This document shows positions 1 to 64,000 of a DNA stretch of 64,000 nt, one piece after another; within the stretch, counting starts at the first letter, position 1; every line of letters begins with the position of its first letter. The DNA is taken from NCBI RefSeq assembly GCF_003731635.1, contig NZ_RCUA01000020.1:1-64000 (forward strand). Direction: 5' to 3'. Origin of the DNA: Marisediminitalea oceani. GTDB lineage: Bacteria; Pseudomonadota; Gammaproteobacteria; Enterobacterales; Alteromonadaceae. Position numbers and translations under genes: made by a program. The notes beneath the pieces are model-generated. The model was not told where the DNA came from. It was given only the letters and a program-made list of their open reading frames with translations, and ran no database searches.

Positions 1-11
1 TAACGAGCGAC

Positions 12-485
12 TTAGATAAAATGGGGTGATCCGGGTCTATATTGATCGCTTACATTGTAGTTTAAATAACCAACACGATATGAAGTTACCATCGCAGTTT
101 CTATTGCATGTGGCAAAAAGATTTTTAGAGTAGCACCGTTTTTTATTAACACCGAGTCCTGCTGGTTCTCTGGAACTCTATCCAGTTCAAGCGTATCGGG
201 CATGGGGTTATTTGATTGAATTAAAACCAATCCATAATCATTTAAATTTGGGCTGACTTTAATAAATTCTGATGTGCTCATTTGTAGGTCGTAGATGACG
301 TTCCTAACCTTTCCAAAAAACGAAGAATCTTTATTAATAGGAACGGATGTGTCCCACCATAGAACTGCTGGATTAGGCATATGACCTAAAAGCCAAACAT
401 ATGGAACGCTTTTATCCAGAAACTGAATCAAATCTGTAACAACAGCGCCGTGGATATAGATTGATTCGTGATGTTGATTAGGCAT
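12..485 (-). CDS. Hypothetical protein, integron-cassette gene
   Basis: A 157-residue protein that I do not recognise. No signal peptide, membrane segment or known catalytic motif is apparent. The ATG lies about 15 nt after the right-hand core box of an attC-like site (501-606), with GGAG placed about 7 nt upstream of it. That compact layout, gene on the same strand and directly after an attC, is what an integron gene cassette looks like. The stop is 12 nt from the window edge, so the cassette's own attC would lie outside. Base composition is AT-richer than the core genes to the right, consistent with acquired DNA. Function is unknown. Confidence 0.7.
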   Translation of the reverse strand: MPNQHHESIYIHGAVVTDLIQFLDKSVPYVWLLGHMPNPAVLWWDTSVPINKDSSFFGKVRNVIYDLQMSTSEFIKVSPNLNDYGLVLIQSNNPMPDTLELDRVPENQQDSVLIKNGATLKIFLPHAIETAMVTSYRVGYLNYNVSDQYRPGSPHFI

Positions 486-500
486 CTAATGCTCCAAGGC

Positions 501-606
501 TGCTAACGCTTAGCTTTGGGGCACAAATACGTGGGCGATAATCGCGAAGCGCCCACGTATTTGTGTCCCAGTGACCGAAGGGAACGCCAACAGCGTTTTG
601 TTATGC
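501..606 (-). repeat. attC-like integron recombination site
   Basis: Read on the minus strand the element starts with GCATAAC (600-606) and ends with GTTAGCA (501-507), the positions of the R'' and R' core boxes. GCATAAC starts many Vibrio-type attC sites; GTTAGCA departs from the GTTRRRY consensus. Between them lies a long imperfect hairpin with a perfect 16-bp arm pair (522-537 with 550-565) and a 12-nt loop. The upstream gene stops 3 nt before GCATAAC and the next gene starts about 15 nt after the GTTAGCA box. No integron integrase gene is visible in the window. Confidence 0.75.
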
Positions 607-609
607 GCA

Positions 610-1272
610 CTATGCCCATTTAGCGCTTTCTGGTAGTTCATGGCTACTGTACTCCATGTGAATTATGCGGCGAGCGGTTGGCATTGTTGCCTTGCTTGAG
701 GCATGTATGAGAAGAGGATGCATTAAGAGTGCATCGCCCGCATTAGCCTTGCAATAGCAACTTTGTTCCGGCCCACTATGAGCAAGGATTTCTGCTTGCG
801 GTAAAACACCCAGTAGGTGGCTTCCAGGAATGACTTTCAAACACCCATTAGTTTGATCTGTACTATCCAGATGAAGCCTCACAGTTAACATTTTAGTGAA
901 TACTTCCATCGGTGGTTGAGCGTGGTTTACTCCGTCCTTAATAGTCCAGTTTTGCCAACTTGTGCATGTGATCTTTTTTGATACAGCTGTAGTTTTGTCT
1001 TGATGCCATGCAACTAACCAATTTTGATCAGGTGTTTTATTAAAGTAGATTGCTCTAGCCAATATTGGTTTACCGCCAATATGTGAAGCGACAAGTTTTA
1101 AAACTCTTTCTGAGTTGGCAAAAGAGTTGATGAATCTTGATTTTCTTTCAATGTTTCTGACACCACCAGAGCGGCTTGGTTGGGATAATTTGGATACAGC
1201 TTCCCTGAGGCTTAATACTTCCTCTGTGGTCGCAAAGTTATTTACTGATTCAAATCCATTTTCAGTGAACAA
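610..1272 (-). CDS. Phytanoyl-CoA dioxygenase (PhyH) family protein, integron cassette
   Basis: A 220-residue Fe(II)/2-oxoglutarate-dependent dioxygenase of the PhyH type. The iron-binding H-x-D motif is at H90-Q-D92 (WHQDKT), and the distal half has HPLLIHAS with H190 as likely third ligand, followed by R201/R202 for 2-oxoglutarate. GCLKVIPGSH (143-152) is also typical. The substrate cannot be told. The only start that gives the whole frame is TTG at 1272, with GAGG about 11 nt upstream; an ATG a few bases further upstream is in another frame and stops quickly, so an N-terminal frameshift is possible. The stop lies 3 nt from the attC-like site, and a GTTATGC box (1292-1298) sits just upstream, so the gene forms a compact cassette. 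Confidence 0.75.
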   Translation of the reverse strand: MFTENGFESVNNFATTEEVLSLREAVSKLSQPSRSGGVRNIERKSRFINSFANSERVLKLVASHIGGKPILARAIYFNKTPDQNWLVAWHQDKTTAVSKKITCTSWQNWTIKDGVNHAQPPMEVFTKMLTVRLHLDSTDQTNGCLKVIPGSHLLGVLPQAEILAHSGPEQSCYCKANAGDALLMHPLLIHASSKATMPTARRIIHMEYSSHELPESAKWA

Positions 1273-1304
1273 ATGTCTGATACCTCATGGCGCATAACAA
1301 CTTA

Positions 1305-1534
1305 TTATAAAGAATTCACAGTAACACGCAGCCTTACTCATCCCTGAATTCCCCATATAGTTTATTGATAACAATACCTTACACCTGATTATGAGCTAGT
1401 TTCCAATGATTTATTTGAGTGTTACTAAGAATTCTCAGTAATAACGGTACTAATATTTAATAAAGTAATTTAAAAACAATGATATAACTAATAATTACTC
1501 TAGATGTATGTTTTTTACTGAGAATTCTCAGTAA
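1305..1534. repeat. Three copies of a 20-bp palindrome
   Basis: TTACTGAGAATTCTCAGTAA occurs as a perfect palindrome at 1515-1534, with one mismatch at 1422-1441, and as a degenerate copy (16 of 20) at 1305-1324, next to the cassette boundary. The size, symmetry and repetition suggest an operator for a dimeric DNA-binding protein or a site bound by a mobile-element protein. No candidate regulator lies directly beside it. Confidence 0.6.
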
Positions 1535-1735
1535 TTCCGGAACTGAATTAGCGTAGTTTCAAGTAATGTGATGGGGTTTGAGTACGAATTGAGAATGTCG
1601 GCTAAGAGCAATTAGAACTCAGCAATTTCGCCATCGCTTATGTCTGCTATTCGCTCTTTTCGGACATTAGTTTTTTATGGACTGTCTGGTTTGGTTGAAC
1701 TCAAAATCCTAAACTGTCAGATCGTGTATGAGTCA

Positions 1736-1763
1736 GTACAACTTATACTGTACAACTTATACC
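1736..1763. repeat. Tandem 13-bp direct repeat
   Basis: GTACAACTTATAC occurs twice in tandem, with one spacer base, at 1736-1748 and 1750-1762. It lies 25 bp beyond the terminator of the 133-residue orphan gene. Function is unknown; two copies are too few to call iterons. Confidence 0.5.
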
Positions 1764-1786
1764 CTCCTACCCAGAAGTAGTCTATT

Positions 1787-1809
1787 AAAAAGGGCTGCAA
1801 AGCAGCCCT
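1787..1809 (-). terminator. Rho-independent terminator
   Basis: The stem AGGGCTGC / GCAGCCCT has a 3-nt loop, followed on the minus strand by a run of Ts. It overlaps the stop codon of the 133-residue gene and should end its transcript. Confidence 0.8.
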
Positions 1810-2210
1810 CAGAGTAATTCAATCTGCTCAGTCCAGTCATCAATAGATTCAACTGAAAAGTAGCGGCGTTTGGATAGCCCGAACACATTCTCAAACTCAT
1901 CATCATTCACTTCTTCAGAATTGATAAATTCAGTTATCTGAAGCTCAAAGAGTAAAAAAATAAAACAACGTTCATGAGGGAGAAAATACTTCTTCTGTAA
2001 CTCCTCAGGAAGCTGCTGTACAAGCCCATCAGACAGTACAAAGCCATTAGTCTTAAATTTCTCATCTTTATGCTCATAGATGTAGTCAAGTGTTGCTGGG
2101 TTAAAGTACCAGGTAATCCTGAACTTATCCGGCCACTCTGTTCTTGTTGAACGTTTGAATTGATGAACAAACGTAATTTGCAGATCACTTGTATTAGTCT
2201 TCTTTGCCAT
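1809..2210 (-). CDS. Hypothetical protein, 133 residues
   Basis: I do not recognise this protein. It is soluble in character, with no signal peptide or membrane segment. The N-terminal half contains several aromatic beta-like stretches (for example ITWYFNPATLDYIYEH), and the C-terminal third is acidic (NSEEVNDDEFENVFG). The start is a plain ATG. A clean terminator overlaps the stop, which supports it being a real, independently transcribed gene. It lies between the palindrome region and the integrase, so it is probably cargo of the island. Nothing in the sequence allows a functional guess. Confidence 0.6.
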   Translation of the reverse strand: MAKKTNTSDLQITFVHQFKRSTRTEWPDKFRITWYFNPATLDYIYEHKDEKFKTNGFVLSDGLVQQLPEELQKKYFLPHERCFIFLLFELQITEFINSEEVNDDEFENVFGLSKRRYFSVESIDDWTEQIELL

Positions 2211-2339
2211 TACTTAGTCCTCAGTTAGTAAACCTCAGAATTAAGTAGCATCGTGGCCGGAGAAATGTCCTGGTTTTTTCCAGGCTAGTCTTAGCCCTAA
2301 CGTGGCGATACGAGACAGAATTAATGCTTGGGAGAATAA

Positions 2340-2432
2340 ATGATTACTAAGTCAGATGGAACTCTGAAACAAGAGCTGTCTTTGATAGGCCAGCATGTGC
2401 TGGCCTATTTTATTGAAGGTCGCACTATCTGA
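2340..2432 (+). CDS. Possible 30-residue small protein
   Basis: A short frame beginning MITKSDGTLKQEL has GGGAG 5 nt before its ATG. It is weakened by a perfect terminator-like hairpin (2385-2407) lying inside the frame. The frame may be accidental, or the unit may be a small RNA ending at the hairpin. It is not recognised. Confidence 0.25.
   Translation: MITKSDGTLKQELSLIGQHVLAYFIEGRTI
2385..2410 (+). terminator. Terminator-like hairpin
   Basis: The stem ATAGGCCAGCA / TGCTGGCCTAT is perfect, with a 1- to 2-nt loop, and is followed on the plus strand by TTTTATT. The minus side lacks a T-run, so it acts on plus-strand transcription, for which the only visible source is the short frame at 2340 or an unannotated RNA. 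Confidence 0.6.
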
Positions 2433-2467
2433 ATAACTCCAAACGGCTTTTGTTTTGCTTCGTAAAC

Positions 2468-3652
2468 CTATGAGGAAATTATCCCGAATCCTTTATTTAT
2501 AGCATCTCTAGCTTTACCAACTGAAATCTGAGCGTATATCTGAGTGTTTTTAACATCAGCATGACCAAGCGTCTGACTAATTGTCGCTATATCCACTCCA
2601 GCAAGAGCCTGGAAAGTTGCAAACGTGCGTCTTAGGTCGTGTTGTCGTAATCGGCAATCTCGATCAGTTGAATGTAACCCAGCCTTTATGATGATGTCCT
2701 TCCAATAATGATCACCTCCAGTCGCATAACCAGTCGCACTGAAACGTAATGATGGAAAAACAAATTGAACATTTGGATCGCGGGAATTATAGCGGTTCTG
2801 CAATATATGAAGAGCATGATTTGTTAAAGGTAGAAAGTAGGTCTTCTTCGACTTTGTTTTTATTGCAGGTACGATCCAGAGTTTCTCTTCAAATTTAACC
2901 TCTCCCCACTTCATAGATTTAACATTAGAAATCCTCGCTCCAGTAAATAAAGCGATAAGAAACATATCGGTATAGACTGGATGCTTATTTTCGTAAAGCG
3001 TTGTTATCAGAATATTGGCTTCTTTAGGGGATAGATAACGTGTGCGAGCTACAGTTGCCATTTTCTTTAACTTTGCCGCAGGATTGAACTCAAGAGGAAA
3101 GTCATCCTCATACTCCAAACAATAATTAAACATTGCTTTAAGAACAACTACACACTTATTGTGAATAGCGTAGCCCTTTCTATTCCCTAGCTCTTTGAAT
3201 GACTTTGCCAGGAGTTTAGTCCCAAGCTCACGAACATCCAGTTTGCCGAATATAGGCTTGAGGTGGTTGTTATAATTCAAAGACAGAGAGTGCTGTTGAT
3301 TGCCTTTTGTTGGCTTGAAAGACAGATGGTTTTGAAAATACACATCAAATGCCCGTTGAATAGTGTATTGCATACTTCGCACACTTGTTTGTTTTGCTTC
3401 TCTGCGATAATAATTCATCAATTCAATAACCCTATGACGGGCATCATCAAGAGTAAGAACGGAAACACAACCTATACGGATGTTGTAAGATTGTCCGCAT
3501 GCTTTGAATCTGGCATAGTAGCTTGACTTGCCAGACGGGGTTATCGATAATTTAAGGTTTTGCTGTTTGGTATCGGAGTACACCACTGTCTTATCAGCGG
3601 GTTTTAATTTATCCACTCGGATTTGAGTGAAGGGAAAGTTGTTTTTTTGCAT
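2468..3652 (-). CDS. Tyrosine-type site-specific integrase (P4 family)
   Basis: A 394-residue phage or island integrase. Residues 1 to about 95 form an arm-type DNA-binding domain of the DUF4102 kind, followed by a SAM-like core-binding region and the catalytic domain from about 205. The catalytic set is visible: R240 (LFTGARISN), H338 and R341 (HDLRRTF), H364 (TLGHADV) and Y373 (IYAQ). Start is ATG at 3652, with AGGTG about 8 nt upstream. Such enzymes insert islands at conserved sites and usually lie at one end of the element next to the attachment site; here the gene is the last one before the conserved smrA-purL block. It appears intact. It is not an integron integrase, so it does not account for the cassettes to the left. 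Confidence 0.9.
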   Translation of the reverse strand: MQKNNFPFTQIRVDKLKPADKTVVYSDTKQQNLKLSITPSGKSSYYARFKACGQSYNIRIGCVSVLTLDDARHRVIELMNYYRREAKQTSVRSMQYTIQRAFDVYFQNHLSFKPTKGNQQHSLSLNYNNHLKPIFGKLDVRELGTKLLAKSFKELGNRKGYAIHNKCVVVLKAMFNYCLEYEDDFPLEFNPAAKLKKMATVARTRYLSPKEANILITTLYENKHPVYTDMFLIALFTGARISNVKSMKWGEVKFEEKLWIVPAIKTKSKKTYFLPLTNHALHILQNRYNSRDPNVQFVFPSLRFSATGYATGGDHYWKDIIIKAGLHSTDRDCRLRQHDLRRTFATFQALAGVDIATISQTLGHADVKNTQIYAQISVGKARDAINKGFGIISS

Positions 3653-3692
3653 TTTTTACACCTATTTTTACAGTTAGTAAAGGTGTAAAAAA
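3652..3692. repeat. 12-bp inverted repeat at the integrase start
   Basis: TTTTTTACACCT (3652-3663) and AGGTGTAAAAAA (3681-3692) are perfect inverted copies that flank the integrase leader, with a partial third AGGTG just beyond. They could be arm sites or an autoregulatory operator for the integrase; this is inference from position only. Confidence 0.45.
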
Positions 3693-3726
3693 AGGTGCGA
3701 ATACCGCGAAAAACGTGGTTAAAACA

Positions 3727-3777
3727 CGTCCCCCAAGCCTTTAAGACCGCTCGATTCCGTACGCGGTGGGGACGCCA
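3727..3777 (+). other. tRNA-like folded element, candidate attachment site
   Basis: CGTCCCC (3727-3733) pairs with GGGGACG (3768-3774), which is followed directly by CCA. Inside, ACCGC (3746-3750) pairs with GCGGT (3763-3767), stacked on the outer stem as a T-arm would be. The whole is too short for a tRNA, and the loop is 12 nt, so no tRNA is called. P4-type integrases often target tRNA 3' ends, so the element may be a remnant or target sequence. Confidence 0.3.
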
Positions 3778-3862
3778 GCCAACTTCTACAGCTTCGATAA
3801 GTTCTGAACTTTAACGCCAGTCGCGCGTACTACTAATCAGAGACTTAGTGATCGGGGGATTT

Positions 3863-4459
3863 ATGCGGGACGACGATCAGGATTTTGAACAACTGGATAG
3901 CTTTCAGGATTTCCTGCAGGAACTCGGCGATGTTAAACCGATAAACTCTGACGATAAGGTTCACCTTCAGCAAACCCAGCAAGCTATTGAAAAACAAATG
4001 CGCCGGGAAGCCCTGCTGGCCCAGAAACCCAAAGAAAGCCCATTAACCTTTGAAGGGGTAAAACCGGTCAAGCCGGATGACTTTCTGGAATTTAAACAAG
4101 CCGGCATACAGGATGGCGTGTACAAGAATCTGCGCCAGGGCAAATATCCAATTGAGCAAAAAATTTCGCTGGCGGGACTCTCATTGCGGGATTCCAGCAT
4201 AACCCTGTATCAGAAAATTAATGCCGCCCATGAACGTGGCGTGAGGACTCTGCTGATTCATCATGGCAAGGGCGAGCAAAGTCAGCCCTTTCCTGCGTTA
4301 AAAAAATCTTACGTAAATCACTGGCTACCACAGTTTAATAACGTGATTGCCTTTCACACCGCCCAACCTATGCATGGCGGACTGGGCGCGACTTACGTAT
4401 TACTGAAGAAACACCCTAATCAAAAGATGATAAATCGCGAAAAACAGGCAAAACGATAA
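3863..4459 (+). CDS. smrA: Smr-domain protein, SmrA type
   Basis: A protein of 198 residues from the preferred ATG at 3863 (GGGGGA just upstream); a GTG at 3848 would add five residues. The N-terminal half is charged and probably helical. The C-terminal half is an Smr domain (small MutS-related) with LLIHHGKG and the closing GGLGATYVLL. Smr domains are linked to nucleic-acid nicking and ribosome quality control; the exact role of SmrA proteins is unsettled. The box that reads LDLHG in many Smr proteins is LSLRDS here. It is the first conserved gene after the integrase, and no tight operon partner is visible. Confidence 0.8.
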   Translation: MRDDDQDFEQLDSFQDFLQELGDVKPINSDDKVHLQQTQQAIEKQMRREALLAQKPKESPLTFEGVKPVKPDDFLEFKQAGIQDGVYKNLRQGKYPIEQKISLAGLSLRDSSITLYQKINAAHERGVRTLLIHHGKGEQSQPFPALKKSYVNHWLPQFNNVIAFHTAQPMHGGLGATYVLLKKHPNQKMINREKQAKR

Positions 4460-4505
4460 CCTGCCATAAATGACATAATTATCGTTAACTAATTAATTTT
4501 ATTAA

Positions 4506-4643
4506 TTATTTTGAAGTGATTTGTTGAACTTCGGTAGATAATTCAGCTGACTGGGCGGAGGTTCCAAACGCTGCTGTAACGATCATAAGCAGCACTGCAA
4601 CAGCCACGCCGGTTAAGCCGAAACCTTTTGAAGAACGATTCAT
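4506..4643 (-). CDS. Small secreted or membrane protein, 45 residues
   Basis: A short frame with a proper start: AAGAG lies about 7 nt before the ATG. The protein begins MNRSSKGFGLTGVAVAVLL, has a hydrophobic segment at about 9-26 and an Ala-rich stretch (TSAQSA) that could be a signal-peptidase site, then a short polar tail ending ITSK. If cleaved, the mature peptide would be only about 15 residues; if not, it is a one-pass inner-membrane miniprotein. It lies alone between smrA and the hairpin downstream of purL. Not recognised. Codon use resembles the neighbours, which supports it being real. Confidence 0.5.
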   Translation of the reverse strand: MNRSSKGFGLTGVAVAVLLMIVTAAFGTSAQSAELSTEVQQITSK

Positions 4644-4772
4644 ATTCGTCTCTTATTATTTCTAGACCACTGTAAAACTGAGCACAGCGATGTTAACTCA
4701 TCCCCTACAAGTCCTTGTAACCACACAGCATTCCATACTGCTTGCACTACTTTAATGCAGTAGAAGGGCGCT

Positions 4773-4807
4773 GGCAAGGTGTCAGGACAATTATTTGACA
4801 CCTTGCC
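4773..4807 (+). terminator. Strong hairpin downstream of purL
   Basis: GGCAAGGTGTCA pairs perfectly with TGACACCTTGCC across an 11-nt loop. The T-run (seven Ts) follows on the plus strand, although purL runs on the minus strand. It may stop read-through towards purL, or act as a 3' stabilising hairpin for the purL mRNA. Confidence 0.6.
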
Positions 4808-4822
4808 GTCATTTTTTTGAAA

Positions 4823-7800
4823 TTAATCAACAAAACGCCTTGCGTTGCGGAAAATGCGCATCCACGGAGAATCTTCCTGCCACTCGTCAGCACGCCATGA
4901 GTTAGCCACTGCTCTGAACACGCGCTCAGGGTGCGGCATCATAATAGTACAGCGGCCGTCGTCGGTCGTAAGGCCAGTGATCCCCATGGGTGAACCATTC
5001 GGGTTAGCCGGGTACTGAGACGCCACCTCACCGTAGTTATTTACATAACGCAGTGCCACTTTATCCTGCACAGACTGTAAGTCCGCTTGTGCGGCGAATT
5101 CAGCTCGCCCTTCACCGTGAGAAACAGCAATCGGCATTCTGGAGCCTGCCATATCGGCAAACAGTACCGATTTAGACTCTTGCACCTCAACCATGGCCAC
5201 GCGTGCTTCAAAGCGCTCTGACTTATTGGTTACAAAGTGTGGCCAGTGAGCCGTTCCCGGGATCAGCGATTTAAGGTTAGACAGCATCTGACAACCATTA
5301 CAAACACCGAGGCTGAAGGTGTCGTCGCGGTGGAAGAAACCTTCAAACTGTTCACGGGCACGCTGATTGAACAGGATAGACTTCGCCCACCCTTCACCAG
5401 CGCCAAGCACGTCACCATAAGAGAAGCCACCACAGGCCGCCAGGCCTTTGAAGTCTTCCAGTGCCACGGCACCTGACAGAACATCGCTCATATGCACATC
5501 GATAGCAGTAAATCCGGCCCGGCTAAAGGCTGCCGCCATCTCCAGATGAGAGTTAACGCCCTGCTCACGCAGAATAGCAATGCGTGGCTTAATGCCTTTG
5601 GCAATATAAGGTGCAGCCACATCATCGTTGATGTCGTAACTCAGCTTGGCGTGCAGGCCAGGATCTTTAACGTCTTGTTTCGCCTTATGTTCCTCGTCTG
5701 CGCATTCCGGGTTATCCCGTAAGCGCTGCATAGCATGTGTGGTTTCGGCCCACATGGCTCTGTAGGTAGTCCGCGCTTCGCTAAGCACAACTTCGCCGCC
5801 ACGGGTAAACTCGATGGTGTCAGTAGTATTTAATGTACCTACGTTATGCACCATCTCGCCCAGACCATTTGCGGCGAATACGGCAAGCACACTTTCCACA
5901 TCGTCAGCAGAGACCTGCAATACCGCACCCAGCTCTTCGCTGTATAGCGCTGCCAGGTCGTCATCGCCCAGCGAATCAAGCGCGACACTCACACCTGTTT
6001 TGCCGGCAAAAGCCATTTCCGCTACACTGACAAATAAACCACCGTCTGAGCGATCGTGATAGGCCAGCAGTTTGTTGTCGGCCAGTAAGGCCTGCACGGC
6101 GTTAAAGAAATTAAGCAGTAATTCCGGCGCATCCAGATCAACCGGCGTTTTACCTAACTGGTTATAGACCTGAGCCAGACAGCTGGCGCCTAAACGGTTT
6201 TTACCTGCACCTAAGTCCACCAGCAATAAGGCTGTCTCGCCTTTGTCGGTGCGCAGTTGAGGAGTTACCGTTTTACGAATATCCGTCGCCGCACCAAAGG
6301 CGGTGATCACCAGTGACAGCGGCGCAGTCACCGACTTATCTTCACCGTTGTCCTGCCAGGCGGTTTTCATCGACATAGAGTCTTTGCCCACCGGAATGGT
6401 CAGGCCCAGTGCCGGACATAATTCTTCACCTACCGCTTTTACCGCTTCGTACAAGCCCGCGTCTTCACCCGGGTGTCCGGCTGCAGCCATCCAGTTAGCC
6501 GACAATTTAATGCGTTTCATGTCGCCTATGTGGGCGGCAGCGATATTGGTAATTGATTCTCCTACTGCCAGTCGTGCAGAAGCAGCGTAATCGAGCAAGG
6601 CAACCGGCGTACGTTCACCCATCGCCATTGCTTCACCATGATAGGTATCAAATGCCGAGGCGGTGACGGCAACGTCGGCAACCGGTACCTGCCACGGGCC
6701 AACCATCTGATCACGGCTTACCAAACCGGTTACACTGCGATCGCCAATGGTAATAAGGAAAGTCTTTTCGGCAATGGCCGGTAAGCGCAGCAGCCGCTCA
6801 GCGGCATCGGCAACGCTGATCTCGCTGCAATCCAGTTCAGCAGAACTGTGCGTGGCGCTAGCCACATCGCGATGCATTTTAGGCGGCTTGCCTAATAAAA
6901 CTTCCAGCGGTAAATCGATAGGCTGATTATCAAAATGCTCGTCGTTCAATAACAGATGTTGCTCTTCTGTAGCTTCACCAATTACCGCGAAAGGCGCGCG
7001 TTCCCGCTTACAAATAGCTTCGAACACTGCCAGTTTATCCGGCGCTACCGACATTACGTAACGTTCCTGAGACTCGTTACACCAGATTTCCAGTGGCGAC
7101 ATGCCCGGCTCGTCTGATAACACTTTACGCAGTTCAAAGCGACCGCCACGACCACCGTCGTTGACCAGTTCCGGCATGGCGTTGGATAAACCACCCGCGC
7201 CCACGTCGTGGATAAACTGGATAGGGTTGTCTTCACCTAACTGCCAGCAGGCATCGATAACTTCCTGACAGCGGCGTTCCATTTCCGGGTTATCCCGTTG
7301 TACCGAGGCAAAGTCGAGATCTTCACTGGACTGGCCGGATGCCATAGATGAAGCAGCACCGCCGCCCAGGCCAATGTTCATTGCCGGGCCGCCAAGCACG
7401 ATCAGTTTAGCGCCAACCGTAATTTCACCCTTTTCAACGTGATCCTGACGAATGTTACCTAAACCACCGGCCAGCATAATCGGTTTGTGATAGCCACGTA
7501 CTTCGGTGCCGTTAAAACTGTTTACTTCCTGCTCGTAGGTACGGAAATACCCTAACAGGTTAGGACGGCCAAACTCGTTGTTGAACGCGGCACCACCAAG
7601 TGGTCCATCGATCATAATGTCCAGCGCGCTGACAATACGGGTAGGTTTGCCATAATCGACTTCCCACGGACGCACTGCATCAGGCAGTTTCAGGTTCGAC
7701 ACGGTAAAACCAACCAGACCGGCTTTCGGTTTAGAACCACGACCGGTAGCACCTTCGTCACGAATTTCACCACCAGAACCCGTTGCAGCACCAGGGAATG

Positions 7801-8710
7801 GTGAAATTGCAGTGGGATGGTTGTGGGTTTCTACCTTCATCAGGATAGCGATATCTTCGTGATGATAAGTGTACTCATGGGACTGTGGTTCAGGGAAGAA
7901 TCGGCCAGCCTGCCAGCCTTCCATTACCGCGGCGTTATCTTTATAGGCAGAGAATACATATTCAGGACACAGCTCGAAGGTATTCTTGATCATTTTAAAC
8001 AATGATTTAGGCTGCACCTCGCCATCGATGGTCCAGTCGGCATTGAAGATTTTATGGCGACAGTGCTCAGAGTTAGCCTGAGCAAACATGTAAAGCTCGA
8101 TGTCGTTAGGATTACGACCCAACTTCACAAAGTTATCGAACAGGTAGTCGATTTCATCATCGGCCAGGGCTAAGCCCAGCGTTTGGTTGGCTGAAACCAG
8201 CGCATCTTTACCCGCACCTAAAATATCCACCGAGCTGAATTCCCGGGGCTGATGCTTATCAAACAGCACCGACGCTTCCTCTGGCGCAGCAAACACGCTT
8301 TCGGTCATACGGTCATGAAGCGCTGCGGCTACCAGCTTACGTTGTTCATCTGTCAACGGCTGTGCCGCTGTCACATAGAAAGCACAACCACGTTCAACAC
8401 GGGCAATTGCCGTTAATCCGCAGTTATGGGCAATGTCGGTGGCTTTACTTGACCACGGCGAAATAGTGCCGGGACGAGGAGTCACGAAAAAACATTCGCC
8501 GGTGGCAGCTTCCTGTGCCTGCTTCGGTCCATAGGTTAACAATTTATCCAACACCGATAATTGTTCTTCGGTTAACGCCTGTTGCGCATCAACTAAATGA
8601 ACATATTCGCTGTAAAGGTGAGTAACGTCGACATCGGATTGCTGCAGTCGTTGGATTAATTTAGCTGTGCGGAAGTCAGATAACGCCGGGGCGCCACGTA
8701 GGACCAACAT
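4823..8710 (-). CDS. purL: Phosphoribosylformylglycinamidine synthase
   Basis: A 1295-residue single-chain FGAM synthase, the usual length of the large proteobacterial form. It converts FGAR and glutamine to FGAM with ATP in purine synthesis, in the cytoplasm. The N-terminal linker is followed by two AIRS-type ATP-binding halves, including [13 protein letters not shown] and the GGGAASSM glycine-rich stretch. The C-terminal glutamine amidotransferase domain starts near 1040, with the nucleophile Cys at about 1138 (GVCNGCQML) and the closing MMPHPER motif. It is transcribed alone and divergently from the MltF-like gene. No PurR-type palindrome was recognised upstream. Confidence 0.97.
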
Positions 8711-8909
8711 AGTTTGCTACCTAATTTGTGAGAACCGCCGGGTAGAAAACGCCAATCTGCCGTCGGTCCTGGTTGTGAACTTGTTTGGCGCGGATTATAG
8801 TGGAAAAGCGGCGGCTTGATAACCAGCAAGGGTTATTCAACCGTAATTTTTTTACCTAAATAACCCGATCCTGTGGTTTTAGCACTAACAGCAGTAATAA
8901 AGAATAATA

Positions 8910-10184
8910 ATGAATCCCCTACTTCACCACTTATCAGGCAAAATTCTTCTTGTCGCAATCACCTTAAGCTGGTTGTTACCTGCCAGTGTCATGGCCCAGT
9001 CCACGCTCAATAGCGTTCTTGAGGAGCAGACTTTGAAGGTCGGCCTGATTAATGACAGGCACCATTACCATCTGACCGGAAGCGGCCCGACTGGCTTTGA
9101 TTACGGTTATGCCCGAGGCCTGGCTGACTATCTGGGCGTCACCCTGCAAGTCGTGCCGTTTTACAGTGAGACAAAGCTTTATCAGGCACTTACCCATAAC
9201 ACTATCCATATCGCAGCGCCTCGTTTTCGCCCTGCTGCGATAAAGCCTGAGCTGGCCTATGGCCCAGTTTTGTTCACAACAACGCTGGTCGGGATAGGGC
9301 CAGAAAATGACGCAGCCCCTTGTTCAACGACAGAAGCAGGGCAACGCCTGGTATTACCTCACTTACACGGGGCGGTAACGGCCATTACCGGAAGCGACTG
9401 GCAGAAGTCTGACGGTACCGATAGCCTGACGTTAATAAATGAGATGATCGACAAGGCCGAATTCTGCACCATTCTTCCCGTCACCTGGCTAGCTGCACTT
9501 AGAGGGTATTTCCCCTCTTTAAACGAACAGTTATTGCCCGGCGCAACACTAACCAAACAATGGTTGGTGCGTGCTGGGGATACAGCGTTGCTCAGTACGC
9601 TCTATGAATTTACTCATTTAAGTCGCACCAATGGCTCGCTTGCCTTGCTTAAAGACGAGATACATGAACCCGAAAAAGTGCTGGTGAAACCCGATCCCAG
9701 AGAACTGGTTGAGCAAATCAATAGCCGCTACCCGGCCATACAGCAGGCTGCTGAGGTAGTTCAAAGTACGCTGGACGGCACTTACATCGCAGCTATCGAT
9801 TATCTCCTCAACGACTGGCGGGCAGCGCCGCATGAACAAGCAAAAGAAAGCGACAAGCCAGCCATAAGACTGGCACAGATAGGCCGCAAGCTGGACAACT
9901 TGCAAGCGCAATTACCCGCCAGGATCCAGGGCTCTGATCGCACGTGGTTTATTCTGGCCGCCTATTATCTGGGCACAGAACATATCGAGGATGCCAGGCA
10001 ACTCACCGTTGAGGCGGGTGCAAACCCGGATTTATGGGTCGATGTTAAGCAACAGTTACCGCGGCTTCAGACTGATTATTCAGCCACGCGTGCAGGATTC
10101 GCTCATGGCGCACAGGCCGTTACTTTTGTGGATCAGGTACGCTACGTAGCAGAAACGTTAACGCTGTTAATGAAAGGCACTTGA
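8910..10184 (+). CDS. MltF-like protein lacking the lytic transglycosylase active site
   Basis: A 424-residue protein with a signal peptide (about 1-29, ending VMAQS). A periplasmic SBP_bac_3 domain follows (about 35-260), then a C-terminal part that aligns by eye with the end of the MltF SLT domain: WFILAAYYLGTEHIEDAR and NPDLWVDVKQQLP. In MltF the catalytic Glu sits in a YQESHW-type motif, followed by a G-V-R-G-x-M-M-L-T loop. Here the corresponding place (about 295-302) reads YLLNDW and the loop is missing, shortening the domain by roughly 20 residues. The gene's position divergent to purL is that of mltF in many gammaproteobacteria. It is therefore probably a non-catalytic peptidoglycan- or ligand-binding derivative. 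The frame is open throughout. Confidence 0.8.
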   Translation: MNPLLHHLSGKILLVAITLSWLLPASVMAQSTLNSVLEEQTLKVGLINDRHHYHLTGSGPTGFDYGYARGLADYLGVTLQVVPFYSETKLYQALTHNTIHIAAPRFRPAAIKPELAYGPVLFTTTLVGIGPENDAAPCSTTEAGQRLVLPHLHGAVTAITGSDWQKSDGTDSLTLINEMIDKAEFCTILPVTWLAALRGYFPSLNEQLLPGATLTKQWLVRAGDTALLSTLYEFTHLSRTNGSLALLKDEIHEPEKVLVKPDPRELVEQINSRYPAIQQAAEVVQSTLDGTYIAAIDYLLNDWRAAPHEQAKESDKPAIRLAQIGRKLDNLQAQLPARIQGSDRTWFILAAYYLGTEHIEDARQLTVEAGANPDLWVDVKQQLPRLQTDYSATRAGFAHGAQAVTFVDQVRYVAETLTLLMKGT

Positions 10185-10289
10185 TCTTTTGTCATATCAC
10201 CTTCATATATGTCTATTAGAGTGAATAAGGTATTCACCGGGTTGGAAGAAGACAAATAACGCAACCCACTAATATTCATGGAGATTAAT

Positions 10290-10915
<626 letters not shown>

Positions 10916-11121
10916 TCAAAATAGCGATAGCTATAATAGTCCCTCACCACAAAAACAACATAACCACTTGTTTTTAAGGACATTTAAGTTTCTGGCGAAG
11001 TACTTGCTATACTATTTCCAAACGATGCTAGTCGTCGCATCACCAACGCCGATATACTGGCCCGGTAAATGCGACGTTAAGCGTCTGATTATACGAAACT
11101 GATTAACGAAGGGAAAATATT

Positions 11122-11355
11122 ATGAGCTTTTGGACTGCAGTAGTTGTGATCGTTGCCATTTTAGCCGGCACCATTATTTCCACATCCAAACATAAGGCAA
11201 AAAATAATAACGCTGATAATGACAAAACCAACGAGCTGGAAAAAGAAGTTGAAGCGCTCAAAGCCCGTATTGTCACCTTGGAAAAAATCGTAACGGACCC
11301 TGGCTATGACCTGAAGAAACAATTTAAAGATCTGGAAGACGATCGGGTTGCGTGA
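11122..11355 (+). CDS. PspB-like small membrane protein
   Basis: A 77-residue protein with one N-terminal membrane helix (about 4-22), then a polar linker and a coiled coil (about 40-60, NELEKEVEALKARIVTLEKI). It ends VTDPGYDLKKQFKDLED. This plan, a TM helix plus a short coiled coil ending in an L-E-x-I-V-T-D type motif, is that of PspB-like phage-shock proteins, although the rest of a psp operon is absent here. GAAGGG lies upstream of the ATG. It stands alone, closed by a bidirectional terminator. The family call is moderate; envelope-stress function is inference. Confidence 0.6.
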   Translation: MSFWTAVVVIVAILAGTIISTSKHKAKNNNADNDKTNELEKEVEALKARIVTLEKIVTDPGYDLKKQFKDLEDDRVA

Positions 11356-11372
11356 TTCCCCCTCAAAATAAA

Positions 11373-11398
11373 AACACCAGCAGTAAAATGCTGGTGTT
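11373..11398. terminator. Bidirectional terminator
   Basis: AACACCAGCA / TGCTGGTGTT form a 10-bp stem with a 6-nt loop. A TTAGTTTATT tail follows on the plus strand and TTTTATTTT on the minus strand. It closes the PspB-like gene. Confidence 0.8.
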
Positions 11399-11578
11399 AG
11401 TTTATTAGCGCCCCAAAACCACTCACCCCATATCTATTGTGCCCGACTATTAGAGAAACGCCGTAACTCAACGCTAACCTCCCGAATAATAAGCTAATAT
11501 TCTTGCCAACCAAGCAACTATAGAATATCTTTGCAGACGGATTTTATCGCGTTGCAAGCTGTTACAAGGAGTTGTTGT

Positions 11579-12079
11579 ATGCGTCAGTCATCGGGTTTTA
11601 CGTTAATCGAACTGATTATTGTTGTCGTGCTAATTGGCGTATTATCGGTAGTTGCCCTGCCAAAGTTTATTGATTTTTCCGGTGATGCCAGCCAGGCGAC
11701 ATTTCGTTCAACTGCCAGCGCGTTTAAGTCCGGGGTCGACTTTATTCACCTCAAATGGCAAGTGGCGGGAAACAACGAGGCTCAGCAGGATTTTATTGCC
11801 ATCGCCGATCCGGCGGTAGGTGGTGATCTCAGCGTAAACGCCAATGGCTTTCCGGCAGATACCCGGGGCACCAGCTTAACGCTTAATAGCGACAACGATT
11901 GTCTGGATGTATGGCGAGCGGTGCTCAATACCCGTGATGCCAGCGTTGCAACCAACGACAGCGCGCTATACGAGGCGCAGTACAATAACAACTTCACCTG
12001 CACCTACTCATTGGTAAGCAATCCCTCATTAACGGTTGATTATGATTCCACTACCGGTGATGTAACCATTAATTTCTGA
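11579..12079 (+). CDS. Type IV prepilin-like protein
   Basis: A 166-residue prepilin of the type IV pilus or type II secretion pseudopilin class. The ATG at 11579 is chosen because GGAG precedes it by about 7 nt and it gives a short leader, MRQSSG, cleaved before F. The mature N-terminus FTLIELIIVVVLIGVLSVV is the classic hydrophobic assembly helix with Glu at +5. The remainder is a globular, Asp- and Ser-rich domain with two Cys (about 114 and 138) that may form the D-region disulfide. It resembles MSHA-type pilins. It is isolated, with no pilus assembly genes nearby, so it needs a peptidase and machine encoded elsewhere. Confidence 0.85.
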   Translation: MRQSSGFTLIELIIVVVLIGVLSVVALPKFIDFSGDASQATFRSTASAFKSGVDFIHLKWQVAGNNEAQQDFIAIADPAVGGDLSVNANGFPADTRGTSLTLNSDNDCLDVWRAVLNTRDASVATNDSALYEAQYNNNFTCTYSLVSNPSLTVDYDSTTGDVTINF

Positions 12080-12093
12080 GCTGTTAACGCATT

Positions 12094-14070
12094 TCAGTAA
12101 CCATCCAGAAGGTAGCGCTCGGCCCGTTCGATACGTCTTGGCTTGCCAGCAATTACCAGAATATCCCCCGGCATTAACTGCTCCTGAAAATCCTCGGCAA
12201 TAAATTCCTGGCCGGCGCGCCGCACCGATTTAATTTTAACTTTATCAATCATCGCGGTCAGTTCATGCAGTTGTTTATCTACCGCAAAGGCATCGGTGCC
12301 CAGCGCAATGGCATGAATAAACTCCAGTTTATCGGCGGTGTTATAGCTGATTTCGGTTGTCTCGCCCGGGTAGAAACCGTGCAGGTGATCGTATCTCCCC
12401 TTGCGCTCTTCTCGTACCCGCTTAAGAATTTTTGACATCGGTACCCCAGCATAATGCATCACCTGCGAGATAAGCATCAGGCTGCCCTCCTGAAGCTCCG
12501 GCACTACCTGACTTGCCCCGGCGCTATAGAGCGCTTCGAGTTCCACATCCCGCGGCGTTCGCACCATCACATCAACGTCATCTTTTATCTGACGTGCGGC
12601 ATTGATCACCAGCTTGGCTTTCTCTGCCTCAGAAAAGGTTACCAAAACCAGTTTGGCCTGTTCTAACCTGGCGCTGTGCAGCAGGTCTTTTTGCGTGGCA
12701 TCGCCGTAAATAACATGCTCACCAGCACTGCGGCTCTCAAAGACCCGGATCGGATCAACATCAATAACCAGGTAAGGTACATCTTCCATGCTGAGCATTC
12801 TGGCCACCGATTGCCCTACCCGACCAAAACCACAGATGATCACATGATCGCGCATACCGCTAACATCAATCTCCGGCACTTCCGGCTCAATATTATCGTG
12901 CGTTACAGGGCTTAAACGATGTGCTAATTCAAGGCTGTGCTCAACTAACCAGGGCGTCACTGCCATACTAATGACCCCCATAGAAATCAGAATCGACGAC
13001 TGAGTGGGGCTGATAACCGAATGACTGTTAGCGAGAGCGGCGATAACAAAACTGAACTCCCCCACCTGACAAAGCTTTAACCCGGCCGACCAGCCATCGA
13101 TAGAAGAAATAGAAAACACGCTGGCAGACAGACGAACAAGTACGACCTTGGTAACCATCAGCAGGATAACGCCAAGTACAATCCAGTGGCCGTAACTCAT
13201 CAACACTGAAAGCTCTAACTGCATTCCTACGGTAACGAAAAACAGTCCCATCAGGATGTCGCGGAAAGGTCGGATATCGGCTTCCAACTGGTACTTGTAC
13301 TGACTTTCGCCAAGCATCATACCAGCCAGGAAAGCGCCCAACGCCATAGACAAACCAAAGGCATAGGTAAGCCCGCCTGCCAGTAACGCTACCAGAATAG
13401 TACTCAGCACAAATAACTCATCGGTGCGGGTGCGTGCCACTTCTCTGAACACCCAGGGCAATACCCATTTACCCACGGACATTAGCATACCTACCACCAG
13501 CACGCCTTTTACCAACGCCAGGGCCAACGCCATGGCCAGACTGGTTTCACTGTCACCAGATAGCAGCGGAATAACTATCAGGAACGGTACTACGGCGAGG
13601 TCCTGAAACAACAGAATACTGACTGCCAGTTGGGTGCGGACATTGTTTAATATGCCCATTTCAGTCACCTGCTTGATAACAATAGCGGTGGAACTGAGAG
13701 CCAGCATGCCGCCAATCACAATGGCCGCCGACAAGCTGGTGTCCACCAGCATCCAAACCGCTGCTGAGCCAAGCACCGTAGTCAGCACCATCTGCATTAG
13801 CCCGGCGCCAAATACCAGCGAACGCATTGCCATCAGTTTAGGCAGTGAAAATTCGAGACCAAGGGAAAACAACAGAAAGACGATGCCAACTTCGGCCGCG
13901 AGGTGCATGTCTTCAGGGTGAGAATAAAGGGCAAAACCACTGGGGCCGGCAATAATACCGGCAAATAAATAGGCGAGAATAGGTGGCAAATGGATCCGTT
14001 TGAATAAAGCCACACTCACCACTGCTATAAGCATTAACAGTACAATTTGAACGAAACCGTGTTCTACCAC
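12094..14070 (-). CDS. Kef-type monovalent cation/proton antiporter (CPA2) with RCK domains
   Basis: A 658-residue inner-membrane protein. Residues 1 to about 385 form a Na+/H+ exchanger domain with about 12 membrane helices, including LLFSLGLEFS and LCQVGEFSFV. A TrkA-N (RCK) domain begins near 407 with the nucleotide-binding VIICGFGRVGQ, and a TrkA-C domain covers about 560-650. This is the YbaL/KefB-like layout, exchanging K+ (or Na+) for protons and probably gated by a nucleotide. No KefF/KefG-type ancillary flavoprotein is adjacent, so a strict KefB/KefC call is not made. It is monocistronic and ends tail to tail with the prepilin gene. Confidence 0.88.
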   Translation of the reverse strand: MVEHGFVQIVLLMLIAVVSVALFKRIHLPPILAYLFAGIIAGPSGFALYSHPEDMHLAAEVGIVFLLFSLGLEFSLPKLMAMRSLVFGAGLMQMVLTTVLGSAAVWMLVDTSLSAAIVIGGMLALSSTAIVIKQVTEMGILNNVRTQLAVSILLFQDLAVVPFLIVIPLLSGDSETSLAMALALALVKGVLVVGMLMSVGKWVLPWVFREVARTRTDELFVLSTILVALLAGGLTYAFGLSMALGAFLAGMMLGESQYKYQLEADIRPFRDILMGLFFVTVGMQLELSVLMSYGHWIVLGVILLMVTKVVLVRLSASVFSISSIDGWSAGLKLCQVGEFSFVIAALANSHSVISPTQSSILISMGVISMAVTPWLVEHSLELAHRLSPVTHDNIEPEVPEIDVSGMRDHVIICGFGRVGQSVARMLSMEDVPYLVIDVDPIRVFESRSAGEHVIYGDATQKDLLHSARLEQAKLVLVTFSEAEKAKLVINAARQIKDDVDVMVRTPRDVELEALYSAGASQVVPELQEGSLMLISQVMHYAGVPMSKILKRVREERKGRYDHLHGFYPGETTEISYNTADKLEFIHAIALGTDAFAVDKQLHELTAMIDKVKIKSVRRAGQEFIAEDFQEQLMPGDILVIAGKPRRIERAERYLLDGY

Positions 14071-14227
14071 CTAAATTCCCCGCAATGCATTTTGGGCATG
14101 TGTTTTGCTTAGTTAATGGTAACGATACCATTAAGTCTAATCAAAGCACACATTTTCACAAGAAACGACATATTTTTGTCATCCTTAAAGTGAAGTGGGT
14201 GCCAGACGTTGAGTCAAGGGGCAGCAC

Positions 14228-15127
14228 TTGGATATTTCAATGATTCAATTTGAACACGCTACAGCAGAAAGCGGCTTTCTTGGCGGTGCTGAGCCTGAAG
14301 TTTTGACCAGTGAACAGGTCAATACGGTGCTTAACCAACTTACCTCGACGATTGAAATATATACACTGGTTTCACTCTATTTTACACAGGTAAACAGATA
14401 CTTGCCTCTGGTAGGTATCGATATGTCAGAGTTTGACAAAACATTGAATGCGGGTCTGCTCAGCAGTGAGTTTTCGGTTAGTCTGCCAGTTAGTGCAGTT
14501 CGCCTGGACCAGGGCAAGCACGCCGCTTTTGTGCGTTATATTTTTGACGAAAACTTGTCACCATCCCAGCGCCGTGTGCTGGCCACGTTACATCAGTTGT
14601 TTACCCGGCCGCTCACTCACGCCATGGAGTTCCAGCGGTTACGCCTGATGGCCACTAAGGATCCACTGACTAATCTGGGCAACCGTAATGGTTTTAATGA
14701 AGCGGCACAACGGCTAATTAACCGCCACACGCGCAACGGTCAGTCTTTTGGCCTGCTGGTGGTGGATTTGGATAACTTTAAGCAGGTCAACGATAAGCAC
14801 GGTCATCAACAGGGCGACGAAGTGCTTATCACCACGGCGTCTGTGCTTACCGACACTATTCGTGGCCATGAAGAAGCCTATCGCTTTGGCGGCGATGAGT
14901 TTTGCTGTTTGCTGGATGTCAGCTGCCCGCGGGAATTATCGGCCATTGCTGGTAGGATCCACGACGCCATGCACGCCCACCCGCTACTCAAAGCGTATCA
15001 TGTCACTTGTAGCATAGGCGGCTCATTATTGCGCGAGAACGACAGTATGGGAGATTTATTCGATCGTGCTGATAAAGCCCTTTACGAAGCAAAAGAAGAC
15101 GGTAAGGACACTTACCAGGCCGCCTGA
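14228..15127 (+). CDS. Diguanylate cyclase (GGDEF)
   Basis: A 299-residue cytoplasmic protein. The N-terminal ~145 residues have no recognised sensory family and no membrane helix. The C-terminal GGDEF domain starts near 147 (KDPLTNLGNRNGF) and has the intact active site YRFGGDEF, with GGDEF at about 221-225, plus the DLDNFKQVND metal and substrate motif. It should make cyclic di-GMP. An RxxD inhibitory site was not identified (PRELS at that place). The TTG start at 14228 is kept because AAGGGG lies 6 nt upstream; an ATG at 14240 would remove four residues. No EAL domain is present. Confidence 0.9.
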   Translation: MDISMIQFEHATAESGFLGGAEPEVLTSEQVNTVLNQLTSTIEIYTLVSLYFTQVNRYLPLVGIDMSEFDKTLNAGLLSSEFSVSLPVSAVRLDQGKHAAFVRYIFDENLSPSQRRVLATLHQLFTRPLTHAMEFQRLRLMATKDPLTNLGNRNGFNEAAQRLINRHTRNGQSFGLLVVDLDNFKQVNDKHGHQQGDEVLITTASVLTDTIRGHEEAYRFGGDEFCCLLDVSCPRELSAIAGRIHDAMHAHPLLKAYHVTCSIGGSLLRENDSMGDLFDRADKALYEAKEDGKDTYQAA

Positions 15128-15171
15128 TACGGCAACAAGTTGCCGATGGTAGCCCTCTTGTTTGCCACCCT

Positions 15172-16518
15172 TTACAGCGCGAAAAGCTGAACTAAAAAGC
15201 GATTCGCCCCCGTTGCAGAAAGCGCTATTATCCGCCCCTGTCCAACCAGCGCCAACGGCTGCTCTACATCGCTCAACAGTAACCAGTCACTGCGCTCCCA
15301 GGGCGGTATCTGCCATTGCTTAAACCATTGTTTCAAGGGTTTATGATGTGTCTCACCTGCCGGTTTAACCGGTAGAGACAATACCGGCTGGCTGAGTGAA
15401 AAACGACCTTCGGCAGCGACCACGCTTACAGAGCACAAAGAGCCCTCTTGCGGTTTGCCAACCATCAGTTGTTGCCGCTGTGGCTCGATGGCGACGAACT
15501 TCTGAGTATTAAAACCAACCGTTTTGAAAGACCAGGGCTGTTGCCCTGCGTCCAGGCAGTACAGACTATCCTGATAACGACGAAGCTGAATATTACCCAG
15601 CACAATATGAGGTTGCGCATCGGGCCTGGCTGCCAGCATTTGCTGAATCTGAGTCAGTTGTCGGGTACCAGGCATGGCCACCTTGTTAAGCTCAAGCCAA
15701 CGGCGCAACAAGGCTCGCTGCCAGGCGGGCGAAGCGGCGTTTAAACCACTTACAGAGATGCACCCGGGTTTATCGCACAAACCTGCAAGCCGCTCATCAC
15801 ACACTTCATCCAGCAGACCCTGCTGCTCGGCACATAAACTGGCACTGCGCGATGCCGTCTGGCCAAACGAGGGCCAGCGTTTCAGTAATGAGGGCAGCAC
15901 ACTGTGGCGCAAAAAATTGCGGTCGAAGCTTTCATCACTATTGGACTCATCTTCTATCCAGCGCAGGCCATGTTGCTCTGCACACGCCACTATTTGCTCA
16001 CGGCTGAGGGGCAATAATGGCCGGCTGACAGGTACTGAGTGCATTACGCTGAATGACGGAATACCTGACAATCCTTTCGGCCCTGCCCCACGCTTTAACT
16101 GGAGTAACAGGGTTTCAAGCTGATCATTCTGATGATGGGCAGTAACAATAACGCCTCTGGTCGCTTTTGCATGGTTGCACAAGCCTTCGTAGCGACGGTC
16201 TCGGGCGCAGGCCTCCAGACTTTCCCTGGCGCGAGGTTTTACCTCAACGGCAATCGCCGTAAAGCTTACGTTGAGGTCTTTACAAAGCGCCGCACAAAAC
16301 TGCTGCCAGTCGTCGGCATTGGCACTCAGGCCATGATTGACATAAACCGCTTCAATGGATGGCAAAGCAAGCTCGTCGCTATGGGATAACTGCGTAAGTC
16401 CATGCAACAAAACCACGGAGTCGAGGCCACCACTCAACCCGACAATCAGTTTGTCTGGCTGCTCGCGGGCTATCAGCGTGCTGAAATGTGTGCTTAATGC
16501 AGAAAAAACCGGATCCAT
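15172..16518 (-). CDS. tilS: tRNA(Ile)-lysidine synthase
   Basis: A 448-residue PP-loop ATPase that attaches lysine to C34 of tRNA-Ile(CAU), changing both its charging and its decoding of AUA. The ATP-binding motif SGGLDS is at 29-34. The N-terminal catalytic domain continues with YVNHGLS and THHQND-like AHHQNDQLETLLL, followed by the TilS substrate-binding and C-terminal domains. Length is normal. It lies downstream of accA on the same strand, but a strong terminator separates them, so it probably has its own promoter within 16519-16553 or relies on read-through. Confidence 0.96.
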   Translation of the reverse strand: MDPVFSALSTHFSTLIAREQPDKLIVGLSGGLDSVVLLHGLTQLSHSDELALPSIEAVYVNHGLSANADDWQQFCAALCKDLNVSFTAIAVEVKPRARESLEACARDRRYEGLCNHAKATRGVIVTAHHQNDQLETLLLQLKRGAGPKGLSGIPSFSVMHSVPVSRPLLPLSREQIVACAEQHGLRWIEDESNSDESFDRNFLRHSVLPSLLKRWPSFGQTASRSASLCAEQQGLLDEVCDERLAGLCDKPGCISVSGLNAASPAWQRALLRRWLELNKVAMPGTRQLTQIQQMLAARPDAQPHIVLGNIQLRRYQDSLYCLDAGQQPWSFKTVGFNTQKFVAIEPQRQQLMVGKPQEGSLCSVSVVAAEGRFSLSQPVLSLPVKPAGETHHKPLKQWFKQWQIPPWERSDWLLLSDVEQPLALVGQGRIIALSATGANRFLVQLFAL

Positions 16519-16553
16519 AAACGGGACTTTACCAGATGAAAAACGACAAATAA

Positions 16554-16577
16554 AAAAGGGCCGTAACCGGCCCTTTT
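16554..16577. terminator. Terminator after accA
   Basis: AAAAGGGCCG / CGGCCCTTTT with a 4-nt loop is symmetric, with T-runs on both strands. It ends the accA transcript on the minus strand. Confidence 0.85.
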
Positions 16578-16602
16578 GTTAACTTAATGGATTTGTTATG
16601 CC

Positions 16603-17559
16603 CTAGCAATAACCAAATGACATCAGGCGCTCATAGCGCTCGTCCATCAGCTTATCCAGCGGCAGCGACTGCAACTGGCTCAGTTGCTGTTTCAGAGTGG
16701 CTTTCAGGTTAGCCGCCATGCTGTCGTGATCACGATGAGCGCCACCAAGCGGCTCATCAACGATGGCGTTGATCAGGCCCAGCTCTTTAATCTGCTGAGC
16801 ACTTACGCCCATGGCTTCTGCCGCCTGAGGCGCTTTTTCTGCACTCTTCCACAAGATTGACGCACAACCTTCCGGTGAGATCACCGAGTAAGTGCTGTAT
16901 TGCAGCATGTTCACCCGATCGCCCACACCAATAGCCAGAGCACCACCAGAACCACCTTCACCGATAACGGTACAAATGATTGGCACCTTAAGCTCGGCCA
17001 TTTCTTTCAGGTTGCGGGCGATTGCTTCACTCTGACCACGCTCTTCGGCACCTACGCCAGGATACGCCCCGGGAGTGTCGATAAGGGTAATGATAGGCAG
17101 ATTAAAGCGCTCTGCCATCTTCATCAGGCGCAACGCCTTTCGATAACCCTCTGGCTTAGGCATGCCGAAGTTACGTTTAATCTTCTCCGGTACGTCACGA
17201 CCTTTCTGGTGACCAATGATCATCACCGGCTGGTCATCTAACTTTGCCAGACCACCAACAATGGCTTTATCGTCGGCATAAGCACGATCGCCAGCCAGCT
17301 CATCGAACTCCTGGAAGGTACGCCCCAAATAATCCAGTGTGTACGGACGCATTGGATGACGTGCCAATTGTGATATCTGCCAGGCGCCGAGATTAGAGAA
17401 AATTTTGCCGGTTAACTCGGCACTTTTCGTGCGCAGACGGGTGATCTCTTCTTCGATCCCCACATCAAACTCACCGCCCTGATTTACCAACCGCAGCTCT
17501 TCTATTTTTGCTTCTAGTTCGGCTATTGGTTGTTCAAAATCCAAAAACTGTATACTCAT
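16603..17559 (-). CDS. accA: Acetyl-CoA carboxylase carboxyltransferase, alpha subunit
   Basis: A 318-residue subunit that pairs with AccD to transfer the carboxyl group from biotin-BCCP to acetyl-CoA, giving malonyl-CoA, the first step of fatty acid synthesis. The N-terminal helical region (about 1-60) is followed by the crotonase-like carboxyltransferase fold. [11 protein letters not shown] and the oxyanion-hole stretch [11 protein letters not shown] are both intact. The start ATG is clear ([12 protein letters not shown]). It lies 44 bp downstream of dnaE in the same direction, the usual gammaproteobacterial order, and ends at a strong terminator. Confidence 0.97.
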
Positions 17560-17603
17560 TACGTGTCCTACTTTTACTCCCCGATTGGCCTGACCTTCAC
17601 CGA

Positions 17604-20600
17604 TTAGTGAAAGGTTAGCCGAACCGACTGCTCACCCAGGCACTGTTTTAACTCGTGCAATAACTGATCTTCGGGTGTAATAAACCAGTGTGCGTCACAT
17701 TTTAAAGAAACTGCCACATCCGGATGTAAAATATCTAACTGAACCGGGCAACTACCGCCCGCATAATTACGTAAAATCGACTGCAACGATGATAACTTAT
17801 CTGGTTTACACCATTGTGTGTCGACTTGCAATGCCAGGGAGCGCGCATTTTTCTCACGCGCCTGAACGATATCCATAGCATCCCGGGCGGTGATTGTATT
17901 GCCCCCCGAGAAATCATCAAAGCTGACCTGTCCTTTGATGACTAAAATACGATCAGGTTCGAGCACTGATTCAAAAGTTTCATACATTTCAGGGAAGAAC
18001 CTGACGTCCATTCTAGCACTTTTATCGTCAAGTGTAACAATTGCCCAGCGTCGGCCTTTCTTATTGGTCATTACCCGTACACCCAGCACCAGACCAACCG
18101 CCGTAGCCATTTGATCCTTGCCGGTTGGACGCAGATCTACCAGACGTCCGTCCACATAGTTACGGACTTCTTCGGCATATTGATTAATCGGGTGACCGGT
18201 TAAATACAGTCCGAGGGTTTCTTTTTCACCGTCCAGCCAGACTTTTTCCGGCCACTGGGGGACTTCAGCAAAAGCCTGACGCACCTGTTCGGGCTCGGTA
18301 GTCAGCAAACCAAACATATCAGACTGACCAAAAGACTCGGCTTTAGCATGCTGATCGGCTGCCGCAATAGCTTCCGGCAGCGAGGCCATAATAGCGGCCC
18401 GGTGCGGACCTAAATTGTCCATGGCACCCGCCAGCACCAGTTTTTCCAGTACCCGTTTATTAACCCGCTTTAAATCAACCTTGGCACAAAAATCAAACAG
18501 GTCGGAAAATGCGCCCTGATTTTCGCGGGCTTCAATAATCGCTTCGATTGGGCCTTCACCCACCCCTTTGATCGCACCAATGCCGTAAACAATGCGACCT
18601 TCGGCATCTACGGTAAATTTGTAACGGCCTTTGTTTAAATCCGGCGGCAGAATTTCCAGACCCATACGGCCGACTTCGTCCACCAGTGTCACAATTTTGT
18701 CGGTGTTATCCATATCGGCCGACATTACCGCCGCCATAAATTCGGCCGGATAATGCACTTTCAGCCATAACGTCTGGTAAGACACCAGTGCGTAGGCGGC
18801 CGAGTGAGATTTGTTAAAACCGTAACCAGCGAATTTTTCCACCAGGTCGAAAATTTTCATCGCCAGGTCCGGGTCGATATTGTTGTTCTTCGACCCTTCT
18901 GCAAACACGGCCCGCTGTTTTTCCATCTCTTCAGGTTTTTTCTTACCCATTGCCCGACGCAGCAAGTCAGCGCCACCCAGCGAGTAGCCGGCCATTTCCT
19001 GGGCAATCTGCATTACCTGCTCCTGATAGAGGATAATGCCGTAGGTGGGCTCCAGAATTTCTTGTAAACACTCGTGCTGATAATCGGCATCAGGGTAGGA
19101 AATTTCCTCCCGACCGTGCTTACGGTCGATAAAGTTATCTACCATGCCCGATTGCAGCGGCCCCGGACGAAACAGGGCTACCAGTGCGATAATGTCTTCA
19201 AAACAGTCCGGCTTAAGACGTTTAATAAGTTCTTTCATACCGCGGGATTCAAGCTGGAACACCGCAGTGGTTTCGGCTGCTTGTAGCGAGCGGAAACTCT
19301 TTTTGTCTTCTAAAGGAATAGCAGCAATATCAACGTCTTTGCCCTGCCCTTCCTTGATCATATCCAGCGCCCACTGGATGATGGTCAGGGTTCGTAGGCC
19401 AAGAAAGTCGAACTTAACGAGGCCGGCGGTTTCCACATCATTTTTATCGAACTGGGTAACCGGATTCTTACCTTCATCATCACAATAAAGCGGCGCAAAA
19501 TCGGTAATTTTTGTGGGCGCTATCACCACGCCTCCGGCGTGCTTACCGGCGTTTCGGGTTACCCCCTCAAGGATACGCGCCATATCAATAAGATCGCGGA
19601 CTTCTTCATCCTGCTCATAAAGCTCGGGTAAACGCGGTTCGGCTTCAAAGGCTTTCGATAACGTCATGCCCGGATCGGGCGGAATTAATTTTGAAATGCG
19701 ATCAACAAAACCATAGGGATGGCCAAGTACCCGGCCTACATCCCGGACCACCGCTTTCGCTGCCATGGTACCAAAAGTAATAATCTGCGATACCGCATCA
19801 CGGCCGTACAGCTCAGCAACGTGGTCGATAACCTCGTCACGCCGGTCCATACAGAAGTCAACGTCGAAGTCGGGCATCGAGACCCGCTCCGGGTTAAGGA
19901 ACCGTTCGAATAGCAGGTCAAATTCCAGCGGATCCAGATCAGTGATCTTAAGCGCATAAGCCACCAGCGAGCCGGCACCGGAACCACGCCCCGGCCCCAC
20001 CGGGATATCATTGTCCTTACTCCACTGGATGAACTCCATAACGATAAGGAAGTAGCCCGGGAAGCCCATCTGGTTAATAACGTCGAGTTCAATTTTAAGC
20101 CGTTCATCATAAGCCGGGCGCTTTTCCTGACGCTCCGCTTCATCCGGGAACAAAAACTCAAGGCGTTCTTCCAGACCTTCTTCTGAAACCTTTACCAGGA
20201 AGTCTTCGGTAGTCATTCCACCAGTTGGAAACTGCGGCAGGAAGTACTCGCCAAGGCGCACGGTAACGTTACACCGCTTGGCTATTTCAACCGTGTTTTC
20301 AATGGCTTCCGGAATATCCTCGAACAGTGCCACCATCTCTTCGCTACTGCGCAGATACTGCTGTTCACTGTAGTGTTTGGGACGGCGTTTATCATCCAGG
20401 GTGTAGCCATCGTGAATACACACCCGAATTTCGTGGGCGTCAAACTTATCCCGGTCGATAAAACACACTTCGTTGGTGGCAACTACCGGCAGTCCACGCT
20501 CTTCAGCTAACGCAAACGCGGCGTGATTATAATCTTCTTCACCGCGCCGCCCGGTACGGACCATTTCAAGATAAAAGCGGTCGGCAAAGTGGTTGGTGTA

Positions 20601-21068
20601 AAATGCCAGGTTTTCCTCGAGCATTTTAGGGTTGTTCTTCACCAGGAGTTGGCCAATATCCCCTTTCATGCCGCCGGACAATAATATTACGCCCTCAGCG
20701 TGCTCCGCCAGCCATTGTTTGTCGATCACCACCTTGTGATGAACATGACCGCGTAAATAGGCTTTAGAGATGAGCAGGGTAATATTTTTATACCCTTCAT
20801 TGTTCATCGCCAGCAAGGTAAGACGAAACGGCTCGTCGGGAAAGTCTTCGCTTTGCACCCAGAAATCGGTGCCAATGATGGGTTTTATCCCGCGGGAGTG
20901 CGCCTCTGAATAATATTTTACCAGGCCACACATATTCATCTGATCGGTGATAGCCACCGCCGGCATGCCCAGCTCTTCCACTTTGGCCAGAATAGGTTTG
21001 ACCTTATTCAGACCATCCATCATGGAAAAGTCACTGTGTACCCGTAAATGAACAAAGTTCGCTGACAT
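17604..21068 (-). CDS. dnaE: DNA polymerase III alpha subunit
   Basis: The 1154-residue replicative polymerase catalytic subunit. It has an N-terminal PHP domain ([12 protein letters not shown] at 8-19), a palm with the catalytic aspartates in [11 protein letters not shown] (about 399-409), fingers, helix-hairpin-helix motifs near 880, and an OB-fold region near 990-1070. Length matches the E. coli type. It functions in the Pol III holoenzyme with epsilon (DnaQ) and theta. It starts 6 bp after the rnhB stop, as in the conserved lpxB-rnhB-dnaE-accA run, so it is likely cotranscribed. Confidence 0.98.
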
Positions 21069-21074
21069 TTTTTA

Positions 21075-21671
21075 TTAACCTTTAGTTGTCACCGAGGATT
21101 CTGCAGCAGTAAGTAATGCCTGCACCGGTTTAAAACTTTTGCGATAACACGATAATACACCGTTGTCGGCCAGCGCTGCAAAGTGCGCTTTGGTGGGATA
21201 GCCTTTGTGCGCGGCAAATCCATAGGCAGGATATTGCTTATCCAGCTCCAGCATATCGTTATCCCGCTCCACTTTGGCCAGAATCGATGCGGCCGAAATT
21301 TCAGGATGCAGGCTATCGCCTTTTACCACCGCTTCCGCAGCATAAGACCAGGGCGGTAACCGGTTACCGTCCACCAATACGAAGTCTGGCGTTAGTAACA
21401 GATTATCTACGGCGCGGGTCATGGCCAGCATGGTGGCGTGCAGAATATTAAGTTTGTCGATTTCGGCCGGCGTTGCCCGGCCAATTGCCCACGCCAGCGC
21501 TTTTTGTTTGATTTCAGCCGATAACGTTTTGCGCTTTTTCTCGCTGAGTTTTTTAGAGTCCGTTAGTCCCTCTATGGGATTGTTCGGATCGAGTATCACC
21601 GCAGCGGTGACAACATCGCCCACTAGCGGGCCCCGGCCAACTTCATCTACGCCGGCAATATACTTACTCAT
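21075..21671 (-). CDS. rnhB: Ribonuclease HII
   Basis: A 198-residue type 2 RNase H that removes ribonucleotides from DNA and degrades RNA-DNA hybrids. Catalytic D9 and E10 lie in [11 protein letters not shown]; further conserved stretches are [12 protein letters not shown] and [19 protein letters not shown]. The start overlaps the end of lpxB by 8 bp, suggesting translational coupling. It is flanked by lpxB and dnaE exactly as in other gammaproteobacteria. Confidence 0.97.
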
Positions 21672-22818
21672 TAATTACTTCCAGAACGGCTTCTGCCGCA
21701 CGCTCATCGGCGTTTTGCTTTAACGACTGGTGCAATTCAACAAACCTATCTGTTAACGCTGTGGTATCGGCATCAAACAAGTTGAGCAGTTCACTGCACA
21801 GCCGCTCGGGATTGACATCCTCCTGCAACAGCTCGGGCACCAGTGCTTCGTTAGCCAGAATATTCGGTAATGAAAAATACGCCGGTTTGTATAACCGCAT
21901 CATCATTTTGTGGGTTAACCAGGATAGCAGGTAGGCCGATACCATGGGCCGCTTGCACAGCATGGCTTCCAGTGTAGCCGTGCCGGAAGCAAGCAGGATC
22001 ACATCGCTGGCAATCATGGCTTCACGGGATTGCCCCGCCAGCACCATTACCCGACTATCTTTAAGCCAGTCCGGTTTATTGGTTTGCAGGTATTGTTCAA
22101 TTTGTTGCAAGCGTCTGTCATTGGCGGCCGGGATAACAATCTGACAGTCCGGCTTATGCTGCCACAATTGTTCTACCGTAGCGGTAAATACCGGCAGCAA
22201 TTTTGCCACCTCGCCGCTCCGGCTACCGGGTAGTAATGCCAGGCACTGACTATCGTTGCTCAGGCCTAGCGCTACTCTGGCTTCGGCCTGGTCCGGATGC
22301 AGCGGAATAATGTCGGCCATGGTGTGACCAACAAAGCTATAAGGCACCTGGTATTTATCGTAGACATCCTGCTCGAAAGGAAAAATCCCCAGTACCCGGT
22401 TAGTGGCCCTGGCAATTTTAACTATACGCTTTTCCCGCCACGCCCAGACGGTTGGGCTAACGTAGTGTACGGTTTTAATGCCATGTTGTTTTAAGGCAGT
22501 TTCTACACGCAGGTTAAAATCGGGCGCATCAACACCAATATAAACGTCCGGAGGGTGCTTTATAAAATGAGCGATGAGTTCATTTTTGACTTTCAGAATG
22601 GGCCGGATGCTGGATAACACTTCTACCAGTCCCATCACCGAAAGAATTTCGATATCAAACAGACTGGTGCAACCCGCAGCCTGCATATTCGGCCCGGCAA
22701 TACCTTCAAAGACGGCATCGGGGTAACGACGTTTTAAGGCAGTAATAAGACCTGCTGCCAGAACGTCGCCGGAGGGTTCGCCGGCGACAACGGCAATACG
22801 TAGCGGTTTTACCGGCAT
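21664..22818 (-). CDS. lpxB: Lipid-A-disaccharide synthase
   Basis: A 384-residue peripheral membrane GT-B glycosyltransferase (family GT19). It joins UDP-2,3-diacylglucosamine and lipid X to make the lipid A disaccharide backbone. [15 protein letters not shown] (10-24) is the N-terminal signature, and [10 protein letters not shown] marks the nucleotide-sugar side. It starts 3 bp after lpxA and overlaps rnhB, so lpxA-lpxB-rnhB-dnaE is very compact. Confidence 0.97.
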
Positions 22819-22821
22819 CGC

Positions 22822-23592
22822 TTAACGGATGATGCCGCGTTCAGACGCTGCCAGGAAGGTGATCACCATGCCAATTTCAGGATGCTCATCTGCCATTTCG
22901 GTTAGTTTTTTAATAGCTTCATCAAGCGTATTGTTTTCACGATAAATCGCTTTATATCCGCGCTTGATAGCCATAACGGTTTCTTTACTATAACCACGGC
23001 GACGCAAACCTTCAGAATTGATCCCCTGAGGAATGTGCTTGGTTCCACTGACCATGACAAACGGGGGCACATCACGCAAAATAATCGCGCCACCGCCCAT
23101 AAACGAGTGAGCACCAATTTTACAAAACTGATGAACAGCCGTCGCACCACCAAAAATGGCGTAATCACCCACTTCAACGTGCCCTGCCAGCATCACGTTA
23201 TTCGCAATGATGATATTACTGCCAAGGACACAATCATGCGCAATGTGCGCGTTAACCATGAACAGGTTGTCGGAGCCAATGCGCGTCACACTTTCGTCTT
23301 GTACGGTACCACGATGAACTGTAACGCCTTCACGAAAAACGTTATTGTTACCAATAAGCAATTCGGTACGCTCACCAGCGTATTTCTTGTCCTGGCAGTC
23401 TTCGCCGATTGAGCAAAACTGATAAAAATGGTTACCCTGACCTATGCGGGTAGGCCCTTTGATAACCACATGTGATTCAATGCGGCAGTTATCACCTATC
23501 ACCACCTCATCACCAATAATGGCAAACGGGCCTACTGTGACGTTATTACCAAGGGTCGCACCGGGGGAAATCACCGCAGTTTCATGAATCAC
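22822..23592 (-). CDS. lpxA: UDP-N-acetylglucosamine acyltransferase
   Basis: A 256-residue enzyme, the usual length, made of left-handed beta-helix hexapeptide repeats over the first ~190 residues and a helical C-terminus. It transfers a 3-hydroxyacyl chain from ACP to UDP-GlcNAc, the first step of lipid A synthesis. The catalytic-histidine region ([17 protein letters not shown], then AVHQFC) is intact. It starts 1 bp after fabZ, so the two compete for the same hydroxyacyl-ACP substrate from one transcript. Confidence 0.97.
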
Positions 23593-23593
23593 G

Positions 23594-24043
23594 TTATTTC
23601 TTCTCTCTCATTGCACACATAAACTCAGCGTAGCAGGCTTCTTCGCCGTCGACACTTGCGACGCCTTTGAACTTCCAGATCCCACGACGCTCTTTTACCA
23701 GACACACATCAAACTCAAGTTTGTCACCTGGGGTGACCGGCCGCTTAAAACGCGCATTATCAATGCCGGCATATAAGTATAGCTTATCGTTTTTCCCAAT
23801 GGTCTTGAACCCTAAAATGCCTGCAGCCTGGGCCATCGCTTCAAGGATAAGAACCCCTGGGAAAATAGGATAATCGGGGAAATGGCCGGTAAAACATGGC
23901 TCGTTCAGTGTAATGTTTTTATAGGCTTTAATACTGACACCCAGTTCAAAATCCGTCACTCTGTCAATCAACAGAAACGGATACCGGTGAGGCAGCAAAT
24001 CCATGATTTCACGGATTTCAATGGTATTAAGTGGGTTGGCCAA
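23594..24043 (-). CDS. fabZ: 3-hydroxyacyl-ACP dehydratase
   Basis: A 149-residue hot-dog fold dehydratase of type II fatty acid synthesis. The catalytic His is in [11 protein letters not shown] and the catalytic Glu in [10 protein letters not shown]. It supplies trans-2-enoyl-ACP and works at the branch with LpxA. Its ATG follows AGGAGA closely. Unusually for this gene order, the gene upstream is skp, not lpxD, and a terminator lies between them, so fabZ must begin a new transcription unit within 24044-24141. Confidence 0.97.
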
Positions 24044-24141
24044 AAATTATCTCCTTCGACACGGTATAAGCAGACAGCTCCCTATATGGTGCCTTGCCGC
24101 TATGACTTTTAATGGGCCGCAACCTTACGCGTTAATCACTT

Positions 24142-24179
24142 AAAAACAAATCAGACCAACACACTGCGCTGGCCTGATT
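24142..24179 (-). terminator. Terminator after skp, in the usual place of lpxD
   Basis: On the minus strand AATCAGGCCA pairs with TGGTCTGATT (one G-U pair) and is followed by TGTTTTT. A second inverted repeat, CTGTAAGT / ACTTACAG, lies at 24205-24231. Together they occupy the short skp-fabZ gap. Confidence 0.75.
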
Positions 24180-24271
24180 GATTACGATTAGATACTAGTT
24201 GTTGCTGTAAGTACCTGCTGACGACTTACAGAACAGTATTAAACTCCTGCTCTGTAGTTACCAGCCGCTGA

Positions 24272-24787
24272 CTAGTTTAATTTACTCAGTTGATCCAGTA
24301 CTTTTTGTGACAGGTCGTTGCTTTCGTCTGCATAAACCACAGCCGGTGCATCCAGAACCAGATCGTAGTCGTTTTCCGCAGCAACTGAATCAATCGCTTG
24401 CTTGATAAGCGCTAAAATTTTGTTGCGCTCTTCATTCTGACGACGCTGGATGTTTTGCTGAAGTGGCTGAACTTTCTGAGAAAGTTGCTCACGCACGGTC
24501 AGAATTTTTTCTTCCAGCTCTTTCTTTTCGGTAGCACTCATGGTTGCCGCGTCACGCTGTAATTTCTCAGCATATAACTGGCCATCACGCTGTAACATGT
24601 TAACTTCGTCAACCTGTTCTTTAAATTCCATGGAAATGGCATTCTGGATTTCCGCCGCTTGCGGCAGCGCCTGAAAAATACCCTGCACGTTTACCACGGC
24701 GATCTTTTGCTCTGCCATTACTGCAGAACTAAACATCGCACTACCTAACATTGCCGATGCAATTGCGTATTTTGCCAACTGTTTCAA
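24272..24787 (-). CDS. skp: Periplasmic chaperone Skp (OmpH)
   Basis: A 171-residue secreted protein with a signal peptide ending AVMAEQ (cleavage near 25). The mature part is mostly long alpha-helical arms (about 60-130, rich in Q, E and K, forming coiled-coil tentacles) that as a trimer hold unfolded outer-membrane proteins. YDLVLDAPAVVYAD near the C-terminus is typical. It lies 39 bp downstream of bamA, the standard order, and delivers clients to the BAM complex. Its transcript probably ends at the terminator at 24142-24179. Confidence 0.94.
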   Translation of the reverse strand: MKQLAKYAIASAMLGSAMFSSAVMAEQKIAVVNVQGIFQALPQAAEIQNAISMEFKEQVDEVNMLQRDGQLYAEKLQRDAATMSATEKKELEEKILTVREQLSQKVQPLQQNIQRRQNEERNKILALIKQAIDSVAAENDYDLVLDAPAVVYADESNDLSQKVLDQLSKLN

Positions 24788-24826
24788 AAGGTGCTCCTTT
24801 TATTTTCTGGTCTGTGCCAGCTACTA

Positions 24827-27301
24827 TTAAAATGTTTGACCAATATTAAATGTAAAGAATTTCGCATCATCACCTTCGCGCTCTTTAAGTGCTCGCGAAA
24901 AGCTAAAGACCATTGGGCCCATTGGTGATATCCATTGTACAGAAATACCGGCTGAACTGCGAAATAATGTCGGATCAGAATAATCCAGTAGTTCATCACC
25001 ACCGATTCTATTTAACTGAAGATATTCATCATAATCAAACTCTGTGTCCCACACATTACCTACGTCCATAAATATACTGGTACGAACCGAGTTAGACGAA
25101 TCTTCTTCGACAAATGGGGTCGGCGTAATTAATTCCAAGCTACCCAGCGCCATGGCGTTCCCGCCCAGGCTACGACGTGAGAGCACGTACGAATCGAAAA
25201 CCGGACTTCCAGGGAGCTGAGTTCCATCAGGTAACGTAATCGCATTTGAACCGGGACTACGCTGTATACCTCTGGGGCCTACAGTGTTGTTCTCAAAACC
25301 ACGTAGCGTATCCGCACCACCGGCTGTGAAGTTTTCTGTAAAGGGTAGAATCTGATCTTCGCCGTTGATATCACCATAGCCATTACCATAACCCAGTCTG
25401 ACCTTGGTTAGCACCGACCAACGCTGATCGCGACTGAGCGGGAAGTAAAAGCGGCCGTCGTAAATGGTTTTAAAGAAATTCACGTCTGAGTTTGGCGTGG
25501 TAATACTGAATGATGCACGCTGCGACGAACCCGCCGTTGGGAACAAACCACGGTTTAATGTACTGCGACTCCAGGCAACCGAGCTTTGCAGGCTGGTATA
25601 GGAAATCGGCGCGTCCGGATTCTGATCGTCAGTAAACTGACTGTAGAAACGGTTAGTTTGCTCGTAATACCCCCGGTTAGACAGCTCTACATCAGAGTAC
25701 GTCAAACCAAAGTTAATCCGGTTAAATTCGTCAATCGGGTAACCAATATTGGCACCGACTGACCAGCGCTTGGAATTGTACTGAATAACGTTAAAGCTGG
25801 AGCCATCGAACTCACTGAACGCTACGGTTCCACCTAAGCTGATGCCGTCTATGGTAAAGAACGGGTCAGTATAAGACAGCTGTGCCGACTTCTGATACGA
25901 AACAGTACTCACATTAACGCCGATGCGCTTACCGGTACCCAGGAAGTTATCCTGCTGAATACCCGCCTGCAAACCTAACTTAGTCTGATCACCATAGCTG
26001 ATACCCGCATTAAATGAACCAGAAGGTTGTTCTTTCACTTTAAACTGCACGTCAACCTGGTCGTCTTTACCCGGAATACGTACGGTATCAAACTCTACTT
26101 CTTCCATGTAGGTCAGACGTGACATGGCGTTTTTCGAGCTTTCCAGCAAATCATTGGAGAGCCAGGTACCTTCCATTTGCACTACGTTTTGACGTAACAC
26201 TTCATCGGCCGTAATGGTGTTGCCGTTAAAGTTAATCCGGCGTACATAGATGCGTTTTCCCGGATCTACCCGCAGAGTCAGCTTAACGGTTTTATCTTCA
26301 TCGTTAATTTCCGGCACGGTGGTTACCGTAGGATAGGCATAACCAAAACGGCCCAGATATTTGCTGATAAATTCTTCGGTGTAGGTCACTTCCGCCTGAT
26401 TGTATAACTCGCCCGGCGTAAGTGGTAATACTCGTTCAATGTAGTTCTCATGACCCAGCATTTCACCCACCAGCTCAACTTCTGAGATGGTGTATTGCTC
26501 ACCTTCGGTGACGTTCAGTGAAATATAGATACCGTCTTTCTCAGGGGTCATGGCCACCTGAGTAGAATCTACATTGAAGCGCAGATACCCGCGGTCCATG
26601 TAGAAATTGGTCAGGGTTTCCATATCCCCCTGCAGCGTTTGCTGCTGATAACGGGTTTCTGACAGGAAATCATACCAGGCAGTATTAAACTGCAACTCAA
26701 AATCTTCCAGCAGTTCCTGGTCTGAGAACAGTTCGTTACCAACGATATTGATTTGTTTGATATCGGCCGCATCGCCCTCTTCAAACAATAGCTTCAAATC
26801 CACCCGGTTACGCGGTAAAGGCGTGATGATCGCGGTGACGTCGGCGTTATATTTACCAATGCTGTAAAAGAAGTCTTTCAGGCCATTTTCAATGGAGGTC
26901 AGAACGGTTTTATCCAGTGGCTCACCCACCCGAATATTACTGCCGTCCAGACTTTCCTGAAGCTGCTCATCTTTAATGTCATCGTTGCCGTCAAAAATAA
27001 TGTTACTGATGGTCGGACGTTCGGCAACTTTTATCACCAGTGTATTGCCATCACGCAATACCTGAATGTTTTCAAAGTGTGTTGACGAATACAGAGACCG
27101 AATCAACTGTGTAATTCGAAATGAATTGACTTCGTCACCTTTTTGCACCGGAATGTAGGTTAGCGCGGCGCCCAAAGCAACCCGCTGCAGGCCTTCAACC
27201 CGGATATCTTCTACGACAAACTCACTGTTGCCTGAAGCAGCGTTGGCTAAGCTAGCACTGGAGCATAACAATCCGGCTACTACTAACTGATTAAACTTCA
27301 T
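24827..27301 (-). CDS. bamA: Outer membrane protein assembly factor BamA
   Basis: An 824-residue outer-membrane protein with a signal peptide (about 1-22, SLANAAS). Five POTRA domains follow (about 25-425) and then a 16-strand Omp85 barrel (about 430-824) ending in the aromatic strand FFTFNIGQTF. The conserved barrel-lumen motif region TLRGFENNTVGPRG is present (canonical VRGF reads LRGF). BamA is the core insertase of the BAM complex. The gene follows rseP and precedes skp, so one transcript links envelope stress control, barrel assembly and the chaperone. Confidence 0.97.
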   Translation of the reverse strand: MKFNQLVVAGLLCSSASLANAASGNSEFVVEDIRVEGLQRVALGAALTYIPVQKGDEVNSFRITQLIRSLYSSTHFENIQVLRDGNTLVIKVAERPTISNIIFDGNDDIKDEQLQESLDGSNIRVGEPLDKTVLTSIENGLKDFFYSIGKYNADVTAIITPLPRNRVDLKLLFEEGDAADIKQINIVGNELFSDQELLEDFELQFNTAWYDFLSETRYQQQTLQGDMETLTNFYMDRGYLRFNVDSTQVAMTPEKDGIYISLNVTEGEQYTISEVELVGEMLGHENYIERVLPLTPGELYNQAEVTYTEEFISKYLGRFGYAYPTVTTVPEINDEDKTVKLTLRVDPGKRIYVRRINFNGNTITADEVLRQNVVQMEGTWLSNDLLESSKNAMSRLTYMEEVEFDTVRIPGKDDQVDVQFKVKEQPSGSFNAGISYGDQTKLGLQAGIQQDNFLGTGKRIGVNVSTVSYQKSAQLSYTDPFFTIDGISLGGTVAFSEFDGSSFNVIQYNSKRWSVGANIGYPIDEFNRINFGLTYSDVELSNRGYYEQTNRFYSQFTDDQNPDAPISYTSLQSSVAWSRSTLNRGLFPTAGSSQRASFSITTPNSDVNFFKTIYDGRFYFPLSRDQRWSVLTKVRLGYGNGYGDINGEDQILPFTENFTAGGADTLRGFENNTVGPRGIQRSPGSNAITLPDGTQLPGSPVFDSYVLSRRSLGGNAMALGSLELITPTPFVEEDSSNSVRTSIFMDVGNVWDTEFDYDEYLQLNRIGGDELLDYSDPTLFRSSAGISVQWISPMGPMVFSFSRALKEREGDDAKFFTFNIGQTF

Positions 27302-27353
27302 CTATTCTTTTTCTTCCTGCTGCGTTCGCTTATTCTTGCTGACGTCTGCATTC

Positions 27354-28706
27354 TTACGACAAACGTGTAATATCATTAATTATGGCAATGCTCATTATGG
27401 TAAATAACAGCATGGCACCAATTCTAAATCCCCACTCCTGAACTTCCTCAGGTACCGGGCGGCCGGTAATCCACTCAATGGTAAAGTACATCAGGTGACC
27501 GCCGTCTAGCATTGGCAGGGGCAGTAAATTGACTATCCCCAGGTTCACACTGATCAGGGCCAGAAAACTTAAAAAGTAAACCAGGCCATATCCTGCACTG
27601 TTACCCGCGCCCTGCGCGATAGCAATCGGGCCGCTCAGGTTTTTAACTGATACATCACCAGTAATCAGTTTCCCTATCATTTCGACGCTTAAGGTCATTA
27701 AACGCCAGGTCTTATCGACCGCTTTGCCTACCGCTTCCAGCAGTCCGTACTGGTGGGTAAACACATAACCTTCAGGCCATGGTTCGGCAAAAGGACTGAC
27801 TCCCAGGTAACCGTCCTGCCCCTCTGGCGTATCACGGCGCCCAATTGTGGCAGAAAGGTCATAGGTTTGACCAGCCCTGTTTACCCGAATCTCTAACTGT
27901 TCACCCGGGCGGTTCTTAATTTGGGCAACCAAATCTTCCCAGGCCGTCACCGGTTGTCCATCCAGCGCCACAATCTCGTCGTTTTGCTGAAGGCCGGCTG
28001 CACTTGCCGCAGTCTGTTCGGCCACGTATGCAACGGTTAATGTTGCCCCGGGCCTGAATGGCGAAATTCCCAGACTGCGTAAAGGAGACTCCGAATCCGG
28101 ATCAAAGTTCCATCCGGCAATATCTAAAACTCGCTGGCGGGCACTGTCACTTTCTGAAGCTACAGTTACCGGCATGCTCTCCTGGCCAATGTATGACATC
28201 AGTTCCAGATTCACAGCTTCCCAGTCCGGCGTTTCCCGTGAGCCTACGGCGATAATTTCCATATTGCCGGTCAGGCCCGCTTTCGCTGCGATGCTATCAG
28301 GACTCACCTCACCAATAACCGGTTTGATGGTGCTGATACCAATCAAAAACATTACGTACAAAGCAATGGCAGCAAAGATAAAATTAACGCCCGGACCGGC
28401 CGCAATAATGGCCATTCGTTTGCCCACAGACTTATTGTTAAACGCCTGCGAAGCCATTTCAGGTGGCACTTCATCCACCCGTTCATCGAGCATACGCACG
28501 TAACCACCTAACGGAATAGCCGCCAGGGCAAACTCGGTACCGTGCTTATCTACTTTGCTCCAGATTGGCTTACCAAAGCCAATGGAAAACCGTTTTACGT
28601 ACACGCCACACAGGCGCGCAATGTAGTAGTGCCCCCATTCGTGAACCGCTACCAGAATACCCAGGGCAATAATAAATGCACCGGCATTACGCAAAAATTC
28701 AAACAC
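27354..28706 (-). CDS. rseP: Site-2 protease RseP
   Basis: A 450-residue inner-membrane zinc metalloprotease. The zinc site HEWGH (22-26) is in the first membrane helix. The second catalytic motif, NLLPLPMLDGGHL (near 395), supplies the Asp ligand. Two PDZ domains lie between (about 110-300), the second clearer (AASAAGLQQNDEIVALDG). RseP cuts the anti-sigma-E factor RseA after DegS and also clears signal-peptide remnants. It starts 3 bp after dxr and leads into bamA. Confidence 0.96.
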   Translation of the reverse strand: MFEFLRNAGAFIIALGILVAVHEWGHYYIARLCGVYVKRFSIGFGKPIWSKVDKHGTEFALAAIPLGGYVRMLDERVDEVPPEMASQAFNNKSVGKRMAIIAAGPGVNFIFAAIALYVMFLIGISTIKPVIGEVSPDSIAAKAGLTGNMEIIAVGSRETPDWEAVNLELMSYIGQESMPVTVASESDSARQRVLDIAGWNFDPDSESPLRSLGISPFRPGATLTVAYVAEQTAASAAGLQQNDEIVALDGQPVTAWEDLVAQIKNRPGEQLEIRVNRAGQTYDLSATIGRRDTPEGQDGYLGVSPFAEPWPEGYVFTHQYGLLEAVGKAVDKTWRLMTLSVEMIGKLITGDVSVKNLSGPIAIAQGAGNSAGYGLVYFLSFLALISVNLGIVNLLPLPMLDGGHLMYFTIEWITGRPVPEEVQEWGFRIGAMLLFTIMSIAIINDITRLS

Positions 28707-28709
28707 GCT

Positions 28710-29888
28710 TTAACTTTCCTCTACCATTGCTATTGCAGCCAGTCTTGCCTGTTTGTCTAACTCAAGCACCTGTTGGATGGACGAAACTGCGGTTGGTTCA
28801 AAACGATTTAGAATTTCCTCGTTTATTTGTGCTATTTGGTTAAAGCTTATGCGATTGTCCAAAAATGCCTGCACCGCGATTTCATTGGCGGCATTCAGGC
28901 GCGTAGTGGCGGCCTGGCCACTGCGACAGGCTTCAATAGCTAGATACAAATTAGGGAAGCGATGGGTATCCGGGGTCGAAAAACTCAAATCACTGAGTGT
29001 GGCAAAATCGAGCGGTGCCACGCCGGCATCAATACGGTTGGGATACCCTAACCCATAGGCAATAGGCGTACGCATATCAGGATTGCCCATTTGCGCAATC
29101 ACCGAACCATCAACATACTGCACCATGGAATGGATGGTGCTTTGTGGATGCAACACCACCTGAATATCGTCTGGCTGTAAACCGAATAACCAACAGGCTT
29201 CAATAAACTCCAGCCCTTTGTTCATCATGGTGGCTGAGTCTACCGAGATTTTGCGCCCCATATCCCAGTTGGGATGGGCACAGGCCTGTTCAGGTGTAAT
29301 CTCAGCAAAGGTCGACAGTTCCCGCTCCCGGAACGGGCCACCAGAGCCAGTCAGTAGTATTTTACTGATACCGGATGCACTTAATTCGCCGTAATTAAAA
29401 TCTGCCGGTAAGCACTGAAAAATGGCGTTATGTTCGCTGTCGATGGGTAAGATCTCGGCCTTAGACTGTCTGGCGGCATCTAAAAATAAAGCGCCGGACA
29501 TCACCAGCGATTCTTTATTGGCCAGCAAGACTCGCTTACCGGCTTTTACCGCCGCCAGCGTAGGCTCAAGACCCGCGGCACCGACAATGGCCGCCATAAC
29601 CGAATCGACTTCCGGCGCTGACGCAACATCTTCCAGTGCCCGTTTGCCACTTAGCACTTCCGAGGACAGTTCATACTCACGAGCCAGGCTAATGGCCTGC
29701 TCGTAATCCGCATCACTGGCAACAACCAGAAAGCGCGCGTGACAGGCTTTTGCCTGCTGCACCAGTCTTTCCACCTGACGGTGGCCGGTGATCGCAAAAA
29801 CCCGGTATAGATCCGGGTGGCGGGCAATAACATCAAGTGTACTTTGACCGATGGAGCCGGTCGCACCAAGAATCGTAACCGTTTGCAT
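28710..29888 (-). CDS. dxr: 1-deoxy-D-xylulose 5-phosphate reductoisomerase
   Basis: A 392-residue NADPH-dependent enzyme converting DXP to MEP, the committed step of the MEP isoprenoid pathway. The N-terminal dinucleotide motif [10 protein letters not shown] (8-17) and the metal and substrate motifs [13 protein letters not shown] and GSGGPFRE are intact. The start codon overlaps the stop of cdsA by one base (TAATG), so the two are translationally coupled. The product feeds undecaprenyl phosphate through UppS, encoded just upstream. Confidence 0.97.
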
Positions 29889-30751
29889 TATGCCATCCAG
29901 GTGACGTAGCAGTAGGCAAATACAGGAAAAGCGGCAGTCAGGCTATCGATGCGGTCCATCAGACCACCATGACCAGGTAAAATCCGGCCGCTGTCTTTAA
30001 TGCCGGCGCACCGTTTAAACATACTTTCGTTGAGGTCGCCCAGCGCTGACACGCCAACCGTTAAGCCGCCAATAAGTAAATGCAGCCAGATACGCGAGGA
30101 TTCCACCTGATAATGCAGCGCGGCAAAGGCAATAATCGCAAAAGATGCCATGATGCCACCGAAGAGCCCCTCAAAGGTTTTGCCCGGTGACACGTTAGGA
30201 CGTAGCTTATGACGGCCGAATTTCACGCCCACAAAGAAAGCGCCGATATCGGCAGCCCAGACAATTCCCAGCACATAAAAAATCAGCGATGCACCGTAAA
30301 AAGTGTCTACATCGTAAAGGCTGGAGCGCAGGGCTACTACGGCTACCCAGGTTGGAATAAGGGTTAACACGCCAAATAAACAGCGAATCATCCAGCTTTG
30401 ACGCCAGAACGCCGAATAACGGGGGTACGCAAGGATCATAAAGAATGACGCCAGCCACCAAACCGCTGCTACCGACAGGATCCAGTGGTAGAACTCATTA
30501 AGTGCTCCCTGTGACCAAATCAGATCGACATCCACAATACCAATCAGGGTCAGGCAGCCAGCGAGCAAGATAAGCCCGAAAGCTATCTTATAGGGGCGAC
30601 CAGTAATCCCCGACATATTCGCCCACTCGTAACCGCCCAGGGCGACCACACCGGCAATCACATACTGAAATATATGAATGGGTAAAAACAAGATGGCCAT
30701 AATAGCCAGTGGCGCCAGGATCAGCGCCGTAATAATTCGTTGCTTTAACAT
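29888..30751 (-). CDS. cdsA: Phosphatidate cytidylyltransferase
   Basis: A 287-residue polytopic inner-membrane enzyme with about 7-8 helices that makes CDP-diacylglycerol from phosphatidate and CTP, the branch point of phospholipid synthesis. The C-terminal family signature is visible: [12 protein letters not shown], then [19 protein letters not shown]. It sits between uppS (43 bp upstream) and dxr (one-base overlap) in the conserved run. Confidence 0.96.
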
Positions 30752-30794
30752 GCGATGGGTCTTTTATAGGCTAGTTGCCGGCAGCAGGCAGTCA

Positions 30795-31580
30795 TTAGGA
30801 GTTTGCAACCTCTGTGGTCTCCACCTGCTCACCGATAAGGCCAAAGCGGCGCTGACGCTCACTGTAGTCTTTCACGGCCAGATAGAAGGCTTCTTCGTCG
30901 AAATCAGGCCACAGCACATCAGTGAAATACAATTCAGCATAGGCGCACTGCCAGAGCAGGAAGTTACTGATGCGATGTTCGCCGCCAGTTCGAATCAACA
31001 AGTCGAGCTCAGGTAAGCCCTGGGTAGACATATGCTGGTCGAACACGGCTTCATCGATCTGATTGGCGTTAAGGCTGCCGTCGCTTACTTTATCTGCAAG
31101 CTGTCTGGCGGCGTTAACGATATCCCAACGGCCGCCATAGTTGGCCGCAATGTTAAGCACCAACTCTTTGTTGTCTGCGGTCATTGCTTCGGCTTTGTTG
31201 ATTTTATCAACCAGTTTGCGATCAAAACGTGAGGTATCACCCAATACTTTTAATCGCACACCGTTTTTATTCAACCGTTTAGCTTCGCTGTTTAATACCA
31301 GATTAAACAGATCCATTAAAACACTGACTTCTTCTTCCGGACGTTTCCAGTTCTCACTGCTAAAAGCAAACAAGGTGAGTGACTGAATGGCGTTCTTGCG
31401 TGCAAAACGCACCGCAGCACGCACTGATTCCACACCAGCGCGATGCCCGAAAGTACGAATCTTCCCTTTCTTTTTGGCCCAGCGTCCGTTGCCATCCATA
31501 ATAATGGCCACGTGCCTGGGCATATTCAGCAACGCCAGTCTTTCGTCCAGCGTTGCTTCGTCAGTCTGCGATCGCGACAT
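30795..31580 (-). CDS. uppS: Undecaprenyl diphosphate synthase
   Basis: A 261-residue cis-prenyltransferase that extends farnesyl diphosphate to the C55 carrier used for peptidoglycan and O-antigen. The signature IMDGNGRWAKKKG (27-39) contains the catalytic Asp; TLFAFSSENWKRP and LLIRTGGEHRISNFLLWQ are also intact. It starts 8 bp downstream of frr in the same direction. Also known as ispU. Confidence 0.97.
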   Translation of the reverse strand: MSRSQTDEATLDERLALLNMPRHVAIIMDGNGRWAKKKGKIRTFGHRAGVESVRAAVRFARKNAIQSLTLFAFSSENWKRPEEEVSVLMDLFNLVLNSEAKRLNKNGVRLKVLGDTSRFDRKLVDKINKAEAMTADNKELVLNIAANYGGRWDIVNAARQLADKVSDGSLNANQIDEAVFDQHMSTQGLPELDLLIRTGGEHRISNFLLWQCAYAELYFTDVLWPDFDEEAFYLAVKDYSERQRRFGLIGEQVETTEVANS

Positions 31581-31588
31581 GATCTTAT

Positions 31589-32146
31589 TTATACTTCCAT
31601 TAACTCAGTTTCTTTATCAGACAGCATGTTATCAACTTTTTTGATAAATTCATTGGTTAGTGTCTGGATATTTTCTTCACCTGCGCGACTTTCGTCTTCG
31701 CTGATTTCTTTTTCTTTGAGTAATTCTTTGATATCGCTGTTGGCATCGCGGCGAATATTACGAATCGCCACCCGGCCTTGTTCGGCTTCGTTACGTACCA
31801 CGCGAATAAGATCTTTACGACGCTCTTCAGTCAGCGGCGGCAGAGGAATACGAATCGTCGTACCGGCACTCATTGGATTTAAGCCCAGGTCAGCCTGCAT
31901 GATGGCTTTTTCTACGGCCTGAATTGAGCTCTTATCGAATACCGTTAACGCCAGGGTACGGCTGTCTTCGGTGATGATATTGGCCAGTTGACGCAACGGA
32001 GTATCTGCGCCGTAATAAGGCACCTGAATGCCATCGAGTAAACTTGGGTGAGCACGACCTGTACGGATTTTGCTCAGTTGGCCTTTTAGCGCTGTGATAC
32101 TTTTTTCCATGCGCTCTTGCGCATCTAATTCAATTTCATCAATCAC
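31589..32146 (-). CDS. frr: Ribosome recycling factor
   Basis: A 185-residue protein, the usual length, that splits post-termination ribosomes with EF-G. The two-domain three-helix-bundle type is recognised from [15 protein letters not shown] and [16 protein letters not shown]. The start appears to be GTG, giving [16 protein letters not shown]. It lies 20 bp downstream of pyrH. Confidence 0.97.
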
Positions 32147-32166
32147 GGTAATATCTTCCTGTATTA

Positions 32167-32910
32167 TTATTCAGTAACACTTTCGACATGGTCGATCAAA
32201 GTGCCTTCAGGTTCGCCCATCACTACCCGTTTGAGGCAGCCAGGCTTATTCATATTGTAAACCCGTATAGGTAAGCTATGGTCACGTGCCAGCGTAAAGG
32301 CTGACAGGTCCATCACTTTTAATTCTTTTTCCAGTACGTCCTGATATGAAAGCTGCGAGTACAGTTTCGCTTCGGGGTTTTTCACCGGATCGTCACTGAA
32401 GACGCCATCAACTTTGGTTCCTTTCAGAACAGCGTCGGCTTCAATTTCGATACCGCGTAAACATGCAGCAGAGTCGGTGGTAAAAAATGGATTGCCGGTG
32501 CCGGCAGAGAAAATAACCACGCGACCTGATTTCAGCAGGCTAATGGCTTCTGCCCAGTTGTAGGCATCACAGACACCGTTGAGGGGAATAGCTGACATCA
32601 AGCGGGCATTTACAAAAGCACGGTGCAGTGCATCACGCATTGCCAGGCCATTCATTACCGTGGCCAGCATGCCCATGTGGTCGCCCACTACCCGATTCAT
32701 ACCCGCTTTGGCGAGTCCTTCACCACGAAACAGGTTACCACCGCCGATAACCAGTCCAACCTGAACACCCAATTCTACCAGTTCTTTGATTTCCTGGGCC
32801 ATGCGGTCCAGCACTTTGGGATCAATACCAAAGCCTTCATTCCCCATTAGCGCTTCGCCGCTGAGTTTAAGCAGGATGCGTCGGTAGGCGGATTTTGGTG
32901 CGATGCTCAT
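32167..32910 (-). CDS. pyrH: UMP kinase
   Basis: A 247-residue hexameric amino-acid-kinase-fold enzyme phosphorylating UMP to UDP for RNA, DNA and sugar-nucleotide synthesis. Key stretches are [19 protein letters not shown]-type [11 protein letters not shown], and [16 protein letters not shown] strong AGAGGA ribosome site precedes the ATG by about 10 nt. Because a terminator follows tsf, pyrH should start a new transcription unit (pyrH-frr-uppS-cdsA-dxr-rseP-bamA-skp), with a promoter in 32911-33023. Confidence 0.97.
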
Positions 32911-33023
32911 TGTTGTTTTTTCCTCTTGATTCGGCTTGGGTCATATTTTGTACACAAACTATGAGCCAAACCGACTTAATCGGTCGTCATCTTCAGGTAT
33001 AGCCGGTGCTTTGCTTTCAGTTA

Positions 33024-33049
33024 TAAAAAAGCACCTCCGAAGAGGTGCT
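33024..33049 (-). terminator. Terminator after tsf
   Basis: AGCACCTC / GAGGTGCT with a 4-nt UUCG-type loop is followed on the minus strand by TTTTTTAT. It separates rpsB-tsf from pyrH. Confidence 0.9.
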
Positions 33050-33094
33050 CGTAGTGTATCCGACATTGGCCGAATGCAAAAGTCAAACCGCTAA

Positions 33095-33967
33095 TTATTT
33101 CTTAGCAGCTTCCATTTGCGCCGCTACTTCTGCAGCGAAATCTTCGGTTTTCTTCTCGATACCTTCACCTACTTCAAAGCGAACAAAGTTAACAACGTCA
33201 GCGTTGTTAGACTTCAGTAATTCGCCTACTGATACAGAAGGATCTTTAACGAAAGGCTGACCAGTCAGGCTGATTTCGCCGGTGAATTTCTTCATGCGGC
33301 CAACAACCATTTTCTCAGCGATTTCAGCTGGCTTGCCAGACTGCATCGCGATTTCGATTTGGATAGCTTTTTCTTTTTCAACTACTTCAGCTGGTACTTG
33401 CTCTGGCTTAACGAACTGCGGGCTTGAAGCCGCAACGTGCATAGCAACGTCTTTTGCCAGCTCTTCTTCACCACCAGTTAACAGAGCAACTACGCCGATA
33501 CGGCCACCGTGCACGTATGCACCTAAGTTGTCACCTTCAACGGTCAGTACACGACGTGGAGAGATGTTTTCACCGATTTTAGCTACCAGTGCGTCACGCA
33601 CTTCGCTAACTACGCCGCCTTCAACTTCAGCCGCGTTCAGTGCTTCGATGTCGTTCAGGTTGTTTTCAAAAGCAACATCCAGCAGTTTGTTACCAAACGC
33701 CAGGAAGCCTTCGTCACGAGCTACGAAGTCAGTTTCACAGTTCAGTTCAAGCATGGTCGCTTTGCCTGCTTCAACTTTAGTCAGGATTACACCTTCAGCG
33801 GCGATACGGCCAGCTTTTTTAGCGGCTTTAGCCTGACCAGACTTACGCATGTTTTCGATGGCCAGTTCGATGTCACCATCAGTTTCAACTAACGCTTTTT
33901 TGCAATCCAGCATGCCGGCGCCAGTACGCTCACGCAATTCTTTTACGAGTGCTGCAGTCACTGCCAT
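33095..33967 (-). CDS. tsf: Elongation factor Ts
   Basis: A 290-residue guanine-nucleotide exchange factor for EF-Tu. The ATG at 33967 is preferred ([16 protein letters not shown]), with GAGG upstream; an in-frame TTG two codons earlier is unlikely. The N-terminal UBA-like domain (1-55, [12 protein letters not shown]) and core ([11 protein letters not shown]) are typical. It follows rpsB, with two hairpins in the gap that probably set the ratio of the two products. Confidence 0.97.
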
Positions 33968-34000
33968 TTTCAATTCCTCAGCAATATTTAAATTCAGAGT

Positions 34001-34019
34001 AAAAGGGGCGAACGCCCCT
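34001..34019 (-). terminator. Hairpin in the rpsB-tsf gap (tsf proximal)
   Basis: AGGGGC / GCCCCT with a GUUC-type loop is followed on the minus strand by TTTTAC. It is a weak terminator or attenuator just before tsf. Confidence 0.55.
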
Positions 34020-34062
34020 CTTAATTAATTCTTAATCTTCGATCAGAGTCGATCGGTACAAC

Positions 34063-34092
34063 TAATCTGAGGCTCAGTTGAGCCTCAGATTA
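34063..34092 (-). terminator. Long hairpin directly after rpsB
   Basis: TAATCTGAGGCTCA pairs perfectly with TGAGCCTCAGATTA (14 bp, 2-nt loop). It starts about 10 bases after the rpsB stop. There is no T-run, so it is more likely an mRNA-end stabiliser or processing site than a full terminator. Confidence 0.55.
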
Positions 34093-34102
34093 AGCAAGCG
34101 GA

Positions 34103-34831
34103 TTACTCAGCTGCTTCAACAAACTCGTCTTCAGCTTGTACTTCCAGGTTGCTGTTGCGACCTGCGCTAACTGCATCAGCAGCAGCGTTTAAGTACAGTT
34201 GAACGGCACGAATTGCATCGTCGTTACCAGGGATGATGTAATCAACACCATCTGGGTTTGAGTTAGTATCAACAACAGATACAACCGGGATACCCAGGTT
34301 ACGGGCTTCAGTTACCGCGATGTGCTCGTGATCGGCATCGATTACGAACAGTACGTCAGGCAGACCGCCCATGTCTTTGATACCACCCAGGCTGCTTTCC
34401 AGCTTGTCCATTTCACGCTGAAGCATCAGCGCTTCTTTTTTGGTCAGCTTTTCGAAAGTACCGTCCTGGCTTTGCTGCTCAAGGTCTTTCAGACGCTTGA
34501 TTGACTGACGAACAGTTTTCCAGTTAGTCAGCATACCGCCCAACCAACGCTTGTTCACATAGAATTGGTCACATTTCTGTGCTGCTTCTTTAACTGCATC
34601 ACCGGCTGCACGCTTAGTACCAACGAACAGAACTTTACCTTTCTTGGCAGAAACGCCAGACAGGAAGTTAAGTGCTTCGTTGAATAAAGGAACAGTTTTT
34701 TCCAGGTTGATGATATGAACTTTGTTACGAGCACCAAAGATGTAAGGTTTCATCTTAGGGTTCCAGTAACGGGTTTGGTGACCGAAATGCACGCCGGCTT
34801 TCAGCATGTCACGCATAGAAACGTTTGCCAT
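34103..34831 (-). CDS. rpsB: 30S ribosomal protein S2
   Basis: A 242-residue protein, normal length, from the ATG at 34831 ([19 protein letters not shown]), with GAGGAATTAAAC before it. A longer in-frame extension to 34909 is leader sequence, not protein. Conserved stretches [14 protein letters not shown] and [20 protein letters not shown] are present. S2 is a late-assembling 30S protein. It is transcribed with tsf from a promoter about 200 bp upstream; S2 commonly represses its own leader. Confidence 0.97.
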
Positions 34832-35027
34832 GTTTAATTCCTCAATTGGGGTTAGGCCTCCATACACCCTTTGTATCGATCCACTATTGCAATAAAGCAA
34901 CGCAGACACCCCGATACGCAGTCACAGTGTATGTGTGTTTTAATATAAGTAATGTACTTCTTTGAAGTAACTGAAGTGATTTGCGGTGAACCAAAATCCA
35001 CAGAAATGTTCGGGTTAATTCAAAAAG

Positions 35028-35063
35028 CGCGCGCTTTATACCATGTAGCGCCTGTCATCTCAA
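35028..35063 (-). promoter_or_regulatory. rpsB-tsf promoter with GC-rich discriminator
   Basis: On the minus strand TTGAGA (35058-35063), a 17-bp spacer and TATAAA (35035-35040) are followed at once by GCGCGCGC. A GC-rich discriminator after the -10 box is the mark of ppGpp/DksA-repressed (stringent) promoters. The predicted leader is about 200 nt. The rest of 34832-35234 holds this leader and the map promoter region. Confidence 0.7.
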
Positions 35064-35234
35064 GTTAAAGTTAGGTTTCAGGCCGGTAAACTGGCGCTTT
35101 TTGCCAGTACTAAACCCACAGGCGCTATACACGCGCAGCGGTATTCGCTAACATACAGCCTTTTGAAAATGACGGAACTGCGGAAACACCCGTTTCTGTT
35201 ATTTATTCTACTGTCTAATTAAAAGAGGACTCAG

Positions 35235-36029
35235 GTGGCTGCAATAATTAAAACCGCTGAAGAAATCGAAAAAATGCGCGTTGCCGGTAAACTGGCTGCA
35301 GACGTATTAATGATGCTAGGTGAACACGTTAAAAAAGGCGTGACTACCGATGAGCTTAACACCATTTGCCATGACTATATCGTTAATGAGCAACAAGCGA
35401 TTCCAGCACCTCTTAATTACGGTCACCCGCCCTTCCCAAAATCCATTTGTACGTCGGTAAACCATGTGATTTGTCACGGTATCCCAGCTGATAAAAAGCT
35501 CAAGGATGGCGACATTGTTAATGTTGACGTTACCGTAATAAAAGACGGCTACCATGGCGATACGTCAAAAATGTTTATGGTGGGTAAGCCCAGCATTATG
35601 GCCGACCGTTTGGTAAGAGTGACTCAGGAATGCCTTTATAAGGCTATCAAGGAAGTTAAACCCGGCATGCGCCTGGGCGATATCGGCCATATATGCCAGA
35701 CTCACGCAGAAGCGCACAATTATTCGATTGTCCGCGAGTATTGCGGACACGGCATTGGCGCGGGCTTCCACGAAGAACCACAAATCGTTCACTACGGCCG
35801 CCTAGGTACCGGTGACGAACTGGTTCCCGGCATGTGCTTTACTATCGAACCCATGGTGAATGCCGGAAAACGTTATTCAAAAATATTACCGGACCAGTGG
35901 ACCGTGGTAACCAAAGACCGCAGCCTCAGTGCACAGTGGGAACATACCCTGCTGGTTACTGAGGATGGTGTTGAAGTACTGACGCTTAGGGATGACGAAG
36001 ATCTCGAACGAATTTATCACCACAGTTAG
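35235..36029 (+). CDS. map: Methionine aminopeptidase
   Basis: A 264-residue type I enzyme removing N-terminal Met from nascent proteins. Metal ligands are recognisable: two Asp in NVDVTVIKDGYHGDTS, His in GHGIGAGFHEEP, Glu in FTIEPMV and Glu in QWEHTLLVTE. The start is GTG at 35235 with GAGGA upstream. It is divergent from rpsB, the classic arrangement, and followed by glnD 112 bp later. Confidence 0.97.
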   Translation: MAAIIKTAEEIEKMRVAGKLAADVLMMLGEHVKKGVTTDELNTICHDYIVNEQQAIPAPLNYGHPPFPKSICTSVNHVICHGIPADKKLKDGDIVNVDVTVIKDGYHGDTSKMFMVGKPSIMADRLVRVTQECLYKAIKEVKPGMRLGDIGHICQTHAEAHNYSIVREYCGHGIGAGFHEEPQIVHYGRLGTGDELVPGMCFTIEPMVNAGKRYSKILPDQWTVVTKDRSLSAQWEHTLLVTEDGVEVLTLRDDEDLERIYHHS

Positions 36030-36034
36030 TTAAT

Positions 36035-36056
36035 AATGCCGCCTCAGGGCGGCATT
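36035..36056 (+). terminator. Hairpin after map
   Basis: AATGCCGCC / GGCGGCATT, 9 bp with a 4-nt loop, lies just after the map stop. The T-run is poor (CGCTTGCTT), so termination is probably partial and may leave some glnD expression from map. Confidence 0.5.
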
Positions 36057-36141
36057 CGCTTGCTTAAGCGGCAAAAAGTGCCGGGTTAATCCTGTTGGAT
36101 TAATTCACAGAGAGTGTTCGGATGTATTCATTGGGTGAGTT

Positions 36142-38787
36142 GTGAAATTAAAATCGTTATGTGAAGAAATCGCTACCATCGACTCTGTCGACGACATCAA
36201 AGCATTTAAACAACTGGTGTCACAAAGCTACGAATGGTTAGAGTCAGCCTTTACACTGCTACCCATCGACGAACTGGTGACCGGCCGCGCAATATTTATT
36301 GATACGCTGTTGCAACGCTTATGGACACTTTACGGCCTGGCAAATGAAAGAGGCCTGGCGCTTTGTGCAGTTGGGGGGTATGGTCGCGGCCATTTGCAGC
36401 CCTACTCCGACATTGACCTGCTGATTGTCAGTAAAAAACCTCTTAAGCGTGACGTACAGGAAAAAGTCGGCCAGTTTATTACCATGCTGTGGGACATTAA
36501 ACTTGATGTCGGTCAGTCGGTACGCACCATCAAAGAAACGGTAAAGCTTGCCAGGGATGATATTTCCATTGCCACCAACCTGGTAGAAAGCCGCATGCTC
36601 AGTGGCTGCGACCAAACCTTTGTGGACATGTGGCACGCCGTCAACGAAAAAGACACCTGCTGGACCAGCAAGGCCTTCTTTGCCGCCAAGTACGAAGAGC
36701 AAAAAGCCCGTCATGCTAAGTTTAATGGCACGTCTTACAACCTTGAACCGAATATCAAGGAAAACCCGGGCTGTTTACGCGACATTCAGTCAATTGGCTG
36801 GGTCGCTAAAAAACACTTTAAAGAATACGATGGTAAAGGGCTGGTTGGTCATGGCTATTTCACCAAGGATGAACTTGATGAGCTAGTCGAATGCCGTATG
36901 TCGTTATGGCGTATCCGCTTTGCTCTGCACCTGGTCGCCGGACGCAGTGAAAACCGCTTATTGTTTGACTATCAGCCAGACGTTGCCGCTATGATGGGCT
37001 ACGGTGATGACAGTAAAACCGCGGTTGAAAAAATGATGCGGGCCTTTTTCCGCACCGTACGCCGTGTCAGCGAACTCAACCAGATGCTGCTGCAGCGCTT
37101 CCGCTACGACATGCTGAACCAGACTATCCAGAGTCGCAAAACCATCAACGACGATTTTTGTTTGCTCGACGGCAATATTTCTCCTACGCATAACAACGTT
37201 TTCGAATCGCCCGAAGATATCCTCAGATTTCTTAAAACCATTGCGGATAACCCTGATGTTCAGGGCCTGGATACCAACTGTATCCGCCAGTTGCGCAATG
37301 CCCGTCGTCGTTTCCAGTCGGCCTATTATGTAGAGCGAGTGGAATGTCGTCAGTTAATTATAGAGCTATTTAAACACCCGCATTTCTTTGACTTCGCCTG
37401 GGACATTATGCATCAGTACGGTATTTTGCAATCGTACCTGCCCGAGTGGGATCACATTGTGGGCATGATGCAGTTTGACTTATTCCACGCCTACACGGTG
37501 GATGAACATACGCATCGCCTGGTGAAGCACGTTAACCATTATTTTCAGCCGCATAATACGGAGTTTCCCCGCTGTGGCCGCATAGTGCGGAATTTCGACA
37601 AGCCAGAGCTTATTTACATTGCGGCAATCTTTCATGATATTGCCAAAGGCCGTAATGGTGATCATTCTACGCTGGGTGCGAAGGATGTAGCGATTTTCTG
37701 CGAAGCTCACGGTATTGAAAAGTCCGACGCCGACCTGATTGCCTGGTTAGTGGAAAATCACCTGCTGATGTCGGTAGTAGCGCAACGCCGGGACATCTAT
37801 GATCCGGATGTAGTAAACGATTTTGCTACAGCTGTGCGTAGTCACACGCACCTGAACCTGCTTTATGTACTGACTCTCGCGGATATTCGGGCCACCAACG
37901 ACAACCTGTGGAACGACTGGAAAGCCTCGCTTTTAAGAGAGCTGTACAGCATGACCCAAAAAGCCCTGGATAATGGCCTGCAATGCGGCGTAACCATGCG
38001 CGAACGGGTGGATTCACACAAAGCCAAAGCACTCAAACTGCTGACTACTGCTAAAGCTGATGCACAGCGACTGGAGACCTTATGGTCGCGCTTCGAAGAC
38101 GACTATTTTGCTCGCTTTAAGCCAGAGCAAATCAGCTGGCACAGCCAGGCAATTCTGGCCTTTGAGCTCGACCATGAAGCCGGCGAAATGCTGATCAAAA
38201 CCAATAATGACCTGGCCAAAGGCGGCACAGAGTTATTGTTATACGGCGAAGACCGACCGGCTCTGTTTGCCCAGATCGCATCGGTACTCGATAGCCGTAA
38301 TTGCTCCATCCATGATGCGCATATCGCCGTGACCCGCGACGGTCATGTGTTTGATAGCATCCTGATTCTGGAAAATGACGGTTCGCGCATTGAGGGCGAA
38401 TCGCGACTGCGTTCAATTGAGCAGGCCATTGCCGAGCAATTATCTAAACCCGGACGCAGTCATAACAATACCCGCAAGCTTTCCCGCCAACACAAGCAAT
38501 TGGATGTGCCGGTTAAAGTGCGTTTTTATTCTTCCCAGGATGATGCCACATTAATTGAGCTGGAAGCATTGGACGCGCCGGGAATTCTTGCTAAAGTCGG
38601 TCACGCTTTCGTAGACTGCAATCTCACATTAAAATTAGCCAAAATTGCCACAATCGGTGAACGCGCAGAAGACGTATTTATCGTATCGAATGAGCATGGC
38701 AAAGCCCTGACGCCGGAAGAACAGACGACGCTTAAAAAGCGGATATTGTTTAAACTCGATCAACTTGAAGATATCAACATACCATGA
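36142..38787 (+). CDS. glnD: Bifunctional uridylyltransferase / uridylyl-removing enzyme
   Basis: An 881-residue nitrogen sensor that adds UMP to PII (GlnB/GlnK) when glutamine is low and removes it when glutamine is high. The nucleotidyltransferase motif is [17 protein letters not shown] (near 78-94). The HD phosphohydrolase motif [12 protein letters not shown] is near 500, and two ACT domains that bind glutamine close the protein (about 690-780 and 800-881). The start is GTG. It overlaps dapD by 4 bp (ATGA). Confidence 0.97.
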
Positions 38788-39608
38788 CTGAATTAAAAGC
38801 CATTATTGAAGCGGCCTTCGAAGACCGCGCAAGTATCACACCTTCCGCTGCCCCTGCTGAAGTAAAACAAGCAGTGAGCGATGTCATTGCCTTACTCAAC
38901 AGCGGTGAAGCACGTGTGGCCGAAAAAATTGCCGGTGAATGGGTTGTTCACCAGTGGCTGAAAAAAGCAGTATTACTGTTTTTCCGCCTGCACAATAATG
39001 ACGTAATGGAAGGCGCAGAAAGCCGCTTCTACGATAAAGTGCCACTGAAGTATGCCGATTACACCGCCGAGCAGTTTGCTGCTGACGGCGTTCGTATTGT
39101 GCCGCCGGCGGCTGTACGTACCGGCTCATTCGTGGGCAAAAACGTTGTGGTAATGCCTTCATACGTTAATATCGGCGCGTTTGTTGACGAAGGCACCATG
39201 GTTGATACCTGGGCTACCGTTGGCTCATGTGCACAAATTGGTAAGAACGTTCACTTGTCTGGTGGCGTTGGCATTGGCGGTGTTTTGGAGCCATTGCAGG
39301 CTAACCCAACCATTATCGAAGACAACTGCTTTATTGGCGCGCGCTCTGAAATTGTTGAAGGCGTTATCGTGGAGGAAGGCGCAGTTATTTCGATGGGCGT
39401 GTACATCGGCCAGTCTACCCGTATTTATGACCGTGAAACCGGCGAAGTACACTACGGCCGCGTACCAGCTGGTGCGGTTGTTGTACCGGGCAACCTGCCT
39501 GGCAAAGATGGTAAATACAGCCTGTACGCTGCCATCATCGTGAAAAAGGTTGATGCAAAAACCCGCGCTAAAGTAGGGATCAACGCCCTGTTGCGTGGCG
39601 CTGAATAA
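38784..39608 (+). CDS. dapD: Tetrahydrodipicolinate N-succinyltransferase
   Basis: A 274-residue trimeric left-handed beta-helix enzyme of the succinylase branch of lysine and diaminopimelate synthesis. Typical stretches are [34 protein letters not shown] and [13 protein letters not shown]. Its ATG overlaps the glnD stop, so translation is coupled. A strong terminator follows. Confidence 0.97.
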
Positions 39609-39630
39609 AGCATTTAGCGGTTACTCTGCA

Positions 39631-39655
39631 AAGGCGCCTGATGGCGCCTTTTTAC
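39631..39655 (+). terminator. Terminator after dapD
   Basis: AAGGCGCC / GGCGCCTT with a 4-nt loop and a TTTTT tail. Confidence 0.9.
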
Positions 39656-39661
39656 TTTTGA

Positions 39662-40702
39662 TTATGCCGACACCGCATTTGACTTACCATACCGACGTAT
39701 TTTGTTAGCAAGCGGCTTTTCGAAAAAATAAAACGATAAGTGAGAAAGCAACAACGTAATAAACAATGCTAAGCCTAATCTTATGTACATGTTTATATCA
39801 GTTATCGATACGAAATATGCCAATACAGGGTAATGCAATAAGTAAAAGCCGTAGGAAACTTTACCAAGATAAACAAAAAACTGGCTGTTTAAAATTGACA
39901 TACTGGTCGAATTTAAAATTACACACAGAAACACGCTGTATACCAGTAGCCAGGTCAATGGGTCACCCCATGTTTTCCAAAAGAAATCTTCGGTATATAT
40001 CAAACCAACCATACTTCGAAGTTCAGGCAGATTGAGACACAACAGGATAAGTACGGGTAACCCAAACCAATTGGCCGCTTTATGTGCCGAAACCGAATCT
40101 TTTATTTTGTCAAAGGCAAAGGCTGAAACAAGCCCCAGGAAGAAAGCAAATCCGTAAGTAGAGATAATGCCTAACAGCTTTGGTTTCACAAAAAAATAAA
40201 AATAAGCACTGGGTAAAACGGTAAGTAGCGCGTAAAGAATTAGGACATAAGTGCTAAAACCGGATTTATACAATCCCCAAAAGCCAATGAAAACGACATA
40301 AAACTGGACTTCTACGGGTATGGTCCAAAAAATGTACGGGGCTTTAATAAGCATAAAAGCTTCAACAGTTCGATTGAACTCGGTAAACATAAAAGGGTAT
40401 ATAGAACTGCCACCTTCGAGTTTAGTGATCAGCACAGAAATAATTAATAGGGTGAAATACAGAGGCAAAACACGACCAATCCTCGCGAATGCATACCGTT
40501 TGATGTTTACTTTACTGAACTCTTCATGGATATATAACTGAGTCATCAAAAACCCACTAAGAAGAAAGAAAAGCATAACACCGGTTTGCCCAAAACCATT
40601 CCCCAGAAACGTTGGTAACAGTGTTTCATTCGCCGCATGGGAAACAAACACAATTAGCGCGGCAAAGCCTCTTAATCCAGTGAGTTTGTGAAAATACTGC
40701 AT
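39662..40702 (-). CDS. Acyltransferase family 3 membrane protein
   Basis: A 346-residue inner-membrane protein with about ten hydrophobic helices. The N-terminal motif LTGLRGFAALIVFVSHA carries the family's conserved R and H, and VMLFFLLSGFLMTQ follows. Members O-acetylate surface sugars such as O-antigen, exopolysaccharide or peptidoglycan; the substrate cannot be told here. The gene and its upstream region are clearly AT-richer than dapD, and it stands alone between core genes, which suggests later acquisition. It ends tail to tail with dapD, only 6 bp past the terminator tail. Confidence 0.85.
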   Translation of the reverse strand: MQYFHKLTGLRGFAALIVFVSHAANETLLPTFLGNGFGQTGVMLFFLLSGFLMTQLYIHEEFSKVNIKRYAFARIGRVLPLYFTLLIISVLITKLEGGSSIYPFMFTEFNRTVEAFMLIKAPYIFWTIPVEVQFYVVFIGFWGLYKSGFSTYVLILYALLTVLPSAYFYFFVKPKLLGIISTYGFAFFLGLVSAFAFDKIKDSVSAHKAANWFGLPVLILLCLNLPELRSMVGLIYTEDFFWKTWGDPLTWLLVYSVFLCVILNSTSMSILNSQFFVYLGKVSYGFYLLHYPVLAYFVSITDINMYIRLGLALFITLLLSHLSFYFFEKPLANKIRRYGKSNAVSA

Positions 40703-41067
40703 ATTACTATTTACATTTTAATATTGAATTTTTGGCTTAACAGGGGGTTTAAATGGTGTTTAGCCAATTTACACGTTGGAACCTACGTTAGTTATAAACC
40801 CATCTACTCCAATTTTGAGCAATTAATAGAACGCATTGGCCATATAGCATCACACATAGATGAGTTTACCATTAGTAAGACCTTACCTGCGGCTTCTGAT
40901 AGTTAACATTTATAGCATCATAGTGGATTGTTGTCTTCAATTAGCAATTTTTCCGCGATACTGCTAAAGTAAATTTGTGAACAGGGTGTTAGCGCATTTT
41001 TGAGAAGTTTAGCGGAACAAGGAGTACTGCGTAACACCAGTCTAGAGCTAAAATTAAGGAAGATACT
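40703..41067 (+). other. AT-rich intergenic stretch
   Basis: This 365-bp stretch separates the divergent acyltransferase and Sel1-repeat genes. A 72-residue open frame (40688-40906) overlaps the acyltransferase start and has no ribosome site, so I do not call it. AAGGAAG just before 41068 is the ribosome site of the next gene. No repeats or hairpins of note were seen. Confidence 0.4.
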
Positions 41068-41991
41068 ATGCGATTACCTCAAATCGTCAGCGCCTCATCA
41101 TTAGCGCTGCTACTGGCATTCAGTCAGGACGTTAGCGCCTTTTCCGGTACTACTGAAACCACAAAATACTGTGTTGACGAAGACTGCAAAACACAACTGC
41201 GTAATTTGGTACAACTGGCCAGAAATGGCAGTGGTCGGGCAGCAGCTATTGTTGCCATGGCCTATGCCTCCGGCGATGGCTTTGAGAAAAACCTCGAAAA
41301 AGCCGAACACTATATAATTCTTGGCGCTCGCTTTCGCGATCCGGTAGCCGCTTATCTGATGGCGGATTGGTTGCGAAATGGATTTGTACTCGATCAGGAC
41401 ATTGCCAAAGCCGATGAAATGCTCGATCTCTCCATTAAGTATGGTTATGCGCCGGCCATGTATGATAAAGCACTGAAAATTCTGAAATCCGGCGATAGCG
41501 ATAAAACGGATCAGGCGGTGGCTTTACTCGAGAGTGCTGCAGAACAAAGCAATATGCGAGCGATGTTTCTGCTCGCACGTATGAAAGAAACCGGCACCGG
41601 GGCTGCCAAAGATGTAGAAGGCGCGGTGGATTTATTTCAGCGTTTAGCCCGGGCCAGGCATCCCGAAGCCATGGAATACCTGAAAGATCTGGCCGAGCGT
41701 TCTGCCAATGCTAAGCAGGATTCAGCCATCCTCGCTAACCTGGAATTAGATAAAAACATGGAAGTCATCGAAGTCAGAGGCGAAGCCTTTGAAGTGACAC
41801 TGGTACTCGATGGCCTGGTGGATACACTGGTAAGCAGCGGAAAGTACGATCAAAACTCAATCGGCAGCCGGATCCGCGGCGTAAGCTGCAATGAATCTAT
41901 CAAATGCGGCAGTACGAAACCCAGCGATGATCCTGCAGCCAGCACAGTATGGGAATTAATTACCGGACGAAAGCTAGTTGCATACTTTTAA
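41068..41991 (+). CDS. Secreted Sel1-repeat (TPR-like) protein
   Basis: A 307-residue protein with a signal peptide (about 1-24, DVSAFSG). Helical Sel1-type repeats of about 36 residues follow from about 45 to 215 (AAIVAMAYASGDG, AAYLMADWLRNGF, AMFLLARMKETGTGAAKD, AMEYLKDLAER). The C-terminal ~80 residues have no recognised family and contain two Cys near 274 and 282. Sel1 repeats are protein-protein scaffolds, so a periplasmic binding role is likely, but the partner is unknown. It is monocistronic, with a bidirectional terminator after it. Confidence 0.75.
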   Translation: MRLPQIVSASSLALLLAFSQDVSAFSGTTETTKYCVDEDCKTQLRNLVQLARNGSGRAAAIVAMAYASGDGFEKNLEKAEHYIILGARFRDPVAAYLMADWLRNGFVLDQDIAKADEMLDLSIKYGYAPAMYDKALKILKSGDSDKTDQAVALLESAAEQSNMRAMFLLARMKETGTGAAKDVEGAVDLFQRLARARHPEAMEYLKDLAERSANAKQDSAILANLELDKNMEVIEVRGEAFEVTLVLDGLVDTLVSSGKYDQNSIGSRIRGVSCNESIKCGSTKPSDDPAASTVWELITGRKLVAYF

Positions 41992-42002
41992 GCTATCCAA
42001 AG

Positions 42003-42026
42003 AAAAGGCGCCACCTGGCGCCTTTT
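42003..42026. terminator. Bidirectional terminator
   Basis: AAAAGGCGCC / GGCGCCTTTT with a 4-nt loop lies between the convergent Sel1-repeat and MscS genes, with A and T runs on both sides. Confidence 0.85.
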
Positions 42027-42044
42027 GCATTTTAGTCTGCTACC

Positions 42045-42653
42045 TTAATCTTTCTGTGCCTCTCGGGCTTGCTCTGGTTGAACAGGCATTTGTTTATCGG
42101 TTGATTTGCCAATCCCCTGCCAGTGCTGTTTAGGATTAATAATCACAGGCCGGGTGAGCACCAGGTTATTCGGGTAAGCAATCTCTTCATCATCCTTAGT
42201 GATTAACCGTGTGGTAAATAAATTGATGTCGGCGATATAGCCTTCCATGTAATTATCACCATCGATAATACGAATAAAATTGCCCTTGGTATAAGAGTTC
42301 TGAAATAGCAGCACAAAGTAAGAAGTGATATTGCTCAGCAGTGACCAACTGGCAAACAGCGCAACCCCGGTCAGCGCAATAATAGACGTGGAAAGTACAA
42401 TCAGCCCGCTAAAATCTACGCCCCACACCAACAACAACACTGCAATGGTGATAACGCCAGTGATTAACCTGGCGGTGTGATAGGTTTTCTTGCGAGCCTC
42501 TTCACTCAGCTTACTACTGGTAGCCAGCTTTTCGATTTGCGGCAACAATAACCGGTTCACCCCCATAAAAATGATCAATACCAGTACGGTTACAATCAGA
42601 TTGGACATGTAAAATGTTGCCCAGTCGGTAAAACGGCTCATCACATCATTCAT
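42045..42653 (-). CDS. Small MscS-family mechanosensitive channel
   Basis: A 202-residue protein from the ATG at 42653; an upstream GTG at 42689 would add 12 residues. Three membrane helices (about 15-35, 60-80, 85-115) lead into the MscS beta domain: SYTKGNFIRIIDGDNYMEGYI and the closing NNLVLTRPVIINP. The pore-helix stretch is ALTGVALFASWSLLSNITS. The cytoplasmic C-terminal cage domain of E. coli MscS is largely missing, so it is a short form. Expected to release solutes on hypo-osmotic shock. Confidence 0.8.
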   Translation of the reverse strand: MNDVMSRFTDWATFYMSNLIVTVLVLIIFMGVNRLLLPQIEKLATSSKLSEEARKKTYHTARLITGVITIAVLLLVWGVDFSGLIVLSTSIIALTGVALFASWSLLSNITSYFVLLFQNSYTKGNFIRIIDGDNYMEGYIADINLFTTRLITKDDEEIAYPNNLVLTRPVIINPKQHWQGIGKSTDKQMPVQPEQAREAQKD

Positions 42654-42705
42654 AATAAAGCGAATCCTCAGGCGCGCTGGTATTAGCACTGCTAACTGTG
42701 CAAAC

Positions 42706-42729
42706 GAAAGGCGCTGGCCAGCGCCTTTC
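42706..42729 (-). terminator. Palindromic terminator after yqcA
   Basis: The perfect 24-bp palindrome formed by GAAAGGCGCTGG and its complement folds into a strong hairpin. The tail on the minus strand is TTTCGTTTG. It closes the yqcC-truC-yqcA unit. Confidence 0.7.
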
Positions 42730-42738
42730 CAGAAAAGT

Positions 42739-43188
42739 TTAAGCGATCAGTTTATCCTGAATCCCTTTGAACCAGTTAAGTACATCCTGCTCGGGTTCCA
42801 GTGTTTCCATGGCATCGACTTCCAGCATGTCAGCTACCGGAAAGCCCTGTAATTCAGTTAACAGTTCCTGGCAAATTCTGCCACCACCACAGTAGGAATC
42901 ACCGTAACTGCTATCCCCTAACGCAGCTACCGCAAAGGGTTTTTGTTCAAGTAGCGGAAACTGGTTACGTAGCTCATCAATGGGAAACTCCAGATTAGGC
43001 GGCAAGTCGCCTGCGCCGGTAGTGGATGTGATCACTAACAAGGCCTGCGGATCGGTGAAGTCACTGACATCCGGATCTTTAAACACTTCCGCATCAATGC
43101 CTTGATCTTCACAATAAGACTGCACTTCTTCTGCTACGTTTTCTGCATTACCGTAAACCGAACCGACGATGATATTCAGGGTTGCCAT
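42739..43188 (-). CDS. yqcA: Flavodoxin
   Basis: A 149-residue short-chain flavodoxin of the YqcA/MioC type. The FMN phosphate loop is GSVYGNAEN (8-16), and the isoalloxazine loops are TSTTGAGDLPPN and LGDSSYGDSYCGGG. It is a one-electron carrier in the cytoplasm whose partner is unknown. A good AAGGTAGG site precedes the ATG. It is the third gene of a yqcC-truC-yqcA run, the same set as in E. coli. Confidence 0.9.
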   Translation of the reverse strand: MATLNIIVGSVYGNAENVAEEVQSYCEDQGIDAEVFKDPDVSDFTDPQALLVITSTTGAGDLPPNLEFPIDELRNQFPLLEQKPFAVAALGDSSYGDSYCGGGRICQELLTELQGFPVADMLEVDAMETLEPEQDVLNWFKGIQDKLIA

Positions 43189-43203
43189 GGACCTACCTTA
43201 CTT

Positions 43204-43944
43204 TTATTGACTCCAGGTTAAAAACGGCTGCCAGCTTACCAATAACTGCTCAATTTCGCTATCGACTTGCGTCAGAATAGTCAGCCATTTACCGCTAACC
43301 GGGTGGTAAAAGCCCATCGACACGCACACCAGCATCAGCCGGTGGCAACCAAACTGGTCGCGCAGAAAACCATTGTGTTTGCCATCGCCATGGGTGGTAT
43401 CGCCCACAATAGGATGGCGTAAATGCAACATGTGCCGCCTTAACTGATGCTTACGCCCGGTGTGAGGTGTTAAGCCCAGCCAGGAATAGCGCGCCGTGGC
43501 ATAGCGGCCGACCGCAAACGGCAATTCATAATGGGCCAGTGGCCAGTAATCTGAATGAGCGGTTTGCGGTGCTACCTGTTTAGTGCGATAGGCATCGGCA
43601 TACTTATCCCAGCGATATTTGAGCGCATAGTCGATCATCCCGGCCGAGTTAACATAACCCCTGACCAGAGCCCGATAAGACTTCTGCATGCCATTACTCA
43701 TCATTTGTGCATTCATTGCCGAAGCCGTTCCGCTATCCAGTGCAAATAACAGTAAGCCAGCGGTTGGCCGGTCCAGTCGGTGTAGCGGATACACATGCCG
43801 ACCAAGCTGGTCGCGCAGCAACTGCACGGCGAAGCGAGTTTCGTGTTTATCAATCGGGCTACGATGCACGAGCAATCCGGCCGGTTTGTAAATGGCTACA
43901 ATGTGCTCATCCTGATACACCACATTTAATTCATTGTTACCCAT
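43204..43944 (-). CDS. truC: tRNA pseudouridine(65) synthase
   Basis: A 246-residue RluA-family pseudouridine synthase. The catalytic Asp is in HRLDRPTAGLL, and the supporting motifs LTPHTGRKHQLRRHM and HPIVGDTTHGDG match TruC, which modifies U65 in tRNA-Ile and tRNA-Asp. It overlaps yqcC by 8 bp and precedes yqcA by 15 bp. Confidence 0.94.
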   Translation of the reverse strand: MGNNELNVVYQDEHIVAIYKPAGLLVHRSPIDKHETRFAVQLLRDQLGRHVYPLHRLDRPTAGLLLFALDSGTASAMNAQMMSNGMQKSYRALVRGYVNSAGMIDYALKYRWDKYADAYRTKQVAPQTAHSDYWPLAHYELPFAVGRYATARYSWLGLTPHTGRKHQLRRHMLHLRHPIVGDTTHGDGKHNGFLRDQFGCHRLMLVCVSMGFYHPVSGKWLTILTQVDSEIEQLLVSWQPFLTWSQ

Positions 43945-44266
43945 GGTGAGACTGACTCCAGCTGTCGAAACGCGCCAGAACCCGTTGTACAGGAAGATGT
44001 TTACCTTGCCAGGTAACTTCAGCCATAGGCTGAATTTGCATGGTTGGGGGTAAGGTATTCGTTTTCAGCAAAGCCTGTAAACGCGGAATAAAGATAAACT
44101 GTAGCCACTGCTCAAAAGCAAGCGTGTCACAGGCGAAGGGTTGCTGGCTGACCAGCGCTTCCTGTGGAGGCGTGACCGCCGACCACAAACCCGCAGCTTT
44201 TAATATTTCTTCCAGCTCAAACAACAAATCTGAGCCCTGCTCAATGGATTTGGGATCATGAATCAT
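43937..44266 (-). CDS. yqcC: YqcC family protein (DUF446)
   Basis: A 109-residue, mostly helical cytoplasmic protein of DUF446. The stretch FEQWLQFIFIPRLQALL is its conserved core. Function is unknown; it is found with truC and yqcA in enterics, vibrios and relatives. Its start overlaps divergently with the upstream leader of the DUF3549 gene, so the promoters face away from each other within about 60 bp. Confidence 0.9.
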   Translation of the reverse strand: MIHDPKSIEQGSDLLFELEEILKAAGLWSAVTPPQEALVSQQPFACDTLAFEQWLQFIFIPRLQALLKTNTLPPTMQIQPMAEVTWQGKHLPVQRVLARFDSWSQSHHG

Positions 44267-44326
44267 TACGCGCTTACTCCAATGCCTGTTACACTATCGG
44301 CAAATTTTGTCATAGTAAAAATCAGC

Positions 44327-45373
44327 ATGAATTCAAAAAGTATTCACTCGCTGAGCGAGTTCTTATTACATGCGGGCACGGATTATCGCATTTTTGATTT
44401 AGGTCGTGGAGTTTATCCTGTTGCCTCGCAAACATTTTTAGATATCGAGAACGGTAAAGTTTGCCCTCCCCGCCCTCGTCAGCAACACGCCTGGTATGCC
44501 GTGGTGTTCTGGCAAACCAATCCCCAGGCCCAGCGTTATATCTGGTTTGTTAAGTTTCCGCTGGATGAGCAGGGTTTATTGATTCAGGCGTCGCGCAACC
44601 ACTTTTTACAAATCATCGTTGATGCGCTGGGAAACCAGATTGCCGGTGAGCAAGGCAGTGATGAATTACCGGATAACCCTTATACCTTTGTACCCAGTCA
44701 GCAGCTTATGGCGCAGTTTTCGGCCATTGCCCGTCAGGCGCTAAACGATAAGAAAAGCGAGTCACTGGAACAAGCCCGGCAATATTTGCAGGCTCCAGCC
44801 ATTATCGACTGGCAGCAATTACCGGTTCAGGCTATTGCCGATCTCGCAGTAGCAATTGATAATAAACAGGCTGCCCACATTATCGAAAACTTCAGACACT
44901 TCAGCGACCCGTTTTTAGAAACATTGTTCAGCAGTCTGGAAAGCGTATCGCTGCCTGACAACCTGCAAACCTTTTTTATTGAGCAGCTTACTGTGGCTGC
45001 CGAAGATGAGGCGCAAAAGCACGTCATGCTGGGCCTGCTCAGAGCGTTAAGCACGCCAGAGTATCACCCGCAAATTAACCAGGCATTGAATGATCTGTTA
45101 GACAAAACATCCCAGCCTGATATGCATTTGCTGAGCGTAATAGCCGGCCGACATGATGCGCAGTTAGATACCTTAACGGCGCAGCGGTTTCTGGAAGCAG
45201 CGGCTAAAGCGGATGCCGAAGGCGCCTATAAACATGAGTTGTTTATTGGCTTGTTTAGCGATTTGGTGCAAATACCTACGCTGCGCAGAACCATGCTAAC
45301 CCTGGCCCGGGCACATCAGAATAATCCACTAATGCAGGCGCCGCTAAATACCCTTTTCAACAAGGCAGGATAA
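44327..45373 (+). CDS. DUF3549 family protein
   Basis: A 348-residue protein from the ATG at 44327 (MNSKSIHSLSEFLLHAG), which is preferred over an upstream in-frame ATG at 44258 that lies inside yqcC. The N-terminal half includes YDVFW-like AWYAVVFWQTNPQ and WFVKFPLDEQG strands; the C-terminal half is helical and repeat-like. DUF3549 is a family of unknown function in marine gammaproteobacteria, usually next to the DUF3301 gene, as here. No signal peptide is seen. Confidence 0.8.
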   Translation: MNSKSIHSLSEFLLHAGTDYRIFDLGRGVYPVASQTFLDIENGKVCPPRPRQQHAWYAVVFWQTNPQAQRYIWFVKFPLDEQGLLIQASRNHFLQIIVDALGNQIAGEQGSDELPDNPYTFVPSQQLMAQFSAIARQALNDKKSESLEQARQYLQAPAIIDWQQLPVQAIADLAVAIDNKQAAHIIENFRHFSDPFLETLFSSLESVSLPDNLQTFFIEQLTVAAEDEAQKHVMLGLLRALSTPEYHPQINQALNDLLDKTSQPDMHLLSVIAGRHDAQLDTLTAQRFLEAAAKADAEGAYKHELFIGLFSDLVQIPTLRRTMLTLARAHQNNPLMQAPLNTLFNKAG

Positions 45374-45379
45374 GACCCG

Positions 45380-45691
45380 GTGAATTTATTTGATGTATTG
45401 CTATTGGTATTACTGTGCGCCGGCGCAGCGTTTTTCTGGCGGATCCGAACCATTTCTGAGTGCGCAAACCAGTACCTGCAACGGTACTGCGAACAGCAGC
45501 GTTTGCAGTTAGTCAGTGTAGCCAGAAAAACTACTCGTCCGATGTTATACCGGGGCAAGCTCGATTGGCGCAGCGAGTTTTTATTTGAGTTTTCATCCAC
45601 CGGCGATGACTGTTACCAGGGCACCTTGCTGCTCAATGGACTGACGGTGATCAAAACGGAAACGCCACCGCATCGCATCAACACGCACTGA
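45380..45691 (+). CDS. DUF3301 family protein
   Basis: A 103-residue protein with an N-terminal membrane helix (about 4-20) followed by a short domain (RPMLYRGKLDWRSEFLFEFSS) typical of DUF3301. Function is unknown. The start is GTG, 6 bp after the DUF3549 stop, so the two form an operon. The terminator of csrB copy 1 on the other strand also serves this gene. Confidence 0.8.
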   Translation: MNLFDVLLLVLLCAGAAFFWRIRTISECANQYLQRYCEQQRLQLVSVARKTTRPMLYRGKLDWRSEFLFEFSSTGDDCYQGTLLLNGLTVIKTETPPHRINTH

Positions 45692-45709
45692 ATACTGAAT
45701 ATTACCCAT

Positions 45710-46201
45710 AAAAAAACGGTGGCCTTAGCCACCGTTTTCTCTGGAATTTTGAGACTCCCTCTCAGCGTTAGTGCAATTTTAAGCATGGCTTATAATCCCG
45801 CACGCAATTCCTTCTTACTCTGCTTCACAGCAGGCCACCTGTCCTTAGGCGTATCCCTTTCCATTCTCCGTAAAAATCTTTACATCCTGTAAAGTATTCT
45901 CCGCTCCTGGAGTTGTCCCTAGCCGTCCTGGCTTATTCCATTCCTGCTGGCATCCCAGCCTCTTCCTTAAATCCTGATGGTTTATTCCTTTAAACCGGAT
46001 TCCGTTTGTCTTCCTGACATCGTCATCCTGACGAATTTCCTATTGCCGTTCCTGGCGTTATCTTCCTGATAGATGCCTTCCTGGCTAGTATCTTCCTGAT
46101 AAGTCACATCTCCTTGCGACATGTTTAGATTACGCCTCTGAGAAAAACCTGCCACCGGTGGATCACATAAAATCGGTGTAATCCTCACGACTCAATGTGT
46201 A
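45710..46201 (-). ncRNA. csrB1: CsrB-type CsrA-sequestering small RNA, copy 1
   Basis: Read on the minus strand this roughly 490-nt segment contains about 27 GGA motifs, many as CAGGA. One, CTTTACAGGATGTAAAG (near 45880-45896), places ACAGGATGT in the loop of a perfect hairpin, the CsrA SELEX optimum. The RNA ends in a strong terminator (45713-45738). A conserved AT-rich promoter block (-10 near 46208-46213) and a UvrY box (46289-46306) lie upstream. The flanking yqcA-truC-yqcC genes match the neighbourhood of csrB in E. coli. It should titrate CsrA, controlling carbon storage, motility and biofilm. Ends are estimates; the 5' end is set from the -10 position. A 68-residue open frame inside is discussed as a finding. 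Confidence 0.9.
45713..45738. terminator. Terminator of csrB1 (also serves DUF3301 gene)
   Basis: AAAACGGTGGC / GCCACCGTTTT with a 4-nt loop, followed by seven Ts on the minus strand and four on the plus strand. Confidence 0.92.
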
Positions 46202-46546
46202 GCAATTTTAATAATTTATATTTTTCATAAACTTAGCCAAAGGTCTAAGGCGTGGGCAGGCGAAACAAACCGTCTATTCGTACATTTGTGTAGGAAATGT
46301 CTTACAAAGATGCCGACCAGAAGCCATTCGGCCCCATAAAGTCGTGAGAATTTTGCTCTGGGATGAGACTCGAAGCATGATTAAATTCATAAAAATGTCA
46401 TAGCACATTCATTTTTACAGAGCATTCGGCTTTAGACCACATCGGCTCAGTTTACTCCGCAAAAATGATCATAACTGAGTGCTTTACTAATAAAGTTGCA
46501 ACTATATACTGCTGATATCAATATAGTTTTAAAATTAGAAACGTAA
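46202..46546. other. Shared upstream region of csrB1 and the sulfatase
   Basis: This 345-bp AT-rich stretch holds the csrB1 promoter block (conserved with copy 2), its UvrY box (46289-46306) and, further right, a possible sulfatase promoter (TTGCAA, 17 bp, CAATAT around 46496-46524). No gene is seen. Confidence 0.5.
46289..46306 (-). promoter_or_regulatory. UvrY/GacA response-regulator box of csrB1
   Basis: On the minus strand TGTAAG-N6-CCTACA matches the TGTAAG-N6-CTTACA consensus with one mismatch. It lies about 90 bp upstream of the predicted RNA start, at the same place as in copy 2. Confidence 0.75.
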
Positions 46547-48765
46547 ATGTCAAAATGGAAGTACGGCGTTATCTTTCTCGCCTTTATCGTTACTCATCTA
46601 GCTCACGCCGAGCCTAAAAATGTGATTGTGATCCTTGCCGATGATCTGGGGTGGAATGACACAACATTGTTTGGCAACGACCAGTTCTTAGAAACCCCTA
46701 ATCTGGAAAGGCTAGCCGAACAGGGGATGCTTTATACTCACTCCTATACAAACAACCCACTTTGCTCTCCAAACCGGGCATCAATTTTAACGGACAGACA
46801 CCCGCCAGACATGGCTCAATCCAGCCATTACATCATTTAGATAATGTAAGGTTGGTTGCAGATCTGCCAAATTCGGCTCCCAGCAATAGAATGTCAATTG
46901 CGCCGCATACGGTTACCCGTCTGGATACGTCCATTCCTACTCTCTCGTCTGTGCTAAAACAACATGGGTATCAGACTGCGCACTTCGGGAAATGGCATTT
47001 GGGAGCAAGTCCATACAGCCCGCTTGAGCATGGTTTTGACATTGATATTCCACATTTTGATGGTGCAGGCCCGGCAGGCGGCTTTTTAGCGCCATGGGAT
47101 TTTGCACCAAATCTACAACCTCAGACCCGCGGCGAGCATATCGACGAGCGTTTAGCCACAGAAGCTGGCAACTGGATGGCTGAAGCAAGCCAGGATGGTC
47201 CTTTTTTCCTGAATTTCTGGGCCTTCTCCGTTCATTCACCTTTTAACGCCGATCCCGATCTGGTAGCGCATTTTGTCGAAAAACGCTCACCCTACAATAT
47301 TCAACGCAGTGTCGTTTACGCTGCTATGGTCAAGCATTTTGATAACGCGATAGGAACATTGCTGGATAAGCTGGAAGAATTAAATTTAACTGAAGACACC
47401 ATCATTATTTTCAGCTCTGATAATGGCGGGAATATGTACAGTGTGCTCGGCAATATTCGCGCCACCAATAATTTTCCATTACGCGGTGGCAAAGCAACTG
47501 ACTTTGATGGCGGAATTCGTGTTCCGACCATTATCAGCTGGCCAGGAAAAACGACACCTAATTCAATATCGTCAACGCCTATTCAATCGGTAGACTTCAT
47601 GCCTACATTGCTTGAGGGGCTGGGTATCCCGCTCCCTTCACAGTCAATCATAGACGGTCAGGATATTAGTAATACCTTTACAGGTAACTCGCCTGATCCG
47701 CGCCCATTAATTAACTTTTTCCCGGTTAATGCAGTGGTACCTGACTGGCTGCCACCGTCGGTCAATGTCCAATATGACGGTTGGAAGCTAATCCGAAGTT
47801 TCGAATATGGCCAATCCGAAAGGCACTTATATTATTTATATGATCTGGAAAATGATGTTGGGGAAACCACCAACCTGGCGGCTGAATATCCCTCTAAAGT
47901 TCATGAGTTAGATCTGTTAATACAACAACATTTAGATGAAGCCAATGCAGTAGTTCCAATAGCAAACCCTAATTACCGGGCTGGTGCCTTTGATTATTCC
48001 TCTATCGGCAATCCCGCAGAACATTGGCGTCTACCTGTTGTTGATGCGAACAACGCCCCGCCTCAAATTACAGCCTATGCATCTGAGCAACGAATTTCAG
48101 AAGGTCAGCAAACCTCAATCCGCTTTTATGTAGAGGATGATAGCAACAATGCTTCAGTTAATTACAGGCAGGTAACCGGACCGGAAGTTGAGCTTCAACA
48201 AACAGAACCCGGCACTCTTCTCATTACCGGTCCAACAGTCTATACCGAGACAATTATCACATTAGGCTTTGTTGCTAATGACTCAGTAAATACTTCAGTG
48301 AAGCATGTGGCTGTTTTTATCGAACCTGTCGAATCAGCGCCAACAGTTGATGTGACTTCAGACACGTCTTCGGTCGAAAAAGGGAAGTCAATTGGGTTAA
48401 ACATTACAACAGCAGATAAAAACCGGGAGCCATTAACGTTAGCCGTCAGTTCGAGTACTTTACCTGAATCTGAATTAACGGCACCGCCGCTTCAAGGTTC
48501 TTATGACGTTATGATCCCGGAAGATTTTACGGGAGACTCTGTAACGTTAACGTTTACTGTTTCAGATGGCACGTCGCAACAATCAACTGATTTTACTTTT
48601 AGCGTAAGTGCACCTGCCGCGATTGTTGATAACACTACTAATAACTCATCGGGAGGCGGTACTGTAAGATTCTGGCAGTTAATCGTATTACTGATGATAG
48701 TTTGGGGTCGCCGAATAGGTATAAGCCAAAAGGCGGCTCCTGGCCGGCTCTTAAGCGAGAAATAA
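46547..48765 (+). pseudogene. Secreted sulfatase with a single-base frameshift
   Basis: Two overlapping frames (46547-46840 and 46762-48765) together make one sulfatase of about 738 residues. The first gives a signal peptide (1-21, AHAEP), the metal motif VILADDLGW and the formylglycine signature [11 protein letters not shown]. It then loses frame at about 46792-46794, where one base, probably a G, appears missing; the second frame continues with QTPARHG, as expected after the signature. Later parts are HFGKWHLG, SSDNGG, two Ig- or cadherin-like beta domains, and a GlyGly-CTERM tail (SSGGG, hydrophobic helix, WGRR) for rhombosortase processing. The substrate, perhaps an algal sulfated polysaccharide, is inference. 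Either a recent mutation or a sequencing error is possible, since the remainder is intact. Confidence 0.85.
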
Positions 48766-48799
48766 TGAAATTGTGAAGTTCGCAGAATAACTGATTTGC

Positions 48800-49295
48800 A
48801 AAAAAAAACGGTGGCCTGAGCCACCGTTTTCTTCTGGAATTTAGAACTCCTTCTCTGCGCTAGTGCAATTTCGGGGATTACCTGAAACTCCGCACGCAAA
48901 TCCTTCTTATCTGCTTTGCAGCAGCCCACCTTGTCCGTGGTGTTTCCCTTTCCATTTTTCCGTTCAAACTTTACATCCTGTAAAGTAATCTCCGCTCTTG
49001 GAGTTGTCCTTAGCCGTCCTGGCTTATTCCATTCCTGCTGGCATCCCAGCCTCTTCCTTAAATCCTGTTGGTTTATTCCGTTAAACCGGATTCCATTGGT
49101 CTTCCTGACATCGTCATCCTGACGCGTATTCCTTTTGCCGCTTCCTGCGCGCTATCTTCCTGATAGGTGCCTTCCTGGCTGTTGTCTTTCTGACGGGTCG
49201 CATCTCCTTGCGACATGGTTAGATTACGCTGCTGAGAAAAACCTGCCACCGGTGGATTACACAAAACCGCCTGATTCTCATTCATCTCGTCTGTA
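48800..49295 (-). ncRNA. csrB2: CsrB-type CsrA-sequestering small RNA, copy 2
   Basis: A second RNA, diverged from but clearly paralogous to copy 1 over its full length, in the same orientation. It has about 25 GGA motifs and keeps the identical CTTTACAGGATGTAAAG hairpin (near 48971-48987), the ACGGTGGC terminator, the AT-rich promoter block (-10 near 49302-49307) and a perfect UvrY box (49383-49400). Blocks such as GCTGGGATGCCAGCAGGAA are identical in both copies. It is convergent with the sulfatase. Multiple csrB genes under one two-component system are known from vibrios, where they act redundantly. Ends are estimates. Confidence 0.9.
48805..48830 (-). terminator. Terminator of csrB2
   Basis: AAAACGGTGGC / GCCACCGTTTT with a CTGA loop and a nine-base T-run on the minus strand. 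Same sequence as the csrB1 terminator except for the loop. Confidence 0.92.
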
Positions 49296-49382
49296 ACAGA
49301 TTTAATACTCTATATTTTTCATAACCTTAACCAAAAGTGTAAGGCAAGGCTGGGTAAAACAAACCGCTTATTCGTACACTTT

Positions 49383-49400
49383 TGTAAGAAATGTCTTACA
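49383..49400 (-). promoter_or_regulatory. UvrY/GacA response-regulator box of csrB2
   Basis: TGTAAGACATTTCTTACA on the minus strand is a perfect TGTAAG-N6-CTTACA box, about 90 bp upstream of the predicted RNA start and only about 40 bp from the stop of the next gene. Confidence 0.85.
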
Positions 49401-49440
49401 CGATAACGGTAGTCTTTGTCACCCGGAACGTATTCGCGTC

Positions 49441-50142
49441 TTATGGCTTATCCGCGGGCATAACAAATACTTCTCTGACACAGGCTGTTTTGCTGCTCGA
49501 CAACGCATAAAGCACAGCATCAGCAATGTCTTCTGGCGCAATTTTGTCGTCTTTCGGTTCATCAAAAAATGATGTATTGACCATGCCCGGGCAGATGGTG
49601 GTGCACTTGCCGCCCCACTCACGCATTTCCTCCGCCAGGTTCATCCCAAACCCGTAGGCAAACCATTTGGTAGCACCATATACCGAGCCTTTAAGTGTCA
49701 TGCGACCGGCTGCGGAACTGGTTAACAGAAAGTGCCCTTCACTATCTTTCAGATAAGGCAGACTGGCTTTAGCCGTATAGAGCAAGCCGTTAACGTTAGC
49801 CCCCAACATGGTAGACCACTCGTTTACGTCACCCTCTGCCACGCCCGGAGAGTTTACGCCGGTACCGGCATTAGCAAAGACACCGTCGATGCTGCCAAAT
49901 TTGCTATGGATGTCTGCAAATGCACTGCTTAACGTGTCAAAGTCGCTGACATCCGCTTTTACTGCATAGGCTTTGTCTTCGCCCAGTTCACTAACCAGCT
50001 CGTTAAGCTTATCCTGACGTCTGGCCAGCAAGGCAACGTGATAGCCGTTTGCCACCAACGCCCGTGCCGTTGCCTCACCGATGCCGCTTGATGCGCCGGT
50101 AATGGCGATAACTTTTGCTTTGGATTCTTGAGTTACTGACAT
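49441..50142 (-). CDS. Short-chain dehydrogenase/reductase
   Basis: A 233-residue classical SDR. The NAD(P) motif TGASSGIG is at 15-22, NAG is within FANAGTG, and the catalytic Ser and Tyr-x-x-x-Lys appear as TSSAAG and YGATK. Arg residues after the second strand (ALLARRQDK) favour NADPH. The substrate is unknown. AGGAG precedes the ATG by 5 nt. It lies 25 bp downstream of the PfpI-like gene on the same strand, so the two are probably cotranscribed. Confidence 0.88.
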   Translation of the reverse strand: MSVTQESKAKVIAITGASSGIGEATARALVANGYHVALLARRQDKLNELVSELGEDKAYAVKADVSDFDTLSSAFADIHSKFGSIDGVFANAGTGVNSPGVAEGDVNEWSTMLGANVNGLLYTAKASLPYLKDSEGHFLLTSSAAGRMTLKGSVYGATKWFAYGFGMNLAEEMREWGGKCTTICPGMVNTSFFDEPKDDKIAPEDIADAVLYALSSSKTACVREVFVMPADKP

Positions 50143-50167
50143 TATGACTCCTGCCTGCTAATTCTAA

Positions 50168-50719
50168 TTACGCTACCAGTTCACTTATCTTGCCGACAAA
50201 CGCGGGGATGTCGTCAGGGTTTCTGCTGGTTACGAGCTTACCGTCGTGGACCACCTCGTTGTCTTCCCAGGCGGCACCGGCGTTAAGTAAATCGGTTTTA
50301 ATACTTGGAAACGACGTAACTTTGCTGTCCCGGGCTAATTCTGATTCGATGAGTAACCAGGGACCATGGCAAATTGCACCAATTGCCCTAACGCGGGTTT
50401 CAGCGTGTGCGCGTTTTATAAAAGAAACTGCCTGTTCATTGTTACGTAGGATATCCGGGTTAATCTGACCACCCGGCAACACTACCGCGTCGTAGTCGCC
50501 TGGCGCAGCGGCGGTAACCTGTTTATCAACAGCCACTTTCTCACCCCATTGGTCCTGGTCCCAACCCGTTATTGAGGTCTGATCGTCAATAGAAAGGACG
50601 TCTACCTCAGCGCCCTGCTCTGCAAGCATTTCTTTGGGTTTAATTAATTCACTCTGCTCAAAGCCACTGGTTGCCAGAATCGCGATCTTTTTACCTGTTA
50701 AATTAAATTGATTGCTCAT
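50168..50719 (-). CDS. DJ-1/PfpI family protein (YhbO-like)
   Basis: A 183-residue protein from the ATG at 50719 (AGGAG 8 nt upstream). The nucleophile Cys lies in AICHGPWLLIES, with the supporting Glu in TSGFEQSEL, the PfpI arrangement. Family members are reported as proteases or glyoxal/protein deglycases; the biochemical role is debated. SFPSIKTDLLNAGA and LVTSRNPDDIPAF match the stress-protein YhbO group. It is upstream of and probably in an operon with the SDR. Confidence 0.87.
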   Translation of the reverse strand: MSNQFNLTGKKIAILATSGFEQSELIKPKEMLAEQGAEVDVLSIDDQTSITGWDQDQWGEKVAVDKQVTAAAPGDYDAVVLPGGQINPDILRNNEQAVSFIKRAHAETRVRAIGAICHGPWLLIESELARDSKVTSFPSIKTDLLNAGAAWEDNEVVHDGKLVTSRNPDDIPAFVGKISELVA

Positions 50720-51030
50720 ATTAAACACTCCTGTGACAAGCTGATTTTAAAGTTTTGGATGGTCGACTTTGCAGCAACATCCATTCCAACCACATAAACA
50801 ATTGATTTAGCTTATTAATTTTAAACCCATGCGTTTTTACATCAGTCTCTGGTGGAAAGTTTTGCAGTCAGTGTGAAGGACTTACAGGGCACTGCGATTA
50901 GAGCGATTCGCCGTTGGTCAGATACAGTTTATGCGGATATCCGGCAGCAAAATAGCACCTTATGCTGTGCACAACATCGCATAATAATCGTATGGCTTTG
51001 CGCAATATTGGCTTTAGAAGACAGAAGAAA
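50720..51030. other. Divergent promoter region
   Basis: This 311-bp stretch separates the PfpI-like and cytochrome b561 genes. It includes an AT-rich segment near 50800-50825 and a short, unsupported open frame at 50852-51058. No operator or hairpin stands out. Confidence 0.4.
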
Positions 51031-51570
51031 ATGGCATCTCACTATCGTCCGATTGTAATTTGGTTTCACTGGCTGATGGCCGTAATGCTGGTTATTGTCT
51101 GTTTATCGATGGAATTTATCAGCCTTTACCCAAAAGGTAGCAGTGGTCGGACACTGATGTTATCCACACATTACCTGTTAGGTCTGGTCATCCTGATAAT
51201 GGCAGTCATCAGGTTGTGGTTATGGTGGCGCAGTGAGCCGATTGAAAAGCCCGATCACGGACACGTGCAAAAGTATGTGGCGAGGGCGGTTTTCATACTG
51301 CTATATGGCCTTATGATCACCTTACCGATAATTGGTTGGGTGGATATTGGTTTGTGGGATGTGTCAGTTTCAGCTTTTGGCTGGCAACTGCCACAAATAG
51401 CCTCACCAGACAGCGTTATGGCGGAAGAGTTATCTCAAATTCATATTCTGATGGCAAAAACCGGCTATGGGCTTGTTGGGCTGCATGGCACTGCAGCCCT
51501 TTATCATCACATCATATTAAAAGATGTCACGCTGAAAAGGATGTTACCAGGCTTCCGCCAGCGGGCTTAG
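51031..51570 (+). CDS. Cytochrome b561 family protein
   Basis: A 179-residue inner-membrane di-heme protein from the ATG at 51031 (MASHYRPIVIWFHWLMA). Four membrane helices carry the heme-ligand His residues: H in VIWFHW, H in LSTHYLLG, and H in GLVGLHGTAALYHH. Members such as CybB pass electrons between quinol and acceptors, with superoxide proposed as one. An in-frame ATG at 50992 would add 13 residues. It stands alone. Confidence 0.88.
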   Translation: MASHYRPIVIWFHWLMAVMLVIVCLSMEFISLYPKGSSGRTLMLSTHYLLGLVILIMAVIRLWLWWRSEPIEKPDHGHVQKYVARAVFILLYGLMITLPIIGWVDIGLWDVSVSAFGWQLPQIASPDSVMAEELSQIHILMAKTGYGLVGLHGTAALYHHIILKDVTLKRMLPGFRQRA

Positions 51571-51631
51571 CTAGCAGCCAGAGCCTGACTAACGCCAGGC
51601 TCTGTTCATATCGCTGCCATAAAAACTGCTA

Positions 51632-52375
51632 TTAGGGCAGATATGCCCCGCCACAAACCGGAACATAAGTTCCTGTAACGTGAGATGCTCCCTCACTAGC
51701 CAGGAAGCGTATGGTGTTAGCAACGTCTTCCGGCTGCGCAATACGTTGGTTTGGCGTAATACTGCGAATAAATTCTTTAAACTCTTCCGGAGCCTGTTTA
51801 GTGGCATCAGTCTCAACCATGCCCGGCGCAACAATATTGGCAGTGATCCCGTAAGGACCAAGCTCCTGAGCAAGGTATTTATTAAAGCTATCCAGCGCGC
51901 CCTTCGCTGAACCATGTGCAATAAAGCTTGGTGCAGGCGCTTCTGAAAGCGTACTGGAGATAAACACAAGCCGCCCGAATTGCTTCTCTTTCATGCTCTT
52001 AGCAGCTAATTGCGCAGTAACATACGAAGCATGCATTTCATCATTGAGTTTCTGGGCAAATTCATCCCAACTCTGATCAAGAAACGGCTTGGGTGTAAAG
52101 TTCATATTGGCGTTGGACACCAGTACATCCACCCCACCGAATTCATCGTTGATTTTATTGAACATGGCCGCCACCTGAGAATCATCCCGCACATCGGCCT
52201 GTATCGCTACCGCTTCGCCACCTTGCGCAATAATACTTTGCGCTAATTCTTCGGCAGTGGCTGCGCTATTTACATAGTTGATAAAAACGCGGTATCCCTC
52301 TTCCGCCAGCGCTTTAACCGTTGCGGCACCAATACCTCTTGCTCCACCAGTCACCAATGCATTACGTGTTGTCAT
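51632..52375 (-). CDS. Short-chain dehydrogenase/reductase (FabG-like)
   Basis: A 247-residue classical SDR from the ATG at 52375, with GAGGAGA 8 nt upstream; longer in-frame starts have no ribosome site. TGGARGIG is the cofactor motif, DVRDD and SNANMNF follow, and the active-site Ser lies in FISSTLSEA. The position normally occupied by Tyr-x-x-x-Lys reads FIAHGSAKGAL, so the catalytic Tyr appears replaced by His while Lys remains. ITANIVAPGMVETDA and the C-terminal GTYVPVCGG are typical. Activity is therefore uncertain. Confidence 0.85.
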   Translation of the reverse strand: MTTRNALVTGGARGIGAATVKALAEEGYRVFINYVNSAATAEELAQSIIAQGGEAVAIQADVRDDSQVAAMFNKINDEFGGVDVLVSNANMNFTPKPFLDQSWDEFAQKLNDEMHASYVTAQLAAKSMKEKQFGRLVFISSTLSEAPAPSFIAHGSAKGALDSFNKYLAQELGPYGITANIVAPGMVETDATKQAPEEFKEFIRSITPNQRIAQPEDVANTIRFLASEGASHVTGTYVPVCGGAYLP

Positions 52376-52511
52376 ATAAATCTCCTCAGAATAATAAATG
52401 TCAGGGTATGGCGCCCCAACCACCACATAATGTGATGATAAAATCTCAAGTATACTTGAGGTCAAGAGCTATCTGGCTTTATATCCTGCTAATTTATCTT
52501 TTTACCAGCCT

Positions 52512-53348
52512 TTAAATATTACGGGTCGTTCCAGACACAGAAACAGGACTACCTTTTTCCTCAGACAAGCTAACCCTGATCACTGAGGGCGCGCCCATAT
52601 CTTCGCCCTGACGAATAGTAAACTGGCCGTTGTGGGGCCATTTTGTATCCCGCAGATAACCGGCAAACGCCGCCGCTGCAGCGCCGGTAGCCGGGTCTTC
52701 AATAACGCCACCCGAGGCAAAAGCATTTCTGACTACAAACACCTGCGGACTCTCAATATACACCAGCATAATCGTTACTAGTCCCAGCGCCTCCATAACA
52801 GCTTTGCCCGCCGTCAGAGAGTACGCCATGCTGGCCAGGGTTTGCCTGCTTTGCAGCGGCAATACAATGTGGTTTGAACCACCATGAATATAAGCCGGAG
52901 ATAATCGTGCGTCGAGATCCTGTTCAGAAAAGCCGAAAAGGTTAAGCACCTGGGTGAGCTCATCTTTGGTAACCGGCCGACTATGGGTAGGTGGTGACGT
53001 TAGCGTAGCCGCCACGCCTTGTTCGGTTTGTACTGTATTAACGGCTATTTCAGCGCTGTTGATTGTGAGTTTATACTCGCCTTCTCCTGCGTGCTCACCT
53101 AACACCGCGCCAAGCGCTATGGTGGCATGGCCGCAAAATGGCACCTCGGATTCAGGCGAAAAATAACGTACCCGCCAGGCTGATTCATCTTCTGAAAGTG
53201 GATAAGCAAAGGCGGTTTCGGAATACCCCACCTCAGCTGCAATGCTACGCATTTCACTGTCTGTCATTGGGTCTTTAAGTAACACCACCCCGGCGGGGTT
53301 ACCACCTTTGTTACCATCACTGAATGCGGCAATGCGTTGTACGTTCAT
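52512..53348 (-). CDS. PhzF family isomerase
   Basis: A 278-residue PhzF-like protein (diaminopimelate-epimerase fold). GGNPAGVVLL (16-25), the catalytic Glu in GYSETAFAYPL (near 44), VPFCGHATIALG and DPATGAAAAAFAGYL are intact. Phenazine genes are absent, so the natural reaction is unknown; such orphans are common. It is divergent from an Lrp-type regulator 155 bp away, which may control it. Confidence 0.88.
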   Translation of the reverse strand: MNVQRIAAFSDGNKGGNPAGVVLLKDPMTDSEMRSIAAEVGYSETAFAYPLSEDESAWRVRYFSPESEVPFCGHATIALGAVLGEHAGEGEYKLTINSAEIAVNTVQTEQGVAATLTSPPTHSRPVTKDELTQVLNLFGFSEQDLDARLSPAYIHGGSNHIVLPLQSRQTLASMAYSLTAGKAVMEALGLVTIMLVYIESPQVFVVRNAFASGGVIEDPATGAAAAAFAGYLRDTKWPHNGQFTIRQGEDMGAPSVIRVSLSEEKGSPVSVSGTTRNI

Positions 53349-53503
53349 AACTGTTCCTTACGCGGTAAATTAACGGGCTGATAGTTTTTATAGAATATCA
53401 CTGGCTACACTCTATTTTCACTGCCATTTGATAACCCTATACTTGCTTTTTCCTTTCATATACAGGTAAATTAAATGAATAACCTTTAATTTGAAAATCA
53501 GTT

Positions 53504-53968
53504 ATGACAAAACAGATTGACCACCTCGATAAAGCCATTTTAACTGTGCTGGATAACAATGCCCGATTGAGTCTGGCAGAAATAGGTAAAGCGGTAGGCT
53601 TATCTGGACCCGCCGTTGGCGAGCGAATGAAAGCGTTGCGACATAAAGGCGTTATCGACGGTTTTGGCGTGCGACTGGATATGCGAGCGCTGGGTTATAG
53701 CATTCAGGCGCTGGTAAGAATAAAGCCGAAGTCGGGGCAGATAAGAAAAGTGGAAAAACTGATTAGCGACGAGCCCCGCTTTATGGCCTGCGATCGGGTA
53801 ACCGGTGAGGACTGCTTAATCGCACGCCTCGCCCTGCGGGATATCGCAGAACTCGATGACATTATGTTTCCGTTGCACGAATGTGCCGATACCAACACAT
53901 CCATCGTTAAATCGTCATTGTTCGAGCCGCGGCTGCCGCAAATCAATATCAGTAAAGCGGCCCGCTAA
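53504..53968 (+). CDS. Lrp/AsnC family transcriptional regulator
   Basis: A 154-residue protein. The N-terminal winged helix-turn-helix is at about 5-50 (DKAILTVLDNNARLSLAEIGKAV) and the RAM (ligand-binding and oligomerisation) domain at about 65-145. The divergent arrangement to phzF suggests local control, possibly with an amino acid as ligand. The last codons overlap the convergent ribbon-helix-helix gene by 4 bp. Confidence 0.92.
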   Translation: MTKQIDHLDKAILTVLDNNARLSLAEIGKAVGLSGPAVGERMKALRHKGVIDGFGVRLDMRALGYSIQALVRIKPKSGQIRKVEKLISDEPRFMACDRVTGEDCLIARLALRDIAELDDIMFPLHECADTNTSIVKSSLFEPRLPQINISKAAR

Positions 53969-54369
53969 TGTTTATTGCCTTGTCGGGCTGATTGCTGCTC
54001 AGGCAGTTGGTTCAGTCGCGTCGCCATTGAATCGGCTTCCTGTTTAATCACACGATCTGAATCGATATCACTAAGAGGCTCAAGCGCATCTCGCTTAAGA
54101 TAGCCGTCAGTAATCATTGATAAATAACGGCCGCAGCAAACCCGCAAAAACGAGGTAAAGTTGCCAACGTCATGGTCGGCATCGAGTGACTCCAGATACA
54201 GTTTTGAAATCAACTGGCTCACACTCAGTTCGTCCCGGCTGGCGATTTCCTGCAGCACATTCCAGAAAAAAGTCTCCATGCGGATGGAGGTCACTACGCC
54301 GTCTATTCGCATTGAACGGGTGGTGCTCGTCCACAAAGATGGATCGGCATTAATAAATAATCCACACAC
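53965..54369 (-). CDS. Ribbon-helix-helix domain protein
   Basis: A 134-residue protein starting at a GTG with GAGGGAG upstream. Residues about 17-85 fit the RHH_4 pattern: TTRSMRIDGVVTSIRMETFFW, then a helix LSVSQLISKLYLESL and the closing FTSFLRVCCGRYL. Such proteins are small DNA-binding regulators or of unknown role. The C-terminal 45 residues are charged and probably disordered. It follows the DJ-1 gene on the same strand by 21 bp, so the two may be coexpressed. Confidence 0.72.
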   Translation of the reverse strand: MCGLFINADPSLWTSTTRSMRIDGVVTSIRMETFFWNVLQEIASRDELSVSQLISKLYLESLDADHDVGNFTSFLRVCCGRYLSMITDGYLKRDALEPLSDIDSDRVIKQEADSMATRLNQLPEQQSARQGNKH

Positions 54370-54390
54370 AGACTTCTCCCTCTACTTTAC

Positions 54391-54948
54391 TTAAAGCAAC
54401 GCCATAAACTGACTCAACAGAGCCGGATGAGCCGGCCAGGCCGGGCCCGTTACCAACTTACCATCGGTGATGGCTTCATCCATATTCACGGCAACATAAG
54501 TGGCCCCTGCCAGTTTTATTTCCGGCTCGCATGCCGGGTAGGCAGACACTTGCTTGCCTTCCAGCACACCGGCCGCAGCCAGTAACTGCGGGCCATGACA
54601 AATCGAGCTAACCGGTTTGTCCGCCGTAAAAAACGCTGTTACCAACGCAATGACATCCGCATTTAACCGCAGGTATTCTGGCGCCCGACCGCCGGGAATA
54701 TACAACCCATCATAATCTTCGGCCTTAACGTCTGCAAAAGTCGCATTTAGCGTAAAATTATGGCCCGGTTTTTCGGTGTAGGTCTGATCGCCTTCAAAAT
54801 CGTGAATTGCCGTTTTAATGGTATCCCCTGCCGATTTATCCGGACACACCGCATCAACCTGATGGCCACAGGCCAGCAGGGTTTGAAATGGCACCATGTT
54901 TTCATAGTCTTCGACAAAATCACCCGTGATCATAAGGATCTTGCTCAT
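54391..54948 (-). CDS. DJ-1/PfpI family protein
   Basis: A 185-residue protein from the ATG at 54948 (GAGGTAACACT before it). The Glu of the catalytic pair is in [13 protein letters not shown] and the nucleophile Cys in [22 protein letters not shown] is typical. It differs clearly from the other PfpI protein at 50168, being closer to the group annotated as deglycases or glutamine-amidotransferase-like proteins. A single gene with its own promoter region upstream (54949-55097). Confidence 0.86.
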
Positions 54949-55097
54949 AGTGTTACCTCGATAATAAGTTAACGAATGCTGGTTGTTATACAAACACAGT
55001 TACATCACAGGCAGGTAACAACATACTACTACATGAATCATATGCGTATGGAAAAGCGGAAACGTCAGGGAGGTGTGAACACCTCCCTGGCGGTCAG

Positions 55098-55907
55098 TCA
55101 GGCCTTAAGCTCATCATTAAAATAACTGATGGCCAACTGCTGGGCTCTGCCATTAACTTTTGCGGTTGTTTTATCCCGTAAGCGGATATACAGGGCCATG
55201 CAGGCTTCAAAGGCTGGGATTAGGGTATCTCTTTCAGCCGTAGCAATCGTTTGTTTAAGCTCAGCGGCAAATGCTGGCAGACGCTTTTCGATAGTTCGCA
55301 CGCCCGATGGAGTCATTCCGGCCTGTTGTAACGCCAGCGGCGATAACACCACAGTACGTAAAAAAGACAAAAACTCCAGTGCCTCAAAGTATTCTCCCCG
55401 GGCAATTTTACCCGCACCGTAGTGCACCCAAATCCAGAAGCGGTCCTCTATCCACTGACAATCCGGTTGCGGATACCCGTACTCAGTGCTGGCGTAAATA
55501 TCGGAAAGCAAAGATGAGCGCTCCCAGACAACCTGAGTATTGTCGACCCGCTGCGCTGCATCCGTTAGCGATACAAATTTAAAATCAACGTGTACGAGCG
55601 ACGGGTTACTGTGAGGTAACTCATACAGAGCAATAATCAGTCTAGGCTCCCCAACATGCTCGCCGGTAAAGCCTTCAACATAACCCGGTACAGCGTTTAC
55701 CAGTTTAAACCGCTCAGCCATCACTTCATCAGTAAACGCCGGTTCAATGGCAATAACCAGATCCAAATCACTGTATTGATCCATCTGATTGCTAGCGAAC
55801 GAACCACTCGCGCCGATAGCGTTTACGCGCTTATCGCCCGAAAAAATACGAATAATGTCGGTTAACAGCTGCTGATGTGCTGTGGGGAGGGTGCTTGGAT
55901 ATTTCAT
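55098..55907 (-). CDS. Nucleotidyltransferase-domain protein
   Basis: A 269-residue protein with an N-terminal pol-beta-type nucleotidyltransferase: GASGSFASNQMDQYSDLDL carries G-S and the D-x-D metal pair near 48-50, and VHVDFKFV provides the third Asp. The C-terminal half (about 150-260) is helical. The layout resembles aminoglycoside or lincosamide adenylyltransferases, but nothing identifies the substrate, so resistance is not claimed. Monocistronic. Confidence 0.75.
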   Translation of the reverse strand: MKYPSTLPTAHQQLLTDIIRIFSGDKRVNAIGASGSFASNQMDQYSDLDLVIAIEPAFTDEVMAERFKLVNAVPGYVEGFTGEHVGEPRLIIALYELPHSNPSLVHVDFKFVSLTDAAQRVDNTQVVWERSSLLSDIYASTEYGYPQPDCQWIEDRFWIWVHYGAGKIARGEYFEALEFLSFLRTVVLSPLALQQAGMTPSGVRTIEKRLPAFAAELKQTIATAERDTLIPAFEACMALYIRLRDKTTAKVNGRAQQLAISYFNDELKA

Positions 55908-56158
55908 ATTTTACCTATCAGGATTGATGTTAAGAACTGCCGGGGGCAGTTAGTGCGGTAAAATTAGCGCAGCATTACAACTTAAGGGATTTTGCTTCGC
56001 GATTCAATCAATCTGATTCACTTTTCAGGGTAAAAATTAAGCTCACCGCGTAACAGTAACGCTATCAGATAGCGGGAACAGGCACTTTAATTGCGGCTTA
56101 ATATCATGGTAGTGTTGCAATTAATAAGAACAAAAAAATCATGTGATAAGGATTGTCC

Positions 56159-58072
56159 GTGCGAGGAATGCTAGTTGTAATAGGGGCCGTCCTGCTCGCC
56201 AGTGGGCTTTGGTTTTATGTCACATTGGAGCCAGTTGATAATCCCGCTATTCCTACTGACAGTGCTTCTGGCCAGGTTGCCATTAATTCACTGCCAAAGA
56301 AAAATGCGCTACCCGCTACTCGGGCTGATAATACGCCTGAAGAAACATTTATCCCCACAGCCAACCGATGTGTGCAATTTCGCTACGACTTAAATCGCAC
56401 AAAAAGTATATTTTTCGAACAAGCCGACTTAACCCCTTATCTGGATAAAGGCTATTCCGTTGACGATATTACATTAGCAATAATATCTCTGGATAACCCA
56501 TTAAGGGCTGCAAAGTGGCGGGACACTTACCGCAAACGATTCAGCCCGATTAATCTGGCCAACAAAATCTACGGTGGGCAAATAAAGTCAGACAATAAAG
56601 GTTGGATTAGCAGGAGCCCATTCATGAGCGACGCGCGTACGCGCTGGGTGTTGCAAAAAGCACGTACAGGCGAAGTGCCGGCAGGAACACTCCCTGACGC
56701 ATTACTCCCCGATGATGTCGCGACACTAATACTAAACCAATCCATTGGTAATGACACCATAAAGCAATTTGCGTTAGCCCTGGACGATATCAACGCCTCA
56801 CTGGGAGATGAGCAAGCTCTGGGAATTCTAAATATTCTGGATGCAGCCATCTGGGCTGGCCGCAATGATCTGGCCCGCTGGCTGATGATACAAGGTGTTT
56901 CGTTACAATCAGATCCTTTTATAGGTGGTCCACTGGATTTCGCCCTGGACCGCCTCCATCAATTGGTGGGAATGAAGGGGTCAGGAGGCAAGCCTGAAGA
57001 TGTCATTCGGCAGTTGGCTTTTATTGATTATCTGATCGGACTCGGGCAGCAAGCTACTGTTGCGCCTACTGAAGACGGATATTTTGTTAACAACACCGGG
57101 CGCTCGTCCTACTTTTTTAAACCTGAAGGTGCTTCTTCCATACTGGAACGTTTCGGTTACAACCTGTTCGCCATACCGAAGACAATTCCACCAACCAAAA
57201 CTGCAAAAACAACGCAATTGATGGAGGAGTTATCAGCTCAGCAGCAGGCCTATGTTAGCGACAACGGTTATGCCACAGCCAATGAAAAACAAGCACAATG
57301 TAAAGATTATCGAGCCAATGTAAAACACCATTGGAAACCCAAGTTTATAGACGTAGGTGATTCTGAGGAAACAGATAAAGCGTTGTTTAATCGTGCTCCG
57401 GAGTTAGTCAGTTGCAGGCGTTCCTACCGGAACTTTAAGGATAAAAATGTTGGACGTACGTCAGAATTTCGTCCAGTCATGACTTCAGGTATTAACGGTG
57501 ATTATTCATCAGTCGCATCAGCATTAAATACAGCCCCTGAATGGCTGCCATTGTTCACTCATCGTATGTTGGAACGTTGGCCAAAAAGATATCCTGAATT
57601 AGTGAACATGGGTCTGATCTCCGATGACTTAAATTACCTGTTTTTTGATGACGGTATTACCCGGGGCCTGACTGCTTCTACCCTGCATAAATTAAACGAA
57701 TCAGGATTTGATCTGCATACCTTAGATCGCTACGGTCGCAGCCTGCTTTTTACCGCGATTCAGGCGATGAATCTGGAAGCCCTGACATTCCTGGTAGAGC
57801 AAAACGTGCCTTATTATCAGCCCGATGATGCACCCGATCCGCTCTATCAGGCGCTTTACTTTGTCGCCACTAGAGGACAGGCGCAAAACGCGTATGAAAT
57901 CGTTTCACATCTAATGAGCTATCAGCCCACTATCACCCAGGCACACCTTAACCAGATGCTGTTGCTAAAGCTCAGGTTTCGCCAAACCTATGACAACATC
58001 GTCGATGCTTTCCCTGCATTGGCCAGTGATGAAGATAATGCTGTTTACCCTACAGAAACTTGCGCTTTATGA
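56159..58072 (+). CDS. Membrane-anchored protein of unknown function, ankyrin-like C-terminus
   Basis: A protein of 637 residues from GTG at 56159, chosen because AAGGA lies about 6 nt upstream. An N-terminal membrane anchor or uncleaved signal (about 3-20) is followed by a polar linker, then a long helical, mostly unrecognised region. Near 540-590 an ankyrin-like pair is suggested by LDRYGRSLLFTAIQAMNLEALTFLVEQ. Another such stretch is LDAAIWAGRNDLARWLMIQGV (near 236). Four or more Cys suggest an extracytoplasmic disulfide-bearing domain. Function is unknown. It stands alone with about 245 bp of clear upstream DNA. Confidence 0.7.
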   Translation: MRGMLVVIGAVLLASGLWFYVTLEPVDNPAIPTDSASGQVAINSLPKKNALPATRADNTPEETFIPTANRCVQFRYDLNRTKSIFFEQADLTPYLDKGYSVDDITLAIISLDNPLRAAKWRDTYRKRFSPINLANKIYGGQIKSDNKGWISRSPFMSDARTRWVLQKARTGEVPAGTLPDALLPDDVATLILNQSIGNDTIKQFALALDDINASLGDEQALGILNILDAAIWAGRNDLARWLMIQGVSLQSDPFIGGPLDFALDRLHQLVGMKGSGGKPEDVIRQLAFIDYLIGLGQQATVAPTEDGYFVNNTGRSSYFFKPEGASSILERFGYNLFAIPKTIPPTKTAKTTQLMEELSAQQQAYVSDNGYATANEKQAQCKDYRANVKHHWKPKFIDVGDSEETDKALFNRAPELVSCRRSYRNFKDKNVGRTSEFRPVMTSGINGDYSSVASALNTAPEWLPLFTHRMLERWPKRYPELVNMGLISDDLNYLFFDDGITRGLTASTLHKLNESGFDLHTLDRYGRSLLFTAIQAMNLEALTFLVEQNVPYYQPDDAPDPLYQALYFVATRGQAQNAYEIVSHLMSYQPTITQAHLNQMLLLKLRFRQTYDNIVDAFPALASDEDNAVYPTETCAL

Positions 58073-58197
58073 CTGCTACGCCAATTCGAGTAATTTCAGT
58101 TGAAAACTAACGCGATGTTATGCAGCTAGTCGAATCGCCCTTTTGATTCGCTGCGTCATCCCAATAATACTTGGTATGCAAACTAACAGGTATTTTC

Positions 58198-59205
58198 ATG
58201 ACTGAATCCTTGCCCCTGTCGATTCTCGACCTCGCCCATGTCGCCCAAGGCAGCTCCGTACGCGACGCTCTGCTGCGCAGTCAGGCCATCGCACAAACGG
58301 CTGAGCAAGCCGGCTTTACCCGTTACTGGCTGGCTGAACACCATGGTATGCGGGCTGTGGCCAGTGCCGCAACGGCGGTATTGTTATCAAGTGTGGGCGC
58401 AGTAACCAACCGTATTCGTATTGGCTCAGGTGGCGTCATGCTGCCCAATCATGCGCCACTGGTGATTGCCGAACAATTTGGCACCCTTGCCGAACTTTAT
58501 CCTGACCGGGTAGATTTAGGTTTAGGCCGGGCTCCGGGTACTGATATGGCCACCGCTCGCGCGCTGCGTCGCGATATTCAGGGCGATGCCGAGCGCTACC
58601 CTGAGGATGTCGCTGAGCTTCAGCGACTGCTGGGCACACCTGCAGAAGGCCAAAAGCCTATTGCTGTTCCCGGCGCCGGTACTAATGTGCCTATTTGGTT
58701 ACTCGGTTCCAGCTTATATTCAGCTCAGCTTGCTGCCCACATGGGATTGCCGTTTTCTTTTGCATCGCACTTCGCGCCCGATATGCTCGGCGATGCCATC
58801 AGCATCTACCGGGCAAACTTTAAACCCTCTGCGCAACTGGCCGAACCTTATGTATCGGCGGGTGTAATGGCAATCATCGGCGATAGCGAAGAACATGCAA
58901 AACAGTTGTTTACCTCGGTTCAGCAACAGTTTGCTAACCTGCGTCGTAACGCCAACAAGCCTATGCCACCGCCGGTTGAGGATATTCGCCTTGAATTAAA
59001 CGAGATGGAAATTCATGGTATCAACAGTACATTGCGCTACGCAGTTGTTGGCGATAAGCAAAGTGCCGAGCAGCAGCTTAACCGGTTTGTCGCGGCCACT
59101 GGTGTTGACGAAGTGATATTGTCGTTTCCGATGTTCGATAAGGCGCGAGTACTGTCGGCCATAGCCAGTGTTGGAGAGATGCAGGTAGCCAGGCCTATTA
59201 CTTGA
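58198..59205 (+). CDS. LLM-class flavin-dependent oxidoreductase
   Basis: A 335-residue luciferase-like monooxygenase of the YhbW type, from the ATG at 58198 with AGG 7 nt upstream. Family stretches are [23 protein letters not shown] and [13 protein letters not shown]. It is an FMN-linked TIM-barrel enzyme whose substrate is not evident. It ends tail to tail with an 8-bp overlap with the gene at 59198. Confidence 0.88.
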
Positions 59206-59725
59206 GTCCGATGATGGTGTAATCCCCTTTTATCATCAGCTTTACGGTGACGTTATTGGCGCCGTTGTTTTTAAAATACCAGCCATGGGAGCCTGTAAAA
59301 GGAGTGGTGAAGCTACCTTTCATTTCATAGGTGGTGGCTTCGGCATAACTCTCGAAGTAGCCTGAGGTATCGCCCTCCGGTTCACCGTGTAAATCGAAAT
59401 ATAACTCGCCGCCGTAACTCACCCATTCATAGGTGAGTTTGGCATACTGTTGCATGGCTAGTTTGTATTCGACGCCTTTACCCGCTGGTACCGTAAACTC
59501 AACCAGTTCGAATGCACTTTCCCTTGCTGGGTCTGGCGAGACCGGATTAGCAGGTTGCTCCCCTGCCAGCGCAGTTAAACCTAGTGATTTACCAATACCC
59601 GTTGGATCGACGTTATATTCTGCCGGTAAAATAAACAAAATCAGGGTAATAACGGCAATACCAAACGCAGAGAAAAACGCGATAATTAATTGCTTACGGC
59701 TTAACGAATGGGGAACCTGGGACAT
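59198..59725 (-). CDS. Membrane-anchored protein of unknown function
   Basis: A 175-residue protein from the ATG at 59725. A single membrane helix at about 14-34 is followed by a periplasmic beta-rich domain with [18 protein letters not shown] and [13 protein letters not shown], reminiscent of membrane-anchor proteins found next to HupE-type transporters. It lies 10 bp downstream of the HupE/UreJ gene, so the pair is an operon. Function is not known. Confidence 0.72.
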
Positions 59726-59735
59726 ATTACCTGCC

Positions 59736-60416
59736 TTAACCAATAAAATAGCCGGTGAGTTGATAGCCGATTAACATCATGCCCGCACTCATCAAAAACG
59801 AATTGGTAATAGTTGAAAATTTAACGAATGAGGCCGAGTTTCGCCAGGCATTAATAATTATCAGCATCAGTAATAACGCCATGATCTGACCGATTTCCAC
59901 GCCCAGATTAAATGCCAGTAAATTAAGCCAGAGGCTGTCACCGGAGAGTTCAAATACCTGTAATTTGGTCGCTAATCCAAAACCATGGAATAAACCAAAA
60001 ATCAACACCGCTGCCCGCGTGTCTGGTTGCCGGCCAAAAAACCGTTTAAAACCGCCGAGGTTATCAAACCCTTTATACAACACGGAAAAGCCAATGATGG
60101 CGTCAATTATATAAGCATTCACCTGTATATCGGCCAGCACACCAGTGAGCAGCGTTATACTGTGACCCAGGGTAAACATGGAGATATACAGCAGCACTTC
60201 TCGCCCACGGTATAAAAAGAACAGCACGCCGAACAAAAATAACAGGTGATCATAGCCGGTAAACATATGCTTAGCCCCGATATACATAAAGGGGAAAAAC
60301 TGCAGGCCTTCATTTTGTTGTAAAAACGACTGGGTGCTTTCATCCACACCATGGCCAAATGCAACGGATGGCAATAATAAAAGCGCGGCTAACAACAATT
60401 TCGACAGAATGACCAT
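59736..60416 (-). CDS. HupE/UreJ family membrane protein
   Basis: A 226-residue protein with a signal-like N-terminus ending AFGHGVDE and about six membrane helices. The conserved histidine stretches MFTGYDHLLFLFGV, FTLGHSITLL and IFGLFHGFGLA define the HupE/UreJ_2 family, thought to import nickel or related metals. No hydrogenase or urease genes are near, so the metal is unknown. It is the first gene of a two-gene unit. Confidence 0.85.
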   Translation of the reverse strand: MVILSKLLLAALLLLPSVAFGHGVDESTQSFLQQNEGLQFFPFMYIGAKHMFTGYDHLLFLFGVLFFLYRGREVLLYISMFTLGHSITLLTGVLADIQVNAYIIDAIIGFSVLYKGFDNLGGFKRFFGRQPDTRAAVLIFGLFHGFGLATKLQVFELSGDSLWLNLLAFNLGVEIGQIMALLLMLIIINAWRNSASFVKFSTITNSFLMSAGMMLIGYQLTGYFIG

Positions 60417-60671
60417 ATCAGCTCTAAATGTAAATTAAGCAAATGCTATCACGATAAAAGCATCTTCTCTAAAACCCAAAAGTACAACAACTTTGATACA
60501 ACTTCCCCCATACCGACCAGAAAACTGGAAGGGTAATCCGGCACCAATTGGCCCGATTATGCAGCACGCCCTCGAAACTGTATTGCATAACTCACCGGAA
60601 GCAGTAACCTAACCTCATGTTTTATTTATTAAAACAAACTGATACTGTGTAGCATTACTCTATTGTCAATA

Positions 60672-61379
60672 ATGGTAACAACGGTGTTCAGAGTTTTTAG
60701 CTTAGTAGTGTGTTGCACTGCACTGTTGGCCTGTGCGCATCAGCCAACGGTTTACCTTTACGCAAAATACCTTACCCCGCAAGAACGGGAATCGCTGGAG
60801 GAAGCGTTAGGCAACAAAGAATTTGCCGTGCAATCCAACAACTTTGAATTCCCGACCACCATAGAGCAGAACACCATACTCTATTCTTTAGTATTATCAG
60901 AACCGGCACTGCTCACTCACATTGAGCAGGTCACCAGGGCCAAAGGCTTTGCAATTTCACGCCAACAAGCCATGACAGAAGGGAATCACTGGTATACCAA
61001 AGATTCAGCCGCATTGTTTTTATATTCACTTGAGGGCCCAAAACAGGGTTTACGCAAAGCCGATATTGCCCGCGCTTTTATCACCTCAGGTTGTGATACG
61101 GACATCACGCTGACTTTACAAGACGATGGTACTTACCAGTTCAAGGGGACCATTACTGATACTTTCCAAAAGCAGCATGCCACCGGCACCTGGCTGTTTC
61201 GCCAGCGTCCCTATGTTGAATTGCGAGCAACCGGGGCAGATTACAGTTCTCAGTATTTCGAAGTGAGCAGAGAATATACCCGGGATCAGATAAGTGCCCT
61301 GACCTTTATTCGGCTGACGCCATTGCAATCTTATCTGCTGGACTCAGACTGCACGCTGGAATTTGCACTACGAGAATGA
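60672..61379 (+). CDS. Putative lipoprotein
   Basis: A 235-residue protein from the ATG at 60672; a TTG at 60663 would add three residues. The lipobox LLAC-A ends a hydrophobic signal (about 5-21), so the mature N-terminal Cys is lipidated and followed by A-H, predicting outer-membrane transport. The rest has no recognised domain; GTYQFKGTITDTFQKQHATG suggests a beta sheet, and two further Cys (about 137 and 228) may pair. Function is unknown. Confidence 0.72.
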   Translation: MVTTVFRVFSLVVCCTALLACAHQPTVYLYAKYLTPQERESLEEALGNKEFAVQSNNFEFPTTIEQNTILYSLVLSEPALLTHIEQVTRAKGFAISRQQAMTEGNHWYTKDSAALFLYSLEGPKQGLRKADIARAFITSGCDTDITLTLQDDGTYQFKGTITDTFQKQHATGTWLFRQRPYVELRATGADYSSQYFEVSREYTRDQISALTFIRLTPLQSYLLDSDCTLEFALRE

Positions 61380-61508
61380 CGCTAGTCGTAAAAAGATACA
61401 GGACTGACGGATATGTGTTTGCTTACCTTTGTCCACTTCTGCTTTACTGTGACCTATAGAACACAATAAAACTGCCGGGCCTGGAACCAGGCAGGATCAG
61501 GAAGTGCA

Positions 61509-63827
61509 ATGGCTGATAAGTCTGTTCAGAAATACACCGCCCCCGCCGGTGGCTGGGGTGCATTAAAAAGTGTCACCAAAAGCTGGATTGCCAGCGAAAA
61601 GCCGCTGAAAAACCTGCGCGCTATGCTCAAAACCAATCAGGACCATGGTTTTGATTGCCCGGGCTGTGCCTGGGGTGAATCACCGGAAAATGGCCTGGTT
61701 AAGTTTTGCGAAAACGGCGCTAAAGCGGTTAACTGGGAATCCTCAGGTCGTCAGGTAGGGCCAGCATTTTTTGCGCGTTATACCGTATCTAAACTTTTAG
61801 AGCACAGCGATTACTGGCTGGAAGACCAGGGCCGGTTATCCCACCCCATGCAGTACGATCCGGCAACGGATAAATATACAGAGATTAGCTGGGATGATGC
61901 CTTTGCTTTGATAGCGCAACATCTCAAACAGCTGGCCAGTCCCGATCAGGCTGAATTTTACACCTCCGGGCGTACCAGTAACGAAGCAGCGTACCTGTAT
62001 CAGCTATTTGTACGTGCATTTGGAACCAATAATTTTCCTGACTGCTCCAATATGTGTCACGAAGCCAGTGGCCATGCCATGAAACAGTCGGTGGGCGTAG
62101 GCAAAGGCACCGTGGTATTCGACGACTTTGCCAAAGCCGATGCGATATTTGTATTGGGCCAGAACCCGGGCACCAATCATCCTCGTATGCTTGAACCGTT
62201 ACGGGAGGCCGTTGAACGAGGCGCTCAGGTGGTTTGCTTTAATCCGCTGAAAGAGCGCGGTCTGGAACGTTTTCAGCATCCGCAACATCCGCTGGAAATG
62301 CTAACCAATGGCGATGCCCCCACTAACACAGCGTATTTCCGCCCGGCCTTAGGCGGCGATATGGCGGTCATGCGCGGGATTGCCAAATGCCTTTTGGAAT
62401 GGGAAAGAGAAGCCCAGGCCAATAACCGTCCGGCGATATTTGATAACGATTTTATTGCCCGCCATACCAACGGCATTGATGATTATCTGGCTCTGGTTGA
62501 TGCCACTTCCTGGCAAGACATTGTTGAACAGTCTGGGCTCAGCAAAGACGATATTTACCTGGCGGCCAGTATGTATTGCCGGGCTGACCGGGTGATTATG
62601 TGCTGGGCTATGGGGATCACTCAGCATAAGCACTCGGTTGCTATCATCCAGGAAATTATTAACGTCCAACTCTTGCGCGGCAATGTGGGTAAACCGGGTG
62701 CCGGCTTATCGCCGGTACGAGGCCACAGTAATGTGCAGGGCGACAGAACCATGGGTATTGATGAAAAGCCACCGCAATGGTTGCTCGATGCCCTGGAGGA
62801 ACGCTTTAACTTTTCAGTCCCCCGTGAGCCAGGCCACAACGTGGTTCAGGCTATTCAGGCCATGGAACAGGGGCGCGCCAAAGTCTTTATTGGCATGGGC
62901 GGCAACTTTGCTCAGGCCACCCCGGACACACCGCGTACTCATGCAGCGCTTAAGCAATGCGACCTTACGGTACACATCAGCACCAAACTCAATCGCTCAC
63001 ATTTAATTACTGGTAAGGCCGCACTTATTTTGCCTTGCCTGGGTCGCACCGAAGCGGATATTCAGGGCGGCCAGCCCCAGGGCGTGACGGTAGAAGATAC
63101 CTTTTCGATGGTACATATTTCCTACGGGCAACTGCCGCCGGGTTCAGCGCTGTTACGTTCAGAGCCAGCTATTGTGGCCGGTATGGCTAAAGCTGTGCTG
63201 GGCAATCACCCGGTAGACTGGGACGCGCTGATTAACGATTACAGCCGCATCCGCGAGTTGATTGCCGATACGATCCCCGGCTTTACCGGCTTTAACGAGA
63301 AGTTAACCCAACCGGGCGGATTTCACTTACCTAACCCGGCATCTGAGAGAACGTGGCGCACGGCCGACCAGAAAGCCGGGTTTGCTGCCAATCCATTACC
63401 CGGGCAGCTGCTCTCTGCACAATTACCTGCCGGAGAAACGCCGGATCTTATTTTGCAAACATTGCGCTCCCACGATCAGTACAACACCACGGTCTATGGC
63501 CTGGATGACCGCTATCGGGGCGTATTTGGCCAGCGCTATGTGGTGTTCGTTAATCCGAAGGACATTAACCGGCTGGGCTTTAGCGAAGGCAATAAGGTCG
63601 ACATGATTTCCCTGTGGCATGATGGCAGAGAACGTCGCGTGGAAGGTTTCACCCTGGTGGCTTACGATATTCCTCAGGGACAGGCCGCGGCTTATTTTCC
63701 GGAAGCCAACGGTCTGGTACCACTGGAGAGTTATGGCGATGAGTCATTCACGCCCACTTCCAAATACATTGCTATTAAACTGATAAAAGCACAGCCTGAT
63801 AACCGCATCCCGGTTTCTCAAAACTAG
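61509..63827 (+). CDS. FdhF/YdeP-type molybdopterin oxidoreductase
   Basis: A 772-residue cytoplasmic protein of the formate-dehydrogenase-H-like YdeP branch. The N-terminus has CPGCAWGES (near 51-59) rather than the full Cys set for a 4Fe-4S cluster. The molybdopterin domain includes TSGRTSNEAAYLYQ and DCSNMCHEASGH, where a Cys could ligate Mo, plus GQNPGTNHPRM. A C-terminal molydopterin-binding domain starts near 640 (LRSHDQYNTTVYG). E. coli YdeP is linked to acid resistance; the true substrate is unknown. AGGAAG precedes the ATG. fdhD, encoding the sulfur-insertion factor, faces it downstream. Confidence 0.88.
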   Translation: MADKSVQKYTAPAGGWGALKSVTKSWIASEKPLKNLRAMLKTNQDHGFDCPGCAWGESPENGLVKFCENGAKAVNWESSGRQVGPAFFARYTVSKLLEHSDYWLEDQGRLSHPMQYDPATDKYTEISWDDAFALIAQHLKQLASPDQAEFYTSGRTSNEAAYLYQLFVRAFGTNNFPDCSNMCHEASGHAMKQSVGVGKGTVVFDDFAKADAIFVLGQNPGTNHPRMLEPLREAVERGAQVVCFNPLKERGLERFQHPQHPLEMLTNGDAPTNTAYFRPALGGDMAVMRGIAKCLLEWEREAQANNRPAIFDNDFIARHTNGIDDYLALVDATSWQDIVEQSGLSKDDIYLAASMYCRADRVIMCWAMGITQHKHSVAIIQEIINVQLLRGNVGKPGAGLSPVRGHSNVQGDRTMGIDEKPPQWLLDALEERFNFSVPREPGHNVVQAIQAMEQGRAKVFIGMGGNFAQATPDTPRTHAALKQCDLTVHISTKLNRSHLITGKAALILPCLGRTEADIQGGQPQGVTVEDTFSMVHISYGQLPPGSALLRSEPAIVAGMAKAVLGNHPVDWDALINDYSRIRELIADTIPGFTGFNEKLTQPGGFHLPNPASERTWRTADQKAGFAANPLPGQLLSAQLPAGETPDLILQTLRSHDQYNTTVYGLDDRYRGVFGQRYVVFVNPKDINRLGFSEGNKVDMISLWHDGRERRVEGFTLVAYDIPQGQAAAYFPEANGLVPLESYGDESFTPTSKYIAIKLIKAQPDNRIPVSQN

Positions 63828-63848
63828 CCTGCATTACCGGCTACTGAG

Positions 63849-64000
63849 CTAGCTATGGTACACCCTGGGGGCGCTGTGGTGGGGTAAGTGGATTAAGTTA
63901 AGCTGATACCGTTTAGCCCACTCCACAGCCATAGTCGTAGGGGCAGATAAGGTAACCAGGGTTGGCAGACCAACACGAATAGCCTTTTGCACCAACTCCA
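63849..64000 (-). CDS. fdhD: Formate dehydrogenase accessory sulfurtransferase FdhD, 3' end
   Basis: The last 49 codons and the stop of a minus-strand gene that continues beyond the right edge. The fragment reads ELVQKAIRVGLPTLVTLSAP, then TTMAVEWAKRYQLNLI, the C-terminus of FdhD, including the conserved S-A-P-T-T-M-A-V-E stretch. FdhD passes sulfur from IscS to the molybdenum cofactor of formate dehydrogenases. It converges on the YdeP-type gene with only about 20 bp between them. Confidence 0.85.
   Translation of the reverse strand, partial: ELVQKAIRVGLPTLVTLSAPTTMAVEWAKRYQLNLIHLPHHSAPRVYHS

Follow-up and report, generated by a model that had tools for sequence, protein, structure and literature searches.

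Two predicted CsrB-type RNA genes in tandem around a sulfatase gene in an Alteromonas lineage

Two segments of the Marisediminitalea oceani genome, lying on the same strand to either side of a sulfatase gene, are very probably functional-looking CsrB-type sponge RNA genes that stem from a local duplication of csrB in an Alteromonas lineage. We refer to them as copy A and copy B, and list their parts and the neighbouring genes (Table 1) by position in the whole stretch of DNA analysed here, 64,000 nucleotides long (the window). By blastn, copy A (48799-49400, minus strand) and copy B (45706-46330, minus strand) are 84% identical over positions 25-624 of copy B; identity is 74% when the flanks are included, as counted over the gap-free columns of a wider multiple alignment. 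The homology begins at the first base of a GacA-type box and ends at the terminator. A sequence-only reading of this DNA had described paralogous same-strand segments of about 490 nt; the paralogy holds from box to terminator, but the RNA itself is probably about 415 nt long, its 5′ end in the two copies being inferred from the conserved TGTCGCAAGGA (49215 for A, 46121 for B).

Table 1. Positions of the predicted RNA genes, their parts and neighbouring genes in the window
Feature	Position	Strand	Basis
yqcC-like gene (DUF446), followed by truC-like and flavodoxin genes	43937..44266	-	DUF446
DUF3549 gene, same downstream flank as DUF3301	44258..45373	+	locus order
DUF3301 gene, flanking the csrB locus downstream both here and in the relatives compared	45380..45691	+	locus order
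Predicted CsrB-type RNA, copy B (412 nt, 27 GGA)	45710..46121	-	Rfam RF00018, GGA against shuffles, model R1
Intrinsic terminator, copy B, convergent with the DUF3549-DUF3301 genes	45710..45738	-	hairpin of -15.9 kcal/mol, then T-run; stem covarying across 24 copies
CTTTACAGGATGTAAAG hairpin with CsrA-type loop, copy B	45878..45894	-	sequence
GacA/UvrY-type box, copy B (one mismatch)	46289..46306	-	pattern match, position, conservation
Sulfatase gene (Pfam Sulfatase, SGSH_C); CSPNR signature at 46763, frame broken after the signature	46547..48765	+	profile matches, frame check
Predicted CsrB-type RNA, copy A (416 nt, 25 GGA)	48800..49215	-	Rfam RF00018, GGA against shuffles, model R1
Intrinsic terminator, copy A, convergent with the sulfatase gene	48800..48830	-	hairpin of -15.9 kcal/mol and T-run; stem covarying across 24 copies
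CTTTACAGGATGTAAAG hairpin with CsrA-type loop, copy A	48969..48985	-	sequence
GacA/UvrY-type box, copy A (no mismatch)	49383..49400	-	pattern match, position, conservation
Short-chain dehydrogenase gene, flanking copy A upstream	49441..50142	-	locus order

The density of GGA motifs sets both segments apart from the rest of the window. The earlier estimate of some 25-27 motifs per segment agrees with our counts of 25 in the copy A RNA (mean of 500 dinucleotide shuffles 14.0, maximum 22) and 27 in the copy B RNA (mean 15.7, maximum 23). Counted per 450 nt along the minus strand, GGA peaks at 28 and 25, against a window mean of 5.1 (sd 3.2) and a next best value of 15. The shared hairpin and terminator stem that had been noticed are also there, the CTTTACAGGATGTAAAG hairpin and the stem ACGGTGGC/GCCACCGT each being identical in the two copies.

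Copy B matches the full Rfam CsrB model (RF00018) with 46.5 bits (E 1.1e-10) and copy A with 42.5 bits (E 1.8e-9), with several CAGGA loops in the alignment. The proposed Rfam match is therefore present by E-value, but both scores fall below the gathering score of 71, and a gathering-level scan of the window gives t44 as its sole match. Under stricter filters, matches to Rfam CsrB at E 0.001 are found in 21 of 59 genus genomes, and a score of 71 is reached in none of the 59. We also used a covariance model (R1) built on the 3′-terminal ~165 nt of 24 copies in the genus and its near kin, A and B included, in which 22 of the 35 consensus pairs show compensatory change. R1 gives 150.6 bits for copy B and 113.5 bits for copy A, both members of its training set, and finds strong matches in all 59 genus genomes, the host's own included (at least 77.9 bits; next match 35.9); the scores of several genus copies are not independent, because the same copies trained the model. 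Forty-seven of these genomes have one strong copy, seven have two and five have three, the tally of two for one genome (G035) probably reflecting an assembly break at copy B. Family-wide, R1 matches with E no higher than 0.01 occur in 97 of 147 sampled genomes; many are weak, and some are confined to the terminator.

The scores below the Rfam cut-off would also suit GGA-rich sequence of a non-CsrB kind, or a translated reading frame taken for RNA. This we consider very improbable in view of the covariation, the GacA-type box, the terminator, the conservation of the locus and the strong matches in every genus genome; moreover, the sole open reading frame of at least 100 aa that overlaps either copy (48501-48929, minus strand) passes through the terminator of copy A and exits on the other side.

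The GacA/UvrY box has the consensus TGTAAGN6CTTACA, and in both copies a box of this type precedes the presumed RNA start, beginning 185 nt ahead of it. The window holds six matches to the pattern with at most two mismatches, a number reached by 5 of 100 shuffles; since about 2.5 are expected per window by chance, the box calls rest on position and conservation. The genome carries csrA once (PF02599, 88.8 bits) and one protein above the family cut-off for the uvrY/gacA type (NF007018, 319.5 bits), the latter listed with one TAG and a 213-aa open frame; we read the TAG as the terminal stop. The Rfam E-values, the covarying structure, the GacA-type box, the terminator and the presence of csrA and uvrY/gacA-type genes support the earlier assignment of copies A and B to the CsrB/RsmY type, as putative CsrA sponges, albeit at Rfam scores under the cut-off.

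The sequence-only reading had counted two CsrB-type RNAs at this locus, and copies A and B stand; a third CsrB-like RNA just past the window end was missed. This copy C runs from contig position 64763 to about 65102 (340 nt, 23 GGA), 763 nt beyond the window and upstream of fdhD. It matches Rfam CsrB with 49.7 bits (E 3.5e-12) and has, by eye, a similar GacA-type box. In the tree, copy C forms a separate clade across several lineages (support 0.998) and is therefore the older paralogue. The window lies within contig C13 of a 5.0-Mb genome.

By analogy with the textbook systems, the likeliest mechanism is CsrA sequestration driven by UvrY/GacA. UvrY/GacA would bind the upstream box and switch on both RNAs together with the third near fdhD, and each RNA would bind several CsrA dimers through its GGA loops and free CsrA-repressed mRNAs. 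More copies would mean more sponge or a separately tuned supply. The likeness to E. coli CsrB/CsrC (RF00018) extends to the GGA-loop sponge architecture, the terminator, the CsrA and UvrY partners in the genome and the yqcC/truC neighbourhood, which we take to be that of E. coli csrB. Unlike the E. coli RNAs, those described here comprise two close tandem copies and a third, and their sequence has diverged too far to reach the Rfam cut-off.

The neighbourhood is shared with single-copy relatives. The RNA adjoins DUF3301-DUF3549-(yqcC)-truC-flavodoxin in the five single-copy genomes viewed (L062-L066), with no yqcC match found at the L065 locus. Among 11 loci compared by DUF3549 protein, the closest are those of Alteromonas alba (94%) and of bins (94-96%), followed by A. 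lipolytica (84%). The local duplication that had been suggested is supported by the trees, in which copies A and B cluster to the exclusion of copy C, and by the upstream flanks. The 90 nt upstream of the box of copy B resemble the flank of the distal A. lipolytica copy for each of three B flanks (scores 17, 23 and 20; reached by 0 of 1000 mononucleotide shuffles each), whereas the corresponding flank of window copy A shows no likeness to it (349 of 1000 shuffles reach the score). As controls, window B against the proximal A. lipolytica copy scored 11, a faint likeness reached by 14 of 1000 shuffles, and for the B flank of G048 against the same copy 718 of 1000 shuffles reach the score. Since the B flank is like that of A. 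lipolytica and the flank of window A is not, copy B probably keeps the ancestral place and copy A is the newcomer that arose by duplication; the B-type flank is not common to the copies of G011 or G042, which counts against full certainty on this point.

In A. lipolytica itself, about 660 nt separate the members of a tandem pair, and no sulfatase lies between them; the nearest relative of the sulfatase in that genome is located elsewhere, at 51% identity. We do not favour a single old event behind both this pair and A/B, as the A. lipolytica copies group with each other (support 1.0), a pattern that gene conversion could mimic. The earlier suggestion that a sulfatase came to lie between the copies fits a sulfatase-free pair of this kind; alternatively, the sulfatase may have been "duplicated around".

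That two RNAs enclose a sulfatase gene is found here and in three relatives. The gene lies on the strand opposite to both RNAs, and in this assembly its reading frame is interrupted. Sulfatase relatives of at least 92% identity adjoin copy A in five genomes (the window's own, G048, G034, A. alba (G004) and G035), and copy B is assembled on the far side of the sulfatase in the first four. CxPxR is the signature of Cys-type sulfatases; the CSPNR found here lies in a different frame from the rest of the gene, while the frame is intact in relatives: CSPNR is in frame with the sulfatase in three members of the clade (L071, L072 and L073), and the sulfatase of G048 has a 739-aa open frame.

The same five genomes bear on whether both copies work. 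If a single one of the two were a working sponge RNA, its partner, most likely A with its drifted 3′ half, would be a decaying duplicate, as its lower R1 score, its share of the derived 3′-half changes (23 of 34 diagnostic sites) and the single strong copy of most genus genomes could suggest. Copy A nevertheless keeps a perfect GacA-type box, its 25 GGA and its terminator, and it is 90-100% identical among the five genomes, which suggests constraint; we judge decay unlikely and retain the reading of both copies as functional-looking.

As direct repeats separated by ~3.1 kb, A and B could recombine, which would leave one chimeric RNA gene and remove the sulfatase, a loss that had been anticipated. 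One relative (G057) matches this expectation if its assembly is right. It has one copy at the csrB locus, which we compared at 78 diagnostic sites separating all A from all B copies (44 in the 5′ half, 34 in the 3′ half). Its 5′ half is A-like at 39 of 44 sites, B-like at 3 and neither at 2, and its 3′ half is B-like at 34 of 34 (Fisher p 2e-18 for the contrast between halves). Trees of the halves place G057 on the A side for the 5′ half (support 0.89) and beside B for the 3′ half (0.74). Several of the remaining nodes are weak, and since A. lipolytica too falls with A in the 5′-half tree, polarity there is not clean. The single copy of G057 thus appears to be an A/B recombinant that removed the sulfatase. 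It could also be a mis-join, the assembly having 300 contigs with the RNA copy and DUF3301 on different ones. A second genome, G056, has its copy assembled on one contig between an A-type flank and DUF3301, and its pattern is weaker: 25 A, 11 B and 8 neither of 44 in the 5′ half, and 6 A, 27 B and 1 neither of 34 in the 3′ half. No sulfatase match is found in either genome at E 1e-60 (G057 is rated 95% complete).

The single copies of G057 and G056 might instead preserve the state before the duplication. For copy C, G056 falls outside the rest of the clade, and its single copy at the csrB locus is basal in the 3′-half tree rather than inside the B group, which leaves room for an ancestral state in that genome. 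At outgroup-polarised sites, however, G057 shows A-derived states at 15 of 16 in the 5′ half and B-derived states at 6 of 6 in the 3′ half (10 of 16 and 5 of 6 in G056). Both genomes also carry the A-type upstream flank (0 of 1000 shuffles reach the score), and the B/A. lipolytica-type flank goes undetected in both: against A. lipolytica, 617 of 1000 shuffles reach the score for G057 and 367 of 1000 for G056, and against B, 951 of 1000 reach it for G056. A pre-duplication state for these copies therefore seems improbable, and recombination is the reading we prefer.

Group IIC introns are known to insert behind terminators. In A. alba, both the contig with copy B and that with copy C break off about 200 nt past the terminator, within a group II intron segment (61.3 bits in each case, bases 1-71 of Rfam RF02001); from the T-run of copy B onward, the sequence resembles the 5′ part of that intron. 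A domain-V-like stretch (35.4 bits against a cut-off of 40, E 9.5e-6) closes the A. alba contig that carries DUF3301. A gathering-level Rfam scan of seven loci finds a group II intron in two, L055 and L056. Contig ends in L040, L041 and G057 are similar by sequence likeness and unconfirmed as introns by Rfam, that of G057 being without a match even at E 0.1; we call the G057 end intron-like because it resembles that of A. alba. Two apparent insertions of ~310-340 bp in L037, for which a mobile-element origin was considered, are both runs of N. We suggest tentatively, and with rather more doubt than belief, that the csrB locus may be a recombination-prone dosage locus in this Alteromonas clade, and that its strong csrB/csrC terminators may also be landing sites for group II introns. 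As tandem CsrB genes form homologous arms, the number of sponge RNAs and the cargo sulfatase would change together.

Pseudoalteromonas is a marine genus related to that of the host. P. fuliginea has three CsrB-family RNAs, Pf1-3, with CsrA binding reported for Pf2 and Pf3; these two lie in separate intergenic regions (PMC11882849). Aln1a-c of Alteromonas macleodii Te101, from the same genus, are described as three CsrB/C analogues and the most highly expressed genes of the data set; they differ in that a single intergenic region of 404 bp holds all three start sites (PMC5864184). In Pseudomonas brassicacearum, rsmX-1 and rsmX-2 are tandem GacA-dependent sponge RNA duplicates, 75% identical, but these are ~110-nt RNAs ~100 nt apart with no gene between by the Table 1 coordinates of the paper (PMC7911923). 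The csrB1-4 copies of Vibrionaceae resemble A and B in being gained by duplication with one pair adjacent (csrB3 adjoins csrB2 in A. salmonicida), and the parts of the article drawn on here do not mention an intervening sulfatase or a chimeric copy (PMC6262261). Among the matches listed from the open-access literature, a tandem csrB pair enclosing a sulfatase was not found in titles and the beginnings of abstracts. Adjacent csrB/rsmX duplicates have thus already been published, and what is distinctive here is the unusual insert together with a probable natural recombinant.

The relatives form a natural series in which the RNA gene occurs singly, as a tandem pair, as a pair enclosing another gene, with an older copy in addition, and as a probable chimera. 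Gain, loss and tuning of CsrB dosage in marine copiotrophs can be tested on such a series. Across the genus as sampled, every genome escapes the Rfam CsrB cut-off, a gap that a better model repairs. If the locus is indeed recombination-prone, close relatives would differ, by simple deletion, in how many copies they have of a global post-transcriptional switch.

The third CsrB-like RNA (copy C), which lies 763 nt beyond the window end and has fdhD downstream, is an older paralogue. The CsrB-type region of genome G047 extends across two adjoining 350-nt stretches that together hold 43 GGA motifs, far more than either window copy. Group II intron segments, some of them putative, sit behind csrB/csrC terminators, and assembly breaks coincide with these segments.

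Within the sulfatase gene that separates the two window copies, the CSPNR signature lies in a different frame from the main domain in this assembly. Relatives carry intact copies of the gene, and the frame-broken window copy may reflect either a pseudogene or a sequencing error. The t44 RNA match is an ordinary Rfam match.

Coordinates of the features discussed
Feature	Location	Strand	Remark
Copy C	L047 4764-5103 (contig C13 about 64763-65102)
Palindrome CCACCGGTGG	window 49246-49255 and 46152-46161		directly upstream of presumed promoters
Sulfatase	window 46547-48765
Group II intron segments	L055 1-71, L056 1-71 (Alteromonas alba)		Rfam-confirmed
Group II intron segment	end of L039		weak support
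Putative group II intron segments	ends of L040, L041, L058		by sequence likeness
G047 CsrB-type region	L062 6520-7219
t44 RNA match	window 34851-34955	minus	Rfam, 54.7 bits

The palindrome is exact in six of the nine aligned CsrB-type copies from the window and its close relatives, and is a possible regulator site.
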